DNA of 64,000 bases, taken from an uncultured Clostridia bacterium. GTDB lineage: Bacteria; Bacillota; Clostridia; Oscillospirales; Ruminococcaceae. Location: the NCBI GenBank assembly GCA_947632025.1, contig CANRNN010000001.1, positions 248,001 to 312,000 of the forward strand, read 5' to 3'. The position numbers were made by a program, and so were the translations under genes. Under the pieces are notes generated by a model. The model made no database searches, was not told where the DNA came from, and saw only the letters and a list, made by a program, of their open reading frames with translations. Below are positions 1 to 64,000 of the stretch, in pieces. How positions within the stretch are numbered: position 1 is the first letter of the stretch; each line of letters begins with the position of its first letter.

Positions 1-381
1 GAGCTTGAATGATTTTCCGCCTCTGTCATATACCAGTGTCCTTTTGTTGTTGGAATCAGCTTCGGGATTTTGGAATCCGTGCTGTATCCCCGCTATCTGT
101 GCGCCGCCTCCGTTATATGTATACAGGTAGGTATCCGTAAGCAGGAAAAGGTTATCTCCCATTTCTCCGAGGGTATACTGCGTGCTTCCCGGAAGGAGAA
201 TCGGAAATCCGCCCTTTCCCGTTTTGAGAGCCGCGTCCTTAAGCGGAGCGAACAGCGCCTCACGGTTTATAATAACGAGCGCCGCTATAAGTATTATCAG
301 CAGAAATATCCCAAGCTTCAAAAGAAAACTCCTGCGCTTTTTTTTCTGCCGATATTTGTTTATATTATTTTTTTCGTCCAT
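1..381 (-). CDS. Membrane-anchored protein, DUF5711-like, 3' end outside window
   Basis: The reading frame is open from an ATG at 381 to the window edge (127 codons seen), so the C-terminus is missing. A Lys/Arg-rich N-terminus (RQKKKRRSF) precedes one hydrophobic segment (about residues 22-39), giving a single-pass membrane protein with the rest outside the cell. The extracellular part begins with a Gly/Tyr-rich beta-type sequence (YTLGEMGDNLFLL, YLYTYNGGG). This resembles DUF5711 proteins of Clostridia, which I recall only by pattern. A GGTGA ribosome site lies just upstream. It has its own promoter at 448-476 and follows truA in the same direction. Its function is not known. Confidence 0.6.
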   Translation of the reverse strand, partial: MDEKNNINKYRQKKKRRSFLLKLGIFLLIILIAALVIINREALFAPLKDAALKTGKGGFPILLPGSTQYTLGEMGDNLFLLTDTYLYTYNGGGAQIAGIQHGFQNPEADSNNKRTLVYDRGGKSFKL

Positions 382-447
382 TTATTTCACCAAATATACA
401 GAAATGTGTCATATTCTCCTCAAAGGCAGAAAAACACTCTTGCGTTT

Positions 448-476
448 ATTATATCACTTTGAGTTGAATCTGTCAA
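448..476 (-). promoter_or_regulatory. Sigma-A-type promoter for the left-edge gene
   Basis: On the minus strand, TTGACA (476-471) and TATAAT (453-448) are separated by exactly 17 bases, which is a consensus housekeeping promoter. It lies about 67 bases upstream of the ATG at 381 and just after the truA stop codon. Confidence 0.8.
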
Positions 477-488
477 CTGTAAAGTAAA

Positions 489-1232
489 TCAATAGTACAC
501 TTCGCTCAGATACAGTCCCTCCGACGGGAGTGTTACTCCCGCAAGTGCGCGGTCGCCGTTTTCAAGGGCGTTTTCAATATCCTCAAGCGAACGCCGTCCC
601 TCGCTTATATAAATAAGCGTCCCCGCGACGATCCTTACCATATTATATAAGAAACCGTTCCCGCGTATCCTTATTTCACAGATCCCATCATTTCGGGTTA
701 TTTCAAGTTCATAGATCGTCCGAACAGTTGTCTTAACTCGTGATTTTCCCTCTGCGCGGCAGAACGCTGCGAAATCGTGTTCTCCGAGGAAAAGCCCGGC
801 AGCCTTACGCATTTTCTCATAATCAAGCGGATACGGGTAATGATACGCCAATTTCTGCAAAAACACGTCCCGTGAAGGCTTTGTATTTATAAGGTATACA
901 TACTCCTTCGCCTTTGCGGCATATCTTGCGTGGAAATCATCAGAAGCGTCCTCGCAGGACAAAACCGCGATACTGTCCGGAAGCAGTGTATTCATTCCCT
1001 TTACAAATCCCGTACAGGGGATTTTGCTGTCAATACGGACATTGAAACAGAATCTCCTTGCGTGTACTCCCGTATCCGTCCGAGAGCAGCCATAAATTAC
1101 GGGCGGCGGAATCTTCAACAGCTTTCCGATTGCCTTTTCAACGACTTCCTGAACGGAAATGGCGTTCTCCTGCCGTTGGAATCCGTGAAAATCCGCGCCG
1201 TTATACGCTATAAAAACCTTAAGGTTACGCAT
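489..1232 (-). CDS. truA: tRNA pseudouridine synthase A
   Basis: TruA converts uridines 38-40 of the tRNA anticodon arm to pseudouridine. The 247-residue length is normal for the family. The catalytic motif SRTDTGVHA is present, placing the nucleophilic aspartate at D53. The N-terminus (LKVFIAYNGADFHGFQRQ) and the later GNGFLYNMVRI segment are typical. An AAAGGAG ribosome site precedes the ATG. It is the last gene of the minus-strand operon, 11 bases after ecfT. The pairing of truA with ecfT/ecfA is also familiar from the rplQ-ecfA-ecfT-truA region of many Firmicutes, here without the ribosomal protein genes. Confidence 0.95.
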   Translation of the reverse strand: MRNLKVFIAYNGADFHGFQRQENAISVQEVVEKAIGKLLKIPPPVIYGCSRTDTGVHARRFCFNVRIDSKIPCTGFVKGMNTLLPDSIAVLSCEDASDDFHARYAAKAKEYVYLINTKPSRDVFLQKLAYHYPYPLDYEKMRKAAGLFLGEHDFAAFCRAEGKSRVKTTVRTIYELEITRNDGICEIRIRGNGFLYNMVRIVAGTLIYISEGRRSLEDIENALENGDRALAGVTLPSEGLYLSEVYY

Positions 1233-1243
1233 AGAAGCTCCTT

Positions 1244-2056
1244 TTACGGAAGAACGGGAATGAAATTCAGCACGATAACTCCGCCCAACAGCGCGAACAT
1301 CACAGCGATCGCGACATAGTCACGTGGTGCGGTATGAAGCTGCCTCATACGCGTTCTTCCCTCACCGCCGTGATAGCAGCGGCATTCCATAGCGGTCGCA
1401 AGCTCGTTTGCGCGCTTGAACGCCGACACGAACAACGGTATAAGAATAGGTATCAGCGCCTTTGCCCTACGGAAGATATTTCCATTGTCAAGCTCCGCGC
1501 CGCGGGCTTTCTGCGCAGACATTATCTTGTCTGTTTCCTCAACGAGCGTCGGAATAAAGCGCAGTGCTATTGTCATCATCATAGAAAGCTCGTGAACGGG
1601 AAAACGTATCTTTTTCAGCGGGTTCAGAAGCCGCTCGATAGCGTCGGTAAGCATTATCGGCGAAGTCGTGTAGGTAAGCAGGCTCATTCCCACTATAAGC
1701 GCTATTATCCTGAGCAGCATAAATGCCGATGTGCGTATTCCCTCCGGATATATTTCAATTATCCACCATGAAAACAGCGGAGTTTCACCCTTGAGGAACA
1801 GCAGATTCAGTATTGCTGTAAAGATCATCAGCGGCAGTATTGGCTTTATGCTTTTGAGTATCATTATGAATTTTATTCTCGAAAGCATATAGCAAAACAC
1901 TATAAACAGGATACCTATAAGAAGCCCCGTGAATTTCTGCGCCGTGAAAAGTATCACAAGGTACAGAATATCCAGCACCAGCTTTACGCGGCTGTCCATT
2001 TTGTGTATCACGGAATTTCCCGGAAAATACTGTCCTATCGTTATATCCTTTATCAT
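1244..2056 (-). CDS. ecfT: Energy-coupling factor transporter transmembrane protein EcfT
   Basis: EcfT is the membrane scaffold of ECF vitamin/metal importers; it couples the ATPases to an exchangeable substrate-binding S subunit. The 270-residue protein has several hydrophobic segments (about residues 29-57, 68-85, 107-130, 240-262). The two cytoplasmic coupling-helix signatures with the Ala-Arg-Gly type motif are visible: AQKARGAEL (about 181-189) and [13 protein letters not shown] (about 221-233). Its start overlaps the stop of the fused ATPase gene by 4 bases, implying translational coupling. No S component is encoded nearby, as expected for group II systems whose S genes are scattered. 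Confidence 0.93.
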
Positions 2057-3819
2057 TTGTTCTGTCCTTTGATAAGAGTCAGCAGACGCTCTGCCGCCCT
2101 TTGTGTAGTATATATATCTTCGCCTATATCTATCCCAAGCTCTTTCATTTTACGGGAAAGCCTTGTTATCTGCGGTACATCAAGTCCTATATCCGTAAGT
2201 TCCGAGCTGCGCTCAAAGACCTTGTCAGTTTCGTCGTAACAGAAAACGCTTCCCTTGTTCATTACAAGAACCTTTGTCGCGAATCTCACGATATCCTCCA
2301 TAGAGTGCGACACAAGCAGTATGGTTCTTCCCGACTGGACGTGATATTGCTTTATAAGTCCGAGTATCTTGTCCCTGCCTTTCGGGTCAAGACCCGCCGC
2401 AGGCTCGTCAAGTATAAGCACATCGGGCTCCATAGCAAGCACTCCCGCCAAAGCGCACCTCCGCTGCTGTCCTCCCGAAAGCTCGAACGGTGACTTTTCA
2501 AGGAGATGAGTAATTCCCATGCTCTCGGCAGCAGCGTTTACGCGCTTTTTTATCTCTTCCTCGGAAAGTCCCATATTCCTCGGACCGTAAGCAATGTCCT
2601 TTGCGACGGTTTCCTCAAAGAGCTGATGCTCCGAATACTGGAACACAATCCCTACCTTAAACCGTATGTCACGGATATTAACGTCCTTGCCCCAGATATT
2701 TTTACCATCAACGTAGACCGTGCCTTCGGTGGGCTTTATAAGCCCGTTGAAATGCTGTATAAGCGTCGATTTTCCGCTGCCGGTGTGACCGATTATTCCG
2801 ACAAACTCGCCTTTGGCTATTGAAAGATCAACATTATTAACAGCCGTTTTCTCAAAAGGAGTACCTATGCTGTATTTATAGGTGAGATTTTCAAGCTTCG
2901 CGATAATATCGGAGTTTTCCTTTTCCTCAGCGTGTTTTTTTTCGGGAATGACCGCCGTTCTGCTTTTCAGCGGGAGCTGCGATATTGCCTTTGCACATTC
3001 ATCCTCGAAAATGATTTCACGCGAGATGTCAACACCGTTTTCCTCAAGCATAACGCACAGCTCCGTCACTTGCGGCACGTCCAGTCCCACGGCACGAAGC
3101 TCCTTTGCGCGGGCGAATATTTTCCTCGGAACGTCGTCCATAAGCACTTTTCCCTTATCCATCACAACGACCCTGTCAGCCTGCGCTGCCTCTTCCATAT
3201 AATGCGTAATAAGAACAACGGTGATACCCTGATCGCGGTTGAGGTGCTTTATTGTTTTCATTACTTCGCGCCTGCCTTTCGGGTCAAGCATGGCAGTAGG
3301 CTCGTCCATAACGATACAGCGCGGACGCATAGCGATAATACCCGCTATAGCTATTCGCTGCTTTTGACCGCCCGAAAGCTGATGCGGAGCGTGTTCGCGG
3401 AATTCGTACATATCCACCTGCTTCAGAGCGTCGTCTACGCGTTCGCGTATCTCTTTCGGCGGAACTCCCAGATTTTCGGGAGCAAACGCCACGTCCTCCT
3501 CAACAATAGTCGCGACCAGCTGATTATCGGGATTCTGAAAAACCATTCCCACAGTCTGCCGTATATCGAACAGTCTGTCCTCGTCAGACGTGTCTATCCC
3601 GTCGACAAATACCTTACCCTCTGTCGGCGTAAGAATAGCGTTGAAATGTTTCGCGAGAGTGGATTTTCCGCAGCCGTTATGTCCCAGCACCGCCAAAAAC
3701 TGCCCTTCGGGGACTGTCAGATTCACATCGGACAGCGCGGTGTTCTTTTCAATTATCTTTCCTTCCTCGTCCGTTGCCACATAATCGTAGCAAAGGTGTT
3801 CTACTTTAATTATATCCAT
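2053..3819 (-). CDS. Fused EcfA1-EcfA2 ATPase of the ECF transporter
   Basis: This 588-residue protein contains two complete ABC ATPase domains that are normally separate genes (ecfA1 and ecfA2). Domain one (about 1-280) has Walker [10 protein letters not shown] at 46-54, signature LSGGQKQR at about 148 and Walker [10 protein letters not shown]. Domain two (about 308-588) has Walker [10 protein letters not shown] at about 344, signature LSGGQQRR at about 447 and Walker [13 protein letters not shown] charged linker (about 285-307, rich in Lys and Glu) joins them. No stop codon or frameshift interrupts the join. It should power EcfT, whose start overlaps this stop. Both nucleotide sites look intact. 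Confidence 0.93.
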
Positions 3820-3833
3820 AAAACCTCTTCTGT

Positions 3834-4700
3834 CTACTTAAAGAGTACTATCGCCGTGTTCCCGCACGGAAGCGCAAGTCCCGTTTCCTTTACGGGAAGC
3901 CCTATCTCTTCCGAGAGAACGCTTATTTCAAAGCGCTTTCCGACTGTCATTCTGAGAAGATATTCCATAACCGATGCCGAAAGACCCGTCGTATAGCTGT
4001 TAAGCAGCACGAACAGCGGCTTGTCCGAAAGCAGCGCAGTAATATCCTCCATAAGGTCGAAAACGCAATCCTCCAGCTTCCACATCTCGCCGTTGGTGCC
4101 GCGCCCGTAGCTCGGCGGGTCAAGGATAACGCCGTCATACTTCGTTCCTCGCCGAATTTCGCGCTTTATGAACTTTGAAGCGTCGTCCACTATCCACCTT
4201 ATCGGCTTGTCGGAAAGTCCCGAAAGCTGTGCATTGGTACGCGCCCAGTCGACCATTCCCTTGACCGCGTCGCAGTGGCATACGCTTGCCCCCGCACTCG
4301 CGCACGCGAGCGTAGCGCCTCCCGTATACGCGAAAAGATTCAGCACGTTCACGGGACGTTTCGTCGAACGTATAAGCTCACTGCAAAGATCCCAGTTTAC
4401 CGCCTGTTCCGGAAATAATCCCGTATGCTTGAAACCTGTAGGCTTCACCATAAACGTCAGATCGCCGTAGCTTACCTTCCAGCTTTCGGGAAGCTTTTTC
4501 CGGTAATCCCACGAGCCGCCTCCCGACGACGAACGGATATATCTTGCGTCAGCCATGCCCCATTCACGGGCTTTCGCTGAATTTTTCCAGATTATCTGCG
4601 GGTCGGGACGTATAAGCGTTACATTCCCCCAACGCTCTAACCGCTCCCCGCCGGAGGTGTCGATAAGCTCATAATCCTTCCATTTATCGGAAATTCTCAT
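3834..4700 (-). CDS. Class I SAM-dependent methyltransferase, rRNA-methylase-like
   Basis: This 288-residue protein belongs to the RlmI/RlmK-like group of SAM methyltransferases (Methyltrans_SAM family). The SAM-binding motif [11 protein letters not shown] sits near residues 121-131, an acidic residue (CHCDAVK) follows, and the catalytic-type DPPSYGRG motif lies near residues 193-200. The family methylates 23S rRNA bases, but the exact target cannot be read from sequence. There is no clear N-terminal PUA domain, unlike E. coli RlmI. It starts 1 base after the ruvB stop codon and ends 14 bases before the EcfA gene, so it is inside the ruv-ecf operon. Confidence 0.85.
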
Positions 4701-4701
4701 A

Positions 4702-5757
4702 TCAAGTGTCCTCTAATGTTCCCTGTCCGTCGCGGAGTATTCCGAGATGACGGTAAGCCGAATCGGTGGCTATTCTTCCCCGTGCTGTTTTCGCGATAAA
4801 TCCGAGCTGCATAAGATACGGCTCGCACACGTCCTCTAAGGTAACGTCCTCCTCGTTTATCGAAGCCGCCAGTGTTGAAAGTCCGACAGGTCCACCGTTA
4901 AAGCCCTTTATTATCATTTCAAGGAATTTTCGATCCAGGCTGTCAAGTCCGAGGTCGTCTATCTCCAGTTTTTTCAGAGCGGTGTCGGCGATCTCACGGG
5001 TTATCTTTCCGTCGCCGAGTACCTCCGCAAAGTCACGCACACGCTTCAGCAATCTGTTTGCTATTCTCGGAGTTCCTCTCGAACGGCGAGCAATTTCAAG
5101 CGCTCCGTCCTTTGCACACGGTATACCCAGTATCATTGCCGAACGCTGTATAATATCGCAAAGCTGCGCGTGAGTGTAAAGCTCCAGACGCTGAACGACA
5201 CCGAAACGGTCGCGCAGAGGAGCGGTAAGCTGTCCCGAACGCGTAGTAGCGCCTATAAGTGTAAACGGCGGCAGGTCTATCCTTATGGAACGTGCCGCAG
5301 GACCGTTTCCCATAACTATATCGAGAGCGTAATCCTCCATTGCGGGATAAAGCACCTCCTCCACCTGACGCGGAAGGCGGTGTATCTCATCAATAAAAAG
5401 GACGTCGTTTTTCTGGAGATTTGTAAGCAGTGCCGCAAGGTCCCCTGCCTTTTCGATAGCGGGACCCGACGTTATGCGGATATTAACTCCCATTTCAGCC
5501 GCGATAATACACGAAAGAGTGGTTTTCCCCAGTCCCGGAGGTCCGTAAAGCAGGACGTGATCAAGACACTCGCCGCGCTTTTTCGCTGCTTCAATATAGA
5601 TCTTCATATTTTCCTTGACCTTATCCTGACCGATATACTCCGACAGGGTCTTTGGGCGCAGCGACAATTCGGAATCCATGTCAGCATCGTTTATCTGCGG
5701 CTCGACAAGCCGTTCGGACGGGTTAAAGTCGAACTCTGTATCAGACATTTCAAGCAT
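4702..5757 (-). CDS. ruvB: Holliday junction branch migration helicase RuvB
   Basis: RuvB is the AAA+ motor that drives branch migration of Holliday junctions together with RuvA. Walker A GPPGLGKT is at residues 72-79, Walker B is the IDEIHRL segment, and sensor 1 lies in the IGATTRSG segment. The C-terminal winged helix ([22 protein letters not shown]) is intact. The 351-residue length is normal. The start codon overlaps the end of the TPR gene by 8 bases and is preceded by a strong AAGGAGG. A second ATG three codons on is a possible alternative start. Confidence 0.97.
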
Positions 5758-6700
5758 CGTTATCCCCCTCCTTCTGCTTCACGTTGTTATCGGATCCTTT
5801 CCAATCCCTCGGGACGATCTTTCTGTAATACAACGAGGGCAGATCCTTACCGTCGTATTCCGTATTGTGGAAACTGAGCATCGCGTTTATCCTTCGGTTA
5901 AGCTCCTCAGGTTCCTTTATACCGCAAAGCTCGGCTTTCTTGACTTCTTCCTTTGCCTTTTCGGCATCGCCTTTCATGGCGTAATAGTCCGCAAGTTCCG
6001 CATGGCAGAGCGGGTGATTTTCATTTATTCTTACTAATTTCTGCAATGTATCGAAAGCCTTTTCGTCCTCTCCGCGGACGAGGTATATCTTCGCCAGACT
6101 GAAATAAGCATAGCCGTTGTTGGGGTCGTATCTCAGCGACTGCTCAAAACAATAACTCGCTTGGTCTAATTTCCCGTCTGAGAAATAGGCGTGTCCAAGA
6201 CGCGACTGTGCTTCGGGATTGTCGGGAGAAATTTCCACAGCCTTACGGAAGCACCACAGCAGCTTTGAATCCGAATCCGTCGCCTCGTAGAGCTTTATCA
6301 GCCACTCCACGCAAAACATCTGATTTTGCTGGACATCGGCTCTTGCCAGAGCCTGCTGCAGGAAATTCTCCGCATCGGGAAACTTATTGCACATTATTGA
6401 ATATATCCCTTTATACGCGAGCCTTGCTGTCGCGTCTTTCCGGAGAATTCGTATCCCGTCTTTACCGAGCGCCCTCAAAGCGGCTCTTCTCCGAGCAAGG
6501 TAAGGCATTAAAAACAGCTTTATGAGAATTATCGCGAGATAGCAGACCCCTGCAATCGCGACTAACGTCATCATTCCCGACGGGAAAATAAGTTCATCAT
6601 CCGAGTCGGAAGAAAACATCGCAAAAACTGCGTATGAAAATACAAATCCAAGACCCACAGCTGCCAAGGTCGCGGCTGCGGTGTTATTTTTATTATTCAA
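5750..6700 (-). CDS. TPR-repeat membrane-anchored protein between ruvA and ruvB
   Basis: I place the start at a TTG at 6700 because AGGAGG lies 6 bases upstream; an upstream start would read into ruvA. The 316-residue product has two hydrophobic segments near the N-terminus (about residues 8-26 and 38-62) followed by tetratricopeptide repeats ([57 protein letters not shown]). TPRs are protein-interaction scaffolds. Its position inside the ruv cluster suggests co-expression with RuvAB, but nothing in the sequence shows a direct role in recombination. The function is unknown. Confidence 0.8.
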
Positions 6701-6734
6701 GGAGATCCTCCTTTCGCATTTGTCAGTACTCGTT

Positions 6735-7322
6735 TTAAGCGAGGTTTTTAAGTCCGAATTTGATAAGCTCCTCAACAGGGGCGTTCACATCAGCTCCCTG
6801 CAAAGCCGCGCCGCACTGTACGGGATTGAATCCGAGCGTCTGAAGTGCCAGCATTGCTTCCGATAAGTTATCGCCTGCCATTGCCGGAACACTTTTAAGT
6901 TCCTCGGCGGAAAAGCTGTTGCCCTTCGCTACCTTGTCCTTAAGTTCAAGCACTATTCTCTGAGCGATTTTCGCGCCTATTCCGGGAGATTTCGTAAGCG
7001 TCTTGCTGTCGCCCGAAGCTATGCACAGCGCCAGCTTTGACGGCGTTATATCCGACAATATAGAAAGCGCTGCCTTGGGACCGACTCCGTTCACGGAAAT
7101 AAGCTGCTTAAAGCACTGAAGCTCCGAATAATCCGCAAATCCGAACAAGTCAAGCGAGCTGTCTGTGATGTGAAGATAGGTGTAGAGTTTCACCTCATCA
7201 AGGTCGCGTATCCTTGCCAGTGTATTCATGGTCGTGCGGCAGGCATAGCCAACTCCGCCGCACTCGACGACCGCCAGTCCCTGCTCCCAGTGTACCAGTT
7301 CCCCATTAAGGCTGTATATCAT
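6735..7322 (-). CDS. ruvA: Holliday junction DNA-binding subunit RuvA
   Basis: RuvA binds the four-way junction and loads RuvB. The 195-residue protein has the OB-fold N-terminus (MIYSLNGELVHW), two helix-hairpin-helix DNA-binding elements (LISVNGVGPKAALSIL, LTKSPGIGAKIAQRIV) and a C-terminal domain III (SEAMLALQTLGF) that contacts RuvB. It begins 19 bases after the ruvC stop codon. The order ruvC-ruvA-TPR-ruvB keeps the resolvasome genes together with one insertion. Confidence 0.96.
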   Translation of the reverse strand: MIYSLNGELVHWEQGLAVVECGGVGYACRTTMNTLARIRDLDEVKLYTYLHITDSSLDLFGFADYSELQCFKQLISVNGVGPKAALSILSDITPSKLALCIASGDSKTLTKSPGIGAKIAQRIVLELKDKVAKGNSFSAEELKSVPAMAGDNLSEAMLALQTLGFNPVQCGAALQGADVNAPVEELIKFGLKNLA

Positions 7323-7341
7323 TTTGATTTCCTTTCAAATG

Positions 7342-7845
7342 TCATTTGTTTTTTCTCATGATCTCCGAAAGCCGCGAACCGCCCGTATGACCGTGACATA
7401 TCGCGATAGCCAGTGCGTCGGCGGTATCATCGGGCTTCGGTATCTCCTTAAGGCGGAGAATATTCTTTGTCAGCTCCTGCATCTGGTGCTTTTCGGCACG
7501 TCCGTAGCCTGTGACCGCGACCTTCACCTGAAGCGGCGTATACTCGAATATCGGGATACCCCTCTGCGAACCGGAAAGCAGAATAACTCCCCTCGCCTGA
7601 GCGACATCTATTCCCGTAGTGATATTCGTGTTGAAGAATAATTTTTCAATGCTCATACAGTCGGGTTTGAACGTGTCTATGACCGTAAGCATATCGTTAT
7701 AAATTTCTTCCAGACGCTTCTCGAATGAGGTTTCGGGATCTGTGGTTATAGCGCCGTAATTCACGACCTTGAAATTCACATTATCATAGTCGAGAACGCC
7801 GTAGCCGACAATAGCGTATCCGGGGTCTATTCCGAGTATCCTCAT
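7342..7845 (-). CDS. ruvC: Holliday junction resolvase RuvC
   Basis: RuvC cuts Holliday junctions symmetrically. I choose the ATG at 7845 because it gives the canonical N-terminus MRILGIDPGYAIVGYG and a normal 167-residue length; the open frame extends upstream only through the previous gene. The RNase H-fold acidic residues are visible: D7 in GIDPG, the glutamate of SIEKLFF and the aspartates of DDTADALAIA. The start overlaps the stop codon of the radical SAM gene (ATGA), indicating translational coupling. Confidence 0.96.
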   Translation of the reverse strand: MRILGIDPGYAIVGYGVLDYDNVNFKVVNYGAITTDPETSFEKRLEEIYNDMLTVIDTFKPDCMSIEKLFFNTNITTGIDVAQARGVILLSGSQRGIPIFEYTPLQVKVAVTGYGRAEKHQMQELTKNILRLKEIPKPDDTADALAIAICHGHTGGSRLSEIMRKNK

Positions 7846-8477
7846 GTGTAGCTCTCGTTGTCGGTCACATATTTTCTCACTCTGAGCGGTATTCCCATAC
7901 GCTCGGAGATTTTTCTGCACTCCTCTATCTCCTCGGAGCTTATCACGTCTACTACAGTAAAGGCGGTTTCGCATATTTTTTTCATATCTTCGGCGAATTT
8001 CAGCATTTCGTCGAACACGCTCCCGTCGGAGCATTTTCCCGCAAGTTCTTTTTTCGGGCGGGTTACTTCGGTGTAGCGTTCGGAATTCGGAGCATTCAGG
8101 GAGATAGAAACGGAATCTATAAGTCCCCTGAATTTCTCAATATCAAAATCCTTGTGCATCAGTCTTACAAGACCGTTTGTGTTTAGGCGGATTTTCAAAT
8201 CGGAATTAGCCTTTATATACTCCGCTGTTTTCAAAAGCATATCGACTCTCACGGTAGGTTCACCGTAGCCGCAGAATACCGCCTCGGAAATGCCGTTTTT
8301 GTCGAATTTCTCAAAAGCCTCGGTAATTTCCTCGAAAGACGGCTCGTGTTCGAGCCATAAGCTGTCGTTATCCTCTATGCTGTCGCCGTTTTTCCTTATG
8401 CAGAAAACGCAGTCACACGGACAGCCGTTTGTGATATTTATATACATCTTGCCCTCAAACTTGTAAAAAATTGTCAT
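7842..8477 (-). CDS. Radical SAM protein, TatD-associated type
   Basis: This 211-residue protein has the radical SAM cluster motif CxxxCxxC at C19, C23 and C26 (NGCPCDCVFC), followed by a GYGEPT segment typical of the SAM-binding region and LNTNG. The short length and the N-x-T-N-x-C-x-C pattern match the family usually annotated as TatD-linked radical SAM proteins; I recognise this by pattern only. The substrate is unknown. It is the first gene of the ruv operon and overlaps ruvC by 4 bases; no tatD gene is nearby. The promoter at 8517-8545 lies about 40 bases upstream. Confidence 0.8.
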   Translation of the reverse strand: MTIFYKFEGKMYINITNGCPCDCVFCIRKNGDSIEDNDSLWLEHEPSFEEITEAFEKFDKNGISEAVFCGYGEPTVRVDMLLKTAEYIKANSDLKIRLNTNGLVRLMHKDFDIEKFRGLIDSVSISLNAPNSERYTEVTRPKKELAGKCSDGSVFDEMLKFAEDMKKICETAFTVVDVISSEEIEECRKISERMGIPLRVRKYVTDNESYT

Positions 8478-8516
8478 TTGAAACGCTCCTTTTCAGAAAA
8501 TAAGCATACATATTAT

Positions 8517-8545
8517 ATTATAACACTTCACAAAGCAAATGTCAA
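8517..8545 (-). promoter_or_regulatory. Promoter of the radical SAM-ruv-ecf-truA operon
   Basis: On the minus strand TTGACA (8545-8540) and TATAAT (8522-8517) are 17 bases apart. No LexA/Cheo-type box was seen next to it, so SOS control of this ruv operon is not supported by the sequence. Confidence 0.8.
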
Positions 8546-8581
8546 TATATAGGGGAATAAAAAAGCCGAACATAATAAACA

Positions 8582-8600
8582 GGGCGGCACGAAGCCGCCC
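8582..8600 (-). terminator. GC-rich hairpin after the DUF2442 gene
   Basis: A perfect 7-bp stem (GGGCGGC/GCCGCCC) with a 5-base loop is followed on the minus strand by TGTTTATT. The U-tract is weak, so this is a probable rather than certain terminator for the DUF4160/DUF2442 unit. Confidence 0.55.
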
Positions 8601-8649
8601 CATAAATTTATTGAATTTTCACATATTATTTAATATTTTGGAAGATTTT

Positions 8650-8907
8650 TCAGCACATTGATGATGTGCTGAAATCGTACAACTCATCGGGAGCGATATC
8701 CTGTCCGTCGCCCCACGCTATGCCATCTCCGTTTTCTATTATATGAACTGTGGTAAAAAACCGCGGATCTCCAAGCTTACCATACCAGTTTCCTTTGATA
8801 TAAGGTTTAACGTCAAAAAATTTCTTCTCACCTGTTTCATATTCGAGATAGATAAAGAAATTATCTCTTGGTTGAACCTTAATAATTTTCGGCGGATCCA
8901 GTGTCAT
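8650..8907 (-). CDS. DUF2442 family protein
   Basis: The 85-residue protein matches the DUF2442 pattern: PPKIIKVQPRDNFFIYLEYETG, then FDVKPYIKG and a C-terminal GDGIAWGDGQDIAPDELYD segment. DUF2442 proteins are small, soluble and often sit next to DUF4160 genes; the pair has been suggested to act as a toxin-antitoxin-like module, which is not proven. Here its DUF4160 partner, 19 bases upstream, carries a frameshift. A good AGGAG ribosome site precedes the ATG. Confidence 0.8.
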   Translation of the reverse strand: MTLDPPKIIKVQPRDNFFIYLEYETGEKKFFDVKPYIKGNWYGKLGDPRFFTTVHIIENGDGIAWGDGQDIAPDELYDFSTSSMC

Positions 8908-8926
8908 ACCAACATCTCCTCTACAA

Positions 8927-9219
8927 TCATCTCAAAGGATCGATCCTAAAATACTCCTGACCATTGGAAATAAGCTCCCAATCCGCAAGCAGTTCTTCTT
9001 TATGAATATCTATCCATATTAATACCATACGAAGCTGTTTAGCGGGAATACCGTCCTCCAAGACATCCCCGTCAAGACTTATCACTGCCGATTTACCGCT
9101 GTATTTCGCATGGATATGCGGTGTATGGTGTTGACCATTCGGTTCACAGTACATATAAATTATAATGCCGAAAACATACTCAACGCCGGCATAAGCTGTT
9201 CCTTCTCATTCAAACTCAT
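8927..9219 (-). pseudogene. DUF4160 family gene broken by a one-base frameshift
   Basis: Family members normally begin with a segment like MPxISxFFGIIIYMY. Here that segment is split between two frames. The upstream frame starts at an ATG at 9219 after AGAGGTG, encodes MSLNEKEQLMPALSMF and hits a TAA at 9162-9160. The following frame encodes FGIIIYMYCEPNGQHH and continues to 8927. One missing T in the four-T run at 9171-9174 explains the break. An internal ATG at 9154 could give a 75-residue product lacking the first strand. The downstream part (HHTPHIHAKY, WELISNGQEYFRI) is intact, so the lesion may be recent or a sequencing error. Confidence 0.75.
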
Positions 9220-9315
9220 TTTCTGCACCTCTCAGCTCAATATTTTCAGATACTATATGTAAAATGTAAGGCACAGAAAGCAAAAAATTTATTTAGAAAT
9301 ATGCCCGCTGTAACC

Positions 9316-10356
9316 TTAATTATACTCGTCCGTCGGAAAAACCTCATTCGGGTTGGAAACGGCGTTCACGTCGATTCCCTTGCGCGGTATCTTGTCAATG
9401 ACATTCAGGAACAGGTTCTGGATAGTCTTGTGATAGTCTATTGAAATTCCTATAAGGCTGTCCTCATATGCATAGCCACCCGCCATAGACTTATGTCCGC
9501 CGCCGCTGCCAACATCTTTAAGAGCCTCGGAGATTATTTCTCCCGCGTCAAGCTCATCAAGCTCGCTTCTTACCGAAAACTTAAAGCCGTCGTCACGGTG
9601 ATTGTACACCACAACAAAATTTATGTCGTTCACATCAAGAACGAAGTCCGAAATCGTCGCTATAAAAGCGTCCGCGCAGGCGAAATTCAAGTAAACGAAC
9701 GCCACTCCGTTAAACACCTCGACGTTACGCATACTGTCCGCGAACGCGTTAAGTTCGTCGTACTCTATTTCTCCCGACTGGAAATATCTTATAAGCGACG
9801 CATTGGATTTAGGAAACAGGTAGCTGTAAATATCCACGTCGAGCTGTGTAACTCCTCGTGTAAAATCATTGGTATCGCACTTCAGACCGTACAATAAAGC
9901 CGTCGCTACACTTTCCTTCATCGGCAGCTGATGCTTTCGGTAATAATCCGCAATAATAGTGGCGCAGCTGCCCACTATCCTTATATCCTTGAACAGGTAT
10001 TCGCTTGAGTTTTCCGATTCGGGGTGATGGTCTATGCAGGCTATCTCCTGTCCGATAAGCTCGCGTATATTAGCGTTGCCCTTCTGGGAGTCTACGTTGA
10101 TTATGTAGTCCTCCTCTGTCATATCTTTCAATTCCTCGTCGGTAGTCATTTCTATTCCGAACGCAGATATCATATTTGCTGTCGCGGCACGTTCTGTTCT
10201 GCCGTGGTGGCAGATGGTAGTGGGGATATCGAAACCGTTCAGCAGGTTCTGAAGTCCGTAGGCGCTTGCTATAGCGTCGGGGTCGGGAAAGTTATGAGTC
10301 TGTATAAACACGCGGTGTCCGCGAAGCAATTTTATCAAATCACCCAATCTTGACAC
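9316..10356 (-). CDS. DHH family phosphoesterase, NrnA-like
   Basis: The protein (346 residues, GTG start after AAAGGAG) has the DHH phosphoesterase pattern: an N-terminal HNFPDPDAIASA motif, NVDSQ, the IDHHPE motif giving the family its name, and a C-terminal DHHA1 domain with GSGGGHKSMAGG. Such enzymes use manganese to degrade nanoRNAs, pAp or cyclic-dinucleotide products. The soluble form without membrane or PAS domains resembles NrnA rather than GdpP. The exact substrate cannot be told from sequence. It is expressed alone from the promoter at 10399-10427. Confidence 0.85.
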   Translation of the reverse strand: MSRLGDLIKLLRGHRVFIQTHNFPDPDAIASAYGLQNLLNGFDIPTTICHHGRTERAATANMISAFGIEMTTDEELKDMTEEDYIINVDSQKGNANIRELIGQEIACIDHHPESENSSEYLFKDIRIVGSCATIIADYYRKHQLPMKESVATALLYGLKCDTNDFTRGVTQLDVDIYSYLFPKSNASLIRYFQSGEIEYDELNAFADSMRNVEVFNGVAFVYLNFACADAFIATISDFVLDVNDINFVVVYNHRDDGFKFSVRSELDELDAGEIISEALKDVGSGGGHKSMAGGYAYEDSLIGISIDYHKTIQNLFLNVIDKIPRKGIDVNAVSNPNEVFPTDEYN

Positions 10357-10398
10357 AAAACAATTCTCCTTTATTTCCGTAAAAATACTTACACTTAT

Positions 10399-10427
10399 AT
10401 TTTATCACAATTCATAAATTTTTACAA
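10399..10427 (-). promoter_or_regulatory. Promoter of the DHH phosphoesterase gene
   Basis: On the minus strand TTGTAA (10427-10422) and TAAAAT (10404-10399) are 17 bases apart, about 43 bases upstream of the GTG start. Confidence 0.6.
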
Positions 10428-10551
10428 GAGTTATTTTACAATTTTACCGATTTTTCTTAAAATTACCTAAAATATACTGATTATTTACTTAAATATCGTG
10501 TTTAGAACTGTTTATAATAATTCTATAAAATCTGTTGAAAGGAGAATTTTT

Positions 10552-11301
10552 GTGAAAAAAATACTGTCGGTATTGCTTGCCGCTGAGATCTTCGGGACAA
10601 CGGCATTTGCGCAGGACACGCTCTCCTCGGAAAAAATAGCGTGGGGCTTAGGTCCGCAGACGGACACGGTGGGACGTCCCGTCGACGCGGTGAACGCTCA
10701 GTCCGAATACGGCGAATATCATGCGCTTTTTGTGGGAGAGCCTGACAAAAAGAACATCTGGCTTACGTTTGACGAGGGCTATGAAAACGGCTGCACGTCG
10801 CGTATTCTCGATATTCTCAAAGAAAAGGACGCAAAAGCCGTGTTCTTTGTGACATACGACTATGCAAAAGACAATCCCGAACTGATAAAGCGAATGATAG
10901 CCGAGGGGCATACCGTGGGCAATCACACAACAACTCACCCCTCCCTTGCCGAATGTTCCGAGGAAAAGATACGCGATGAGCTTTCTACGCTTCACGATTA
11001 CGTCCGTGACAACTTCGGCTATGATATGTACGTTATGCGTCCGCCGAAAGGCGAATTTTCAGAGAAAGTGCTTTCCGCTGCCAAAGATTTCGGCTACACC
11101 ACTGTTTTGTGGAGTTTCGCGTATCAGGACTGGCTTACGGATAAACAGCCCGACGCGATGCAAGCCTACGAGAGAATAACCTCCAAAGCCCACAGCGGCG
11201 AGGTCTGCCTGCTTCACGCCGTGTCCGAAACCAACACTGCCATTCTCGGCAGCGTGATCGACAATTGGCGCGAAAACGGTTTTGTAGTAACACCTATGTA
11301 A
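10552..11301 (+). CDS. Polysaccharide deacetylase, PdaA-like, secreted
   Basis: I choose a GTG start at 10552 because GAAAGGAG lies 7 bases upstream and it yields a signal peptide (KKILSVLLAAEIFGTTAFA, cleavage before QDT). The mature enzyme has the NodB-type deacetylase motifs: TFDEGYENG (metal-binding aspartate), GNHTTTHPSL (two metal-binding histidines) and RPPKGEFS. The family member PdaA removes the acetyl group from muramic acid during spore cortex lactam formation; the length (249 residues) and the LTFDEGYE form fit that group. It acts outside the membrane on peptidoglycan. A sporulation role is inferred only. Confidence 0.85.
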   Translation: MKKILSVLLAAEIFGTTAFAQDTLSSEKIAWGLGPQTDTVGRPVDAVNAQSEYGEYHALFVGEPDKKNIWLTFDEGYENGCTSRILDILKEKDAKAVFFVTYDYAKDNPELIKRMIAEGHTVGNHTTTHPSLAECSEEKIRDELSTLHDYVRDNFGYDMYVMRPPKGEFSEKVLSAAKDFGYTTVLWSFAYQDWLTDKQPDAMQAYERITSKAHSGEVCLLHAVSETNTAILGSVIDNWRENGFVVTPM

Positions 11302-11324
11302 TAAATCGCAATAACGTAATAAAA

Positions 11325-11348
11325 CAAGGCGGTTTTCTCACCGCCTTG
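11325..11348. terminator. Bidirectional terminator between convergent genes
   Basis: CAAGGCGGT and its complement ACCGCCTTG form a 9-bp stem with a 6-base loop, followed on the plus strand by ATGTTTTT and flanked on the other side by A-rich sequence. It sits between the deacetylase gene and the convergent lipoprotein gene. Confidence 0.85.
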
Positions 11349-11354
11349 ATGTTT

Positions 11355-12263
11355 TTATTCGGTTTTGGAAATTTCGGCGAACACCTCGGCTGTCCTTGCT
11401 GTCGGACGCTCAAAGCAGCGTGAATCCGCAAACCGAAGCTCCGAGCCGTTTTTCAGAAAATCTGCCAAAACGGCGTTCTTGTTTATATCATCTCGCGCCA
11501 GAGAGCTGTCGGCTATTATGTAGTCGGGTATGCCGCCGCTGTAATTCTCGGCTGCGATATAACCGCCGTCCGTGCAGAGGTTACTGCCCGAAAGACTTAA
11601 AACAGCGCTCTCGAACGTGTCCGCGCCCGCGATAGTCAGCTTGTTTGTAACATAAACGAAAGTTCCGAGCTTGACCTCGCCTCCCGCTTTTTCCAAAGCG
11701 CTACCTGCGTTCTTGCCTATCTGTGTCGATATTTCGGTTTCTTTTTCGTCATCTGTGAGCTTTTTTCCGAAAAACGCACGGGAAATTTCCGTATACATAT
11801 CGGAAAATTCCTCCACAGTAGAGGGCATAGGGGCGTTCAGAACAGCTATGCCCGCCTGTTTTAGGTTGTAGGTTTCCCGCTCCGAAAGCGGCGACAGCGT
11901 GAACACAGCGTCGGGCTCAAGCTTGATTATTCCGTCAATATCGGGATTTTCGGGACTTCCGAGGGTCGGCAGTGAAAGGTTTGCGGGGAAATCGCAATAG
12001 TCGCTCACTCCCACAAGAGCGCTCTTAAATCCAAACTCGCAGATTATCTCCGTCGCGGCAGGAGATAGGCTTACTGCTTTCTCAACGGCTTTTTCAAGTG
12101 TTATCCCGCAGGAAACTGCCGGAAAATCCGTATGTTCAGGCAATGAATCTTCTCCCGAAACAACGATCTCCGATGGTATAGAGTTCCCGCTTATCCCGCA
12201 GCCCGAAAGCGTCAGTAACGTTATTAGTGAAATAATGGCAAAAATTTTTTCAGAATGTTTCAT
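11355..12263 (-). CDS. Substrate-binding lipoprotein, BtuF/FhuD-type, orphan
   Basis: The 302-residue product has a lipoprotein signal with a lipobox LSGC near residues 19-22, so it would be anchored outside the membrane. The mature part shows the helical-backbone metal-receptor pattern: SLSPAATEIICEFG, VGVSDYCDFP, PNPDIDGIIKLEPDAVFT-like sequence. These proteins feed cobalamin, haem or iron-siderophores to ABC importers. No permease or ATPase gene is adjacent; instead it is the last gene of the lon-engB-dusB-DUF815 run, 5 bases after the DUF815 stop codon. The ligand is unknown. Confidence 0.82.
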   Translation of the reverse strand: MKHSEKIFAIISLITLLTLSGCGISGNSIPSEIVVSGEDSLPEHTDFPAVSCGITLEKAVEKAVSLSPAATEIICEFGFKSALVGVSDYCDFPANLSLPTLGSPENPDIDGIIKLEPDAVFTLSPLSERETYNLKQAGIAVLNAPMPSTVEEFSDMYTEISRAFFGKKLTDDEKETEISTQIGKNAGSALEKAGGEVKLGTFVYVTNKLTIAGADTFESAVLSLSGSNLCTDGGYIAAENYSGGIPDYIIADSSLARDDINKNAVLADFLKNGSELRFADSRCFERPTARTAEVFAEISKTE

Positions 12264-12268
12264 TTGAT

Positions 12269-13438
12269 TTATTGCTCCGATCCTTCTGTAGAGTTATGTC
12301 CTTTAAGACTGTCCACAAACAGCCGCGCCGTTCTCGGAGAACGTCCCGAACGAGTAAGCGCGAACCTCTCCGCCTCGGCAAAGAGCTTGTCCTCCGGTAT
12401 GGTAAGTCCCGCATCTTTTGCGAGCTTTTCCACAATATCGAGATACACCCGCTTGTCTGGCTTTACAAACGTTATCATCAAGCCGAATCTGTCGGCAAGG
12501 CTCATACTTTCGTCTATAGCGTCCGCTCCGGATATTTCACGGTCGGCGGCGGTTTCACGCACTATCTTGCGGCGGTTTGTGGTGGCGTATATCAGGATAT
12601 TATCCGGCTTTCTTGAAAGCGAACCTTCGAGAGCCGCCTTAAGCGCTCCGAACCTGTCATCGCCCTCCTCGAAAGAAAGGTCATCTATAGTTATGATAAA
12701 TTTCAGCGGGACTTTCTTTATCAGTCTGAAAAGCACGGGAAGCTTTGCTATGTCGTTTTTGGATATCTCCGCCATACGAAGCTCCTGAAACTCGTTGAAT
12801 ATAGCTTTTACCGTAGCGGATTTTCCTGTTCCTCTGTCGCCGTAAAGCAGGACGTTCCGAGCGGGCTTGCCGCTGATAAAGCGCAGTGTATTGTCGACTG
12901 CCTGCTGACGCTGGACTTCATAGTTTTTAAGCCCCGAAAGACGTATCGGGTCTGGGTCTTCTATCGGGACAAGCGTTTCCCCGTTAAAAGAAAAAGCCCT
13001 GTACCTTGCGAAGATGCCGTTTCCGTGCTGTCTTACGAAATCAAGAAAATATTCGGCTGTGTAGTCGAAAGTCCCGTTTTCGTAATCGGGCAGGTCGGAA
13101 AGATCCTCGTTCAGCTTTTCGGAGATGGCGTCTTTAAGTTCCTTTGAAGTGATTTTTGCAATCTCCCCGAAAATCTTAAGGTCGTATTCCAGAGCCTTTA
13201 TCCGCAGCGGTGCGGGATCTTCAGCCGCTCTTAAAAGTATCTCGCTATTGCCGTAAATTATCAAATCGCGGAGATATTCCGACAGCGTACAATTTTTTTC
13301 GATCAGCGTGCGAATGATCCACTTATAATTTACAAGCGGAGAATAGCCCGTAAAAAAATCGCGGAATCCCCCAACCACGGGGTCGCGCTGAACATCAAAA
13401 CAGCAAATGCTTTCGATCTTGTTTTTCATATCGTTCAT
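12269..13438 (-). CDS. DUF815 family AAA ATPase
   Basis: The 389-residue protein matches DUF815 ATPases: an alpha-helical N-terminal half (residues 1-170), then RQQAVDNTLRFISG, Walker A GDRGTGKSA (near 202-210), a Walker B region (FIITIDDLSFE) and ATTNRRKIV with SLADRFGL typical of AAA sensors and arginine-finger region. The cellular role of DUF815 proteins is not established. It lies 6 bases after dusB and 5 bases before the lipoprotein gene, so it is co-transcribed. Confidence 0.88.
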   Translation of the reverse strand: MNDMKNKIESICCFDVQRDPVVGGFRDFFTGYSPLVNYKWIIRTLIEKNCTLSEYLRDLIIYGNSEILLRAAEDPAPLRIKALEYDLKIFGEIAKITSKELKDAISEKLNEDLSDLPDYENGTFDYTAEYFLDFVRQHGNGIFARYRAFSFNGETLVPIEDPDPIRLSGLKNYEVQRQQAVDNTLRFISGKPARNVLLYGDRGTGKSATVKAIFNEFQELRMAEISKNDIAKLPVLFRLIKKVPLKFIITIDDLSFEEGDDRFGALKAALEGSLSRKPDNILIYATTNRRKIVRETAADREISGADAIDESMSLADRFGLMITFVKPDKRVYLDIVEKLAKDAGLTIPEDKLFAEAERFALTRSGRSPRTARLFVDSLKGHNSTEGSEQ

Positions 13439-13444
13439 TGTCAG

Positions 13445-14413
13445 TTACCTCTTTATAATTTCTTCCGTCAGCTCGTAGAATTCTCCGAGCGTAGAAATCG
13501 TGCCGAATTTATTTCTCAGCGAAGCCGCCCCGTCTATCCCCCGCACATACCACGCGGCTTGTCGGCGGGCTTCCTTTATGCCCTTTGCTTCTCCCTTATC
13601 GGAACACAAAAGCTCGATATGGCGGCGCATTATCTCGATTTTCTCGTCAAGCTCAGGTTCCGGTCGCGGAGTTTTTCCCGAAAAATAATCTCGAATTTGC
13701 CCGAACAGCCACGGTCTGCCGTAACTGCCCCTGCCTATCATCACAAGGTCGCAGCCCGTATACTCGTACATACGGACGCAGTCCTCAACGCTTGAAACGT
13801 CGCCGCTTCCTATAACGGGAATTTTCACGGCTCGTTTTACCTCGCGTATTATATCCCAATCGGCTTTGCCCGAATAAAGCTCCTCTTTCGTTCTCCCGTG
13901 AACGACGACAGCAGCAGCGCCGTTTTCCTCGGCTATACGGGCGATCTCTACGGCGTTTACGGAATTTTTGTCCCAGCCTTTTCGTATTTTCACTGTCACG
14001 GGAATTTCCGTTGCTTCCACTGCAGCCTTCACCAGTTCCCCGAAAAGCTCAGGCGTTTTCATAAGAGCGCTGCCCGCGCCTCCGCACACTATCTTCGGCA
14101 TCGGGCAGCCGGCGTTAATGTCGATAATATCCGGGCGAAAGCCCTCGGCTATCTTCACGGCTCTTTTCATAAATTCGGGCTCGGCGCCAAAAAGCTGAAC
14201 ACCCATCGGTCGTTCTCCGTCCGTCACGGCAAGAAGCTCGGCGGTCTTTTTATCGGAATAGCACAAGCCCTTGCAGCTTGTCATTTCGCCCACGCAATAC
14301 GCCGCGCCGAATCTCTTTGCCGTCATTCTGTATGCGAGATCCGCTACGCTTGCCATAGGAGCCAGTGCAGCGGTCTTTTCTATCGTCACGTTACCTATTT
14401 TAATATAGTCCAC
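13445..14413 (-). CDS. dusB: tRNA-dihydrouridine synthase DusB
   Basis: DusB reduces uridines in the tRNA D-loop using FMN and NADPH. The 322-residue protein has the TIM-barrel FMN pattern (ALAPMASVADLAYR at 15-29), the active-site cysteine C103 in DINAGCPMPK, the VHGRTKEELYSG motif and the phosphate-binding IGSGDV and MIGRGSYGRPW segments. The start is a GTG. It is 18 bases after engB and 6 bases before the DUF815 gene. Confidence 0.94.
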   Translation of the reverse strand: MDYIKIGNVTIEKTAALAPMASVADLAYRMTAKRFGAAYCVGEMTSCKGLCYSDKKTAELLAVTDGERPMGVQLFGAEPEFMKRAVKIAEGFRPDIIDINAGCPMPKIVCGGAGSALMKTPELFGELVKAAVEATEIPVTVKIRKGWDKNSVNAVEIARIAEENGAAAVVVHGRTKEELYSGKADWDIIREVKRAVKIPVIGSGDVSSVEDCVRMYEYTGCDLVMIGRGSYGRPWLFGQIRDYFSGKTPRPEPELDEKIEIMRRHIELLCSDKGEAKGIKEARRQAAWYVRGIDGAASLRNKFGTISTLGEFYELTEEIIKR

Positions 14414-14431
14414 TTATTCCACGTCGTCCTC

Positions 14432-15016
14432 TTATTCTGAAGAAATTTCCTCGATTATCGAGCGCACTTCCTCCACGCCCTCACCTGTTTCGGCAGAAAA
14501 TTCTATCATTCTTATGTCCTGTGCGCAAGGAAGTTCAGTCAAAAGCGCTTCTTTCCTCTCGGCGCGCTGATTTTTCGAGAGCTTGTCCGCCTTTGTGAGA
14601 ACAACGGCAAACGGAAACTCCCCGTCTATAAGAAAATTCACCATGGAAATATCGTCGGCGGTTGGCGGGTGTCTGAAGTCAATAAGCTGAAACACAAGCC
14701 CCAGTTCCCTGTCCGAGCCGAGATATCCGCCGATAAGCCCGTTCCAGCGGGATTTTTCCTCCTTTGATACCTTAGCATATCCGTAGCCAGGCAAGTCGAC
14801 GCAGTAGATGTTTTCCAGTTCGTAAAAATTTATTGTTGCTGTCTTTCCCGGAATGGCTGAAACTCTCGCTAAGGCTTTTCTATTTAATATCTTGTTGATA
14901 AGCGAAGATTTCCCGACGTTTGAACGTCCCGAAAACGCTATTTCAATGCGGTCGGACGGCGGCAGCTGCTCAAATTTTCCGTAAGAAGCGAAAAATTTCG
15001 CGTTGTTGTAGTTCAT
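14432..15016 (-). CDS. engB: Ribosome biogenesis GTPase EngB (YsxC)
   Basis: EngB is an essential GTPase needed for assembly of the large ribosomal subunit. The 194-residue length is typical. G1 is GRSNVGKSSL (about 30-39), G3 is DLPGYG, G4 is TKAD and G5 is the FSAETG segment. It follows lon by 83 bases in the same direction, and lon-engB adjacency is widespread in Firmicutes. Confidence 0.96.
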   Translation of the reverse strand: MNYNNAKFFASYGKFEQLPPSDRIEIAFSGRSNVGKSSLINKILNRKALARVSAIPGKTATINFYELENIYCVDLPGYGYAKVSKEEKSRWNGLIGGYLGSDRELGLVFQLIDFRHPPTADDISMVNFLIDGEFPFAVVLTKADKLSKNQRAERKEALLTELPCAQDIRMIEFSAETGEGVEEVRSIIEEISSE

Positions 15017-15060
15017 AACTTGTACCTTTAATTATAGAATAATTCTGTCTATACGCGGAA

Positions 15061-15094
15061 AATTCCCCGTGGGCTTATCCGCCCGCAGGGAATT
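15061..15094 (-). terminator. Stem-loop after lon
   Basis: On the minus strand a 7-bp outer stem (AATTCCC/GGGAATT) encloses a second GC-rich stem (GCGGGC/GCCCAC-type pairing), followed by TTTCC. It could be a weak terminator or processing hairpin between lon and engB. Confidence 0.5.
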
Positions 15095-15099
15095 AACTT

Positions 15100-17502
15100 T
15101 TAAGCGTTGTAAACGGGTTCCTTTTCCTCGGATTTCGGCTTGGGGACGGACTTTGTACGCTCCTGCTTCTTAGGCTGAGAACAGTTAGGCAGCACGAGCG
15201 CCGTTTCAAGCACTGTTGAGATATCCTCAGCGGATACGAAGCGGATATTTTCTTTCACCTTATCGTCTATCTCCTCAAGGTCGGGCTCGTTCTCCTTCGG
15301 GATACAAACCGTCTTTATGCCCGCACGATATGCAGCCATGGTCTTTTCTTTAAGACCGCCTATCGGAAGGACCTTTCCGCGGAGAGTTATCTCGCCCGTC
15401 ATTGCCACGTCGCGGCGAACAGGAGTTCCCGAAAGAGCGGACACAAGCGCTGTCGTAAGCGTTACTCCCGCTGACGGACCGTCCTTCGGAACAGCGCCCT
15501 CCGGCGCGTGAACGTGTATGTCCTTATCCTTATAGAAATTCGGGTCGATGTTATATTTATCGGCAAGGGAACGAGTAAGCGACACCGCTATCTTAGCGGA
15601 TTCCTTCATGACCTCGCCCAGCGAGCCTGTAAACTCCGTCTTGCCCGTGCCGTCAAGTACAAGTACTTCAAGCGGCAGCATCGTTCCTCCCACCGAGGTC
15701 CACGCCAAGCCGTTCACAAGTCCTACCTCGTCGCGGGCAGCGAGTTTTTCCGGCATATATTTTCTCACACCGAGAAATTCCTGCAAATTATCGTCCGTTA
15801 CCGTGACTTTCTTTTCGCCCGAAACGAGCTTTTTCGCGGTTTTGCGGCATATCTCGCCTATTCTGCGTTCAAGCTTTCTTACTCCTGCCTCACGGGTATA
15901 GAAGTCGATTATCGAATATAAAGCCTTGTCGGTTATTCTGAGCGTTTTTGAGGACTCGCCGTTCTTTGCAAGCTGCTTCGGCACGAGGTGTTTTTTGGCG
16001 ATATTGAATTTTTCCTCACGGGTATAGCTTGAAAGCTCGATTACCTCCATACGGTCGAGAAGCGGTGCGGGGATAGTATCAAGGCTGTTTGCCGTGGTAA
16101 TGAAAAGCACCTCGCTGAGGTCTACGGGTATTTCGATATAATGGTCAACGAACGCGCTGTTCTGCTCCGAGTCGAGTACTTCAAGCATAGCGGACGACGG
16201 GTCGCCCTTATAATCGCTGCCCATTTTGTCTATTTCATCGAGCAGGATAACGGGATTTATGGTCTTTGCCTGCTTAAGTGCGTTTATAACGCGTCCCGGC
16301 ATAGCGCCGACGTAGGTCTTTCTGTGACCGCGTATCTCCGCCTCGTCGCGGACGCCTCCGAGGGAGATCCTCGCGTACTTCCGACCGAGCGCGTCAGCAA
16401 TTGAATGACCGATAGAAGTCTTGCCCACTCCGGGAGGACCGTAAAGGCAGATTATCTGTCCCTTTACGTCGGGAGCCAAAGCTCTGACCGACAATATTTC
16501 AAGGATACGTTCCTTTACCTTGTCAAGACCGTAATGGTCGTGGTCGAGCTGTTTTTTAGCGGAATTTATGTTTAGTTTATCCTTAGTCCTTGTGTTGAAC
16601 GGTATAGAAAGCACGGTATCGAGGTATGTCCTGATTACCGCTGCTTCCTGTGAAGAGGGGGACATTCTGCCGAGCTTTTCGGCTTCCTCAATAAGTTTCT
16701 CCTCGGATTCGGTCGGGAGCTTGAGGGCTTTTATCTTTTCTATGTACTCCTCGGACTCTTCTGCGGGGTTATCGCTGTCACCCAACTGACGGGAAATGAC
16801 CCTAAGCTGTTCACGCAGGTAATAATCCCGCTGATTTTTGTCGACCTGTTCTCTCACCTGCTCTTGGATATCCATTTCGGTAGTCATTATTTCGATTTCC
16901 GTTTCGAGCATTGCGATAAGCAGATGTATTCTTTTAAGTGTGCCGTTGGTTTCGAGCAGGCGCTGTTTATCCTCAAGCTTCAGGAACACGTTAAAAATGA
17001 TCTTATCGAGCAGACGTGTGACGTTTTCCTCCGACATAATGCTCTCGTAAAGCTCGCTCGGCATTTTAGGCGACACCGACGCGTACTCGTCGAAAGTCTT
17101 TTTAAGTGAACGTATCGCAGCCGCAGCCGCAGTTTCGGAAAGAGTTCCTCCGCGCATAGGATAAGGCGTTACCTCATATTTCAAGTAATCGTCCGCCGAC
17201 ACAAGGCGAAGTGCGCGGGCGCGGTACATACCCTCGACAAGAACCCTTGTCGCGCCGTCGGGAGTATTCAGCAGCTGCTTTATCTGCCCGACGACTCCCA
17301 CATCATAAATATCGCTTCCTGCGGGGTCGGTTTCGGCGGGGTCTTTCTGGGCTACAAGGAAAATGCACCCGTCGCCTGCCGCAGCAGCCTTAAGGGCGTT
17401 TACCGAGCGCTCTCTTCCGACATCGAAATGGAGTACCATTGTAGGAAAAATGACAAGTCCTCTCAAGGATATAGCGGGAAGCAAAGCGGTTTTTGTTGTC
17501 AT
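15100..17502 (-). CDS. lon: ATP-dependent protease Lon
   Basis: Lon degrades misfolded and regulatory proteins in the cytoplasm. I start at the ATG at 17502, which has AAAGGAAG at good spacing and gives MTTKTALLPAISLRG; 800 residues is a standard LonA length. The N-terminal substrate domain covers about 1-210, a helical region follows, Walker A GPPGVGKT lies at 355-362, and the serine-lysine protease domain has PKDGPSAG with catalytic S677 and the later KEKTMAAYRAG lysine region. The C-terminal tail is rich in Lys, Pro and Glu. Transcription starts from 17626-17654. Confidence 0.97.
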   Translation of the reverse strand: MTTKTALLPAISLRGLVIFPTMVLHFDVGRERSVNALKAAAAGDGCIFLVAQKDPAETDPAGSDIYDVGVVGQIKQLLNTPDGATRVLVEGMYRARALRLVSADDYLKYEVTPYPMRGGTLSETAAAAAIRSLKKTFDEYASVSPKMPSELYESIMSEENVTRLLDKIIFNVFLKLEDKQRLLETNGTLKRIHLLIAMLETEIEIMTTEMDIQEQVREQVDKNQRDYYLREQLRVISRQLGDSDNPAEESEEYIEKIKALKLPTESEEKLIEEAEKLGRMSPSSQEAAVIRTYLDTVLSIPFNTRTKDKLNINSAKKQLDHDHYGLDKVKERILEILSVRALAPDVKGQIICLYGPPGVGKTSIGHSIADALGRKYARISLGGVRDEAEIRGHRKTYVGAMPGRVINALKQAKTINPVILLDEIDKMGSDYKGDPSSAMLEVLDSEQNSAFVDHYIEIPVDLSEVLFITTANSLDTIPAPLLDRMEVIELSSYTREEKFNIAKKHLVPKQLAKNGESSKTLRITDKALYSIIDFYTREAGVRKLERRIGEICRKTAKKLVSGEKKVTVTDDNLQEFLGVRKYMPEKLAARDEVGLVNGLAWTSVGGTMLPLEVLVLDGTGKTEFTGSLGEVMKESAKIAVSLTRSLADKYNIDPNFYKDKDIHVHAPEGAVPKDGPSAGVTLTTALVSALSGTPVRRDVAMTGEITLRGKVLPIGGLKEKTMAAYRAGIKTVCIPKENEPDLEEIDDKVKENIRFVSAEDISTVLETALVLPNCSQPKKQERTKSVPKPKSEEKEPVYNA

Positions 17503-17625
17503 AATATATCTTCCTTTCCGCGGCATTCTGTCTTTCTCGCCGCAACAATTTATTTCTCATATAGTAATGATTCAGACGCTGAGATCTTAAGCTTCCGTAA
17601 AAAGCGTACAGCTTCTTACATCTAT

Positions 17626-17654
17626 ATTATACTATATTTTTTTGCATTTTGCAA
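17626..17654 (-). promoter_or_regulatory. Promoter of lon
   Basis: On the minus strand TTGCAA (17654-17649) and TATAAT (17631-17626) are 17 bases apart, roughly 120 bases upstream of the lon ATG. No CIRCE or CtsR box was seen in the leader. Confidence 0.65.
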
Positions 17655-17693
17655 GAACGAATATATTCCGTTAAATTTTGAAAAATAAGCTAT

Positions 17694-18455
17694 TCAGCGG
17701 AATATAAGGCTGAAAATAAGGTATATCACGGGGATATGCAGCATATAGATCCAAATTGTGTATCGTCCGACATTTCCGAGCCACTTAATATGGGAACGAT
17801 AGAAAGTTTTGGGAAGAGAGCCGTTTTTTGAATACAGCCCGAAGTACGACCCCGCAATAAACACGAACAGCCACGGGAACAGCGGGAAAAAATCCAGCGT
17901 CGCAAACGAATCGTTTATTATCCCGAACGGGAACAATATTCCGACTTCGCGCGCTTTATTCGGCAATGACCACTCGAACAGGTTCGGTATACCGATGTAG
18001 CCTTCATATATATTCCATGTCATTATTGCCAGAACGACACAGACTATTATTCCGACAAGCGAGGGGACTTTTTCGAGCAGCTCTCCGAAAAGTCCGTAAA
18101 TCATCATCGCAATTCCCATAAAATGTAAAATACCGAAATATATACCGCCCTCAGTGACAAACGGCGCGATGAATGTCAAAATCATTCCGAGGAAGAAGCA
18201 CTGTACTCCGCGTTTAAGGTTGTTACGCGAATAGCGGCACATTATTCCCGAAATGAAGATAAACGTTCCCGCAAAAAAATTGCGGATAATACCGAACCAG
18301 TCGCTGAAGAAGATAGGAACGTCCACCATAAATATGTATTGAAGCTGATACATAGCGTGGTAGACCACCATACATAATATGGCAAAACCGCGTATCTCAT
18401 CAAAAATATATACTCTGCCGCTGCCCGGGCTGTTTTGCGTATCCGAACGTGCCAT
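17694..18455 (-). CDS. DUF1624/HGSNAT-like acyltransferase-type membrane protein
   Basis: The 253-residue protein has about seven hydrophobic segments and the family start R-x-Y-I-F-D-E-I-R-G-F-A-I, followed by VVYHAMYQL, where the histidine corresponds to the family's conserved position. This resembles the heparan-alpha-glucosaminide N-acetyltransferase catalytic family (DUF1624), which in bacteria is of unknown substrate but may acetylate sugars across the membrane. FAGTFIFISGIMCRYSRNN is also typical. It is a single gene with its own promoter. Confidence 0.82.
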   Translation of the reverse strand: MARSDTQNSPGSGRVYIFDEIRGFAILCMVVYHAMYQLQYIFMVDVPIFFSDWFGIIRNFFAGTFIFISGIMCRYSRNNLKRGVQCFFLGMILTFIAPFVTEGGIYFGILHFMGIAMMIYGLFGELLEKVPSLVGIIVCVVLAIMTWNIYEGYIGIPNLFEWSLPNKAREVGILFPFGIINDSFATLDFFPLFPWLFVFIAGSYFGLYSKNGSLPKTFYRSHIKWLGNVGRYTIWIYMLHIPVIYLIFSLIFR

Positions 18456-18527
18456 GCTGTCACCTCACGAATTTTACAGACTGCTTTTAACTTTGACCCC
18501 GCTATCCATTTTCAAAGCACATAAGAT

Positions 18528-18556
18528 ATTGTAACATATTTTTTGCCAAATTGCAA
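18528..18556 (-). promoter_or_regulatory. Promoter of the DUF1624 gene
   Basis: On the minus strand TTGCAA (18556-18551) and TACAAT (18533-18528) are 17 bases apart. It is divergent from and almost back-to-back with the rplJ promoter at 18596. Confidence 0.55.
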
Positions 18557-18595
18557 TAAAATCAAAAAAATTTTCAAATAATTTTCAAAAAACCC

Positions 18596-18624
18596 TTGAC
18601 AAAGGGCGAAAAATGTGGTATAAT
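18596..18624 (+). promoter_or_regulatory. Promoter of rplJ-rplL
   Basis: TTGACA (18596-18601) and TATAAT (18619-18624) are 17 bases apart, with an extended -10 element TGTGG immediately before the -10. This is a strong consensus promoter, as expected for ribosomal protein genes. Confidence 0.9.
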
Positions 18625-18629
18625 AATTT

Positions 18630-18762
18630 TGCTGTTCTGAAGACAGCAGGTTTCGTCCAAACCGGTTTCGGGCGATATAATGCGATTTTCGCGCCTGCCG
18701 AAGAATGGGTAGATGTACATGAATTCTATCTCTCCTTCTGTCTTTGGCGGAAGGAGTTTTTT
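18630..18762 (+). ncRNA. L10 (rplJ) leader, ribosomal-protein-binding mRNA element
   Basis: The 5' untranslated region begins with CTGTTCTGAAGACAGCAGGT and continues to GCCTGCCGAAGAATGGGTAGA, the arrangement of the Firmicute L10 leader in which the ribosomal L10-(L7/L12) complex binds its own mRNA. The paired CAGCAGG and CCTGCCG parts flank an internal hairpin. It is followed by an intrinsic terminator hairpin at 18732-18762, so excess L10-L12 complex would favour termination ahead of rplJ. The element was recognised by pattern, not by a covariance model. Confidence 0.8.
18732..18762 (+). terminator. Attenuator in the L10 leader
   Basis: CTCCTTC (18732-18738) pairs with GAAGGAG (18750-18756), followed directly by six Ts. 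It lies 42 bases before the rplJ start codon, so it acts inside the leader rather than after a gene. Confidence 0.85.
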
Positions 18763-18804
18763 GTTCCGGACAGCATATTTTATTTATGCAAAGGAGTGAA
18801 TCAA

Positions 18805-19314
18805 ATGCCCAGTGAGTCTGTACTCGCTCAAAAGCAGAAGTTCGTTGATGATCTCGCCGAAAAGCTGAAGTCCGCTGCGGGCGGCGTCCTCGTTGACTAC
18901 AAGGGGATCTCCGTTGAGGACGATACCAAGCTGCGTAAGGATCTTCGTGAAAACGGCGTAGATTATTTCGTTGTAAAGAACACACTGCTCAAGCGTGCCG
19001 CAGAAAAAGCCGGCATCGATGGTCTTGAACCTGCGCTGAGTGGCACTACCGCGATAGCGATCTCCAACGAGGATATCATCATCGCGCCGAAGCTGCTCTA
19101 CAAGAAAGCTGAAAGCTCTGACGGAAAATTTTCCATAAAGCTCGGCTTTGTCGACGGAAAGGCTATTTCTAAGGAAGAAGTAGAAGCTTACGCTAAACTC
19201 CCGTCCAAGGAAACTCTGCTTTCGCAGCTCGTTTTTATGCTCCAGTCGCCTATGCAGCGTCTGGCTATCGCTATCAACGAGATCGCGAAGAAAAACGACG
19301 AACAGTCCGCGTAA
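18805..19314 (+). CDS. rplJ: 50S ribosomal protein L10
   Basis: L10 anchors the L7/L12 stalk on the large subunit. The true start is the ATG at 18805 with AAGGAG 8 bases upstream; the open frame continues upstream through the leader. The 169-residue product has the standard N-terminus (QKQKFVDDLAEKLKSAAGGVLVDYKGI) and the YFVVKNTLLKRA region, and a C-terminal helix (MQRLAIAINEIAKK) that would bind L7/L12 dimers. It is controlled by the leader described above. Confidence 0.97.
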   Translation: MPSESVLAQKQKFVDDLAEKLKSAAGGVLVDYKGISVEDDTKLRKDLRENGVDYFVVKNTLLKRAAEKAGIDGLEPALSGTTAIAISNEDIIIAPKLLYKKAESSDGKFSIKLGFVDGKAISKEEVEAYAKLPSKETLLSQLVFMLQSPMQRLAIAINEIAKKNDEQSA

Positions 19315-19418
19315 TTTTGTTCGGTGCGCCGTGCTTTCGGCTGCATAACGCGGGACAGACGGTATTTCCGTCAAAATCAATCAATAACAACATATCTGTT
19401 TAATGGAGGTAAATTACA

Positions 19419-19799
19419 ATGGCTTCTGAGAAAATCGAAAAGCTGGTTGAAGAAGTAAAGAATCTTTCGGTTCTTGAACTTAACGAGTATGTAAAGGCAC
19501 TTGAAGAGGAATTCGGCGTTTCTGCCGCTGCTGTAGCTGCTGCACCTGCTGCAGGCGCAGGTGCGGGCGCTGCCGCTGCTGAGGAAAAGACTGACTTCGA
19601 CGTTATCCTCGCTTCTTTCGGTGATAACAAGATGAACGTTATCAAGGCTGTTAAGGATATCTGCGGTCTTGGTCTTAAGGAGGCTAAGGAGCTGGTAGAG
19701 GCTGCTCCTAAGGCTATCAAGGAAGGCGCTCCCAAGGCTGAGGCTGAGGAAATCAAGAAGAAGCTTGAAGAAGCTGGCGCTAAGGTAGAACTTAAGTAA
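19419..19799 (+). CDS. rplL: 50S ribosomal protein L7/L12
   Basis: L7/L12 forms the flexible stalk that recruits translation GTPases. The 126-residue protein has the dimerising N-terminal domain, an Ala/Gly-rich hinge (about residues 34-50) and the conserved C-terminal domain ([32 protein letters not shown]). A TGGAGG ribosome site precedes the ATG. It lies 104 bases after rplJ. The next gene is not rpoB, so rplJL is separated here from both rplKA and rpoBC. Confidence 0.97.
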
Positions 19800-19858
19800 C
19801 AGTTTACAGTAAAATGTGTTCGCTTGCGCGAACGGCTTTTGATCGTATTTAATAATTC

Positions 19859-19892
19859 AGGTCGCTGAACGATTGTTCGGCGACCTATTTTT
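19859..19892 (+). terminator. Strong terminator after rplL
   Basis: AGGTCGCTGAAC pairs with GTTCGGCGACCT (12 bp with one G-T) around a GATT loop, followed by ATTTTTTG. A smaller hairpin (GTTCGC-TTGC-GCGAAC, 19818-19833) lies just before it. The convergent TauE gene ends 15 bases further on. Confidence 0.9.
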
Positions 19893-19901
19893 TGTGATAT
19901 G

Positions 19902-20273
19902 TTACGAAACAGATGCGGCTTTATTGTCAGCCGATTTGCCGAACAGCTCCCTTAAACCGAATGCTAACAAAAACAACGCGAACAGAAATCTCAATGCCGA
20001 ATTGTCGATTATTCGCGTGGCGAGAGTTCCAAGTACCGCTCCGGCTATCCCGCCGAGAGCCATTTTTTTCACAAGAGTTTTATTTACGAGTTTGTTTTTC
20101 AGATGTATCATCAGTGAAATGAACGCAATCGGCAGGAAAAACAACAGATTTATCCCCTGTGCGGTCTTTTGCTGAACGTCTGCAAAAAGAGTAAGCCATA
20201 CAACAAGCACGAATCCGCCGCCCAAACCCATGGACGCGAGTACTCCTGTTAAAAATCCCACTATCATATTCAT
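19902..20273 (-). CDS. TauE/SafE (TSUP) transporter, second half protein
   Basis: The start is the ATG at 20273, which overlaps the stop codon of the upstream half gene (ATGA). The 123-residue product has four hydrophobic segments, starting with the TSUP motif MIVGFLTGVLASMGLGGGF (the glycine-rich inner motif) and ending with a short polar tail. TSUP proteins export or import small anions such as sulfite, sulfoacetate or organic acids. Full-size members have about 250 residues and two homologous halves; here each half is a separate gene, so the transporter would be a heterodimer. The substrate is unknown. Confidence 0.85.
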   Translation of the reverse strand: MNMIVGFLTGVLASMGLGGGFVLVVWLTLFADVQQKTAQGINLLFFLPIAFISLMIHLKNKLVNKTLVKKMALGGIAGAVLGTLATRIIDNSALRFLFALFLLAFGLRELFGKSADNKAASVS

Positions 20274-20608
20274 AAAAACAACATCCTCACTGCGGCAGCG
20301 GTTATTACCGCTCCGAAAAGCCGCTTTAATATTCTCGGCTTGATCTTTTTTAGAAAGATCGCTCCTGCTATCGCGCCAAGTACACCCCACGGAATATATT
20401 CCCAAGCGCCTGCAAAGTCCAGATTTCCGGAAAATCCGTAGAAAACCGCCGTTACAAGACTTAAAATGAATATCAGCGCCACAGACGTTGCGTGCGCCTC
20501 GTTCGGATCACATTCCTTTTCGAGAATCGGAACGGCGACCACTCCCCCGCCCGAACCGAAAAATCCGTTCAGAAGCCCGCATATGCCGCCTTCAAAAAAT
20601 TTTTTCAA
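20270..20608 (-). CDS. TauE/SafE (TSUP) transporter, first half protein
   Basis: The 112-residue product starts at a TTG with GAGGTGG upstream. It contains the same glycine-rich signature as its partner (GGICGLLNGFFGSGGGVVAVP), then three further hydrophobic segments. It ends exactly where the second half begins, with a 4-base overlap, so both should be made in equal amounts. Adjacent half-size TSUP genes occur in other Clostridia to my knowledge. There is no clear metabolic gene next to it to suggest a substrate. Confidence 0.85.
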   Translation of the reverse strand: MKKFFEGGICGLLNGFFGSGGGVVAVPILEKECDPNEAHATSVALIFILSLVTAVFYGFSGNLDFAGAWEYIPWGVLGAIAGAIFLKKIKPRILKRLFGAVITAAAVRMLFL

Positions 20609-20765
20609 CAGACCACCTCATTGTGTAATTTTCCCGAAAAACTATAACGTTCATTTATCTTCTGTTCTTTAGAAATAATACCTATCAAAGTTTATTTTAT
20701 ACGTTTTATGAAAAAATATTTATTGCCGGAAAAACGCAAAAATCAGGCAAATAACTTAATATATA

Positions 20766-20794
20766 TTGACAATGGAAAGAAAATGTGGTACAAT
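20766..20794 (+). promoter_or_regulatory. Promoter of ilvB-ilvN
   Basis: TTGACA (20766-20771) and TACAAT (20789-20794) are 17 bases apart with the extended element TGTGG before the -10. The start codon follows about 47 bases later, leaving too little room for a T-box or leader-peptide attenuator. Confidence 0.8.
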
Positions 20795-20840
20795 ATATAA
20801 AGATGTTAGAAAATTAACAAGCAAAGGAATGGGATATTTT

Positions 20841-22559
20841 ATGCTTTTAACAGGTTCGGACATAATTATAGAATGTCTGCTCGAACAGGGCGCGGATACC
20901 GTTTTCGGATACCCCGGAGGCGCAGTGCTTAACATCTACGACAGTTTGTATAAGTACAGCGATAAGATCCGCCATATCATCACCTCTCACGAACAGGGTG
21001 CCTGCCACGCTGCCGACGGCTTCGCGAGGGCTACGGGAAAAACAGGCGTCGTTATCGCGACAAGCGGTCCGGGCGCTACAAACCTTACTACGGGACTTGC
21101 GACGGCGTATATGGATTCCGTGCCGCTGGTGGCTATCACGGGAAACGTTTCGTGTAATCTCCTCGGTCTGGACAGCTTTCAGGAGGTCGATATCACCGGA
21201 GTTACCATACCTATCACCAAGCATAATTTCATAATCAAACACATTGACGAACTTGCGGATACTATCCGTCTGGCGTTCAAAATAGCGGGAAGCGGCAGAA
21301 AAGGTCCCGTTCTCGTGGATATCCCGAAGGATATAACCGCCGCGGTGTGCGAGTATTCCCATGCCGACCCGTCAAAGCCTCTTATTATCCCCGAAATGTC
21401 CAAAATCAAGGATATTTATAATGTAAACGAGGACGACCTAGCCCGTGCCGCAGAGCTTATCGAAAAATGCGAAAAGCCTTATATCTATGCGGGCGGCGGA
21501 GTGATCTCTTCGGGCGCGGAAGAAGAACTTAAAAAACTAGCTGAAGTGTGCGACGCTCCCGTGTCCTGCTCGCTTATGGGACAGGGCGCATACGACCAGA
21601 CAAATCGTCGTTATATCGGTATGCTCGGTATGCACGGCACGGTCAAAGCTGCTGCTGCACTTAACGAGTGCGATCTGTTTATCGGAATAGGAACGCGCTT
21701 TTCCGATCGCGTCATAGGAGATCCCGCTGTTTTCGGACGGCACGCCAAAATAGTTCACATCGACATCGACCCTGCCGAATTCAACAAAAATGTCGAAGCA
21801 AAGGTAACGGTCAAGGGCGATGTGAAAGCAGTACTCAAAAAGCTGCTCGAACGCGTTTCACAAAAGAAAAATCCATGGACAGACGAGCTTATAGGAAAAG
21901 ATCACGGAGAGCCGGTACAGGTCGGCACCGACGAATTTCCCGTAACACCGCAGGCTGTTATTGAAAAGCTCGACGAGCTTACAAACGGCAGCGCCGTTAT
22001 CGCGACTGAAGTCGGACAAAATCAGATGTGGGCAGCGCAGTACTACCGTTTCAGGAACACAAGGAGCTTTGTGTCGTCGGGTGGACTCGGAACAATGGGC
22101 TTCGGTCTGGGAGCGGCTATCGGCGCGAAGATCGGCTGTCCCGACAAGACCGTCATAAACGTCGCGGGCGACGGAAGCTTCGCTATGAATCTGAACGAGC
22201 TTATAACCGCCTACGCTCACAATATTCCGATTATCGAAATGGTAATAAACAACAAGGTGCTGGGAATGGTAAGACAGTGGCAAAGACTGTTCTACAACAA
22301 GCATTTTTCGCAGACAACGCTCGATAACCGCCATATCGACTATGTAAAGCTCGGCGAGAGCTTCGGGATACAGACTTTCGTCATAGCGAAAAACGAGGAT
22401 ATAGAGCCTGTACTCAAAAAGGCGCTTGAAATTTCAAAAACAGCGCCCGTTATGATTGAGGTAAGGATAGACCGCGACATAAACGTTCTTCCGATGATAC
22501 CCGCGGGCAAGCCTATCGTCGACCCGATAACATCAATAGAGATCGAGCGGGAGGGATAA
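20841..22559 (+). CDS. ilvB: Acetolactate synthase large subunit (first copy)
   Basis: This ThDP enzyme condenses pyruvate (or pyruvate plus 2-ketobutyrate) in valine, leucine and isoleucine synthesis. I start at the ATG at 20841 because the frame upstream contains the promoter. The 572-residue protein has the catalytic glutamate in SHEQGACHAADGFAR, the SGPGATNLTTGLA and QEVDITG segments, and the ThDP/Mg motif GDGSFAMNLNELITA. The small subunit gene follows 2 bases later. A second AHAS large subunit is encoded at 53945-55576. Confidence 0.94.
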   Translation: MLLTGSDIIIECLLEQGADTVFGYPGGAVLNIYDSLYKYSDKIRHIITSHEQGACHAADGFARATGKTGVVIATSGPGATNLTTGLATAYMDSVPLVAITGNVSCNLLGLDSFQEVDITGVTIPITKHNFIIKHIDELADTIRLAFKIAGSGRKGPVLVDIPKDITAAVCEYSHADPSKPLIIPEMSKIKDIYNVNEDDLARAAELIEKCEKPYIYAGGGVISSGAEEELKKLAEVCDAPVSCSLMGQGAYDQTNRRYIGMLGMHGTVKAAAALNECDLFIGIGTRFSDRVIGDPAVFGRHAKIVHIDIDPAEFNKNVEAKVTVKGDVKAVLKKLLERVSQKKNPWTDELIGKDHGEPVQVGTDEFPVTPQAVIEKLDELTNGSAVIATEVGQNQMWAAQYYRFRNTRSFVSSGGLGTMGFGLGAAIGAKIGCPDKTVINVAGDGSFAMNLNELITAYAHNIPIIEMVINNKVLGMVRQWQRLFYNKHFSQTTLDNRHIDYVKLGESFGIQTFVIAKNEDIEPVLKKALEISKTAPVMIEVRIDRDINVLPMIPAGKPIVDPITSIEIEREG

Positions 22560-22561
22560 TT

Positions 22562-23032
22562 ATGCAGGAATATGTTTTATCCGTAAAGGTGGCAAACCAC
22601 AACGGCGTTCTGCCGAGGGTGGGAGGTCTTTTCAGCAGGCGCTGCTTCAACATAAAAAGCCTTAACGCCGCCGAAACCGAAGAGCCGAACATCTCAAGAC
22701 TTACGATAGTCGTCGCGGGCGACCTTAAAATACTCGAACAGATAAAAAATCAGCTTATGAAGCTGTACGACGTGTACGAGGTGAAAATACTCACCGATGC
22801 CGTCACGCGTGAACACATACTCATCAGGGCGGGAAGAAATTCCGAGGACCGCCATAAGATAATAGAGATCGCCAACCTCTACAGGGCAAAACCTGTGGAC
22901 GTGGCAGAAAATTCCATTATGCTGGAGCTTACGGGAGAGCCGCAGAAGATCGACGCTTTCTTAAGCCTTATGAAGCCGTTTGGAATCATCAAAATGGTAC
23001 GGTCGGGCATAACCGCTCTGGAGAGGGACTAA
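22562..23032 (+). CDS. ilvN: Acetolactate synthase small (regulatory) subunit, first copy
   Basis: The 156-residue protein has the N-terminal ACT domain (VKVANHNGVLPRVGGLFSRRCFNIKSL) that binds valine for feedback inhibition, followed by the C-terminal activation domain (ANLYRAKPVDVAENSIMLELTG). It starts 2 bases after ilvB with the ribosome site inside the end of ilvB, so the subunits are coupled. It is one of two small subunits in the window; the other is at 53428-53925. Confidence 0.93.
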   Translation: MQEYVLSVKVANHNGVLPRVGGLFSRRCFNIKSLNAAETEEPNISRLTIVVAGDLKILEQIKNQLMKLYDVYEVKILTDAVTREHILIRAGRNSEDRHKIIEIANLYRAKPVDVAENSIMLELTGEPQKIDAFLSLMKPFGIIKMVRSGITALERD

Positions 23033-23062
23033 AAATTTTATTTTTTCAGGAGGAGTGACTAA

Positions 23063-25693
23063 ATGGATTACGAAATCATCGACAGCGTCGAGAGCTTTGA
23101 AGCGGCTCTCGGCAGAGTAAGAGCCGCACAGAAAAAATTCGCGGAGTACACTCAGGAGCAAGTTGACAAGATTTTCCTCGCGGCGGCTTCCGCGGCAAAC
23201 AAAATGCGCATTCCCCTCGCAAAAATGGCTGTTGAAGAAACAGGTATGGGTGTGGTTGAGGACAAGGTCATCAAGAACAATTATGCGGCTGAACATATCT
23301 ACAACGCCTATAAGAACGTCAAGACCTGCGGAGTTATCGAACGCGACGACGTTTACGGCATTGCAAAGGTAGCCGAGCCTATCGGCGTGGTGGGAGCGGT
23401 TATCCCGACGACAAACCCCACTTCCACTGCCATCTTTAAGGCTCTTATCTGCCTTAAGACCAGAAACGGAATTATCATCAGCCCTCACCCCCGTGCCAAG
23501 AACTGCACAATTGCAGCGGCTAAGGTCGTTCTGGAGGCTGCGGTAAAGGCGGGCGCTCCCGAAGGCATCATCTCGTGGATAGATGTGCCGTCGCTGGATC
23601 TTACAAATATGCTTATGCGTGAATCGGATATTATCCTTGCGACCGGCGGTCCGGGAATGGTAAAAGCAGCGTACTCCAGCGGCAAGCCCGCTCTTGGAGT
23701 AGGCGCGGGCAATACCCCCGCGATAATTGACGAAAGCGCGGATATTCTGCTTGCGGTAAGCTCTATAATCCACTCCAAGACATTCGATAACGGTATGATC
23801 TGCGCTTCGGAGCAGTCGGTTATCGTTTCCTCGAAAATCTACGACAAGGTCAAAAAGGAGTTTGAAGCCCGCGGGTGCTACTTCCTGAAAGATAAGGAAA
23901 TAGACAAGGTGCGCAAAACTATCATCATAAACGGTGCCTTGAACGCCAAGATCGTCGGACAGTCGGCTTACAATATCGCAAAGCTTTCAAAGGTGAATGT
24001 TCCGGAAGATACGAAAATACTCATCGGAGAGGTCGAGTCGGTCGATATTTCCGAGGAATTCGCACACGAAAAGCTCTCACCTGTTCTCGCTATGTACAAG
24101 TCCAAAAATTTCGCGGACGCTCTCAACAAGGCGGAGCAGCTTATTGCCGACGGCGGCTACGGACACACCTCATCGCTTTACATCGACTCCGTAACGGGAA
24201 CGGAAAAGATACACGAATTTGCCGAGCGTATGAAAACCTGCCGTATGCTTATCAATACGCCTTCCTCTCACGGCGGCATAGGGGATCTTTACAACTTTAA
24301 GCTCAATCCCTCGCTTACGCTGGGGTGCGGCTCGTGGGGCGGAAACTCCGTTTCGGAGAACGTCAATGTAAAACATCTTCTGAATATCAAAACGCTTGCT
24401 GAGAGGAGAGAAAATATGCTGTGGTTCAGAGCGCCCGAAAAAGTCTACATCAAGAAGGGCTGTCTGCCCGTTGCTCTCGAAGAGCTTAAGTCCGTTCTCG
24501 GAAAGAAGAGAGCGTTTGTCGTGACCGACTCGTTCCTCGCAAAGAACGGCTTTACAAAATGCGTGACCGATAAGCTCGACGAAATGGGGATAACTCACAC
24601 GACGTTCTCCGACGTGGAAAGCGATCCGACCCTCGCTTCCGCAAAAGCGGGCGCGGAGGCTATGAGAAAATTCGAGCCTGATGTTATTATAGCGCTGGGC
24701 GGCGGCTCGGCAATGGACGCGGGCAAAATTATGTGGGTACTTTACGAACACCCCGAAGCGGATTTCGCGGATATGGCAATGCGCTTTATCGACATTCGCA
24801 AGAGAGTGTACACGTTCCCAAAAATGGGAGAAAAGGCGTATTTTATCGCCGTTCCGACATCGGCGGGTACAGGCTCGGAGGTAACTCCGTTCGCTGTCAT
24901 AACCGATGAAAAAACCGGCGTTAAATACCCGCTGGCTGACTATGAGCTGCTTCCGAAAATGGCGATAGTAGACCCCGATATGATGGCTTCCTGCCCGAAG
25001 GGGCTTACTTCAGCTTCGGGTATCGACGCGGTAACGCACGACCTCGAAGCGCTCGTTTCGGTAATGGCAACCGACTATACCGACGCTATGGCAAAGCAGT
25101 CGCTGAAGATGATCTTCGACTATCTGCCAAGAGCATATGACTGCGCTCCCGGTGCGGGAGATCCCGGAGTTCCCGACCCGGAGGCTCGCGAGAAAATGGC
25201 AAACGCCGCTACTATGGCGGGTATGGCTTTTGCAAACGCTTTCCTCGGTGTGTGCCACTCTATGGCGCATAAGCTCGGAGCTTATCACCATCTCGCTCAC
25301 GGCGTGGCAAACGCGCTGCTTATCGACGAGGTGATACGTTTCAACTGCTCGGAAAAGCCGCCGAAGATGGGGACGTTCTCGCAGTACGACCACCCGAAAA
25401 CTCTCGCGAAGTATGCCGAGGTTGCAGAATATCTCGGCTGCAAAGGCAAGACCGACGAGGATAAGGTTGAGGCTCTTATCGCAAAGATAGATGAGCTTAA
25501 GACCAAAATCGGTATCAAGAAAACTATCAAGGACTACGGCGTTGATGAAAAATACTTCCTTGAAAAGCTCGACGAGATGTGCGAGAAAGCATTTGACGAT
25601 CAGTGTACGGGCGCAAACCCGCGCTATCCGCTCATCTCCGAAATAAAACAGATGTATCTCAACGCATACTACGGCAAACACGATAATGTCTGA
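23063..25693 (+). CDS. adhE: Bifunctional acetaldehyde-CoA/alcohol dehydrogenase AdhE
   Basis: AdhE turns acetyl-CoA into ethanol in two NADH-consuming steps and assembles into spirosomes. The 876-residue length is standard. The N-terminal aldehyde dehydrogenase domain (about 1-450) has the catalytic cysteine at C247 in GMICASEQS and the NAD-binding TGGPGMVKAAYSSGKP region. The C-terminal iron-dependent alcohol dehydrogenase domain has GGGSAMDAGK and the iron-ligand histidines in CHSMAHKLGAYHHLAHG. It lies 30 bases after ilvN with an AGGAGG site, so it may be co-transcribed with the acetolactate synthase. Confidence 0.96.
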   Translation: MDYEIIDSVESFEAALGRVRAAQKKFAEYTQEQVDKIFLAAASAANKMRIPLAKMAVEETGMGVVEDKVIKNNYAAEHIYNAYKNVKTCGVIERDDVYGIAKVAEPIGVVGAVIPTTNPTSTAIFKALICLKTRNGIIISPHPRAKNCTIAAAKVVLEAAVKAGAPEGIISWIDVPSLDLTNMLMRESDIILATGGPGMVKAAYSSGKPALGVGAGNTPAIIDESADILLAVSSIIHSKTFDNGMICASEQSVIVSSKIYDKVKKEFEARGCYFLKDKEIDKVRKTIIINGALNAKIVGQSAYNIAKLSKVNVPEDTKILIGEVESVDISEEFAHEKLSPVLAMYKSKNFADALNKAEQLIADGGYGHTSSLYIDSVTGTEKIHEFAERMKTCRMLINTPSSHGGIGDLYNFKLNPSLTLGCGSWGGNSVSENVNVKHLLNIKTLAERRENMLWFRAPEKVYIKKGCLPVALEELKSVLGKKRAFVVTDSFLAKNGFTKCVTDKLDEMGITHTTFSDVESDPTLASAKAGAEAMRKFEPDVIIALGGGSAMDAGKIMWVLYEHPEADFADMAMRFIDIRKRVYTFPKMGEKAYFIAVPTSAGTGSEVTPFAVITDEKTGVKYPLADYELLPKMAIVDPDMMASCPKGLTSASGIDAVTHDLEALVSVMATDYTDAMAKQSLKMIFDYLPRAYDCAPGAGDPGVPDPEAREKMANAATMAGMAFANAFLGVCHSMAHKLGAYHHLAHGVANALLIDEVIRFNCSEKPPKMGTFSQYDHPKTLAKYAEVAEYLGCKGKTDEDKVEALIAKIDELKTKIGIKKTIKDYGVDEKYFLEKLDEMCEKAFDDQCTGANPRYPLISEIKQMYLNAYYGKHDNV

Positions 25694-25710
25694 TCAAGGG
25701 GGTATCAAAA

Positions 25711-26457
25711 ATGTCCGAGAATTTAATTACGGAGCGTTCACACAAGAAAATTTACCGTGAGGGTGACACGTTCGTCAAGGTCTTTGACGAGAGCTATGCA
25801 AAGTACGATGTTCTTAATGAAGCTCTGAACCAAGCCCGTGTGGAGAATATAGGTTTCAACGTTCCAAAAATCATTGAGGTCAAGACTATTGACGGCAGGT
25901 GGGCTATTGTTTCGGAATTTATCGAGGGAAAGACGCTTTCCCAAATGATGAAAGAAAATCCCGACAAGAAGTTTGAATATCTGGAGCTGCTCGTCGATTT
26001 GCAGATGCAGGTGCATAACGCCACCTGCCCGCAGCTCGGCAAGCTGAAAGATAAAATGAACCGCAAGATATGCGAGGCTTCTCTTGACGCTGTGACACGC
26101 TATGAGCTTCACACGCGCCTTGAATCCATGCCGAAACACAAGAAGGTCTGCCACGGGGACTTCTGCCCGTCAAACATCATTATAAAGCCCGACGGAACAC
26201 CGTATATCATCGACTGGTCGCACGTTACTCAAGGAAACGCTTCCGCGGACGTTGCGAGAACGTATCTCGTGTTCCACCTGAATTACGACGCTGAAATTGC
26301 CGAGCGCTATCTCGACAGTTACTGCAAGAAGAGCGGCGTGGATAAACGATATGTTCAGAAGTGGCTTCCTATCGTCGCGGCTTCGCAGTCCGTCAAGGGC
26401 AAGCCTGAGGAGCGCGATTTCCTCCTCAACTGGGTAAATGTCGTAGAATACGAATAA
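25711..26457 (+). CDS. Aminoglycoside phosphotransferase (APH)-family kinase-like protein
   Basis: The 248-residue protein has a kinase-like fold: a beta-rich N-lobe (residues 15-75), the catalytic-loop motif CHGDFCPSNIII (near 149-160) and the metal-binding YIIDWSH motif (near 167-173). This is the APH/choline kinase superfamily pattern. Many such proteins in Clostridia are not antibiotic-resistance enzymes, and no known resistance subtype is recognised here. It starts 17 bases after adhE, with AAGGGGG upstream, so it is probably co-transcribed with adhE. The substrate is unknown. Confidence 0.82.
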   Translation: MSENLITERSHKKIYREGDTFVKVFDESYAKYDVLNEALNQARVENIGFNVPKIIEVKTIDGRWAIVSEFIEGKTLSQMMKENPDKKFEYLELLVDLQMQVHNATCPQLGKLKDKMNRKICEASLDAVTRYELHTRLESMPKHKKVCHGDFCPSNIIIKPDGTPYIIDWSHVTQGNASADVARTYLVFHLNYDAEIAERYLDSYCKKSGVDKRYVQKWLPIVAASQSVKGKPEERDFLLNWVNVVEYE

Positions 26458-26510
26458 TTACCCGTATAAAATAAAAACCGCCTGTTCGGCAGTTTTAAGA
26501 TCAAACAGAA

Positions 26511-26541
26511 AAAGTGAACGGTGTTTTTTGCCGTTCACTTT
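26511..26541. terminator. Bidirectional terminator
   Basis: AAAGTGAACGG and CCGTTCACTTT form an 11-bp stem, flanked by A and T runs, between the convergent APH-like and marR genes. Confidence 0.9.
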
Positions 26542-26584
26542 TTTATAATTGCCGCAAAGCGGTTTTTTACTGAAAATACAGTCC

Positions 26585-27028
26585 TTAAACTTTTTTGAGA
26601 TTCTTCTCCATCTGCTCGTACATTTCAATAGCTGCCCTTACGGAATCGGCGGAAATACCGGAAAACATCTGCTCGTTGAGCTTATTGACGGAATTCAGAA
26701 ATTCACTGTACAATGCCTTTCCCTTTTCGGTGATCTCGACATGAACCTCCCGACGGTCGTTTACGGATTTATGACGGACGACAAAGCCCTCCGCCTCCAT
26801 ATTCCGAATCGAGATACTCACGGTGGGAGCTTTAAGTCCCGTCATATGTACAAGCTCCAACTGAGTGAGCGCAGCGTTTTCCATAAGCGGCTTGAACAGC
26901 GGCATATAGCACTGACGGATACAGAGCTTTTCCGTTATTTCATCGACCTTTTCTGAATATATCCCGTAAACCCTCTCTATTTTCGCGCAGACATTTCTTA
27001 CCGCGGTGTTATTTCCTTTAAGCTTCAT
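26585..27028 (-). CDS. MarR family transcriptional regulator
   Basis: The 147-residue protein has the winged helix-turn-helix of MarR regulators: LTQLELVHMTGLKAPTVSISIRNMEAEG (recognition helix, about 55-82), then the wing VNDRREVHVEITEKGK. N- and C-terminal helices would form the dimer. It is transcribed away from the transketolase operon's end. The 16-bp perfect inverted repeat at 27100-27138 and a related half-site at 27078-27088 lie in its upstream region and are its likely operators. No neighbouring drug efflux gene exists, so its target is uncertain. Confidence 0.9.
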   Translation of the reverse strand: MKLKGNNTAVRNVCAKIERVYGIYSEKVDEITEKLCIRQCYMPLFKPLMENAALTQLELVHMTGLKAPTVSISIRNMEAEGFVVRHKSVNDRREVHVEITEKGKALYSEFLNSVNKLNEQMFSGISADSVRAAIEMYEQMEKNLKKV

Positions 27029-27068
27029 AAATCATTTCTCCCGTACAGAATAAATTCTTCCCATTTTT

Positions 27069-27138
27069 ATTATACATAATTTTCACAAGGTGTATATGAA
27101 AATTGTGTGAAAAATAGATGAAATTTTTCACACAATTT
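27069..27138 (-). promoter_or_regulatory. marR upstream region with perfect 16-bp inverted repeat
   Basis: AAATTGTGTGAAAAAT at 27100-27115 is repeated as its exact reverse complement at 27123-27138, with a 7-base spacer. A third, shorter copy (TTGTGAAAATT on the minus strand, 27088-27078) lies nearer the gene. A TATAAT -10 element on the minus strand is at 27074-27069. The layout suggests operators for the MarR protein around its own promoter. The large palindrome lies 22 bases after the transketolase stop codon, so it could instead, or also, act as that operon's terminator, although its U-tract is short. Confidence 0.65.
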
Positions 27139-27160
27139 GACTATACGGGGAAAATATGAT

Positions 27161-28096
27161 TTATTTTTTAAGAGTCTTTTTTACGACATTTACGATATTT
27201 TCGGCACAAAGACCGTACTCGCGGAGAAGATCCTTTGCCGCGCCGCTGTGACCGAAAACGTCCTCGATTCCGAGCTTGACGACGGTCGTCGGATATTCCT
27301 CAAGAACCACGTCGCATACCGCTGATCCCAAACCGCCGATAGTGGAATGTTCCTCGACGGTAACTATTTTCTTTGTTTCACGGGCAGCTTTTACGATAAT
27401 TTCACGGTCTATGGGCTTTATCGTATGGATGTTCACGACACGGGCGTTTATGCCCTCGGAAGCGAGAGTTTCGGCGGCTTCCATAGCCTCCGCGACCATA
27501 AGTCCAGTCGCGATTATTGTGATATCGCTGCCGTCCCTTACGGTAATACCCTTGCCTACCTCGAACTTATAGGTTTCCTCGTCGTTGTAAATGGGCACTG
27601 CCAACCGTCCGAACCTGAGATATGTCGGTCCCTCATATTCCGCCATAGCAAGAACTGCAGCCTTTGCTTCGACGTAGTCGGCAGGATTTATTATCGTCAT
27701 TCCGGGAATAGCCCTCATAAGCGCAATATCCTCGCAGCACTGGTGAGTAGCGCCGTCCTCTCCGACGGAGATACCCGCGTGAGTAGCTCCTATTTTTACA
27801 TTGAGCTTCGGGTAAGCTATGGAATTTCTCACTATCTCATACGCCCGCCCTGCCGCGAACATTGCGAACGAGCTTGCAAAAACGAGCTTTCCGGTAGAAG
27901 CGATACCTGCCGCAACGCCCATCATATTGCTCTCGGCTATGCCGCAGTTGAAATGTCTGTCGGGATATTCCTTCTTGAAAATGCAGGTCTTTGTTGCTGC
28001 CGAAAGATCCGCGTCAAGAACCACAAGGTCGGGACGAACCTTCGCGAGTGCGCACAAACCGTCGCCGTAACCCTCTCGTGTTGCTTTATTTGCCAT
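27161..28096 (-). CDS. Transketolase, C-terminal subunit
   Basis: The 311-residue protein is the pyrimidine-binding plus C-terminal part of transketolase. The catalytic glutamate is in the CGIAESNMMGVAAGIA segment. GATHAGISVGEDGATHQ and the C-terminal TVEEHSTIGGLGSAV segment are typical. With the N-terminal subunit encoded just upstream (15 bases away), the two would form one heteromeric ThDP enzyme of the pentose phosphate pathway. Split transketolases are common in Clostridia and archaea. Confidence 0.93.
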   Translation of the reverse strand: MANKATREGYGDGLCALAKVRPDLVVLDADLSAATKTCIFKKEYPDRHFNCGIAESNMMGVAAGIASTGKLVFASSFAMFAAGRAYEIVRNSIAYPKLNVKIGATHAGISVGEDGATHQCCEDIALMRAIPGMTIINPADYVEAKAAVLAMAEYEGPTYLRFGRLAVPIYNDEETYKFEVGKGITVRDGSDITIIATGLMVAEAMEAAETLASEGINARVVNIHTIKPIDREIIVKAARETKKIVTVEEHSTIGGLGSAVCDVVLEEYPTTVVKLGIEDVFGHSGAAKDLLREYGLCAENIVNVVKKTLKK

Positions 28097-28111
28097 TTTT
28101 TCGTCCCCTCC

Positions 28112-28954
28112 TTATCCCTCAAGCTCCGCCAAATGAGCGGTAAGCTCTTTCATAGCGACTTCGTACTCTTCGTCGTTAGGAGCTTTTCCGTGCCATTCCA
28201 GAGCATTCTCCATATAGAAAACGCCCTTGCCCTTGGTGGTTTTCATAATAATGACGGTGGGTCTTTGTACCACACGTTCCGCATCGTCGAAAGCCTTTTC
28301 CATTTCGTTGAAATCGTGTCCGTTTATGGTAATTGTATGCCAACCGAACGCCTCGAACTTCTGATCTATGGGATACGGGGACATAACGTCGGCTATTTTG
28401 CCGTCTATCTGCATATTGTTATTATCGACGACCGCGACAAGATTGTCAAGCTGATAATGAGCCGCGAACATCGCAGCTTCCCAAACCTCGCCCTCCTGAA
28501 GCTCGCCGTCGCCGAGCAGCGTGTAGACCTTATAGCTCTCGTCAGAAAGTTTTCCCGAAAAAGCCATTCCGCAAGCCGCCGAGATACCCTGTCCGAGCGA
28601 ACCTGTAGACGCGTCCACTCCGGGAATTTTCAGGCTGTCCGGGTGTCCCTGCATACGAGAGTCTATCTTTCGGAGAGTTTTCATTTCCTCCATCGAGAAA
28701 AATCCCCTCAGCGCAAGTACAGCGTACAATGCGGGAGCCGCGTGACCCTTTGAAAGCACCATTCTGTCGCGGCTTTCCATTTTAGGGTCTGCGGGATCAA
28801 CATTCAGCCTGTGCAAATACAAATACGTCAAAAGATCTGCGCAGGAAAGCGAACCGCCGGGGTGTCCCGCCTTAGCGGAATGAACGCCTTCGATTATTCC
28901 TATTCTCACCTTTGCGGCGGCAATTTCCAGATCTCTGACAAGACTTTTGTCCAT
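28112..28954 (-). CDS. Transketolase, N-terminal subunit
   Basis: The 280-residue protein holds the ThDP-pyrophosphate-binding domain: GHPGGSLSCADLLTYLY, SKGHAAPALYAVLA, and the ThDP motif GDGELQEGEVWEAAMFAA with VDNNNMQIDG. It has no pyrimidine domain, which is supplied by the next gene. It lies 31 bases after the preceding hypothetical gene, with CGGAGG upstream, in the same direction. Confidence 0.94.
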   Translation of the reverse strand: MDKSLVRDLEIAAAKVRIGIIEGVHSAKAGHPGGSLSCADLLTYLYLHRLNVDPADPKMESRDRMVLSKGHAAPALYAVLALRGFFSMEEMKTLRKIDSRMQGHPDSLKIPGVDASTGSLGQGISAACGMAFSGKLSDESYKVYTLLGDGELQEGEVWEAAMFAAHYQLDNLVAVVDNNNMQIDGKIADVMSPYPIDQKFEAFGWHTITINGHDFNEMEKAFDDAERVVQRPTVIIMKTTKGKGVFYMENALEWHGKAPNDEEYEVAMKELTAHLAELEG

Positions 28955-28985
28955 AAATCCTTCCTCCGTTTACACAATTGTTTTT

Positions 28986-29678
28986 TTATTTACAGATAAA
29001 TCCCATTGATTTTTCATAATGTTCCTTGCGAAAGCTTGGGTCAACGCCCCACGCAGCCGCTATTTCCAGAACGTAATCCTCATCGGGACAATCATATTTT
29101 TCCCAGTCAGCGTCAGTATCGGGCAGAAGATTTGTAAATCCCAGCTCTGTTTCTTCGGGAGTAAGCTCGCCCTTATTCAGTATCAGCTCGCCGTCGCAGC
29201 CGCACCAACCATAGCCGCGGACCATCTCGCCGTTTACGAATTTCACCCACGCGTGATAATCCACCACGCGGTGTGTAGCGAAATACTGAAGCTCCGGAAA
29301 CTTCTTCGCGGAATCCTCCAACAAATCGGGAGCAAGCGTCAGAACGTCCGTTCCCCACCCGACGACCAGCACATACCCGTCCAGCACAGGCGAAACGAAA
29401 TCGTAGCCGTTGTAAGCCATTTCTATTCCCCTGTCCCAGTTTGCGGGCTGCGGATTTTTAAGTCCGAGCTTTTCTATGACCTCCTCCGACGAATCCGCTT
29501 TTACGCAAAGCCAGTTACACTTATACCCGAACGGCACGGGAAAATCGGGCTCGTACTCCTTGGATACATCAGCAGGAGATACATTCTGCGCCGAATTTTC
29601 CGTTGAAGCCTCCGTTTTATTGCTCCTTTGGGAATTCAAATACTTGCTTGAATCAAACAGTTTGTCCAGAAAACCCAT
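28986..29678 (-). CDS. Hypothetical protein with an acidic, Trp-rich C-terminal domain
   Basis: I do not recognise a named family. The 230-residue protein has a polar, low-complexity N-terminal stretch (about 1-45), then a compact region rich in Trp, Tyr and acidic residues (CNWLCVKADSSEEVIEKLGL, GYVLVVGWGTDVLTL, YHAWVKFVNGEMVRGYGWCG, LEIAAAWGVDPSF). There is no signal peptide or membrane segment, so it is probably cytoplasmic. It starts 1 base after the HAD gene stop codon, so it is co-expressed with it. It may be a small protein of the kind found near immunity/SMI1-like genes, but that is only a guess. Confidence 0.7.
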   Translation of the reverse strand: MGFLDKLFDSSKYLNSQRSNKTEASTENSAQNVSPADVSKEYEPDFPVPFGYKCNWLCVKADSSEEVIEKLGLKNPQPANWDRGIEMAYNGYDFVSPVLDGYVLVVGWGTDVLTLAPDLLEDSAKKFPELQYFATHRVVDYHAWVKFVNGEMVRGYGWCGCDGELILNKGELTPEETELGFTNLLPDTDADWEKYDCPDEDYVLEIAAAWGVDPSFRKEHYEKSMGFICK

Positions 29679-29679
29679 T

Positions 29680-30504
29680 TTACACCTCCGTCAGATGCTC
29701 TATAAAGTCCACTATCTCACTTACAGCGCCGCTGTTGTTGTCGCAGACGACAAGGTCGGCAGCGTTTTTTACCTCCTCGTGAGCGCTTGAAACAGCGCAG
29801 CCAAGGTCTGCTTTCCTTATCATCTCAATATCGTTGAAATAATCTCCCGCCGCGACTGTAAAACGGTTTTCGGCACCAAGAATTTTTATAAGCTCCGCAA
29901 AACCCCGCGACTTGTCCACGCCCTTTGGCAGGCACTCGAAAAACCTGGGCGAGGAACGCACCCAATTCACATCGGAAAATCTGTCATGATATTTCACGGT
30001 AACGTATTCCTGAACCTTATCAAGAATACCGGACTCCGCTGCGATAACGAATTTCAGCCAGCCGCCTTCGGGTATCTCGTCAAGCGCTCTCCTATCCGGA
30101 ACGACCTTTTCCATATCCAGATGTATCTGCTCAACATCATTTATAAACGGCACAAAGACATTGTTTTTGTGCAGGACTTCAATTCCGAGGACGTTCGGGA
30201 AATTTTCGCTGATCTCACGGATATATTCCCTTGCGTTCGGAGAGGTTTCACACTGCCAGAGGAATCTGTCCTCCTTGAAATCATAGACCGCAGCCCCATT
30301 AAACAGCACCGCAGGAATATCGAGTGTAAGTTCCCTTGCGGCTCTGCGGGTCATTTCACAGCCACGACCCGTCGCAGCGGTAAACAGTCCCCCGCCTTTG
30401 CGGAAGCGGTTTACAGCGTCCATATCCTTTTTGAGGACGCGCTTATCATCAGTAAAAAGAGTACCGTCGAGGTCGCTCATAAAGATAACTCTTGCGAAAT
30501 CCAC
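29680..30504 (-). CDS. HAD superfamily hydrolase, Cof type
   Basis: The 274-residue protein has all Cof-type HAD motifs: motif I FMSDLDGTLF (catalytic aspartates near D10 and D12), motif II in LFTAATGRG, motif III lysine in GVDKSRGFAEL and motif IV VAAGDYFNDIEMI. The IIB cap lies between motifs II and III. Such enzymes dephosphorylate sugar phosphates, flavin precursors or similar metabolites; the substrate cannot be told. The start is a GTG with AAGGAG upstream. It is 18 bases after rluD. Confidence 0.9.
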   Translation of the reverse strand: MDFARVIFMSDLDGTLFTDDKRVLKKDMDAVNRFRKGGGLFTAATGRGCEMTRRAARELTLDIPAVLFNGAAVYDFKEDRFLWQCETSPNAREYIREISENFPNVLGIEVLHKNNVFVPFINDVEQIHLDMEKVVPDRRALDEIPEGGWLKFVIAAESGILDKVQEYVTVKYHDRFSDVNWVRSSPRFFECLPKGVDKSRGFAELIKILGAENRFTVAAGDYFNDIEMIRKADLGCAVSSAHEEVKNAADLVVCDNNSGAVSEIVDFIEHLTEV

Positions 30505-30522
30505 CTCGTCACTCCTTACTTG

Positions 30523-31419
30523 TTACTTGTCAATGCTTTTCAAAAAACGGGTAAAATATTCGGGAAGCTCACTGTCAAACTCCATATATTCGCCCGTCCG
30601 CGGGTGAACAAAGCCTATCATTTTCGCGTGTAGACACTGCCCGCAAAGGCTTTTCGGCTTTCCGTTCCCGTAGACCTCGTCACCTGCCACGGGGTGTCCG
30701 ATATACGCCATGTGGACGCGTATCTGGTGCGTTCTGCCCGTTTCAAGCTCCACATCTAGATGTGTATACCCCGCGTAATTCCGTATCACGGAATAGTATG
30801 TCACTGCCTCGCGGGAATTTTCGGCTGTTACGCACATACGCTTCCTGTCGGTCTTATGCCGACCGATCGGAGCGTTCACTGTGCCGTTTTCCTTTATTGA
30901 GCCGCAGACCACGGTCTGATAACGACGCTTGAACGAATGTGCCTTTATCTGCTCCGAAAGCCCGATGTGAGCAAAATCGTTCTTGGCGACCATAAGAAGT
31001 CCGCTTGTGTCCTTATCTATACGGTGAACTATGCCGGGACGGATCTCGCCGTTTATTCCCGAAAGACGCTCGCCGCAATGGAACATCAAAGCATTCACGA
31101 GAGTGCCCGAATAATGTCCCGCTGCGGGGTGAACGACCATTCCTTTCGGCTTGTTTACCACCAGAAGGTCGTCGTCCTCGTAGACTATTTCCAAGGAAAT
31201 ATTTTCGGGAAGAATATCGCACGCCTTTGGTTCCGGAAGAGAAACGGTTATCAGAGCGCCGTTCTTCGGGCGGTCATTTTTTCCGCAAGTCTTGCCGTCA
31301 CACAGCACCAATCCCTGTTCAATAAGCCTTACAGCGGCGCTTCGTGAAAGCTCGGTATTCTCCGACAACAGCTTGTCGAGCCGAGCCGTTTCGCCGACTG
31401 TAAACTCAAGTGTTTCCAT
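30523..31419 (-). CDS. rluD: Pseudouridine synthase, RluA/RluD family
   Basis: The 298-residue enzyme has an N-terminal S4 RNA-binding domain (TARLDKLLSENTELSRSAAVRLIEQG) and the RluA-type catalytic motif VHRIDKDTSGLLMVAK with the active aspartate. RluD makes pseudouridines in helix 69 of 23S rRNA; the exact target here is inferred from the family and from its position after lspA, where rluD/ylyB is usual in Firmicutes. I choose the ATG at 31419; it overlaps the end of lspA by 14 bases. A GTG nine codons upstream is possible. Confidence 0.92.
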   Translation of the reverse strand: METLEFTVGETARLDKLLSENTELSRSAAVRLIEQGLVLCDGKTCGKNDRPKNGALITVSLPEPKACDILPENISLEIVYEDDDLLVVNKPKGMVVHPAAGHYSGTLVNALMFHCGERLSGINGEIRPGIVHRIDKDTSGLLMVAKNDFAHIGLSEQIKAHSFKRRYQTVVCGSIKENGTVNAPIGRHKTDRKRMCVTAENSREAVTYYSVIRNYAGYTHLDVELETGRTHQIRVHMAYIGHPVAGDEVYGNGKPKSLCGQCLHAKMIGFVHPRTGEYMEFDSELPEYFTRFLKSIDK

Positions 31420-31978
31420 TTTGGTTATGTTTTTCGGAATTATCACGCCCGGAGCGCTTTTTCCGAAACTCGGATATTTCGTCGCAAACCACCGAAACGA
31501 GTAACAGACCCGCTCCGCAGACAGCGCATATATCCGCGAAATTGAAAATGGGGAAATTGATTATCGCAAAATCAATAAAATCAACGACAAGACCGTCGTT
31601 GAAAATTCTGTCAATAAGATTGCCCAAGCCGCCGCCGATAATAAGTCCTATCGACGCGAGGTAGACGGGTCGCGACACCTTTCTGAAAACCAGAAGGTAC
31701 AGCAGCCACAGTATTATAGCCGAGGTCGATACGATTAAAAGCACGGTATGCCCCGACAGCTTGCTGAATGCCGCGCCGTTGTTCAGCACATAGTAGAGAT
31801 TCAGCACCTCTGTGTCGCCGCACGTTATGAGGTGGATTTTATCCTTTAGCTCCATATTTGACGTTATGAGAAACTTTGTGAATCTGTCGATACCCATAAG
31901 CGCCAAAGCGACCAATATCCAGATATACTGGATAGGAAAACCGCGTTTTTTTACAATGTTTTGAGAATTATCTGCCAT
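31406..31978 (-). CDS. lspA: Lipoprotein signal peptidase II
   Basis: LspA removes signal peptides from lipidated prolipoproteins in the membrane. The protein (190 residues, with a slightly long polar C-terminal tail) has four transmembrane segments and the two catalytic aspartates in GNLIDRIFNDGLVVDFID and NFADICAVCG. The NNGAAFSKL motif is also typical. Lipoproteins it could process are encoded at 11355 and 51236. It is 61 bases after ileS, with a stem-loop in between. Confidence 0.95.
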   Translation of the reverse strand: MADNSQNIVKKRGFPIQYIWILVALALMGIDRFTKFLITSNMELKDKIHLITCGDTEVLNLYYVLNNGAAFSKLSGHTVLLIVSTSAIILWLLYLLVFRKVSRPVYLASIGLIIGGGLGNLIDRIFNDGLVVDFIDFAIINFPIFNFADICAVCGAGLLLVSVVCDEISEFRKKRSGRDNSEKHNQNGNT

Positions 31979-32010
31979 TTATATGCCTCATAGTTACTTA
32001 AACGGAATCA

Positions 32011-32032
32011 GGGAGGGAGAAATCTCCCTCCC
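32011..32032 (-). terminator. Perfect inverted repeat between ileS and lspA
   Basis: GGGAGGGAG and CTCCCTCCC form a perfect 9-bp stem with a 4-base loop. The minus strand continues TGATTCCG without a U-tract, so it is more likely a partial terminator or an mRNA-stabilising hairpin within the operon. Confidence 0.45.
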
Positions 32033-32039
32033 GGAAATC

Positions 32040-34841
32040 TTATTCAAAATTGAGTCTGACTACATCTGCGCAGCGCTTACAAAGGTCGGGATACTTGCTG
32101 TCTGCGCCGACGGTTTTCGCGAATGCCCAACAGCGGGCGCATGCCTTACCGTCCATTTTTGTAACGGTAACGGACACGGTCGAACCCTTATATTCTCCCT
32201 CGCCCTGCTTTACGGAAACCTCGCTTACTATGCAAGCCTCGGCAAGTTCACTTTCCAATGCCGCAATTTCCTTATCATCGGTGAAAATCTCGACTTTCGC
32301 TTCAAGCGACTTTCCGATAACCTTTTCAGAACGTTTAAGCTCCAATGCCGCGAGAACGTCGTTTCTGACAGCGTGTACCTTTTCCCATTTTGCCTCGTCT
32401 GCGGTAACGCCCGTGCGTTCGGGCATCTGGTTGAACACTACGCTTCTGAGGTCGTCGCCATTTCTGTGGGGCATAAAGCTCCAGATCTCGTCCGCCGTGT
32501 AGCACAAAATCGGCGCTACAAGTCTTACGAGAGAATCGAGAATGATGAACATTGCCGTCTGGACAGAGCGTCTTGACGGAGAATCCTTTGCGTCACAGTA
32601 AAGCGTATCCTTTACGATATCGAGGTAGAAATTCGACATATCGACCACGCAGAAGCTGATAAGCGCGTGATATGCGAGGTAATAATCCATAGCGTCATAT
32701 GCCGCCTTAACCTTGTCTATGACCTCATCAAGACGAGCAAGCGCCCATTTGTCTATCTCGCGGAGATTTGAAAGCTCCACCATATCCTTATCGGGGTCAA
32801 AATCCTTGCCGTCGGAGAGATTTCCGAGGATATAACGCGCCGTGTTTCTTATCTTGCGGTAGCTTTCGGAAAGCTGAGACAGCATTTCCTTCGACACGCG
32901 AATATCAGCATGATAATCAAGCGACGCTACCCACAAACGCAGAACATCCGCGCCGAAATCCTTGATTACTTCTTCGGGGAGGATAACATTTCCCTTTGAT
33001 TTATGCATTTGCTGACCCTGACCGTCCACTACCCAGCCGTGCGTGCAGACCGCCTTATACGGAGCCCTGCCCGTAGTCGCAACAGAAGTCAGCAAACTCG
33101 ACTGGAACCAACCTCTGTACTGGTCGCAGCCCTCAAGGTACATATCCGCGGGCCACGAAAGTTCGGGACGCTCTTTAAGAACAGCCGCATGAGTGCAGCC
33201 CGAATCGAACCACACATCAAAAATATCCATTTCCTTGCGGAATTTATTGCCGCCGCACTCGCACTTAACGTCTGCGGGAATAAACTCCGACGGGTCTTTT
33301 GCATACCAGCTGTCGGATGTTTCCTTGCGGAACATATCGGAAATCGCCTTTATGGTGGTATCGTTTATCACTGTTTTTCCGCAGCTCTCGCAATAGAGCA
33401 TAGGAATAGGTACGCCCCATCTCCTCTGACGGGAAATGCACCAGTCGGAACGCATATTGACCATATTTTTAATGCGCTCCTCGCCCCATTCGGGAATCCA
33501 CTGTACTTCCTCGATAGCCTTTATGGTTTCGGGCTTAAAAGCGTCGACATTGCAGAACCACTGGTCTGTAGCACGGTAAATTATCGGTTCGTGGCAGCGC
33601 CAGCAATGAGGATACGGGTGGACTATTTTCTGCATCGCGAGCAACGTGTTATCGTCCTCAAGGCGCTGTGCTATAGCCTTATTCGCGTCAGAGGTCTTAA
33701 GACCCGCGAAATCTCCTGCTTCCTCGGTGAGTATGCCCTTTTCGTTTACGGGAACGATTATATCAAACATTCCCTTATACTTCATGCAAACCTCAAAGTC
33801 CTCCACGCCGAATCCCGGAGCGGTATGAACGCAGCCCGTGCCGCTGTCAAGAGTAACGTGGTTTCCGACTATAACCGGAGAACGTCTGCCCATAAACGGG
33901 TGGTCTGTTTCTATAAGCTCTATATCGCTACCCTTGAAGCTGCCGACGGTGGAATACTTTGCAATCCCTACAGCCTGCATTACAGCGGGAACAAGCTCCT
34001 CCGCCATAAGAAGATACTCGCCAAAAGAGCGGCTGCCCTCGTCCTCAACGTGAACAAACGTGTAATCGTAATTCGGACCAAGGCAAATAGCAAGGTTGCC
34101 CGGCAGCGTCCAGGTCGTTGTCGTCCAGATAACGACAAACGCCTTTTTGAGGTCTATGCCGAGATTTGCAAACTTCCCCTTATCGTCCGCAAGCGGAAAT
34201 TTAACGTAGATAGAATAGCACGGATCGTCCTGATACTCGATTTCTGCCTCCGCGAGAGCGGTATTGCAGTCCGCGCACCAGTAAACGGGCTTTAATCCCT
34301 TATAGATGTACCCCTTTTTAACCATTTCCCCGAAAACTTCAACCTGCTTTGCCTCGAATTCGGGAGCTATGGTAAGGTACGGGTGGTCGAAATCGCCCCA
34401 GACGCCCAGACGCTTGAACTGCGCTTTCTGCTCGTCAAGGCAGGAGAGAGCAAACTGACGGCAGCTTTTTCTGAGTGTTACGGGATCGACCGCTCCGCTG
34501 TCAACGCCAAGCTGCTTTACAGCTTTAAGCTCGATAGGAAGCCCATGGCAATCCCAGCCGGGAACGTAATTCGCGTTATATCCCGTCATGGACTTATACT
34601 TTACTATAATATCCTTCAGCACCTTATTAAGCGCCGTGCCAAGGTGAATATTTCCGTTCGCATAGGGAGGGCCGTCGTGCAGCGTGTACGAGGGCTTTCC
34701 CTTATTTTTCTCAGCGAGAGCGTAATACAATCTGTCTTTTTCCCACTTCGCGAGCATTTCGGGCTCCCTTTTCGGAAGATTCGCACGCATCGGAAAATCC
34801 GTCTGCGGCAGATTTACGGTAGTATTGAGGTCTACTGACAT
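32040..34841 (-). CDS. ileS: Isoleucine-tRNA ligase
   Basis: IleS charges tRNA-Ile. The 933-residue length is typical of the bacterial IleS1 type. The HIGH-type motif is in PPYANGNIHLGTAL (near residues 57-70), the KMSKS-type motif is QMHKSKGN (611-618), the editing domain lies between, and a C-terminal zinc finger (CARCW, CKRC) closes the protein. Its start is 24 bases after divIVA, too close for a T-box riboswitch. The divIVA-ileS-lspA-rluD order is conserved in Firmicutes. Confidence 0.97.
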   Translation of the reverse strand: MSVDLNTTVNLPQTDFPMRANLPKREPEMLAKWEKDRLYYALAEKNKGKPSYTLHDGPPYANGNIHLGTALNKVLKDIIVKYKSMTGYNANYVPGWDCHGLPIELKAVKQLGVDSGAVDPVTLRKSCRQFALSCLDEQKAQFKRLGVWGDFDHPYLTIAPEFEAKQVEVFGEMVKKGYIYKGLKPVYWCADCNTALAEAEIEYQDDPCYSIYVKFPLADDKGKFANLGIDLKKAFVVIWTTTTWTLPGNLAICLGPNYDYTFVHVEDEGSRSFGEYLLMAEELVPAVMQAVGIAKYSTVGSFKGSDIELIETDHPFMGRRSPVIVGNHVTLDSGTGCVHTAPGFGVEDFEVCMKYKGMFDIIVPVNEKGILTEEAGDFAGLKTSDANKAIAQRLEDDNTLLAMQKIVHPYPHCWRCHEPIIYRATDQWFCNVDAFKPETIKAIEEVQWIPEWGEERIKNMVNMRSDWCISRQRRWGVPIPMLYCESCGKTVINDTTIKAISDMFRKETSDSWYAKDPSEFIPADVKCECGGNKFRKEMDIFDVWFDSGCTHAAVLKERPELSWPADMYLEGCDQYRGWFQSSLLTSVATTGRAPYKAVCTHGWVVDGQGQQMHKSKGNVILPEEVIKDFGADVLRLWVASLDYHADIRVSKEMLSQLSESYRKIRNTARYILGNLSDGKDFDPDKDMVELSNLREIDKWALARLDEVIDKVKAAYDAMDYYLAYHALISFCVVDMSNFYLDIVKDTLYCDAKDSPSRRSVQTAMFIILDSLVRLVAPILCYTADEIWSFMPHRNGDDLRSVVFNQMPERTGVTADEAKWEKVHAVRNDVLAALELKRSEKVIGKSLEAKVEIFTDDKEIAALESELAEACIVSEVSVKQGEGEYKGSTVSVTVTKMDGKACARCWAFAKTVGADSKYPDLCKRCADVVRLNFE

Positions 34842-34865
34842 AGAGCTATCTCCTCTTTGTTCTGT

Positions 34866-35765
34866 TTATTTATTTGACTTGTTCTTGCCGAAGTCAAGAT
34901 TATTGTGATGTGTGACTTTTTCGCTTGATGCATCGAAAAACGGCATATTGCTCTCACTCTCGGCAGATTTGTCGTCTTTTCTTGATTTTTCGTCGGAAGA
35001 CTTCTGTTGAGCAGTCTTGCTTTCCGCCGCTGCCTTTTCGGCTGCACGGCGAGCTTCCTTTTCTTTCTGTTGAGCAGCGAATTTCAGTTTTGCCTGTTGC
35101 TGCTGTGCCTGCTGAGCCTGCTGTTTTTTACGTTCTGCCTCACGCTTTTCGGCTTCCTCGGCTGTTCTCTTGACGAAATCGTTCTCGCACTTTTCGGGAA
35201 GTGATTCGATAAACGCTATATGCTCTTTATATCCGTCAAGGATCTTCTGTCTGTATTCAAGAACTTCCTTTCTTGTTTCCTGAAGTATATTCTCCTGAAT
35301 TTCCTGCTGTCTGTCCATTGCGGCTTTTATCTCGGCAGCCTTTGCGTTTGCGTCGCTCACGATCTTCGCAGCGGTATCATCGGCTTCCTTGCGGGTCTTC
35401 TTTGAATACTCGTCCGCGTCGTTTACCAGGCGCTCGCTCTTCATTTTTGCTTCGTTCAGCTTCTTTTCAATAGCCTCGTTGGTTTCTTTGGTATGCTTTT
35501 CGGCGGTAGCCTTTGCGTCCGCAACTATGGCGTTACCCTGCTTCTGCGCGTTCAGAAAAGCGTCCTTAAGAGCGTCCTCGTCAGCCTGATACTTAAGTAT
35601 AGCCTCTGCGAGAGCCTCCATCTTTTCTTTCTGTTCCGCGTTCTGCTTCTGGAGAGCCGCGAACTCGTCCGAGATCTCTCTCAGAAAATCGTCGACCTCG
35701 TCGGGCTTGTATCCGCGGATCGTGGTCTTTTCAAAATTCTTTGACAAAATATCCTTTGCGTTCAT
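34866..35765 (-). CDS. divIVA: DivIVA domain protein
   Basis: DivIVA marks negatively curved membrane at poles and division sites. I start at the ATG at 35765 with GGAGG upstream. The 299-residue protein has the DivIVA membrane-binding start (DILSKNFEKTTIRGYKPDEVDDFLREISDEF; the Arg after the Thr pair and following Gly-Tyr are typical), a long coiled coil (about residues 35-220) and a very Gln/Lys/Ala-rich tail (about 215-280). The tail is longer and more low-complexity than in B. subtilis DivIVA. Confidence 0.93.
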   Translation of the reverse strand: MNAKDILSKNFEKTTIRGYKPDEVDDFLREISDEFAALQKQNAEQKEKMEALAEAILKYQADEDALKDAFLNAQKQGNAIVADAKATAEKHTKETNEAIEKKLNEAKMKSERLVNDADEYSKKTRKEADDTAAKIVSDANAKAAEIKAAMDRQQEIQENILQETRKEVLEYRQKILDGYKEHIAFIESLPEKCENDFVKRTAEEAEKREAERKKQQAQQAQQQQAKLKFAAQQKEKEARRAAEKAAAESKTAQQKSSDEKSRKDDKSAESESNMPFFDASSEKVTHHNNLDFGKNKSNK

Positions 35766-35815
35766 AAAAAAACAATCCTCCAAAACAATGAATAACTGAA
35801 ACGCTGTCAGCTTTC

Positions 35816-35848
35816 ATAGGAATACCGCGTCTGCCGCGGCATTCCTAT
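35816..35848. repeat. Inverted repeat in the ylmH-divIVA gap
   Basis: ATAGGAAT and ATTCCTAT form an 8-bp outer stem enclosing further GC pairing. Neither side has a T-run, so this is not a standard terminator. It would lie in the 5' leader of divIVA. Confidence 0.5.
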
Positions 35849-35931
35849 AACAGCGGAATCTGCGTTCCCGCCTCTGGAATTAGTGACTACTAAGTTTGTG
35901 ACATTTTTCGCCTGCTTTGACGAAAAAATCC

Positions 35932-35947
35932 GTGCCGTTTCCGGCAC
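35932..35947 (-). terminator. Terminator after ylmH
   Basis: On the minus strand GTGCCG-GAAA-CGGCAC (6-bp stem with a GAAA tetraloop) is followed by GGATTTTTTCG. It lies 21 bases after the ylmH stop codon and would at least partly separate divIVA from the upstream genes. Confidence 0.75.
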
Positions 35948-35967
35948 AAAACATCTGCCGTTCAATT

Positions 35968-36723
35968 TTACGCGTATTTTTCGAGCATTATCCGTATTCT
36001 GCCCTTGCGGGTTTCGCCCTCTATTTCTGCGAGCCGAAACTTCCCGTGACCGCGTATTGAAAGCACACAGCCCTCTTTTATCACAGTGTTTGTGCTAAGA
36101 CACACCGAAAAATCCGCACTTACCAGCCCGCTTTTTACGAGCGACGCGGATTTCTCTCTTGAACAATTTACGCAGGCACCGACTACGCAGTCAAGTCTAA
36201 GCGACGATACCGTTTTCTCAAAAATCTCGACCTTTGCTTTCGGAAGCTCTCCCGTTATCCCGCTTGACGCTGAAACGCCCGTTCTGCCTACTTTTGTAAG
36301 ACCAAGCACCAGCTCCTCAGCGGTATCCATACAAAAGACCACAGCATGATCCTCTGCCACAAGGATATCCCCCACCATGGACCTTGAAAGTCCCGTATTG
36401 AGAACAGCTCCGAGAAAATCACGATGTCCTATATCACCGCACTTTCTAAACGAAAACGTGACGGCGCGCATGGGAAATCGTTCGGCGTTGGGCATTTCTT
36501 CGGCATAAGTACCCTCGAAGAAGCCGCATACCGTTCTCACTGCGCCGTCATAGCCTCCGTAAAATATAGGAGATGCGCACTTTGACCTTGCCTCCTCCGC
36601 TGCCACTGTTTGTTCCCGTTCAGTTAAGAATCGGGTAAAACGCGGAGTTCCCGTCCGGCGGGATAACTCCGCCAGATCGGAAACGTGCGCGGCAAAGACG
36701 CGCTCCTCATTACTTATAATCAT
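35968..36723 (-). CDS. ylmH: YlmH family S4-domain RNA-binding protein
   Basis: YlmH proteins bind rRNA/tRNA on stalled or obstructed ribosomes in Firmicutes. The 251-residue protein has an N-terminal RRM-like region, the segment RDFLGAVLNTGLSRSMVGDILV typical of the family, and a C-terminal S4 domain (SREKSASLVKSGLVSADFSVCLSTNTVIKEGCVLSIRGHGKFRL). The start overlaps sepF by 14 bases. The sepF-ylmH-divIVA order matches the division gene cluster of Gram-positive bacteria. Confidence 0.92.
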   Translation of the reverse strand: MIISNEERVFAAHVSDLAELSRRTGTPRFTRFLTEREQTVAAEEARSKCASPIFYGGYDGAVRTVCGFFEGTYAEEMPNAERFPMRAVTFSFRKCGDIGHRDFLGAVLNTGLSRSMVGDILVAEDHAVVFCMDTAEELVLGLTKVGRTGVSASSGITGELPKAKVEIFEKTVSSLRLDCVVGACVNCSREKSASLVKSGLVSADFSVCLSTNTVIKEGCVLSIRGHGKFRLAEIEGETRKGRIRIMLEKYA

Positions 36724-37192
36724 TTATATCCTTGACCCATTCTACATTCTTGGGTGCAGCAGCGAAGCAGCGACCGTTTATCTTTGAGATTCTTCCCTCG
36801 CACATTGCGACTGCTCCTGTCATAAAATCGACTATTCTCGCGCCCGAATCCTGATCAATTTCTTCAAGGTTGAACACGACTATAGTGCCGTTGCGCAGGA
36901 ACGAGATGCCCTCGCTCATGACCTCCTCGACGCTCTTCGGGTAAAGCACTGCAAACTTCGACTGATTTGACGAGCCGGCAAAATTTATCACCTTGCTCGA
37001 AGAATTTGAGGACGAGTAGCTCGAATTGGAATTAAGACTTGAATACCCCGAACCGTAGCTCTGGCTGTAATCCGCCTCCTGCTCTGTTACCGCCGACGAC
37101 GAGGTATCATATCCTCCGTCCTCGTAATCGACGAATCCCTCGTTCTCATCTCCCGTGCCGAACAGCTCTTTAAAAATGTTTTTCATTGCCAT
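36710..37192 (-). CDS. sepF: Cell division protein SepF
   Basis: SepF forms rings that tether FtsZ to the membrane. I start at the ATG at 37192 with GGGAGG upstream. The 160-residue protein begins with a short amphipathic membrane-binding helix (MKNIFKELFG), followed by a Ser/Tyr/Asn-rich linker (about 12-75), and then the conserved SepF domain (FAVLYPKSVEEVMSEGISFLRNGTIVVFNLEEID, RIVDFMTGAVAM). It lies 21 bases after yggS. Confidence 0.95.
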   Translation of the reverse strand: MAMKNIFKELFGTGDENEGFVDYEDGGYDTSSSAVTEQEADYSQSYGSGYSSLNSNSSYSSSNSSSKVINFAGSSNQSKFAVLYPKSVEEVMSEGISFLRNGTIVVFNLEEIDQDSGARIVDFMTGAVAMCEGRISKINGRCFAAAPKNVEWVKDINDYK

Positions 37193-37213
37193 TGTGATAT
37201 TTCCTCCCAATTA

Positions 37214-37927
37214 TTATAAGTATTTTCTGTATCCGAACAGACCTGAACCTATCCGGACAATTGTGGCCCCAAACCTTACCGCCGTTTCATAATCTCCCGA
37301 CATTCCCATCGAAAGTGTGTCAAACTCTTTGTTTCTCGTTGACCTTATGCTTTCAAAAAGCTCCTGCATCTGTGCAAAAGCTTTTTCGCCGCAGGCGGGC
37401 GGCGGTATTGTCATCAGACCTCTCAGTCTGATATTCGGAAGCTCGGACACGCGCTCGCAGAATTCTCTTGTATCCTGCGCCGCTACACCGCTCTTCGTTT
37501 CCTCCCCGCCGATATTGACTTCGGCGAGTATATCCATTACCTTTCCGTGTGAAGCCGCACGGCGGTTTATTTCCTCTGCCAGCTTCATATTGTCCACGGA
37601 ATGGATCATTGATACCTTATCAATTATGTACTTTACCTTATTGCTCTGCAGCGAGCCGATAAAATGGACTTCGCAGGGCTTATAGCTCTCTCTTTTTCCG
37701 AGAAATTCCTGAACCCTGTTTTCGCCGAGAAGTGTTATCCCCTGCTCAATAGCGAAGTTTACCTTTTCGGGAGCGACCGTTTTGGTCACTGCCATAAGTC
37801 TTACCTCGCCTGAACGGTTTCCCGCAGCGCGGGAGATGTTCTCACATATACGAAGATAATTCTCCCGAATTTCCTCGAAGCTCGTTTCAGAATTATATAA
37901 AGCCCTATCCGATGACTTTTCCATCAT
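37214..37927 (-). CDS. yggS: PLP homeostasis protein YggS/YlmE
   Basis: This PLP-binding protein keeps vitamin B6 levels balanced and has no known catalytic reaction. The 237-residue protein has the PLP lysine at K49 in MAVTKTV, HFIGSLQSNKVKYI, EVNIGGEETKSG and the C-terminal MSGDYETAVRFGATIVRIGSGLFG phosphate-binding region. It overlaps the end of the HlyD-like gene by 23 bases. In Firmicutes it usually sits just before sepF, as here. Confidence 0.95.
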   Translation of the reverse strand: MMEKSSDRALYNSETSFEEIRENYLRICENISRAAGNRSGEVRLMAVTKTVAPEKVNFAIEQGITLLGENRVQEFLGKRESYKPCEVHFIGSLQSNKVKYIIDKVSMIHSVDNMKLAEEINRRAASHGKVMDILAEVNIGGEETKSGVAAQDTREFCERVSELPNIRLRGLMTIPPPACGEKAFAQMQELFESIRSTRNKEFDTLSMGMSGDYETAVRFGATIVRIGSGLFGYRKYL

Positions 37928-39128
37928 ACAAATCCTTGCCCTCGGTAACTATCTCGTCGTAGAGCATAAGATAATCGTCGCCCGATTCCTGCGAACAGAT
38001 GACATAATCCTCGCCCCAGTAAACGACATTTACCTTTTTGAAATACAACGACCCGCCGCGCACGATAAACACTCCGCGGTTGCCGTCAGCGTCGTAGCGC
38101 AATGCTTTTCTCGACACTCTCAAGCCGCCGTAGCTGTTTACGAGAAGCTTAAATTTTGCCGTTCTTCCCGTAACCACGGACGAAGTCAGCTTATCGCACT
38201 CGAAAACGTAGATCGCTTTATTTTTGCCGCATGGTGTTACAGACACGATCTGAGCCTGAAGCAGCTGAGGATCCGAGCCCACACGCAGCGTTGCGTCACT
38301 TCCAACATACACGCCGAACAGGTTCTCGGTTTCGATGACCGCCGCTGCCCGCCAATGATAATCCGCAACGAGCTTTCCGACAGCACTCCCGCTATTCTGC
38401 GCAGAACCTCTTGCGGGATTTTTCACGACCTCATTTATAAAGTCCTCGGTCATACTGTCGATATCCGAAAACGAGATCTTATCTTCATATCCGTCAAGCG
38501 AACTTACAAAATAACCCGTGCCGTCGGCTGTAATATCGTACACCTCGCCTGAAAGCAGTGCATTCAATCTGGAAATTTCGGAGTTAAGCTCCGCTTTTTT
38601 CGCGGAATACCCGTACGATTCCTTAAGCGTTATCTCACGCTTGCACATTGCTTCCAGCAGTGACGAGCTTTCGTCGTCCGCATCGGAGTATTTTCCGTCA
38701 AGCAAGCTGCTTATTATCTGCGAATGGCTTTCATTTATCTGCGCCGAGATAGCCTCAAGCTGAGAATTATCTGTACCTATCAGCTTTTCAGCGCCTGCAA
38801 GCACCTCAAGCTGTCTTGTAAGCTCTTCTATACGTCGGCGATATGTCACATCGTTCTCGCTTCTGTAGCGTCGGGCGATGACCGAGCTTTTTCCTACTTT
38901 CGAGCCGTCCTCTCGCTCATAGCTCAACACTCCTGTTCCGGTACTGTATACAGGAACTTCGTCACGCATATAAACGCCGTCGAACGGGATCTCCTCGTCA
39001 TAATCATACCTCAGTGCCGTTTCCGTAGTCAGCTTTACACCGCTTGAAAAAAACACCTGTCCGACAAAAATCATTATAACGAACAAGGACAGCAGTGCAA
39101 TGACCGCACGCGTCCAGCCCGAATTCAT
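37905..39128 (-). CDS. HlyD-like membrane-anchored adaptor protein
   Basis: The 407-residue protein has one N-terminal transmembrane helix (about residues 8-29). A first barrel-sandwich half follows (GVYMRDEVPVYSTGTGVLSYEREDGSKVGKSSVIA), then a coiled coil (about 95-200) and the second half (SGEVYDITADGTGYFVSSLDGYED), then a beta-rich C-terminal part. This is the layout of HlyD/membrane-fusion proteins. No partner transporter is nearby. In related Clostridia this gene sits before yggS-sepF, so a link with division or envelope building is possible but unproven. It starts directly after hfq. Confidence 0.82.
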   Translation of the reverse strand: MNSGWTRAVIALLSLFVIMIFVGQVFFSSGVKLTTETALRYDYDEEIPFDGVYMRDEVPVYSTGTGVLSYEREDGSKVGKSSVIARRYRSENDVTYRRRIEELTRQLEVLAGAEKLIGTDNSQLEAISAQINESHSQIISSLLDGKYSDADDESSSLLEAMCKREITLKESYGYSAKKAELNSEISRLNALLSGEVYDITADGTGYFVSSLDGYEDKISFSDIDSMTEDFINEVVKNPARGSAQNSGSAVGKLVADYHWRAAAVIETENLFGVYVGSDATLRVGSDPQLLQAQIVSVTPCGKNKAIYVFECDKLTSSVVTGRTAKFKLLVNSYGGLRVSRKALRYDADGNRGVFIVRGGSLYFKKVNVVYWGEDYVICSQESGDDYLMLYDEIVTEGKDLYDGKVIG

Positions 39129-39371
39129 TTAGTCGTCTTCCTTGTCGTAAGCGTCCAGTATTGACACGGGCTTGAAAGGCGTAATAGTCGATATGGCATG
39201 CTTGTAGATAAGATTCTGTTTGCCGTCGGTATCGAGAATGACCGTATAATTATCGAAGCCCTTCACTACTCCCTTAAACTGGAAGCCGTTAGTGATATAG
39301 ATCGTAACGGGGATCTTGTCCTTGCGCGCCTGATTAAGAAAAACGTCCTGTAAATTGATGTCCTTGCTCAT
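39129..39371 (-). CDS. hfq: RNA chaperone Hfq
   Basis: Hfq is a hexameric Sm-like RNA chaperone for small RNAs. The 80-residue protein has Sm1 ([39 protein letters not shown]) and the Sm2 signature IYKHAISTI; the conserved YKHA RNA-binding residues are present. The Gly-rich tail seen in Proteobacteria is absent, as usual for Firmicutes. An AAAGGTGA ribosome site precedes the ATG. miaA lies 220 bases upstream in the same direction, the classical miaA-hfq order. Confidence 0.97.
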
Positions 39372-39463
39372 AGTTAAATCACCTTTTCTCTCTGAATTTC
39401 CACGGCTTTTTCAAGCTTTGGAAAAATGTGTAATCTGACAAAAGTCAAACTACCCCCAACTAT

Positions 39464-39491
39464 ATAATATTAGTATAACATATTTTTTCAA
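39464..39491 (-). promoter_or_regulatory. Possible hfq promoter
   Basis: On the minus strand TTGAAA (39491-39486) and TATTAT (39469-39464) are 16 bases apart. The region is very AT-rich, so this is only a moderate match. Confidence 0.4.
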
Positions 39492-39530
39492 AAAATGCTA
39501 CTGTTTTTTTGAATTTTCATAAAAAATTTT

Positions 39531-39553
39531 CCGATTTTTTTGAAAAAATTCGG
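39531..39553 (-). terminator. Possible terminator after miaA
   Basis: On the minus strand CCGAATTTTTT pairs imperfectly with AAAAAATCGG and is followed by AAAATTTTTTA. AT-rich; moderate support. Confidence 0.45.
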
Positions 39554-39591
39554 CAAGCACAGCCAGATTTTTACACTAATGGAAAAATATT

Positions 39592-40533
39592 TCACCTAAA
39601 CTCAGGTATCTCGTGCGTAACATATTCCATAGCTCGTAAAACTATATCGGAAAATTCGTCATTTTTACCAAAAAATATGTGATAAATTCGTTCATCCCGA
39701 CGAAACCATGTCATTTGCCTTTTCGCATATTGTCTTGTCCGCAGCTTTATCTCCTCTATACACTCGTCAAAGGACTTTTCACCGCGGAAGTACGGATAAA
39801 GCTCCTTGCAGCCTATTGCCTGTGCGGCAGTCGGGCGTTCCGGCTGTAAAAAGCACCGTTTTGCCTCCTCTGCAAGACCGCGCTTCACCATTTCATCAAC
39901 GCGCTTATTTATGCGCTCTTTAAGCATCTCTCTGTCCTCGAAGTCAATAGTCATCATCACGAAGTGATACGGCGATGGATTTTTACGCGACTGCGCTTTT
40001 GCCTGTGAGATGGTCTGACCCGATGTTTTGTAGACCTCCAGCGCGCGGATAATTCTCCCGATATTGTTTTCGTGCAGCGTTTCGGCGGTTTCGGGATCGA
40101 CCTCACGGAGCTTTTCGAGAAGCGCAGCATTACCGTTTTCCTCGGCGAATATCCGCATTTCCTCACGGAATCGCAAGTCCTGACCGCCCTCGCCGAACGT
40201 GATATTATCCACGAACGAGCTTATATACAAGCCCGTCCCACCGCAGATTATCGGCACCCTCCCGCGAGAAATTATCTCCCTTGTCTTTTCGCCGCAAAGC
40301 TTTACATAATCCGCCACGGAAAAACTTTCCGACGGGTCGAGAAAACCGAGCAGATGATGCGGTATCCCCTGCTGTTCTTCGGGTGTCGCCTTTGCGGACG
40401 CTATATCCATATCCGTGTATATCTGCATGGAATCCGCCGAGATCACCTCCCCGCCGAGCCTTTTCGCAAGCTCCACCGCGAGTGCCGTTTTTCCGGACGC
40501 GGTAGGTCCGCAGACAACTATTACATCATTCAT
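39592..40533 (-). CDS. miaA: tRNA dimethylallyltransferase
   Basis: MiaA adds the isopentenyl group to A37 of tRNAs reading UNN codons; MiaB, also encoded here, then adds the methylthio group. The 313-residue protein has the P-loop GPTASGKTALA (near 8-18), the DSMQIYTDMDIASAKATPEEQ segment, the IICGGTGLYISSF motif and the tRNA-binding AQAIGCKELYPY and RQYAKRQMTWFRRD segments. It overlaps the TfoX-like gene by 4 bases. Confidence 0.96.
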   Translation of the reverse strand: MNDVIVVCGPTASGKTALAVELAKRLGGEVISADSMQIYTDMDIASAKATPEEQQGIPHHLLGFLDPSESFSVADYVKLCGEKTREIISRGRVPIICGGTGLYISSFVDNITFGEGGQDLRFREEMRIFAEENGNAALLEKLREVDPETAETLHENNIGRIIRALEVYKTSGQTISQAKAQSRKNPSPYHFVMMTIDFEDREMLKERINKRVDEMVKRGLAEEAKRCFLQPERPTAAQAIGCKELYPYFRGEKSFDECIEEIKLRTRQYAKRQMTWFRRDERIYHIFFGKNDEFSDIVLRAMEYVTHEIPEFR

Positions 40534-40862
40534 TTATTGTTCCTTTTCGGTTTGCGGGGCTTCGGTTCGGGAAGCTGCTTTACTGTTTCGGAAACCAGTT
40601 CGCCGAGCTTTTCCGAGTTGTCAATATCCTCGATAACAAAATAGTTCTTTGCGCCGTCATATGGCGGCTTTTCGGGAAGTTCGGGGTGAGCCTCTTTGAC
40701 ATTTGATGTTATCTTCAAGAAAAATTCATCATCACATACAAGTGCGAAAATTTTCCCGTCGCAATAAAGCCCGTAATCGCCGAACATCTTTTTATAAGTT
40801 ATCTCCCCTGCGTTTCTGCACTGTTCCGCGGCATACTGAACAAATTCGATCTTGGACGCCAT
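40530..40862 (-). CDS. TfoX/Sxy N-terminal domain protein
   Basis: The 110-residue protein matches the TfoX N-terminal domain: AAEQCRNAGEITYKKMFGDYGLYCDGKIFALVCDDEFFLK. In gamma-proteobacteria TfoX/Sxy regulates competence, but stand-alone N-terminal-domain proteins in Firmicutes have no known role. The C-terminal tail is Lys/Pro/Arg-rich. It lies 1 base after mutL and overlaps miaA, so it is within the mutSL-miaA operon. Confidence 0.88.
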   Translation of the reverse strand: MASKIEFVQYAAEQCRNAGEITYKKMFGDYGLYCDGKIFALVCDDEFFLKITSNVKEAHPELPEKPPYDGAKNYFVIEDIDNSEKLGELVSETVKQLPEPKPRKPKRNNK

Positions 40863-40863
40863 A

Positions 40864-42804
40864 TCAAACTATCCTCCCGAAATATTTCTCTATCTGTTTT
40901 TTTGATATCTGTGTAAGAACCGGTCTGCCGTGAGGGCAATAGCGTATTTTATTGTTGTGAAGCACCATATTCGCAAGATACGCAAGCTCGGAGATGTCCT
41001 GCTCGTCGTTTGCGCGTATACTTGCCTTGCAAGCCATTGTGTGGAGCGCGTCGTCGAACAGCGCTCCCTCGGCGTTCTCGTTATTTGATGCTAAAACGGC
41101 GGCTACGCTCTCGACAAGGTCGACAGGGTCGGAATCTTCAAGCGTCTGCGGAACGCTTTCCACAAGCACTGTCGAATTTCCCGTGAATTTAAGCCCCAAG
41201 CCGATTTTTTCGAGGTTACCGTAAAATCGGCTCACAGCGTCGTATTCTTCGGGCGTCAGCTTTACCTCGCACGGTTCAAGCAGCAGCTGTCCGGAAAGAT
41301 CCATGCCGCTTTTGAAGCGCTCGAAATTTATCCGCTCGTGCGCGGCGTGCTTGTCGATAAGTATCAGGCTCTCTCCGCTTTCACATATGATGTATGTTTT
41401 GAACAGCTCTCCTATAACGCGGATATTCTCGGCTTTTTCGGGAGCTTCGGGCTGCGGCGGTTCGGGCAGATCCTCTTTCCTCACGAACGACCGCTGTGAA
41501 AGGAACGAAAATCCCTCAAGCTCGGAAATAGGCGTTTTATCATCGGAGGTTTTTTCTTCACGCGCAGCGTTTAAAAAAGCGCTGCTTTTCGGTTCTTCCT
41601 GTTCAAAGCGCGGGATATTCATTCCGAAACGACCCGTGTCGTCCGACTTTGGTGTCATCACGGCGGCTTCTCCGGTATCCGCACTAAAACTTATACTGCC
41701 GCCCGTAGGGATATTCAATGTACGGTTTTCAGTACGGATATCGTCCGCTGCTGTGTCGGAGGTATCGGCTGACGTTTCGTTTTCAGAGGGTCTAAGTTCT
41801 ATCTCGCGGCTTTTATTGAATCCCAGAAGAGCGTTTTTGACGGAAATATACATCGCGTCGAAAACGGCTTTCTCGTCAGAAAAGCGCACCTCGGTCTTTG
41901 TGGGAGAGATGTTCGCGTCAAGCTCCGACGGTCTGAGATTCACACAGATAACGCACGCGGGGAATTTTCCGACCATAATGGAATTCTTGAATGCTTCCTC
42001 AAGAGCGGCACAAAGAATAGGGCTTTTGACACTTCTGCCGTTCACGAAAAATATCTGGAGCGAACGGTTTGCTCTCGCGAAAAGCGGTGCTGTGACATAA
42101 CCCGTGATACCTGTTTCACGGTAGACATTCTCGACAGGGATAAGCCCTGCCGCGAATTGCTTTCCCATAACAGCGCGAATGGCGCTGTAGTACTCACCAT
42201 CTCCGGGAGTAAAAAGCGCCTGCCGTCCGTCGCGGAAAAACTTGAATGAAACAAACGGGTGCGAAAGAGCCAGCTTTTCCACAACGTTCTGACAGTAATT
42301 TCCCTCGGTAACGTCCTTTTTCAGGAATTTAAGCCGTGCGGGCGTGTTGAAGAACAATTCCCGCACAGTTATCGTCGTACCATTGGAGCAGCCCGTGCGC
42401 TCGTATCCGGCGGGTTCTCCCGCCTCGACATTGTAATATGTGCCCAGCTCGTCCTTGGAACGCTTTGTCACCATTTCCACTTTTCCGACAGCGCAGACCG
42501 ACGCTAGCGCCTCCCCTCGGAATCCGAGAGTATTTATGTTTTCAAGGTCGTCTGCTTCTCTGACTTTGCTTGTGGCATGGCGCGAAAACGCCAGCGGCAC
42601 ATCCTCAAACGATATGCCGCAGCCGTCGTCCGACACCGACATGGACAAGACTCCGCCGCGGCGTATCTCTACCGTTATCCTGTGAGCGCCTGCGTCTATC
42701 GAATTTTCGACAAGCTCCTTTATTACCGAGGCGGGGCGCTCTATGACCTCGCCTGCCGCTATAAGCTCGTATACGCTTTTGTCCAGCTGATTTATCCGAG
42801 GCAT
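40864..42804 (-). CDS. mutL: DNA mismatch repair protein MutL
   Basis: The 646-residue protein has the GHKL ATPase motifs in its N-terminal half (IKELVENSIDAGAHRI, DDGCGI, TLGFRGEALAS), a long acidic/Ser-rich linker (about 340-460), and a C-terminal endonuclease domain. The endonuclease motif appears as DKHAAHERINFE, a variant of DQHA-xx-E, and the zinc-region CPHGRP motif is present. This fits the nicking MutL of species lacking MutH. It is 20 bases after mutS. Confidence 0.96.
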   Translation of the reverse strand: MPRINQLDKSVYELIAAGEVIERPASVIKELVENSIDAGAHRITVEIRRGGVLSMSVSDDGCGISFEDVPLAFSRHATSKVREADDLENINTLGFRGEALASVCAVGKVEMVTKRSKDELGTYYNVEAGEPAGYERTGCSNGTTITVRELFFNTPARLKFLKKDVTEGNYCQNVVEKLALSHPFVSFKFFRDGRQALFTPGDGEYYSAIRAVMGKQFAAGLIPVENVYRETGITGYVTAPLFARANRSLQIFFVNGRSVKSPILCAALEEAFKNSIMVGKFPACVICVNLRPSELDANISPTKTEVRFSDEKAVFDAMYISVKNALLGFNKSREIELRPSENETSADTSDTAADDIRTENRTLNIPTGGSISFSADTGEAAVMTPKSDDTGRFGMNIPRFEQEEPKSSAFLNAAREEKTSDDKTPISELEGFSFLSQRSFVRKEDLPEPPQPEAPEKAENIRVIGELFKTYIICESGESLILIDKHAAHERINFERFKSGMDLSGQLLLEPCEVKLTPEEYDAVSRFYGNLEKIGLGLKFTGNSTVLVESVPQTLEDSDPVDLVESVAAVLASNNENAEGALFDDALHTMACKASIRANDEQDISELAYLANMVLHNNKIRYCPHGRPVLTQISKKQIEKYFGRIV

Positions 42805-42824
42805 TTTTTCTCCTGTTTTATGTG

Positions 42825-45440
42825 TTATTTGAGTGACTGCTTAAGCTCCTGAACGAACATCAGCGCGTCCATGGGGCTTAACGTATTTATATCTACCGAA
42901 CGTATCTTGGCTATCGCGTTCTGCTCGTTGACGGCGTCGAAAGACACCTGCTCCGAACGCGACGATTCGATAGCCTTGGCAAGCTCCGCTTTTCCGCTTA
43001 CTTCAAGCTCCGACAGTATCTCCTTTGCCCGTGAGATGACTTTGTCGGGTATTCCCGCAAGCTTCGCTACCTCTATGCCGTAGCTGTCGTCCGTGCCGCC
43101 TTCGATTATTTTGTGGAGGAATTTTATATCATCGCCGCGTTTTTGCACCGCGACGCTGAAATTGCGTATCCCTTTCATTTCCTTTTCGAGAGTGATAAGC
43201 TCGTGATAATGCGTCGCAAACAGCGTTCGGCAGCCTATTTTTCCGGAAATATACTCCGCTGATGCTTTCGCTATGGACACTCCGTCAAAGGTGGACGTTC
43301 CGCGTCCTATTTCGTCGAGAATGACCAGACTTTTCTTAGTGGCGTATTTCAGGATCTCAGCCACCTCGTTCATCTCGACCATAAATGTCGACTGCCCCGC
43401 CGTCAGGTCGTCGGACGCTCCGACACGGGTAAATATCTTATCCACTATCCCTATCTTGGCGTAGCTTGCGGGAACGAAGCAGCCCATCTGCGCCATAAGA
43501 ACGATTATGGCGGTCTGGCGCATAAATGTAGACTTTCCCGACATATTCGGACCCGTAATTATAAGCAGCCTGTTGTCGGTGCAGTCAAGGCGGACGCTGT
43601 TCGGCGTGAACGGAAATTCGGTAAGTATCTTCTCGATCACGGGGTGCCGTCCGTCCTTTATCTCGATGATGTTCTCAAAGGATATCTCAGGCTTAACATA
43701 ATCATTTTCGAGCGACACCTGCGCAAGTGAGCAGAGTGTGTCAAGCTCGGCTACGGCGCAGGCGGTCTGCTGCACCTCGGAAAGCTTTGTTCCGATAAAT
43801 TCGCACACTTCGCCGAATATAGCCTGTTCAAGGGCGAGAGCTTTATCATTTGCTCCGAGAATATCGCTCTCGATCTTTTTAAGCTCCTCAGTGATGTAGC
43901 GTTCGCCGTTGGTAAGCGTCTGCTTGCGTATATAATCCTCAGGCACCTTGTCCGTAAAGCTCTTGGAAACCTCTATGTAATATCCCGCGACACGGTTATA
44001 TCCGACCTTAAGGGTTCGGATACCCGTCCGCTCACGCTCGCGGAGTTCTATCTCCGAAAGGATATTCTGCGCGCCGCCTGCCGTTTCGCGGCAGCGGTCT
44101 ATCTCGGCGTTGAAGCCCTCTTTTATCACTCCGCCGTCCCTGAGAGAATTGGGCGGTTCTTCAACTATGGCGTTCTCGACCAGATTCTCTATCTCCGAAA
44201 GCGGTGATATTCTCGAATCTATATTTCTGAACAATCTTGAAGAAAGACCCGAAAGCTCGCTTTTCAACAGCGGCAGCCGTCCGCACGTCAGTCCGAACGC
44301 ATAAATATCCCTCGGCGACGCCGTTTTATACATAACACGCGACATAAGCCGCTCGATATCGTGAATTCCTGTAAGAGATTCCCGTATATCCGAGAGAACA
44401 GCAGTGTTTTTCGTAAGCTCCTCTACAGCGTCCAGCCGTTCAAGTATACCGGAATGTGAAGTGAGCGGGCGCTCTATCCAGTTTCTAAGCATTCTTCTTC
44501 CCATAGAAGTCCGCGTACTGTCGAGTACCCAGAACAGAGAGCCGCGCTTTTCCTTCGTGTGCATTGTCTGTACAAGCTCCAGATTTCTCATAGCGGAGAT
44601 ACCGAGATCCATATTCTCGTTTGAGGAGTGAGAATTTATCTCGGTAAAGCGTCTGATTATCGACTTGTGAGCGTTCCCGACATATCTGAACAATGCGCAC
44701 AGGGCTTTTTTCGCCAGCGGGAGCTTGTCGAGCGCGGATATTTCCGCGCCGTCGGAAAACTGCTCCGAGATAACGGAAAAATCCTTATCGTCAAACATCT
44801 CCCTGTCAAGCCGCTCGCACAGGCAATTTTTCATATTATCGGAAAGATACCGGCTTACTTCGGGTATATCCATGAAAGAATCGCAGATAAGAAGCTCCAC
44901 GGGGTCAAAACGCATGATTTCTGCTGTCATTTCCTCCTTGAAGAGCTTTCCTTTCTTCTCGAAAACGTGTACATCTCCCGTGGAAATATCCGCGAAGGCA
45001 AGTCCTGCCGCTTCCTTTGTGTTGAACGCCGCGCACATATAGTTGTTTTTATCCTCGGACAGCAGCCCCGCTTCAAGGACTGTTCCTGCCGAAACAAGAC
45101 GTATAACGCCACGCTGTACAAGACCCTTTGAGGCGTGAGGGTCAGAGAGCTGCTCGCAGATAGCCACCCTATAGCCGCGGTCGATAAGGCGCTTGAGGTA
45201 AATTTCGGCGCTGTGGAACGGTACTCCGCACATAGGAGCGCCCGCCCTCGACGTAAGCGCAAGGTCAAGCACTTCGGACGCTTTCTTTGCATCGTCAAAG
45301 AACATCTCATAGAAATCGCCGAGCCGGAAAAACAGGATATAATCCCCGTACATATCCTTTATCTGCCGATACTGCTGAAGCATGGGGGATATTTTTTCTT
45401 CCGCTGCCGCTTCCTTTTTTCCTTCCTTTTTTTCGGACAT
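42825..45440 (-). CDS. mutS: DNA mismatch repair protein MutS
   Basis: MutS recognises mismatches. The protein has 871 residues. The N-terminal mismatch-binding motif is the GDFYEMFFDDA segment containing F-Y-E (near 38-48). The C-terminal ATPase has GPNMSGKSTFMRQ, the Walker B LDEIGRGTSTFDG and the TLFATHYHEL segment. A Lys/Glu-rich 15-residue extension precedes the conserved start (SPMLQQYRQIKDMYGDYILF). It lies 33 bases after the YlbF gene. Confidence 0.97.
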   Translation of the reverse strand: MSEKKEGKKEAAAEEKISPMLQQYRQIKDMYGDYILFFRLGDFYEMFFDDAKKASEVLDLALTSRAGAPMCGVPFHSAEIYLKRLIDRGYRVAICEQLSDPHASKGLVQRGVIRLVSAGTVLEAGLLSEDKNNYMCAAFNTKEAAGLAFADISTGDVHVFEKKGKLFKEEMTAEIMRFDPVELLICDSFMDIPEVSRYLSDNMKNCLCERLDREMFDDKDFSVISEQFSDGAEISALDKLPLAKKALCALFRYVGNAHKSIIRRFTEINSHSSNENMDLGISAMRNLELVQTMHTKEKRGSLFWVLDSTRTSMGRRMLRNWIERPLTSHSGILERLDAVEELTKNTAVLSDIRESLTGIHDIERLMSRVMYKTASPRDIYAFGLTCGRLPLLKSELSGLSSRLFRNIDSRISPLSEIENLVENAIVEEPPNSLRDGGVIKEGFNAEIDRCRETAGGAQNILSEIELRERERTGIRTLKVGYNRVAGYYIEVSKSFTDKVPEDYIRKQTLTNGERYITEELKKIESDILGANDKALALEQAIFGEVCEFIGTKLSEVQQTACAVAELDTLCSLAQVSLENDYVKPEISFENIIEIKDGRHPVIEKILTEFPFTPNSVRLDCTDNRLLIITGPNMSGKSTFMRQTAIIVLMAQMGCFVPASYAKIGIVDKIFTRVGASDDLTAGQSTFMVEMNEVAEILKYATKKSLVILDEIGRGTSTFDGVSIAKASAEYISGKIGCRTLFATHYHELITLEKEMKGIRNFSVAVQKRGDDIKFLHKIIEGGTDDSYGIEVAKLAGIPDKVISRAKEILSELEVSGKAELAKAIESSRSEQVSFDAVNEQNAIAKIRSVDINTLSPMDALMFVQELKQSLK

Positions 45441-45473
45441 ACTCTCACCCTCTCAAATAATTCGGGAATAATA

Positions 45474-45893
45474 TCAGCCGCAGCCGCCGCACGATTCGCA
45501 GCTGCCCGAACAACCTGTCGGAGGTTCGGAGGGACAAGTTTCGGGATCCATTCCCTCCACCGAATAAGTGAGTATAGTGTTTATCTCGCTCATAAGCTTG
45601 TCCATTCCCTGCTTGGCTATAGTGAACATCGCCATATTTTCGTTGGACATAACGTCCTCGTATGCCTTGTGCATTTTTGCCGTAAGCTCCTTCACCTTTT
45701 CGCCGTTTACCTCTTCCGGATTTTCCTTGTCGGATTCCATGGCGAGATTCTGGCGTATAAGGTTGAATTCGCCTATAAGCCTCTGAAGCTCCTCGTCGGC
45801 ATCGTTTTTCTTCTTTGCGTCAACATACGCCTTATATCTTTCGTCCTGCTGGACCACCTTTCCGAGTGCCCTTGCCGCTTCGATAACTGTCAT
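45474..45893 (-). CDS. YlbF/YmcA (RicF/RicA) family protein with Cys-rich tail
   Basis: The 139-residue protein is an all-helical YlbF/YmcA-family member (AARALGKVVQQDERYKAYVDAKKK, LQRLIGEFNLIRQNL, MAMFTIAKQGMDKLMSEINTIL). In B. subtilis the paralogues RicA (YmcA) and RicF (YlbF) work with RicT to direct RNase Y mRNA processing and the complex carries iron-sulfur clusters. The gene sits between miaB and mutS, the position of ymcA in B. subtilis, so it is probably the RicA-type member. Its end carries five cysteines (positions about 121, 129, 133, 136, 139) that could bind a cluster. Confidence 0.88.
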   Translation of the reverse strand: MTVIEAARALGKVVQQDERYKAYVDAKKKNDADEELQRLIGEFNLIRQNLAMESDKENPEEVNGEKVKELTAKMHKAYEDVMSNENMAMFTIAKQGMDKLMSEINTILTYSVEGMDPETCPSEPPTGCSGSCESCGGCG

Positions 45894-45907
45894 AATGATT
45901 TCTCCTT

Positions 45908-47308
45908 TTATTCAATAGTTTTTCCCACAAGTATCCAATCGAATGCCTGTTCTATCTTAACGTTGACAAATCTGCCGATAAGCTCCTTGCCGCCGTCAAA
46001 ATCCACAATAACGTCCTGTGCGGTATGACCCGTAAGGAGCGTATCCTTTGACCTGCCCGTACCCTCGCACAGCACACGCAGCGTCTTTCCGACGTACTTT
46101 TCGTACATTCCGCGACCTATCTCGGACTGGACGTCCAAAAGCTCCCTGAACCATTTCCCCTTTTCCTCTGCGGATACGGGGTCGTCCATCGCGGCGGCTT
46201 TCGTGCCTTTTCTCGGACTGAAAATAAACGTGTACAGCGAATCATACTTTACTTCTCGTATAAGCGAGAGCGTTTCACCGAATTCCTCATATGTTTCCCC
46301 CGGAAACCCAACGATTACATCGGAGGTAAGCGCCGCGTCGGGAATTTTTTCACGGATATATTCTGTTATCCTCAGATAATCCTCTCGCGTGTAATGGCGG
46401 TTCATAAGCTCCAGTATCCTGTTTGAGCCGCTTTGTACGGGAAGATGAAAATGCCGCGTTACCTTTTCACATTTGGCTATAGTATCGACAAGCTCACGCG
46501 TTGCGTCCTTGGGGTGGCTTGACATATAGCATATTTTGAATTCCCCATCTATAGCGTTTATCCTGCGCAGAAGCTCAGGAAAGCTCGTTCCGAGATCCTT
46601 GCCGTAGGAATTGACGTTCTGCCCCAAAAGCAGTATTTCGCGGGCGCCGTTTTTAACAGCGCTCTCTACTTCCGAAATTATATCCGACAGTTCCCGCGAG
46701 CGCTCTCTGCCTCTTACATACGGCACTATGCAATAGCTGCAGAAATTATTGCACCCATACATTATCGGGACACTTGCCTTTATCTTGCTTTCACGGCGTA
46801 TCGGAAGCCCCTCGGCTATAACGCCGTCGTTTTTCGGGATATAGAATTCGCGCTTTCGCTCGGTAAGCTGACGGTACAAAAGCTCCGGCAACGTATGCAG
46901 AGCGTTCGTTCCGAACACCATATCGACGTGCGGGAAGCTGCGCTTTATCCTTTTCACAATATGCTCCTGCTCGACCATACAACCGCACACGCCAATTATC
47001 ATATCGGGGCGGGCATTTTTATTGTGCTTCAGCGCTCCGAGATTCCCGAACACCCTGTCCTCGGCGTTTTCGCGGACGGCGCAGGTGTTGAATATCACAA
47101 GATCCGCCCCTTCGGGAGAATCGCAGAAGCCGTAGCCCATATAGGCGAGCATTCCTTTTATTTTCTCGCCGTCGCTTACGTTCTGCTGACAGCCGAACGT
47201 ATGCACATACGCTGTCGGCGGGCTTTCGCGGGAGCTTAAAAGCTCCGATACCTTATCCGAAAATCCGCGCTGGAGCGAAAGCTCCTCTGCGGTTATCCTT
47301 GAAGTCAT
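45908..47308 (-). CDS. miaB: tRNA-2-methylthio-N6-isopentenyladenosine37 synthase
   Basis: MiaB adds sulfur and a methyl group to i6A37 in tRNA. The 466-residue protein has the N-terminal methylthiotransferase domain with three cluster cysteines (TFGCQQNVSD, FNTCAVREN, GVCGCMVEQEH), the radical SAM motif GCNNFCSYCIVPYVRGRERSR, and a C-terminal TRAM domain (LLTGHTAQDVIVDFDG). The prior gene recD2 ends 40 bases upstream. MiaA is encoded in the same run. Confidence 0.96.
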   Translation of the reverse strand: MTSRITAEELSLQRGFSDKVSELLSSRESPPTAYVHTFGCQQNVSDGEKIKGMLAYMGYGFCDSPEGADLVIFNTCAVRENAEDRVFGNLGALKHNKNARPDMIIGVCGCMVEQEHIVKRIKRSFPHVDMVFGTNALHTLPELLYRQLTERKREFYIPKNDGVIAEGLPIRRESKIKASVPIMYGCNNFCSYCIVPYVRGRERSRELSDIISEVESAVKNGAREILLLGQNVNSYGKDLGTSFPELLRRINAIDGEFKICYMSSHPKDATRELVDTIAKCEKVTRHFHLPVQSGSNRILELMNRHYTREDYLRITEYIREKIPDAALTSDVIVGFPGETYEEFGETLSLIREVKYDSLYTFIFSPRKGTKAAAMDDPVSAEEKGKWFRELLDVQSEIGRGMYEKYVGKTLRVLCEGTGRSKDTLLTGHTAQDVIVDFDGGKELIGRFVNVKIEQAFDWILVGKTIE

Positions 47309-47348
47309 AACAATTCCTCGATAATATTATTCTCAGTAAATGAAAGCT

Positions 47349-49586
47349 TTACTCGTTTACAAAATGGTCTTCCAGCATAAATTTAAGGCAGGAGAACCGC
47401 TCAAAACGGCGGTCCTGATTCACCATTTCGCATACCTTCGCTTCTGTTCCGATGATGATGAGGGTTTTCTTTGCCCGTGTAACGGCAGTATACAGCAGGT
47501 TGCGGTATGAAAGCCTGTCCATTCTTACCGGAAGCAGGATAATAACAGCCGGATACTCGCTGCCCTGACTTTTATGTACTGTCATAGCGTAGGCGTGTTC
47601 GAGCTTTTTCAGCATTTCACTGTCATAGCACGCCGTTCTGCCCTCAAAATCTATATCACACTTATGGTTCACCTTATCGGTGTTTATAATTTTCCCTATA
47701 TCGCCGTTGAAGATACCGTGAGATACCTCGTCGCCGCGCCTCCACTCAACGTCGTAATCGTTGCGCGTCTGCATTATCTTGTCGCCGTCACGGATAAGCA
47801 CTCCCATATAATTCATTTCGCGCTTGTCCTTGCTCGGAGGATTTAAGGCGAGCTGAAGCTCCTTATTCACATTTTCTGTTCCTACAACACCCATTCTCGA
47901 CAGGCAAAGCACTTGGATATCGTCCTTCGGGTCGTAACCGTAGGCTTTCGGAAGCCGCGTCTTGCAAAGCTGTATGACAAGCCGCAGGGTATTTTCCTCG
48001 CTGTCGGAACGCATAAAGAAAAAGTCGTTGTCCCTGACCGAAAGCTCCGGCATTTCGCCGTGAATAATACTGTGAGCATTCGTTACGATAAGGCTTTTCG
48101 CTGCCTGACGGAATATCTCCTTAAGCTCCACTACGGGGACATAGCCGCTGTCGATAAGGTCACGCAGTATATTTCCCGCCCCCACGCTCGGCAGCTGATT
48201 GGAATCGCCCACCATTACCAGCCGTGCGGAATTTTTAAGCGCCCGCAGCAGCGACGCGAACAGCTGTGTGTCGACCATTGACATCTCGTCGATAATAACT
48301 ATGTCGCAGTCAAGCGGATTTTCCTCGCAGTGTCTGAAAACGATAACTCCGTCGGCGGAGTGGTCGACTTCAAGCAGTCTGTGTATCGTCTGGGCTGGAG
48401 CGCCCGTAAGGTCAGACATTCTTTTCGCAGCACGTCCCGTCGGAGCGGCAAGCTTTATGCGCATTCCACGCCGCCTGCAAAGCTCTATAACTCCGTTAAG
48501 CGTCGTGGTTTTTCCCGTACCCGGTCCTCCCGTAAGGATAAAAACGTGATTGTTCATACAAGCGTTTATCGCTTCGAGCTGTCGGGATTCGTAGGTTATG
48601 CCGTTTGATATGGCTACCGCCGTTATCTCGTCGGTGAAATCCGTTTCGCCGCCGTCGTCATAGCGGAGCATATCGTATATTTTCTGTGCGATAAAAGTTT
48701 CCGATATAAAATATTCCGAGAGAAATATGTAATGCCTGTCGTAAATATCGCAGCTTACCAGATCTCCTGCCGAAACGGCATTCTGCAGCGCCGAATAATA
48801 GAGCTTGTCGCTTACTATCAGTGCCTGTGTGACGGATATGCACAGCGAACTTTCAGGCAGACAGCAATGTCCCTCCCCTGCGGCTCGTTTAAGCATACAG
48901 ATTATTCCCGCGTAAACTCGCTCCTCGCTGTTCGGCGGGAAATCCAGATCCTGCGCTATACGTTCCGCGTCCTCGAACTTCAGGTCGATACCTGACGAAC
49001 ACAGCAGATACGGATTTTTGCAAACCTCGCGTATAAGCTCCGCTCCGTAAGCGCGCCATGCGGCTGAGATAACATACTGCGGCACGGAATACTTCGAGAA
49101 AAACGTCATGACCTTACGAAGTCCCGTGATGTTGTGGAATTCCATACCGATGAGCTTTGCCTTTTCACGGGTAACGCCCTTTATCTCTGCCAGACGTTCG
49201 GGTTCGCTTTCTATGACCTCGATGGTATGCTCGCCGAAGCGGCTTACTATTTTTCCGGCAAGCGACGCGCCCACGCCCTTTATAGCACCCGACGCGAGAT
49301 ATTTCCGTATGGCGTTCGTATCCGAAGGCAGTGTGCGGTCGAATATCTCCACCTTGAACTGCCTGCCGTACTTCGGGCTGTTGACATAATTTCCGTACAT
49401 CAGAAGCCGCTCGCCCTCGCGTACGTCGCCCATACAGCCAACCGCAGTGACAAGCTCGCTGCCTATCTTCATATCAAGCACGATGTAGGCGGAATTTTCG
49501 TTGTAATATACCACGTCCTCCACGTCGCCGCTAAGCTGTATAAGCTCCTGTTTTTCCTCGCCGGAACGATTCGTTGAGAGATCCAT
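47349..49586 (-). CDS. recD2: ATP-dependent DNA helicase RecD2
   Basis: RecD2 is a 5'-3' SF1B helicase not associated with RecBC. I start at the ATG at 49586 (AGGTGA upstream); earlier frame runs into the neighbouring gene. The 745-residue protein has the N-terminal OB/HhH region (LASGAIKGVGASLAGKIVSRFG, LAEIKGVTREKAKLIG), Walker A LTGGPGTGKTTT near 354-361, Walker B VIIDEMSMVD, GDSNQLPSVGAG, and motif VI near YTAVTRAKKTL with HKSQGSEYPAV before it. It lies 10 bases after a small membrane protein gene. Confidence 0.94.
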   Translation of the reverse strand: MDLSTNRSGEEKQELIQLSGDVEDVVYYNENSAYIVLDMKIGSELVTAVGCMGDVREGERLLMYGNYVNSPKYGRQFKVEIFDRTLPSDTNAIRKYLASGAIKGVGASLAGKIVSRFGEHTIEVIESEPERLAEIKGVTREKAKLIGMEFHNITGLRKVMTFFSKYSVPQYVISAAWRAYGAELIREVCKNPYLLCSSGIDLKFEDAERIAQDLDFPPNSEERVYAGIICMLKRAAGEGHCCLPESSLCISVTQALIVSDKLYYSALQNAVSAGDLVSCDIYDRHYIFLSEYFISETFIAQKIYDMLRYDDGGETDFTDEITAVAISNGITYESRQLEAINACMNNHVFILTGGPGTGKTTTLNGVIELCRRRGMRIKLAAPTGRAAKRMSDLTGAPAQTIHRLLEVDHSADGVIVFRHCEENPLDCDIVIIDEMSMVDTQLFASLLRALKNSARLVMVGDSNQLPSVGAGNILRDLIDSGYVPVVELKEIFRQAAKSLIVTNAHSIIHGEMPELSVRDNDFFFMRSDSEENTLRLVIQLCKTRLPKAYGYDPKDDIQVLCLSRMGVVGTENVNKELQLALNPPSKDKREMNYMGVLIRDGDKIMQTRNDYDVEWRRGDEVSHGIFNGDIGKIINTDKVNHKCDIDFEGRTACYDSEMLKKLEHAYAMTVHKSQGSEYPAVIILLPVRMDRLSYRNLLYTAVTRAKKTLIIIGTEAKVCEMVNQDRRFERFSCLKFMLEDHFVNE

Positions 49587-49596
49587 TATATAAAAT

Positions 49597-49887
49597 TCAC
49601 CTGTTCCGTTCTGCAAATTCGCTCTCGCCGATAATTTCCACATCGGGATAACGGGCAAAGAGAGCCCTTGTTTTCTCGTCCGTGCTGTCCGCTATGACAA
49701 AGACCTTTCCGATATTGGGATTGCTTCGGAGATTTTCGAGAAGCTCTGTTATATATTCGTTGTTTTTTACATAAATTTCAAACTTCCGCACACTGCTTTC
49801 AAAAAGCGCCCTGTACAGCACATGGACAAGAGCCGCCATTCCGAAAACAGAAATAAATATCAATGCGAAAACATATAAGAACCGCAT
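49597..49887 (-). CDS. Small single-pass membrane protein, unknown
   Basis: I start at the ATG at 49887, with GAGGTG 7 bases upstream. The 96-residue product has an N-terminal membrane helix (FLYVFALIFISVFGMAALVHVLY) followed by a soluble alpha/beta-like part (YVKNNEYITELLENLRSNPNIGKVFVIADSTDEKTRALFARYPDVEIIG) that reads like a small glycosyltransferase- or Rossmann-like strand-helix pattern. I do not recognise a family. It lies between prmA and recD2 and is co-directional with both. Confidence 0.75.
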   Translation of the reverse strand: MRFLYVFALIFISVFGMAALVHVLYRALFESSVRKFEIYVKNNEYITELLENLRSNPNIGKVFVIADSTDEKTRALFARYPDVEIIGESEFAERNR

Positions 49888-49930
49888 AAAAATCACCTCG
49901 TGATATTTTATGCCGTTCAAAGGATTTTGC

Positions 49931-50893
49931 CTACCGCGAGAGCTTAACGCAGTTCCAGCCCTCCTCATGCTTCTGGAAAACGGTTTTCCAGCCTGCAGCT
50001 TTCAGCGCGTAAAGGACTTCTTCAAGCCGCTCGTCGATTATTCCCGAAACGATAAGAACGCCGCTCTCTGCCGCAAACTCCGAAAAATACGGACTCATAT
50101 CAATTATAACGTCCGCGACGATATTCGCGCATATAACGTCAAATCCGCCGCCTATTTTTTCGCGCAGGCTCTTGTCCTCGGCAATATTCCCGCAGAACGC
50201 CGAAAAGTTTTCAAATCTGTTCTTTTTTATATTCTCGGAGGCTGTGTTTACGGCGTTCTCGAAAATATCGCAGACCGAAGCTTTTTCTGCTCCGAGCAGG
50301 AACGCTGCTATTGTCAAAATACCGCTCCCGCAGCCGAGGTCCAGAACCTTATCACCGTCCTTTATCGTATCTTCAAGTGTTTCAATTACCATTTTTGTGG
50401 TGTGGTGCTGACCCGTGCCGAACGTTGACGCAGGATCTATTTCGAGAATTCTGTCGCCCTCTCGTGCGTCAAAATCCTCCCACGACGGTTTGATTATAAT
50501 GCTTTTTCCGATACGAAACGGCTTATAATATTTTTTCCAGTTGTTTGCCCAGTCTTCTTCCTTGACATTGGCAAGCTCCATTCTCAGATTTCCGTAAAAT
50601 CCGTCAGAATTTGAGAGTTTCAATTCTTCTATCATAGAACGGATACTTTCGAGCTGTTCTTTTCCTTGGGCATTGTCGTGAACGTAAACGGTAATGTGCG
50701 GCTCAACGGTTTTAAGTCCCATAAGACTGTCGTCGACGTAGTCCCAGTTTGCGTTCTTGTCGGCAAGGAATTCCTCAAAATCGGCGCTGTCCGATATAAT
50801 GAATCCCGTTATCCCGAAATCCGAAAGTCTTGCCGTTATTCCGTCGACAGCCGCCGACGACGTAAAAATATCTATCTGAATAAAGTTGTCCAT
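49931..50893 (-). CDS. prmA: Ribosomal protein L11 methyltransferase
   Basis: PrmA trimethylates lysines and the N-terminus of ribosomal protein L11. The 320-residue protein has an N-terminal substrate-recognition domain (about 1-120), the ASTFGTGQHHTTKM segment, SAM motif I DLGCGSGILTIAA and motif IV VICANIVADVI. Its mRNA leader contains the structured repeat at 50907-51048, placed between the promoter (51049-51077) and the GAGGTAATT ribosome site. Confidence 0.95.
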   Translation of the reverse strand: MDNFIQIDIFTSSAAVDGITARLSDFGITGFIISDSADFEEFLADKNANWDYVDDSLMGLKTVEPHITVYVHDNAQGKEQLESIRSMIEELKLSNSDGFYGNLRMELANVKEEDWANNWKKYYKPFRIGKSIIIKPSWEDFDAREGDRILEIDPASTFGTGQHHTTKMVIETLEDTIKDGDKVLDLGCGSGILTIAAFLLGAEKASVCDIFENAVNTASENIKKNRFENFSAFCGNIAEDKSLREKIGGGFDVICANIVADVIIDMSPYFSEFAAESGVLIVSGIIDERLEEVLYALKAAGWKTVFQKHEEGWNCVKLSR

Positions 50894-50906
50894 AATTACC
50901 TCAATT

Positions 50907-51048
50907 AGAAATAAGAGATTAGAAGTAAGGGGTAAGAGTTCAAGGTACGTCGGCTAGCGCCGACGATTGAATTGCTACGCAACAGATTATTACGGCGCGT
51001 ATAAGCCACGCGCACTCTCTAACCTCTTACCTCTAACATCTAACCTCT
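50907..51048 (-). repeat. Structured 142-bp inverted-repeat element in the prmA leader
   Basis: The ends are 32-base imperfect inverted repeats (50907-50938 and 51017-51048; 24 of 32 positions match). They are built of short repeated units of TTAGAGG/TAAGAGG type. Between them lie two strong hairpins: CGTCGGC-TAGC-GCCGACG (50948-50965) and GCGCGT/ACGCGC (50995-51013), plus a small TTGC/GCAA hairpin. Read in the prmA direction, four of the eight mismatches become G-U pairs, so the RNA form in that direction is the more stable one. No open frame is inside. It looks like a MITE-like or structured-RNA repeat that now forms the leader of prmA. Confidence 0.7.
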
Positions 51049-51077
51049 ATTATACCATATCTTGTATTAAAAATCAA
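51049..51077 (-). promoter_or_regulatory. Promoter of prmA operon
   Basis: On the minus strand TTGATT (51077-51072) and TATAAT (51054-51049) are 17 bases apart with TATGG before the -10. Transcription would begin just inside the repeat element, giving a leader of about 150 bases. Confidence 0.7.
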
Positions 51078-51110
51078 GTACCTTTCACAAAACGGCTTTC
51101 AAAATGAAAA

Positions 51111-51130
51111 GCCTCCGAATTTCGGAGGCT
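51111..51130 (-). terminator. Terminator after the lipoprotein gene and its relic
   Basis: AGCCTCCGAA and TTCGGAGGCT are perfectly complementary (8 bp with a 4-base loop when folded), followed on the minus strand by TTTTCATTTTG. Confidence 0.8.
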
Positions 51131-51137
51131 GAAAAAA

Positions 51138-51221
51138 TTATTGTTCGGGAATTTCACCCGAATTGCAAGCCGAAAGCGAAAGTGCGCAGAGCAGAGAAAG
51201 AGTTGCAATTGTTTTTCGCAG
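51138..51221 (-). pseudogene. Relic of a lipoprotein signal peptide (truncated duplicate)
   Basis: Fourteen bases after the stop codon of the lipoprotein gene, an 84-base frame encodes a lipoprotein signal (RKTIATLSLLCALSLSAC, then NSGEIPEQ) and stops at TAA. A 56-base part (51144-51199) matches the start region of the neighbouring gene at 51 of 56 positions, and the AGGAAATTCT ribosome region is also kept. The start codon is now CTG. It is the remains of a second, tandem lipoprotein gene that has lost its body. Confidence 0.75.
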
Positions 51222-51235
51222 AATTTCCTACTATG

Positions 51236-52222
51236 TTATCTCAAAACTTCGACTGCCGCGGGTTCGCCGAGGCAAGCCATATAGCTGTATTTGGACTTTA
51301 TCACGGGGTCTTTTATCGTGATTTTCACGCGGACGGTATCTCCCGGCTCTAAACCGTCAAAATCTATATCGTAGTCGTACATATTGCCGAGTTCAAAATA
51401 ATTCAATTCCCCGTACATCATGCCCCATGACGCTGACGCTCTGTGAAAGATGCCCTTCGGCTCAAATTCGGGGATATATTCATATAACACCGCAGGGATT
51501 TTTGAAGCGCATTCGCCGTCGGGATAAAACCACATATCGCCCGATGAAAAATACCCCTCTGTTTCCATAATCTGGATACAGCCTGTCATCTCAATCTCGC
51601 CCTCGTAGTCAATTTCCCCGTCTGTAAGATAAATTCCCGGAATTGTGTCGGGGTCAACCTCCTCTTCCCACACCGCAAAACTGTTCGAGAATATCGCCTG
51701 CGCGGATTTTACGGTAAGAGAGCCGAATTTATCGCCGACATTTATTCTGAAATAATCATAGCTCCGCGGAAGCTCCTCGCCCGAATACGTCCGACCGTCT
51801 TCTGTTTCCGTAAATTTTTCGGGAGATTCCGTAACGTTTACGTTAAGGCGCGGGAAAAACCCATACGTAAACCCCTCGCACACGGCTTGCAGGCATTCGG
51901 GGGTGGTGAACGTTTCCTTGTTGAACGCACCAAGCGGGTACTGCACGTGTTCGTGAGTGCCGAGAAATTCCGCGCCTTCCTGATATTTCGTGATCTGCGA
52001 CGTGTAAATTACCGTGCCGTCGGGGCAGGTCAGAAAGGTAGGCTCGCCTGCGGGAACTTCGGGTTCGGAGCTTTCTGGTTCGCTTTCAGAAATTTCCGAC
52101 GAAGTATTTTCGGAAACGGTACTTGATCTCTCGTCGGAGCTTTCGGGAATTTCACCCGAATCACAAGCCGAAAGCGTAAGTGTACAGAGCAGAGAAAGTG
52201 TAATTGCAGTTAATTTTTTCAT
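51236..52222 (-). CDS. Predicted lipoprotein of unknown function
   Basis: The 328-residue product has a lipobox LSAC with C20 as the lipidated residue. A Ser/Glu/Pro-rich linker (about 22-60) leads to an acidic, Tyr/Phe-rich extracellular domain with beta-strand character (GDTVRVKITIKDPVIKSKYSYMACLGEPAAVEVLR at the end). I do not recognise a family. A relic with the same signal sequence lies directly downstream, so the gene probably arose as one of a tandem pair. It would be processed by LspA. Confidence 0.8.
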   Translation of the reverse strand: MKKLTAITLSLLCTLTLSACDSGEIPESSDERSSTVSENTSSEISESEPESSEPEVPAGEPTFLTCPDGTVIYTSQITKYQEGAEFLGTHEHVQYPLGAFNKETFTTPECLQAVCEGFTYGFFPRLNVNVTESPEKFTETEDGRTYSGEELPRSYDYFRINVGDKFGSLTVKSAQAIFSNSFAVWEEEVDPDTIPGIYLTDGEIDYEGEIEMTGCIQIMETEGYFSSGDMWFYPDGECASKIPAVLYEYIPEFEPKGIFHRASASWGMMYGELNYFELGNMYDYDIDFDGLEPGDTVRVKITIKDPVIKSKYSYMACLGEPAAVEVLR

Positions 52223-52283
52223 AGAATTTCCTCCTTTTTTTCTTCCTCTAATCTTATAGACGCAAATTAAGCCAAAACCTTAC

Positions 52284-52311
52284 AAAAAAGGACGCTCCCG
52301 AAAGAGCGCCC
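52284..52311 (-). terminator. Terminator after ilvC
   Basis: On the minus strand GGGCGCTC pairs with GAGCGTCC (one G-U), with a short loop, followed by six Ts. It ends the ilvB-ilvH-ilvC transcript. Confidence 0.9.
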
Positions 52312-52354
52312 TGTATGTTTTGTGATTTTACAAATGTTTTCCGAAACGGGAAAA

Positions 52355-53344
52355 TCACTTGTTCCAGTCGTACAGCTTGCGGATCTCCGCGCCGACCTGT
52401 TCGAGCTGGTGAGAAGCCTCTATGCGGCGGCAAGCGTTGAAGTGAAGTCTGCCGGTCTTGTTCTCGTTTATCCACTTTGCCGCGAAAGTGCCGTCCTGAA
52501 TTTCCTGAAGTATCTTCTTCATTTCCTTCTTGGTTTCCTCGGTGATAAGGCGCTTGCCCGTTTCGTAGTCGCCGAACTCTGCGGTATCGGAAATGGAGTA
52601 TCTCATCATAGCGAAACCGCCCTTGTAGATAAGGTCAACGATAAGCTTCATCTCGTGAATGCACTCAAAGTAAGCGTTCTGGGGATCGTAACCCGCTTCT
52701 ACGAGAGTTTCAAAGCCTGCCTTCATCAAAGCGGTAACGCCGCCGCAGAGGACAGCCTGCTCGCCGAAGAGGTCGGTTTCGGTTTCCATTTTGAATGTGG
52801 TTTCGAGAACGCCCGCTCTTGCGCCGCCGATGCCTGCAGCGTATGCAAGACCCGTGTCAAGCGCTCTTCCCGTAGCGTCCTGATGTACGGCGATAAGGCA
52901 CGGAACACCCTTACCCTCAACATACTCGGAACGAACGGTATGACCCGGACCTTTCGGTGCTATCATAACAACGTCCACGTCAGCGGGAGGAACGATAAGT
53001 CCAAAATGGATATTGAATCCGTGTGCGAACATAAGCGTCTTGCCGGCGGTGAGGTTCGGGAGAATGCTCTCCTGATAAAGAGCCTGCTGCTTCTCATCGT
53101 TGATGAGGATCATTATGATGTCGGCTTTCTTTGCGGCTTCTGCTGCAACAGCGACCTCAAGACCCGCTTCCTCTGCCTTTTTCCAGCTCTTCGAGCCCTC
53201 GTACAGACCTACTATCACCTTAACGCCGCTGTCCTTTAAGTTGAGCGCGTGTGCGTGACCCTGCGAACCGTAGCCTATGATAGCTACCGTCTTGCCCGAC
53301 AGTGCGGACAGATTGCAGTCCTCGGAATGATACATCTTTGCCAT
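52355..53344 (-). CDS. ilvC: Ketol-acid reductoisomerase
   Basis: IlvC isomerises and reduces acetolactate, the second step of branched-chain amino acid synthesis. The 329-residue class I protein has the Rossmann motif [15 protein letters not shown], the [13 protein letters not shown] segment and the metal-binding acidic residues in [12 protein letters not shown] and [18 protein letters not shown]. It follows ilvH by 83 bases, with an AGGAG site. It uses the product of either AHAS in this window. Confidence 0.96.
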
Positions 53345-53427
53345 TGTTATTATCTCCTTTGAAAATTTATTCGACGCTTTTCAGCGAGGTTTTGACTTTA
53401 ACCGGAGGCTGTTTACATAAACAGGCT

Positions 53428-53925
53428 CTAATTCTTGACCGTAACGGCGGCTTCGCCTTTTTGTATGGCGATAGTGCCCGTGCGGACTATTTCCTTTATC
53501 CCGTAAGGTCGCAGAAGCTCCTCGAAATTATTGATATTCTGCACGCTGTCGGACATTTCTATCGTCACGGAATTTGCGGATATATCCGAAATCTTGCCGT
53601 GGAAAAGCTCGCATATAGACAGGATCTCAGGACGCTGCTTTGCGGTGCAGTTGATCTTTATGAGGATAAGCTCCCTCGGCACCATACTGTCGGGAGATAA
53701 GGTCTTGACCTTGATAACATCTATCAGCTTATTAAGCTGCTTTTCTATCTGTTCGAGAGTATAATCGCTGCCGTCGGCGACTATCGTTATGCGCGACACC
53801 TTCTCGTCGTCCGTCACGCCCACCGCGAGAGAATCAATATTGAACCCTCTTCTTGCGAATAGTCCCGCTACTCTTGCCAGAACGCCCGCGTGATTTTCCA
53901 CGAGGACAGAAATAGTGTGTTTCAT
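53428..53925 (-). CDS. ilvH: Acetolactate synthase small subunit (second copy)
   Basis: I start at the ATG at 53925 because AAGGA is at good spacing and the product begins with the usual MKHTISVLVENHAGVLARVAGLFARRGFNIDSL ACT domain. The 165-residue length is standard for IlvH; it is slightly longer than IlvN at 22562. The second domain (ISDISANSVTIEMSDS, RPYGIKEIVRTGTIAI) is intact. It lies 19 bases after the large subunit gene. Confidence 0.94.
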   Translation of the reverse strand: MKHTISVLVENHAGVLARVAGLFARRGFNIDSLAVGVTDDEKVSRITIVADGSDYTLEQIEKQLNKLIDVIKVKTLSPDSMVPRELILIKINCTAKQRPEILSICELFHGKISDISANSVTIEMSDSVQNINNFEELLRPYGIKEIVRTGTIAIQKGEAAVTVKN

Positions 53926-53944
53926 CTTAATTTCCTTGCCCTCC

Positions 53945-55576
53945 TCACAGGATCGTCTTTTCAAATTCGGGAACGGCGACGTCAAGCAGGAACGGTTTGT
54001 CCGACTTAAGCATTTTTTGTATTCCCTCGGCGGCGCTCTCCTCGCTGTCGACGAGCATAGACTCTATGCCGTAGGCTTCAGCTATCTTCGTGAAATCGGG
54101 GCTTCCGTCGAGCGATACCGCTATAAGTCTGTTGCCGTAAGCTCGCTCCTGAACCTCTCTTACCATTCCGAGCCAGCGGTTGCGCATTACTATTATTTTC
54201 ACGTTTATCCCGTGCTGAACAGCGGTAGCTATCTCGTTCATCTGCATCTGGAACGAGCCGTCGCCGCAGACTGCCACGACGCAAGCCTCGCTGTCGGCGC
54301 ATTTCGCGCCTATAGCCGCGGGCAGCGAATAGCCCATTGTTCCCATACCGCCCGAAGTCAGGAATCTTCCGTCCTTAAGCGAGATATTTGCTGCCGTCCA
54401 GATCTGATTCTGTCCGACGTCCGCGACCACGACGGAATGTGCAGGAAGCTGTCTGTCAAGCTCGCAGATAAAGGACTTTGGATTGACAAAACCCTTTTCT
54501 GCAGGTTCAGTTGGAAGCTCTCCCCTGCGTTCGTCGAGGGTATGCAGCCAATCCGCATGAGAAAACGCCCCCTGCTCGGCTATGACAGCGTCGAGCTGTT
54601 CGGTAAGCTGCTCCAGCACAAGCGTGATATCCCCGACTATAGGAACATTTGCCTCGATATTTTTGCCTATCTCGGCGGGGTCAATATCTATATGGACGAC
54701 TGTGAAATTTTTCCGCTGTTCCATTGCAGCGATAGCGCGGTCACCGACTCTCGCCCCGAACAAAAACAGCGCGTCGCACTGATTTACGGCGTAATTCGCG
54801 GCTTTTTTGCCGTGCATACCCATCATTCCGAAATAAAGCCCGCTGTCGGACGGCATAGCGCCCAATCCCATCATGGTTGAAACCACGGGGATATCGGCTT
54901 TTTTTGCGAACTCACGCATAAGCGCTGCGCCGTTTCCCGTAAAAAGACCGCCGCCCGCGCAGATAAGCGGTCGTTTGGATTCTTTAAGGACGTTTATGGC
55001 TCGCTTTATCTGGAAGCCGTTGCCTTTTGTACTCGGACGATAGGAGCGTATATCCACCGTTTCGGGGTACTCGAAATCTATCTCCGACTGCTGCACATCA
55101 AACGGAACATCTATAAGCACGGGACCTCTTCTGCCTGTGCCCGCGATATAAAATGCTCTCTTGAACACCTCTGCGGTATCCTCAGGGCGCTTTAACAGGT
55201 AACTATGCTTTACAAACGGCTCGGCGGAGCCTGTGATATCCGCCTCCTGAAACACGTCACGACCTATCTGCTCGGAGTTCACCTGACCTGTGATTATCAC
55301 CATCGGCACGGAATCCATATACGCCGTCGCTATCGCGGTTATAAGGTTCAGCGCGCCCGGACCGCTTGTTGCTACGCAGACCGCGGGCTTTCCCGTAATT
55401 CTTGCGTAGCCGGAAGCTGCGTGACCCGCGTTCACCTCGTGGCGGACGAGTATATGTTTTATATCCGACTTATATAATTCATCGTAAAAAGGGCAAATTG
55501 CCGCGCCGGGGTATCCGAATAGGACGGAGATCCCCTCTGCTTTCAGGCATTCTGTCATGGCACGCGCAACTGTCAT
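53945..55576 (-). CDS. ilvB: Acetolactate synthase large subunit, biosynthetic type (second copy)
   Basis: The ATG at 55576 is used; a TTG four codons upstream (55588) has a better-spaced GGGAAG and is possible. The 543-residue protein has the catalytic glutamate in RHEVNAGHAASGYAR, SGPGALNLITAIATAYMDS, FQEADITG and the ThDP/Mg motif GDGSFQMQMNEIATA. The Gln usually after the catalytic Glu is Val here. With ilvH and ilvC it forms a complete three-gene branched-chain operon behind a consensus promoter at 55628-55656. The first AHAS differs in motif wording, so the two are diverged paralogues. Confidence 0.92.
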   Translation of the reverse strand: MTVARAMTECLKAEGISVLFGYPGAAICPFYDELYKSDIKHILVRHEVNAGHAASGYARITGKPAVCVATSGPGALNLITAIATAYMDSVPMVIITGQVNSEQIGRDVFQEADITGSAEPFVKHSYLLKRPEDTAEVFKRAFYIAGTGRRGPVLIDVPFDVQQSEIDFEYPETVDIRSYRPSTKGNGFQIKRAINVLKESKRPLICAGGGLFTGNGAALMREFAKKADIPVVSTMMGLGAMPSDSGLYFGMMGMHGKKAANYAVNQCDALFLFGARVGDRAIAAMEQRKNFTVVHIDIDPAEIGKNIEANVPIVGDITLVLEQLTEQLDAVIAEQGAFSHADWLHTLDERRGELPTEPAEKGFVNPKSFICELDRQLPAHSVVVADVGQNQIWTAANISLKDGRFLTSGGMGTMGYSLPAAIGAKCADSEACVVAVCGDGSFQMQMNEIATAVQHGINVKIIVMRNRWLGMVREVQERAYGNRLIAVSLDGSPDFTKIAEAYGIESMLVDSEESAAEGIQKMLKSDKPFLLDVAVPEFEKTIL

Positions 55577-55627
55577 ACGTTCGCTCAACAAAGATCTTCC
55601 CTTCAAATATTTTGCAATACATTTTAT

Positions 55628-55656
55628 ATTATAACAATTCTTCTTAATAATGTCAA
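55628..55656 (-). promoter_or_regulatory. Promoter of ilvB-ilvH-ilvC
   Basis: On the minus strand TTGACA (55656-55651) and TATAAT (55633-55628) are 17 bases apart, about 52 bases upstream of the ATG. There is no room for a T-box leader. Confidence 0.9.
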
Positions 55657-55693
55657 GCGGGATTTTCAATTTTTAACGATTTTTACTAAAAAA

Positions 55694-55718
55694 AGCGGCA
55701 GTGAAAGCCACTGCCGCT
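55694..55718 (-). terminator. Terminator after the M23 peptidase gene
   Basis: AGCGGCAGTG and CACTGCCGCT form a perfect 10-bp stem with a 5-base loop, followed on the minus strand by seven Ts. It separates the peptidase gene from the ilv operon promoter. Confidence 0.92.
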
Positions 55719-55740
55719 TAATTTTTTATTCAAATTTTCA

Positions 55741-57135
55741 TTAAAAGACGTACTTATACGAATAATTGAACGGGTTTACGGCAACGCCGTTTTCGCGTAC
55801 CTCGAAATGGAGATGGAAGCCCGTAGACCAGCCTGTCGAGCCTACCTTGCCGATAACGTCGCCTTGATTTACAAATTGCCCGACGGAAACGTTTATTGAT
55901 CCGCAATGAGCGTACAGTGTTGAAAGTTTTCCGCCATGGTCTATGATTATGTAGTTTCCGTAACCGCCGCCGCAGGGGTCCCTATAGTCTTTGCCGTAAT
56001 TCTCCTTGCAGGTGTTTGAAACCACGATAACCGTTCCAGACTGCGCCGCGTGAATAGGCTGATCCTGTATGCCGGGGTTCTTGGCGATGTCTATTCCTCT
56101 GTGCTGACCGCCGCGCCACGGATCATAACCGAAAGGGGTGGTTATTCTCTGGAATTCCGAAGCCAACGGCCAGATAAAACCGTCGGAAAACTGTGTGGTA
56201 TTGCCCGACTGTTTCTGGCGGATAAGGGCTTCTATTTCCGCGTTCAGCTCTTCAAGCATAGCGTCGCCCTCGGCGTTCTGAGCGGAAAGCGAATTCACCT
56301 TGCTCTGCAATCCGGAATTCTGTGCTACCAGGTTGTTCAGATACTTTGTTTTTTCGGCGGCGTCGCTTGCAAGCTTTGCCTTTTCGGCTTCAAGAGCCGC
56401 TTCCTGATCCTCAAGATTTTTCTTTTCGGCTTCAAGGTTCTGTTTTTCGGAATTAAGCCGGTCTATTTCGGCGTTCATAGCGTCGATAAGGGTTTCCTGA
56501 GCCTTTATCGAATCCTGAAGCTCTTTCATAAACTTGACATTCTGACCGCTTATATTCCGCACCACGTCGGAATAAACGAAAAAGCTGTACCAATCGTCCG
56601 AGCCGTTAAGTATCGGTAACGTGCTTGAAGCGTCGTTCATGTACATAACTCTCGCAAGCTTCGCGAATTTTTCGAGATTTGCCTTATTCTGGGCTTCAAG
56701 CTCCGTTACTTCGGCTTCCTGTTTTTCTATCTCGGCTTCGGTATCCGCGATAGTCTGAGAAATATTTTCGATATCAATGCGCTTTTGTGATATCTCGCCG
56801 AGCTTTACGTCGATAAGCTGACCGCGCAGCTGCATTTCGGCGTTAATGCCGTCTATCTGCTCCTCAACAAGTTTTATAGCCTCTTTATTTGACTTGATAT
56901 CCCCGCCCAGAGCCTCTATTTGTTTTTTACGGGCTTCGTTTTCCTGCTGTTGTTTTTCGTACTGTTCCTGAAGCTGTTGTATACGGTCGTCTATGGCGCT
57001 TGACGCGGAAACGCTATCGGAGGGCGCTCCCATACTCAATACGATAGATCCTGCGCACAAGACCGCCGCGCAGATCCTAAGACCCGTTGACAGGCATACT
57101 TTTTTAATTTTCCCCATAAATTTAATATTCCCCAT
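55741..57135 (-). CDS. Murein hydrolase activator/M23 endopeptidase with coiled coil
   Basis: The 464-residue protein is exported (hydrophobic signal about residues 18-45, ending SDSVSA). A long coiled coil fills about residues 48-330, followed by an M23 (LytM) domain with GYDPWRGGQHRGIDIA, GGGYGNYIIIDHGG and HLHFEVREN. The zinc ligands H, D and HxH of M23 enzymes are present, so it is probably an active endopeptidase, unlike the degenerate EnvC. This EnvC/CwlO-like layout suggests a role in cell-wall growth or daughter cell separation. It is expressed alone. Confidence 0.92.
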   Translation of the reverse strand: MGNIKFMGKIKKVCLSTGLRICAAVLCAGSIVLSMGAPSDSVSASSAIDDRIQQLQEQYEKQQQENEARKKQIEALGGDIKSNKEAIKLVEEQIDGINAEMQLRGQLIDVKLGEISQKRIDIENISQTIADTEAEIEKQEAEVTELEAQNKANLEKFAKLARVMYMNDASSTLPILNGSDDWYSFFVYSDVVRNISGQNVKFMKELQDSIKAQETLIDAMNAEIDRLNSEKQNLEAEKKNLEDQEAALEAEKAKLASDAAEKTKYLNNLVAQNSGLQSKVNSLSAQNAEGDAMLEELNAEIEALIRQKQSGNTTQFSDGFIWPLASEFQRITTPFGYDPWRGGQHRGIDIAKNPGIQDQPIHAAQSGTVIVVSNTCKENYGKDYRDPCGGGYGNYIIIDHGGKLSTLYAHCGSINVSVGQFVNQGDVIGKVGSTGWSTGFHLHFEVRENGVAVNPFNYSYKYVF

Positions 57136-57192
57136 AAGTTCGCCTCATTTCAAAAAATCCCCTTATTCTTCCCACGGGAAGATACTACTTTA

Positions 57193-57221
57193 ATTATAAC
57201 CGATTATTCCGACGTTGTCAA
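57193..57221 (-). promoter_or_regulatory. Promoter of the M23 peptidase gene
   Basis: On the minus strand TTGACA (57221-57216) and TATAAT (57198-57193) are 17 bases apart. Confidence 0.88.
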
Positions 57222-57254
57222 GGGGGTAAATGTGAAATTTCTATGAAATTCTAC

Positions 57255-57282
57255 AAAAAACGCGGGAGAAAGATCTCCCGCG
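57255..57282 (-). terminator. Terminator after gdhA
   Basis: CGCGGGAGA (57261-57269) and TCTCCCGCG (57274-57282) form a perfect 9-bp stem, followed on the minus strand by six Ts. Confidence 0.93.
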
Positions 57283-57347
57283 CTGTCTTATAAAACACAA
57301 ATTTATGTTATATGTTAATTTATAATTCGGTTTTCTGACGTTCCGAA

Positions 57348-59027
<1,680 letters not shown>

Positions 59028-59056
59028 TTGAAATTTCGTGAAGAATATGGTAAAAT
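59028..59056 (+). promoter_or_regulatory. Promoter of the DUF2798-like gene
   Basis: TTGAAA (59028-59033) and TAAAAT (59051-59056) are 17 bases apart with TATGG before the -10. Confidence 0.6.
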
Positions 59057-59096
59057 TTATATGTTGACAAAAAAAGTACGAGAAAAGGAGATCTTT

Positions 59097-59666
59097 ATGC
59101 CAAAAACAAAATTTCAGAGAATGGTCTTTGCGTTTATCACGGTGGTCATTACGGTACACGCGTATGTGTTCTACAGTCTGTATGTGATAAACGGCAATAC
59201 GTTCATGCAGCTTACGGGAGAGCCGTCCGTGCTTGCGGCGATACGCGCAATGGGCGGTGTTTCGGTGCTTGGAAAGGCTGTGCCCATCTGGGGAGTGATA
59301 CTTATCGAATTCGCCCTGGCGTACACACTTGAGGTAACAGTGGGAAGCCCGCTGTCGTTCAGACTAGTATGCAGAGTCTTTAAGCCCGACGAGGTACACC
59401 CTGCTGTTTTTGAAACGGCGATAATCACGGCTACGGTGGGGATAATGTGTCCCGCCATGAGCTTTCTTGCCGCGATACTTTATTACCCTTACGGAGCGGC
59501 AACGTTCAGCGTGCTGACGCTTCTGGCAAACTGGCTGAAGCTTGTCTGCTTTAATCTGCCGTTTGCGTTCTTCTCACAGCTGATGTTTATTCAGCCGTTT
59601 GTGAGAACGGTTTTCAAGGCGATATTCGTCCGCAAAGCCGAGGCGGTTCCGGAAGAAGCAAAGTGA
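59097..59666 (+). CDS. DUF2798-like membrane protein
   Basis: I start at the ATG at 59097 with AAAGGAG 7 bases upstream. The 189-residue protein begins MPKTKFQRMVFAFITV and has four hydrophobic segments (about residues 9-27, 56-78, 112-134, 140-165). This start and the paired-helix pattern resemble DUF2798 proteins, which I recognise only by pattern. The C-terminus is charged and cytoplasmic. Function unknown. It is transcribed alone. Confidence 0.7.
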   Translation: MPKTKFQRMVFAFITVVITVHAYVFYSLYVINGNTFMQLTGEPSVLAAIRAMGGVSVLGKAVPIWGVILIEFALAYTLEVTVGSPLSFRLVCRVFKPDEVHPAVFETAIITATVGIMCPAMSFLAAILYYPYGAATFSVLTLLANWLKLVCFNLPFAFFSQLMFIQPFVRTVFKAIFVRKAEAVPEEAK

Positions 59667-59682
59667 CCCGCACAGATAAAAC

Positions 59683-59711
59683 AAGGCGTTCCGAACGGAG
59701 CGCCTTTTTAT
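59683..59711 (+). terminator. Terminator after the DUF2798-like gene
   Basis: AAGGCG (59683-59688) and CGCCTT (59701-59706) close a stem with further TCC/GGA pairing inside, followed by a T-run. Confidence 0.88.
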
Positions 59712-59747
59712 TGCCGAAAAAATCATAAAATCTTAAGAAATGCCCGC

Positions 59748-59776
59748 TTGACATAGCCTTTTTAATTTGTTATAAT
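59748..59776 (+). promoter_or_regulatory. Promoter of the VanZ-like gene
   Basis: TTGACA (59748-59753) and TATAAT (59771-59776) are 17 bases apart, about 22 bases before the ATG, so the leader is very short. Confidence 0.85.
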
Positions 59777-59798
59777 AAAAAACAAATGGGGGATTTTT

Positions 59799-60449
59799 AT
59801 GGGAAATTTTTATGTATTTCTTAAAATTCATTTCGGAAGTCTTGCGGACTTGATTTTCTATCTGCCGCCTTTGATAGCGGCGGGAATTATTTTCTGGTTT
59901 GCGAGAGCGATAATACAGAAAATTAAACTCCGCGATAATTATAAACCGGCGAGGAAAGCGGCAATACTTCACGAAATAATTTTAACGCTGTTTTTCTGCT
60001 GGTGCGCGTTTATTTTCTGCGCGCTTCTGGCGGATTCGTACCTGCACCCGTTTCTCGCAAAGCTCTACGACGGGCTAAATCCGTTTAAGGGAACGGAGTT
60101 TCGCTTTTCAATCGGTTTCCAACCGAATTTTGTGCCGTCGATATTCCGCGACCGGGAGTATTTTGACCTCGAACATATGCTCTTAAATGCAGTGCTGTTT
60201 ATGCCGTTTGGGGTGCTGCTGCCGTTTTTAATGAAAAAGGCGACAATACTAAATGTTACCTTGCTCGGCTTTGCAATAAGCTTTTTTGTGGAATTCGTAC
60301 AGCACTTTGTGGGGCGCGAATCTGATATTGACGATTTGATAGCGAATACCCTCGGAGCATTTTTAGGGTGTCTGATTTTTATGATGATTAGAAAGCTTTT
60401 CCCGAAATTCACGGAAATGTGCAGGACGACTGTTAAACACAATAAATAA
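59799..60449 (+). CDS. VanZ-like family membrane protein
   Basis: The 216-residue protein has several membrane helices and the VanZ-like signature: EHMLLNAVLFMPFGVLLPFL, then FAISFFVEFVQHFVGRESDIDDLIANTLGAFLG. VanZ itself gives low-level teicoplanin resistance, but most VanZ-like proteins in Firmicutes are not resistance genes; nothing here (no vanHAX genes) suggests resistance. A GGGGG ribosome site is just upstream. Confidence 0.85.
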   Translation: MGNFYVFLKIHFGSLADLIFYLPPLIAAGIIFWFARAIIQKIKLRDNYKPARKAAILHEIILTLFFCWCAFIFCALLADSYLHPFLAKLYDGLNPFKGTEFRFSIGFQPNFVPSIFRDREYFDLEHMLLNAVLFMPFGVLLPFLMKKATILNVTLLGFAISFFVEFVQHFVGRESDIDDLIANTLGAFLGCLIFMMIRKLFPKFTEMCRTTVKHNK

Positions 60450-60454
60450 AAATT

Positions 60455-60478
60455 ATCCCGCTTGAAAACAAGCGGGAT
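60455..60478. terminator. Bidirectional terminator
   Basis: ATCCCGCTTG and CAAGCGGGAT form a perfect 10-bp stem with an AAAA loop, followed by TTTTT on the plus strand and A-rich sequence on the other side, between convergent genes. Confidence 0.93.
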
Positions 60479-60482
60479 TTTT

Positions 60483-61142
60483 TCAGCCTGACATAGGCAA
60501 TATCCTGACGTTTGATTTTGTGAATTTTACTTTGCTCTGCCAAAAGCAAAACGCCGACGATAATACCGCCGACAGCGCGAACGCCGAAATTGCCGCTCCC
60601 AGAGGAATGTTAAAGCCCTCGGACTTTAGCTTCTGCGGCAAAAGCTCTGAAGCGCCGATAACAGGCAAAACCACTAGATACACTACGGACAGTCCGCCAA
60701 GCTGAACATTTTCAAAAAGCGTACTCACTAAAAGCGTTAAAAAGCAGATAACCGCGCCTATTATCAGCGTGTCGGAAAATTCGCGCACGCCGCACCCGCG
60801 CACTCCCAGAAAAACCATATAACCACCCATTAAAACAAGCGGCAGACCATAGCACATAATTATCTGCAAAATCGGCAGCGACCGCGTGAAAAGCTCCCGC
60901 GAAATCGGCAGAGCGCGAACCGCTTTATTACCGTTAAGCTCCAACGACAATAATACCATAACAATACACTCCAACGACGCCGGAACAAAAAACAGAGCCA
61001 TTTTCGGATAGAGATATTCGTCGCTTCCGAACGGCTCGCTGAGGACATAAGGCAAAGCTGAAAACGCCGCGAAAGCTGCCGCGGAAATCCACGCCAATTT
61101 TTGCATTTTAAGCGAATTTAACAGATATTTAAGTCCCGTCAT
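60483..61142 (-). CDS. Predicted ABC transporter membrane subunit (second)
   Basis: I start at the ATG at 61142, overlapping the stop codon of the upstream membrane gene (ATGA) and preceded by AAAGGAG. The 219-residue protein has six hydrophobic segments but no named domain I recognise. Its position as the last gene after a GntR regulator, an ATPase and another membrane protein makes it a probable ABC-2-type permease half. Substrate unknown. Confidence 0.75.
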   Translation of the reverse strand: MTGLKYLLNSLKMQKLAWISAAAFAAFSALPYVLSEPFGSDEYLYPKMALFFVPASLECIVMVLLSLELNGNKAVRALPISRELFTRSLPILQIIMCYGLPLVLMGGYMVFLGVRGCGVREFSDTLIIGAVICFLTLLVSTLFENVQLGGLSVVYLVVLPVIGASELLPQKLKSEGFNIPLGAAISAFALSAVLSSAFCFWQSKVKFTKSNVRILPMSG

Positions 61143-61777
61143 TTTTTCTGCTCCTTTCCCGTGAATTTTTTTGAATTTGTCAGAACATACACGAGAGATA
61201 CGGCGTAGACTGCCGCGCAAATGACAAGCGTGTACAGCACAACTGCATTAGGGACGGTGAATTCCCGCTCACCGAAAAAGCCGACAATCCCGCCCGCAAA
61301 TCCAATTGTCATCATAAGCAAAACGAGTTTTACAACATAATTTTCGATATACTGAACAAAATTCATTATCGACAAAAATACCACGGAAAGAACAACGCTG
61401 AACATCAGCATAAGCGTACTTTCGAGGTAAAACGAGCCAACCACTGCGATAAACGCCGTGCCGAGCAGGGAGATTATATTACCGCCGAGCACGGCGCGGC
61501 GGAAATGCTTTTCGGCGTTCGGCAGAGAGCGGAAGAATTTGTACCCGAAACCGGCATTGGCGGAATTTGCAAGCATAGTTCCGTTAAGCGCGATACACGA
61601 CAAAACGCACGGGATCACCATATGCTGAACCCCGACGAAACCGCTCAAAAAATCCTCGAACGCGGCGATATTTTTGAGCGTAAAACCGCACGCTGCAACC
61701 ACTGCGAACCACGCGGCGAGGATTATATGTCTTCGGTTTCCGAATGAAAAAAGTTTATACGAACGCAGAATTTTCAT
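61139..61777 (-). CDS. Predicted ABC transporter membrane subunit (first)
   Basis: The 212-residue protein has six hydrophobic segments and overlaps both neighbours by 4 bases (ATPase gene before, second membrane gene after). No clear family motif is visible, apart from the general ABC-2 permease layout with a charged N-terminus (MKILRSYKLFSFGNRRH). Together with the next gene it would form the membrane channel of the YtrA-controlled exporter. Confidence 0.75.
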   Translation of the reverse strand: MKILRSYKLFSFGNRRHIILAAWFAVVAACGFTLKNIAAFEDFLSGFVGVQHMVIPCVLSCIALNGTMLANSANAGFGYKFFRSLPNAEKHFRRAVLGGNIISLLGTAFIAVVGSFYLESTLMLMFSVVLSVVFLSIMNFVQYIENYVVKLVLLMMTIGFAGGIVGFFGEREFTVPNAVVLYTLVICAAVYAVSLVYVLTNSKKFTGKEQKK

Positions 61778-62658
61778 CGTTTCCCCTCCGCGTATTTCAG
61801 CAGTCCCACCGAGAGCGTCTGCAAAGTCGGGCGTTCAGTCACCGCGCCCAAAGCTTTCAGTTTATCGGAATTTTCCGCTTTCGCAAGTCCCTCAAACGTA
61901 GATGAATTCGCGCTGTACGACAACAGCAGTTCCTTTGCTGCGGGAAAGTTTTCGGGGTCGCCGCGGGCTATTATGTATTTTTCTTTAAGGTCGTCCACAA
62001 ATCCTGTTTCGAGAATTTTTCCGTTGTCCATAAAAACGGCGTAATCGGTGGCGTTTTCCATATCGGCAATATTGTGCGTCGAAAAGATTATTGATTTTTC
62101 TCCGTCGCCGCGGTCGAGATATTCGCGGAATTTATCGCACAGCCTGTCGCGCATTAACGGGTCGAGGGAGCTTCCCGGCTCGTCGAGAATAAGAACGTCT
62201 GTTTCCCGCGCGAAAACCGCCGCGAGAGCCGTTCTCATACGGTTTCCGTCGGAGAGTTTGTACATCGGGAGCTGTTTTTTTGCCGGATGCGAATCAACGC
62301 CCAGTTCATCGCAAATCCGCACGAATTTTTCGCGGTCAAAATTCTTGTACGCTATCTCAAACGAGGACACGATATTTTTCGGCTTCCAGTTTGTCGGAAA
62401 AAATCCCGACGCGGCACAATATCCCACCCGCTCGCGAATTTCGGGAGAATCGGGGTCGTCGCTTTCGCCGAAATAATTTATCTTCCCCGCAGACGCGTGG
62501 ATAACTCCGCACATAAGGTCGATAAGCGTTGTTTTGCCCGCGCCGTTCGCGCCGATAAGAGCAGTGGAAAATCCCTTCGGTATGCCGAAATTAAGCTCAC
62601 CGAGCGTGAATTTCCCGTATATCTTTTTAAGTCCCGAAACAGAAATGATATCTTCCAT
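61774..62658 (-). CDS. ABC transporter ATP-binding protein
   Basis: The 294-residue protein has Walker A GANGAGKTT (about 36-44), Walker B VLILDEPGSSLD and the H-loop FSTHNI. The ABC signature is unusual: YKLSDGNRMR in place of LSGGQ, and the Q-loop region reads CAASGFFP. Such degenerate signatures are common among ATPases of YtrB type. It starts 8 bases after the GntR regulator gene and overlaps the membrane gene, so all four genes form one operon. Confidence 0.9.
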   Translation of the reverse strand: MEDIISVSGLKKIYGKFTLGELNFGIPKGFSTALIGANGAGKTTLIDLMCGVIHASAGKINYFGESDDPDSPEIRERVGYCAASGFFPTNWKPKNIVSSFEIAYKNFDREKFVRICDELGVDSHPAKKQLPMYKLSDGNRMRTALAAVFARETDVLILDEPGSSLDPLMRDRLCDKFREYLDRGDGEKSIIFSTHNIADMENATDYAVFMDNGKILETGFVDDLKEKYIIARGDPENFPAAKELLLSYSANSSTFEGLAKAENSDKLKALGAVTERPTLQTLSVGLLKYAEGKR

Positions 62659-62666
62659 AATTCCTC

Positions 62667-63032
62667 CTAAACCTCATAAAGCACATCTATCATTTTTACA
62701 AGCTCCTCACGGGAGATTCCGCAAAGTCTTGCCGCCTCCATGGCGTTCTGCAAATGCTGTTCGAGCAGGCGCAGATGCTGCTCTCTTACCATTTCCGTAT
62801 CCTGCGGATTTACAACATAGCCCTTTCCCTGCACCGCCGAGATAAGTCCCTCCTCGGTCATAAGTTCGTATGCCTTCATAGTAGTTATAACGCTTATTTT
62901 CAAGTCCCTAGCAAGCCCGCGTATTGACGGCAGAAAGTCCCCCTCGGATATTTCGCCGCTCATTATCTTTTCCTTAAACTGTGCCGCTATTTGTTTATAG
63001 ATCGGCACATCGCTGTTCTGCACGATTTTCAT
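62667..63032 (-). CDS. GntR family regulator, YtrA subfamily
   Basis: The 121-residue protein has the GntR winged helix at its N-terminus (PIYKQIAAQFKEKIMSGEISEGDFLPSIRGLARDLKISVITTMKAYELMTEEGLI) and only a short C-terminal helix pair, the YtrA type. YtrA-type regulators control adjacent ABC transporters and respond to cell-wall antibiotics in some species. The palindrome at 63068-63081 covers its own -10 box, so it should repress its own operon. Confidence 0.93.
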   Translation of the reverse strand: MKIVQNSDVPIYKQIAAQFKEKIMSGEISEGDFLPSIRGLARDLKISVITTMKAYELMTEEGLISAVQGKGYVVNPQDTEMVREQHLRLLEQHLQNAMEAARLCGISREELVKMIDVLYEV

Positions 63033-63067
63033 TACAGCACCTCCGCAGCTGTTTATATGTTATATAT

Positions 63068-63098
63068 ACAGTATATACTGTTTATCATCTTTTGTCAA
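63068..63098 (-). promoter_or_regulatory. YtrA-operon promoter with overlapping operator palindrome
   Basis: On the minus strand TTGACA (63098-63093) and TATACT (63075-63070) are 17 bases apart. The perfect 14-base palindrome ACAGTATATACTGT (63068-63081) includes the -10, so a bound GntR dimer would block RNA polymerase. Further ATATAC half-words flank it. Confidence 0.85.
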
Positions 63099-63130
63099 GG
63101 GGGTTTTTGATTTTTTTTGAATTAAATTTG

Positions 63131-63159
63131 TTGACAAAGGGCGTTTGGTGTGGTATAAT
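63131..63159 (+). promoter_or_regulatory. Promoter of the TIR-domain gene
   Basis: TTGACA (63131-63136) and TATAAT (63154-63159) are 17 bases apart with TGTGG before the -10. The sequence TTGACAAAGGGCG at the -35 is identical to that of the rplJ promoter, so this gene is probably strongly expressed. Confidence 0.88.
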
Positions 63160-63214
63160 AAGGTATGGTATAGGTTTTTGTACTTTTTATCTTTTTATTA
63201 TTCGGAGGAAAAAT

Positions 63215-64000
63215 ATGGCGGTTTTTAAATGCAAAATGTGCGACGGCACTCTCGATATAACCGAGGGTTCAAATATCTGCACCTGCTCCTACTGCGGTAC
63301 GTCGCAGACGGTGCCGGTGTTTGACGACGACAAAAAATTGGCTCTCTTTACAAAAGCCAACGAGCTTCGCAAAAAATGCGACTACGACAAGGCAGCAAAT
63401 ATGTACGAAAATATCGTCGCGGAATTCCCGCTTGAATCGGAGGCGTACTGGGGACTGTGCCTGTGCAACTACGGCATAGAATATGTGGACGACCCCGTCA
63501 CGCAAAAAAAGATCCCGACCTGCCACCGCACCGTCGTGGAAAGCATTTTCGACGACGAAAACTTTGAACAGGCAAACGAATACGCCACCCCCGAAGCACG
63601 GGATATCTTCTACGCCGAGGCAAAGGAAATAGACAGAATACAGAGGAGTATTCTGGAAATCGTCAAAAACGAAGAGCCTTACGACATTTTCATCTGCTAT
63701 AAGGAAACCGATGAAAACGGCGACCGCACCAAGGATTCCGTTATGGGTCAGGATATCTACAATGCCCTGACGCATGAGGGATATAAGGTATTTTTTTCAA
63801 GGATCTCGCTTGAGGACAAAATCGGGCAACAGTACGAGCCGTACATATTCGCAGCGCTGACTTCGGCGAAGGTCATGCTGGTGCTGGGTACTCACCGCGA
63901 ACATTTCAACGCCGTATGGGTAAAGAACGAATGGAGCAGATTCCTAGATATGATGCGCTCGGACAACTCTAAAACCATTATTCCGTGCTTCGCCGATATA
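63215..64000 (+). CDS. Zinc-ribbon/TIR-domain protein, 3' end outside window
   Basis: The frame is open from the ATG at 63215 (GGAGG upstream) to the window edge, 262 codons. A zinc ribbon opens the protein (C6, C9, C24, C27). A helical, TPR-like middle follows (about 45-140; ALFTKANELRKKCDYDKAANMY). A TIR domain starts near residue 156 (YDIFICYKETDENGD) and continues through GYKVFFSRISLEDKIGQQYEPYIFAAL and VKNEWSRFL. TIR domains in bacteria often cleave NAD or make cyclic ADP-ribose signals in anti-phage defence. Two glutamates (E200, E208) are candidates for the catalytic one. A defence role is inferred. Confidence 0.82.
   Translation, partial: MAVFKCKMCDGTLDITEGSNICTCSYCGTSQTVPVFDDDKKLALFTKANELRKKCDYDKAANMYENIVAEFPLESEAYWGLCLCNYGIEYVDDPVTQKKIPTCHRTVVESIFDDENFEQANEYATPEARDIFYAEAKEIDRIQRSILEIVKNEEPYDIFICYKETDENGDRTKDSVMGQDIYNALTHEGYKVFFSRISLEDKIGQQYEPYIFAALTSAKVMLVLGTHREHFNAVWVKNEWSRFLDMMRSDNSKTIIPCFADI

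Follow-up and report, generated by a model that had tools for sequence, protein, structure and literature searches.

The inverted repeat that lies between the promoter and the start codon of prmA in the window (here, the entire 64,000-nucleotide stretch of DNA analyzed) is, in our assessment, probably a copy of a non-coding mosaic repeat, dispersed and non-autonomous, which is inserted between genes and trades contents among its slots, and not a dedicated prmA RNA switch. The family is multicopy and intergenic, with ends that are mostly TA, and junctions in sister genomes differ by the presence of the element, by its core, by its orientation or by the family of its arms.

Architecture of the prmA leader element

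The element spans approximately positions 50906-51049 and consists of two inverted arms that flank a three-hairpin core. The arms are tandem arrays of a heptamer with the consensus RGTWAGA, about 4.5 units per arm: the left arm (50906..50938, plus strand) comprises TAG followed by four heptamer units (TAGAAATAAGAGATTAGAAGTAAGGGGTAAGAG), and the right arm (51017..51049, minus strand) belongs to the same heptamer family in the inverted orientation (TAGAGGTTAGATGTTAGAGGTAAGAGGTTAGAG on the minus strand). Alignment of the arms bears out the 32-base imperfect terminal inverted repeat of the preliminary description (50907-50938 and 51017-51048, 8/32 positions mismatched), and the short tandem units mentioned there are real, being the heptamers that compose the arms. 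The extent of 142 bp proposed at that stage correctly captured an inverted element, with the natural boundaries located at about 50906-51049, not 50907-51048, the outer T being part of the unit in each arm. As also claimed, four of the eight mismatches (A/G type) become G-U pairs in the prmA-sense RNA only; one more (G/A) is a G-U pair only in the other strand, and the remaining three are of other types.

The left arm and a conserved two-hairpin core form module A (50905..50995, plus strand), which is found as a whole in other copies: query positions ~26-116 match further places in the same genome at 73-90%. Core hairpin 1 (50948..50965, plus strand; CGTCGGC-TAGC-GCCGACG) exists in three stem types among the copies, and core hairpin 2 (50972..50982, plus strand; TTGC-TAC-GCAA) is represented in other copies by a compensated TGCC/GGCA type. 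The third hairpin (50995..51013, plus strand; GCGCGT...ACGCGC) is perhaps a remnant of module B, known from longer copies. Module B (~80 bp) is also found elsewhere in the genome as an inverted pair lacking heptamer arms (C5:72370-72860; L240:1890-2360), and may be a separate repeat. The predicted fold is as strong as originally proposed, with minimum free energies of -60.5 kcal/mol for the prmA-sense strand (z -6.1) and -50.7 kcal/mol for the plus strand (z -5.4), and 0/200 shuffled sequences folding as well on either strand.

Downstream of the element are prmA (49931..50893), recD2 (47349..49658) and miaB (45908..47308), all on the minus strand, the previously assigned identities being supported by NCBIfam models above cut-off. 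The predicted extended -10 promoter (51049..51077, minus strand; TTGATT-17-TATAAT) places the element between promoter and prmA, as the initial reading had it. The -10 box and the right arm overlap by one base, the last T of the box being the first T of the arm, so that the predicted transcript, judging by promoter spacing, would start about seven bases inside the arm, near 51042, and most of the prmA 5' leader would be made up of the element. A Shine-Dalgarno-like GAGG (50899..50902, minus strand) is located just beyond the element edge and is present also in relatives that lack the element. The prmA promoter (CTTGATTTTTNNNACAANATATGGTATAAT), spacer included, is kept across much of the genus, and its only other mismatch-free match in the same genome is located 5' of a topoisomerase-B-like gene that also bears a heptamer element. 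Between prmA and ilvC, the window encodes a lipoprotein-like protein of 328 aa (51236-52222) with no NCBIfam match; in the related genome G001, prmA directly follows ilvC and this gene is missing.

Dispersal of the family and comparison of sister junctions

The search for further copies suggested in the preliminary description yielded them in abundance. A BLAST search with the element as query returned 69 pieces of its own genome at E values up to 10, and the pattern WAGARGTWAGARGTWAG, with one mismatch allowed, has 142 matches in the 2.36 Mb genome vs 0 for a reversed-pattern control; among 37 genomes of the same genus (the named relatives are metagenome bins), the number of matches ranges from 0 to 683. 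The whole-element query matches 15 of 61 genomes, all from one genus, and a longer pattern with two mismatches is found, patchily, in 33 of the 391 genomes covered from the class (26 of 223 genera); thus, the heptamer recurs widely, and matches to the entire element were found in the genus alone. We found no account of the RGTWAGA family in Clostridia in the open-licence PMC literature. The pattern also occurs in 17 stretches of a viral set, where the contexts, judged by eye, show heptamer arrays that are unrelated and for the most part lack inverted arms; on these grounds, carriage by phages was rejected.

All 42 copy groups identified in 424 kb of own-genome sequence (the window and stretches picked for holding copies, with ORFs called by a simple script) are located outside the called ORFs, between co-directional (31), divergent (7) or convergent (4) genes. 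In 10 of the 42 groups, the element overlaps the stop codon of the neighboring gene, its outer TAG or TAA acting as the stop. The outer unit starts with TA in 112 of 154 arms, vs 247 of 519 inner units. Many copies carry a single arm, and the cores of some copies are unrelated to each other. Under tolerant counting, five units are the commonest array length (71 of 186 arrays), also in a second heptamer family, ACAGTNN (9 of 18 arrays). A preference for insertion directly 3' of -10 boxes was considered and dropped, the signal being too weak (TANAAT at the outer end of 5 of 154 arms vs a background of 1.2%).

About eight copies are clustered within 20 kb of the same genome (L033; C2:76001-96000), where both sister genomes lack a copy at the two junctions that could be resolved in them. 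This clustering raised the idea of attC/integron-like arrays, which was set aside informally given that the copies share arms, sit at gene junctions and occur in both orientations. In another genome of the genus, G010, three loci (L188, L189 and L190) contain nested palindromes that are almost identical and have heptamer arms on the outside as well as the inside, with flanking hairpins in common, which suggests a recent composite spread.

We compared the junctions with those of two sister genomes, G025 and G009 (the genomes compared are 75-87% identical). The copies at C2:82699 and C2:84232 face heptamer-free junctions of 79-83 and 55-56 bases, respectively, in both sisters; in the reverse case, arms are present in G025 (L165, L170) and G009 (L179), with none at the own-genome junction, and for L169, one flank only could be matched. 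A heptamer copy is found at the same junction of the own genome for 9 of 13 groups of G025 and 7 of 8 groups of G009; for these counts, the own-genome stretches were first chosen for holding copies, and the five unmatched sister groups were then sought genome-wide by their flanks. Viewed from the own genome, heptamers of the RGTWAGA family occupy 8 of 11 resolved junctions in G025 and 7 of 9 in G009. These numbers, judged without a formal expectation, suggest that slots are shared in excess of chance. The cores in the shared slots differ in module and orientation; in the slot at C1:380735, G025 contains an ACAGT-type heptamer element in place of the RGTWAGA family, and in the L171 slot, the own genome contains a heptamer-free inverted pair of module B. 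No further element was found in the stretches of the sister genomes syntenic with the window. The window element together with its promoter matches another locus of G025 (86% over 187 bp), before a gene that, from its translation, is type II topoisomerase B-like; this similarity hints at a transfer between slots.

The earlier proposal of a MITE-like mobile repeat is largely supported by the many copies, their strictly intergenic location and their species-level presence or absence. No driver was found among the families searched (Y1_Tnp, RVT_1 and DDE_3), and inspection of flanks by eye revealed none of the target-site duplications predicted for a MITE beyond a possible TA. We envisage that an activity supplied elsewhere inserts copies at T/A-rich points that directly adjoin genes, such as stop codons and -10 boxes, and that the copies would then swap cores and arms among themselves via recombination or template switching. 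At prmA, one copy would have entered just 3' of the -10 box, recently, in the lineage of this genome and the sister G009, and would have become most of the 5' leader, leaving the promoter and the ribosome-binding site in place. The element is probably near-neutral for prmA and perhaps has a small effect on the stability of its mRNA.

Function in place, transposition and local origin

Of the competing explanations, the one that survives best, albeit as an unlikely one, is that this is a dispersed functional element, either a protein-binding heptamer array or an mRNA-stabilizing hairpin, that is kept at chosen junctions, with the structure selected while the sequence drifts. The sharing of slots by several species, at the level of divergence given above, could reflect function in place; the peak of array length at five units is compatible with such a role, and sites for regulators have been proposed for heptamers of Beggiatoaceae (PMC4679880) and Geobacter (PMC2700814). 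Furthermore, pairing in the core hairpins survives two-sided changes. Among 33 core copies (22 distinct), gathered with a pattern in which the bases surrounding the hairpins are fixed, hairpin 1 has the stem types TCGGC/GCCGA, TTCGC/GCGAA and CCCGC/GCGGG, in addition to variants with at least one mismatch, and two stem types are found for hairpin 2; 93.6% of the hairpin 1 stem cells are paired vs a mean of 77.5% and a maximum of 85.5% in 2000 shuffles (uncorrected for kinship). Such covariation fits RNA, single-stranded DNA, a cruciform or correction of palindromes without selection, and cannot tell RNA structure from DNA structure. Against a functional element stand the swaps of cores, the empty sites, the lack of strand bias, the occurrence in both gene orientations and the absence from many genomes of the same genus.

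The same inverted arms, TA-biased outer ends and high copy number would also befit a classical MITE, with heptamers as terminal inverted repeats mobilized by one DDE transposase and a TA duplication; we consider this improbable, given that no duplication beyond a possible TA was seen by eye, that many copies have a single arm and that some cores are unrelated. Nor does the distribution of DDE_3, the sole DDE family searched, favor it: this family scores over the cut-off in 1 of the 37 same-genus genomes and in none of the copy-rich ones. Y1_Tnp is present in 8 of the 37 genomes and RVT_1 in 13, both with no match in the five copy-richest ones (G002, G005, G007, G010 and G034), and the single Y1_Tnp match of the own genome contains a stop. 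Accordingly, RAYT/REPIN (Y1_Tnp), reverse transcriptase (RVT_1) and IS630-type transposase (DDE_3) were all rejected as drivers, since none of the three varies with copy number. The copy numbers of the RGTWAGA and ACAGTNN families do correlate with each other (Spearman coefficient of 0.82 over the 37 genomes, uncorrected for shared ancestry).

Similar heptamer arrays in unrelated bacteria would allow repeated independent origin, which speaks against a single mobile family, and their scatter over the class and over unrelated viral-set contigs could be explained if replication slippage and inverted duplication made the arrays locally, with nothing moving. This origin is quite improbable in view of the cores common to separate loci (73-90% identity), the inverted arrangement of the arms and an arm length that peaks instead of falling off.

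With regard to a cis-regulatory RNA of the prmA-recD2-miaB operon, which the preliminary description proposed and which the leader position and the strong fold would favor, we compared the leaders of 25 prmA orthologs and four more places, three of these genomes apparently repeating earlier loci (the anchoring of L073 is not clean, and L074 and L075 are more distant). Among these leaders, a heptamer-type element is located between the prmA promoter and the start codon in the sister G009 only (L051), and this insert differs from the element analyzed here; in L064, L065 and L071, heptamers are found 5' of the promoter. The prmA junction of G025 is missing from the assembly, and a closer orthologous copy could be present there. 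In the G009 leader (L206:3586-3690), the heptamers (AGAGGTAAGAGGTATG) appear to provide the prmA ribosome-binding site. The long stem shows no pair-specific upkeep: among 13 elements with full arms, arm mismatch is 0.165 both within and between elements, a value equaled or undercut in 49% of permutations, and in a wider set of 29 elements, it is 0.172 within vs 0.188 between (11% as low). Compensating changes, which were to be sought among copies, are seen in the internal hairpins and not in the long stem. The hint of a kept RNA direction, taken from the G-U pairs, is not upheld: the A/G asymmetry is 4:1 in the window copy, and over the family it averages out at 36:35 (34 arm pairs) or 29:29 (29 pairs, each right arm used once), with two of the four G-U positions (51045 and 51044) falling upstream of the predicted transcript start. 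At the Rfam gathering score, there are 0 matches in 7 sources of related loci, and the window gives sub-threshold matches only. With the element lacking from other prmA leaders and the long stem lacking covariation, a prmA-specific RNA was rejected as extremely improbable.

Relation to known heptamer repeats

The RGTWAGA family invites comparison with several described systems. The GGGAATC heptamers of Xanthomonas are tandem and mostly intergenic, four units are the commonest array length, and convergent inverted pairs number 70 and 75 (Rehm et al. 2015, PMC4692102); the present family shares the tandem intergenic heptamers and the inverted pairs. The Xanthomonas unit, however, is unrelated, G-rich and tied to G-quadruplexes, whereas RGTWAGA, lacking GGG runs, needs none, and structured cores and slot exchange are not described for the Xanthomonas repeats in the available part of that account (PMC4692102). 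Geobacter metallireducens has multicopy elements of four tandem heptamers and another class of five, with the units GGACCGG and MTYCTGA read as regulatory sites; unlike the RGTWAGA copies, the four-heptamer class occurs also inside genes (PMC2700814). The TAACTGA arrays of Beggiatoaceae are intergenic and patchily distributed, and are direct (with one inverted case), mostly oriented and adjoin start codons (PMC4679880), whereas RGTWAGA arms are inverted. REPINs resemble the element in being inverted doublets that form a hairpin, with singlets as possible remnants, and their mobilization in trans by RAYT has been proposed (PMC3116915); by contrast, the genomes rich in RGTWAGA copies lack a Y1 transposase, and the arms are heptamer tandems. 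BrickBuilt of Porphyromonas, a MITE with a minisatellite, combines a tandem repeat with an intergenic inverted-end element, but its unit is 23 bp long and central (PMC4596501), whereas the 7-bp units of the RGTWAGA element are at the ends.

The STRR of Nostoc and other cyanobacteria are also heptamer arrays (PMC2670836). The RGTWAGA family likewise consists of tandem 7-bp units in intergenic DNA, and differs in phylum and in unit. Elhai et al. are said to have described, in 2008, SDR hairpins nested in cyanobacterial STRR heptamers, and the present family similarly has a GTTATCCGC..GCGGATAAC hairpin inside heptamer arms. We know of no paired-arm modules like A and B in STRR. Heptamer tandems are thus a known kind of repeat; what appears to be new is that heptamer arms whose length peaks, structured cores that can be exchanged and the replacement of one heptamer family by another in a slot are combined in a genus of Clostridia.

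For genomes of this kind, these results carry the warning that strong folding of a leader should not be taken as evidence of a riboregulator. Heptamer repeats in unrelated bacteria have so far been explained separately, by quadruplexes, regulator sites or slippage. A broader and rather doubtful conjecture is that an unrecognized trans-acting activity spreads inverted pairs of about five tandem heptamers of any sequence. In the present genus, it would drive two or more unrelated families (RGTWAGA and ACAGTNN), which co-vary in copy number and replace each other at one junction, and the elements with four or five heptamers in Xanthomonas, Geobacter and cyanobacteria might be products of the same kind of machine. 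A family that lacks G-runs and has a similar arm length, inverted pairing and slots that change their content makes a shared mobility mechanism testable.

Follow-up and report, generated by a model that had tools for sequence, protein, structure and literature searches.

What might a TIR-domain protein that is predicted to sit at the membrane do for a Clostridia cell, and does it serve phage defence? The question is raised by a gene at the edge of the window (the whole 64-kb stretch of DNA analysed, G000:C1:248001-312000), and we approached it by computation, from the architecture, TIR fold and conserved glutamate of the protein to the tail exchange, topology bias, gene cassette and empty site seen among its relatives and congeners. 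The ORF (63215..64000, + strand) is open and runs off the window edge, as the initial annotation had recognized, with codons 1-262 inside. From the sequence past the edge, the full gene was assigned to G000:C1:311215-313218; its 3' end lies at window-equivalent 65218, and its product has 667 aa. The features inside the window are the following.

63108..64000, no strand: in-window portion of a segment of about 2.14 kb (63108 to about 65251) that is missing in congener G009 (locus comparison)
63131..63159, + strand: perfect sigma-A promoter, TTGACA-17-TATAAT, within the segment missing at the empty site
63204..63208, + strand: ribosome-binding site GGAGG (sequence)
63230..63295, + strand: zinc-ribbon-like CxxC (residues 6-9) ... 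CxxC (residues 24-27) (sequence; conservation in relatives)
63329..63670, + strand: TPR-like helical block, residues 39-152 (Pfam and AF2 model)
63677..64000, + strand: TIR domain, residues 155-262 inside the window, the domain ending at about residue 298 (Pfam, AF2, fold comparison)
63917..63931, + strand: W235-V-K-N-E239, the canonical NADase glutamate motif (alignment of relatives, AF2 model)

The domain order of the complete protein is a CxxC–CxxC ribbon, TPR-like helices, TIR, a second TPR block and four C-terminal TM helices. Pfam TPR models match the protein, and its AF2 model has helices at residues 39-152 and 314-424; further helices follow the second block, and four hydrophobic helices start at about residue 501, the last of them extending into a long helix. 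A partner had been suspected in the missing 3' end, which instead encodes this four-TM membrane domain; the next gene downstream is an unrelated lipoprotein-like gene. The ribbon-TPR-TIR-TPR module is predicted to be cytosolic and held at the membrane by the four helices. Modelled alone (pLDDT 82), the four-TM tail gave no meaningful match in the PDB, and its resemblance to a SLATT domain was weak (14 bits against a cut-off of 41).

That a ribbon, a helical middle and a TIR domain are combined in one protein, as first proposed, was borne out by Pfam, AF2 and fold comparison. A profile search of the full protein gave TIR_2 a score of 40.5 bits against a cut-off of 28. The AF2 model, made with an alignment of 62 sequences, had a mean pLDDT of 91.9 and a pTM of 0.48. 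In the VIA comparison with solved TIR domains the nearest was SPARTA TIR-APAZ (Z 18.5, rmsd 1.8, 134 aligned); AbTir with 3AD gave Z 15.7 and SARM1 Z 15.3, and plant TIRs also matched. The predicted TIR fold of the window protein is secure. Its catalytic residue had been sought at E200 or E208, neither of which is at the canonical position: among 117 relatives (the family set, drawn from 79 fetched loci plus congeners), E200 is kept in 106 and varies in 11, and E208, itself invariant, lies upstream of betaC. We place the residue at E239, because this glutamate is invariant in 117/117 relatives, sits in the model between betaC (220-225) and betaD (254-259), and belongs to a stretch, W235-VKN-E239, that a profile alignment puts on the W-C-L-M-E motif of the flax L6/L7 TIR. 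A glutamate between betaC and betaD occupies the position critical to TIR NADase activity (PMC7075850), and the window protein would cleave NAD+ through E239.

Alternatively, the TIR domain could be catalytically silent and act only in protein-protein assembly. The family TIR profile finds its best PDB sequence match in a TLR TIR (TLR15/TLR2 entries, E 0.002), which is of the assembly class and also keeps W-x-x-x-E. However, the fold is nearest to those of the SPARTA and AbTir NADases and the E239 column of the module alignment is invariant, and we regard a silent TIR as improbable.

We then considered the surroundings of the gene, whose neighbours are a GntR/ABC operon, the lipoprotein-like gene and an MCP gene. 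In G009 the GntR-ABC operon (proteins 77-89% identical) abuts the downstream lipoprotein-like gene, with no TIR gene between them, and window positions 62600-63107 and 65252-66274 match adjacent bases. The promoter and gene thus form a solitary present-or-absent unit of about 2.14 kb, and the YtrA-type ABC operon, which the initial annotation had linked to the TIR gene, is not its partner, since the congener carries the operon without it. From this pair of genomes alone, the segment may represent a gain or a loss; neither target-site duplication nor terminal repeats were seen at its ends. A palindrome, ATATATACAGTATATACTGTTTAT (window 63062-63086), separates the GntR gene from the insert; it is nearly identical in G009 (L130) and is likely to be an operator of the GntR/ABC operon.

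The promoter had been described as almost that of rplJ, and 24 of its 29 bases do equal those of the site upstream of rplJ (18596-18624). It is not exceptional, however: the window contains seven perfect consensus sites, that of the TIR gene included, so that strong promoters of this kind are usual in this DNA. With one mismatch or less allowed, 10 sigma-A consensus sites were found in the 64 kb against 0.32 expected by chance. A strong promoter argues that the TIR protein would stay inactive until clustered.

Close relatives are common in Clostridia but patchily distributed. Within the genus, 18 of 37 genomes carry one, as do 30 of 297 in an order sample, 29 of 293 in a class sample and 4 of 398 in a phylum sample, counts that take in a few weak or partial matches. 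Searches of 50,697 phage and 72,556 plasmid records gave no match. Across the 117 relatives the alignment covers residues 1 to about 390, at a median identity of 54%, and the remainder does not align. The module has the invariant residues C6, C9, R171, E208, W235, E239 and W240, all present in the window protein, and the ribbon cysteines C6/C9 and C24/C27 are invariant or nearly so. The family, large and patchy in Clostridia, is apparently undescribed; a search of the open-access literature, where absence is no proof, turned up no paper on the ribbon-TPR-TIR-TPR module, on the swapping of its tails or on a cassette of SPFH and TIR genes. One locus (L105:3940-16787) holds an array of three full TIR-family genes and a truncated one (107 aa, ribbon-TPR only), with transposase-like fragments between them.

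Module 1-392 is kept while the tails differ between relatives. Of the 117 members, 8 are of the window type; a Pfam search of 113 tails assigned 39 to DUF6273, 9 to RCC1, 4 to BspA LRR and 2 to MORN, and one each to an M23 peptidase and TM2. A tree of the module implies 15 or more switches of tail class in those members that were classified. DUF6273 has a C-type-lectin-like fold (PMC10743442). A motif scan, not exhaustive, of the genes next to DUF6273 relatives found no DGR reverse transcriptase. The DGR accessory protein Avd belongs to the S23 family. Two related small cassette proteins (L014:7561-7956 and L016:2601-2966) resemble that family (23S rRNA intervening sequence), and PF05635 matches 2 of 132 other neighbours.

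Exactly one TM helix follows the module in 47 relatives, and lysines plus arginines within 15 residues total 307 before it and 87 after it. By the positive-inside rule, applied to helices predicted from hydrophobicity, the module of these relatives would be cytosolic and the tail outside. The tails beyond the single helix often have 190-670 residues, a few being very short. With the tail outside, the LRR and DUF6273 examples would resemble a Toll-like receptor whose parts run in the opposite order. A cytosolic TIR joined by one helix to an ectodomain is predicted in most of the 47 and not in the window protein, which has four TM helices and no ectodomain. The likeness to Toll-like receptors (an LRR or C-type-lectin-like ectodomain, one TM helix, a cytosolic TIR) is thus predicted for relatives only, and even there the chain order is reversed and a ribbon and TPR are added; we make no claim of common descent for the two architectures.

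A gene for an SPFH protein (Band_7_1) was found at 20 of 36 well-flanked loci and one for a multi-TM protein of about 230 aa, labelled four-TM from hydrophobicity alone, at 19; both occur at 18 and neither at 15. The usual order is SPFH, four-TM, TIR on the same strand, and the SPFH proteins often carry zinc ribbons. We found no paper joining SPFH with bacterial TIR receptors, again with the caveat that absence from open-access literature proves nothing. At L069:4548-7235, the SPFH protein (Band_7_1) of the cassette bears double zinc ribbons and is joined in one chain to a Ser/Thr protein kinase. Neither an SPFH nor a four-TM gene stands beside the window TIR gene, and a search of its genome for the four-TM partner, made with a single distant query and hence a weak negative, gave no match. 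The idea that the window four-TM tail is a fused copy of the cassette partner was dropped, the profile match not being significant. A YdjI-like protein with C-terminal zinc ribbons is encoded in the same genome, far from the TIR gene (L096:1381-2715; G000:C1 near 391 kb).

These cassettes raise what we consider the main rival to defence, envelope-stress signalling of a YdjFGHI/Psp-like kind, in which the SPFH and four-TM proteins would monitor the membrane and the TIR module would be a signal maker or scaffold. In B. subtilis, the SPFH protein YdjI and two membrane proteins bring PspA to the membrane (PMC8581546). About half of the well-flanked relatives likewise pair a zinc-ribbon Band_7_1 protein with a membrane partner in operon-like order, and the strong promoter of the TIR gene is in keeping with such a role. 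Yet YdjFGHI has no TIR, no PspA-like gene was seen among the recurrent neighbours of the relatives, and patchy presence, mobility and fast tail exchange would be unusual in a housekeeping stress system. This makes envelope stress a somewhat unlikely reading.

For defence, a link to defence-type genes is supported in part. Some cassettes include defence-type genes, HEPN-type at L108 and L032 and SIR2/AbiH-like at L044; another, L042, has a DUF4760 gene. Of the 132 other neighbours, 4 are phage integrases, one of the commonest kinds. At L044:840-5416 an integrase lies directly upstream of the TIR gene, and the SIR2_2/AbiH-like gene is inside the cassette. An IMG/VR contig (L108/L109, IMGVR_UViG_3300031555_010668) carries a resolvase followed directly by a complete cassette of SPFH, four-TM, HEPN-like and TIR-DUF6273 genes, as well as terminase, portal and a GH25 lysin; it is the one contig linking a cassette to a prophage, and the cassette may sit just beyond the attachment site. 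PADLOC, however, gave few and scattered matches among the 132 other neighbours, and the subfamily of the window gene is solitary.

That four-TM version occurs in eight genomes of the genus and forms a single clade in the family tree (SH-aLRT 99). Its members lie in at least four different surroundings with no conserved partner, so that mainly solitary homologues are the rule in this subfamily and not in the wider family. Amino acid identity between close orthologues is 96-98% in the module and 62-81% in the tail. Between L087 and L088/L089 the TM part has a dS of 1.4-1.6 and flanking genes 0.25-0.43, an excess suggesting that the tail was probably replaced by recombination. Between L088 and L089 the tail evolves faster (dN 0.117 against 0.018) and dS is little raised. 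Possibly, the window gene is a degenerate, solitary remnant of a cassette whose function is lost, in line with the missing adjoining partner and the weak negative for one elsewhere in the genome. Against this, the ORF is intact and its promoter perfect, all eight orthologues keep every key residue, and the module is under purifying selection (dN/dS about 0.02-0.08 among close orthologues); loss of function appears highly improbable.

TIR NADases are already known in defence, and the family differs from the closest known systems. SpbK is a single-protein TIR NADase defence (PMC12847820), and the window protein resembles it in having TIR and a sensing part in one chain, in its mobile element and, putatively, in activation by clustering; it differs in its ribbon-TPR flanks, membrane anchor and exchangeable tails, and in the SPFH/four-TM cassette of its relatives. 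Thoeris (ThsB TIR with ThsA SIR2-SLOG; type III ThcB4), to which the initial annotation had pointed, shares a TIR enzyme and, in one relative's cassette, a SIR2/AbiH-like gene, but the window protein is membrane-anchored and adjoined by no ThsA-type SIR2-SLOG or other Thoeris effector; the NCBIfam equivalog model for ThcB4 reached 22.3 bits against a cut-off of 220. Although SPARTA TIR-APAZ is the nearest solved fold, the window protein has TPR and TM helices in place of APAZ at its C-terminus, and no Argonaute is found among the adjoining genes.

Still less does the evidence favour a TIR effector of a gut commensal aimed at the host and blunting animal TLR signalling. Comparable effectors are known from other bacteria (PMC2944809, PMC4203976); the module, however, is predicted to be cytosolic and membrane-tethered, no N-terminal signal is visible in the window protein sequence, and the relatives have varied tails and a membrane cassette. 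We consider a host-directed role barely credible.

Anti-phage defence best accounts for an enzymatic module that stays conserved while its sensor-like tails evolve fast and are exchanged, and that travels on mobile DNA, occasionally beside HEPN/SIR2 genes; the SPFH and membrane partners suggest an envelope trigger. We propose that the window gene is a solitary, horizontally mobile member of a modular, receptor-like family whose conserved TIR module is coupled to interchangeable sensor tails and is frequently accompanied by an SPFH scaffold and a small four-TM protein. An envelope disturbance or ligand, sensed by the window protein within the membrane itself, would cluster the TIR proteins; the clustered domains would cleave NAD+ via E239, depleting it or producing a signal, and cell arrest would follow as an abortive form of defence. 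That the protein is a mobile membrane TIR NADase sensing envelope attack in anti-phage defence seems to us evenly poised. Weighing on the negative side are the few PADLOC matches, the partnerless subfamily, the single prophage contig beside the blank phage and plasmid searches, and a perfect promoter, unexpected for a freely active NADase. More tentatively, gut Clostridia may possess a counterpart of the Toll-like receptor in which recombining lectin-like, LRR or propeller ectodomains drive a cytosolic, SPFH-organised TIR NADase, with the window gene as a solitary member that senses within the membrane.

To our knowledge, the known bacterial TIR defence proteins detect phage parts within the cell. 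If our reading is true, bacteria would have in this family a means of detecting surface attack via TIR, through membrane-spanning, exchangeable sensor tails. The family would make a bacterial origin of TLR-type layouts directly testable, and its natural tail swaps on one module provide a ready set for finding triggers.
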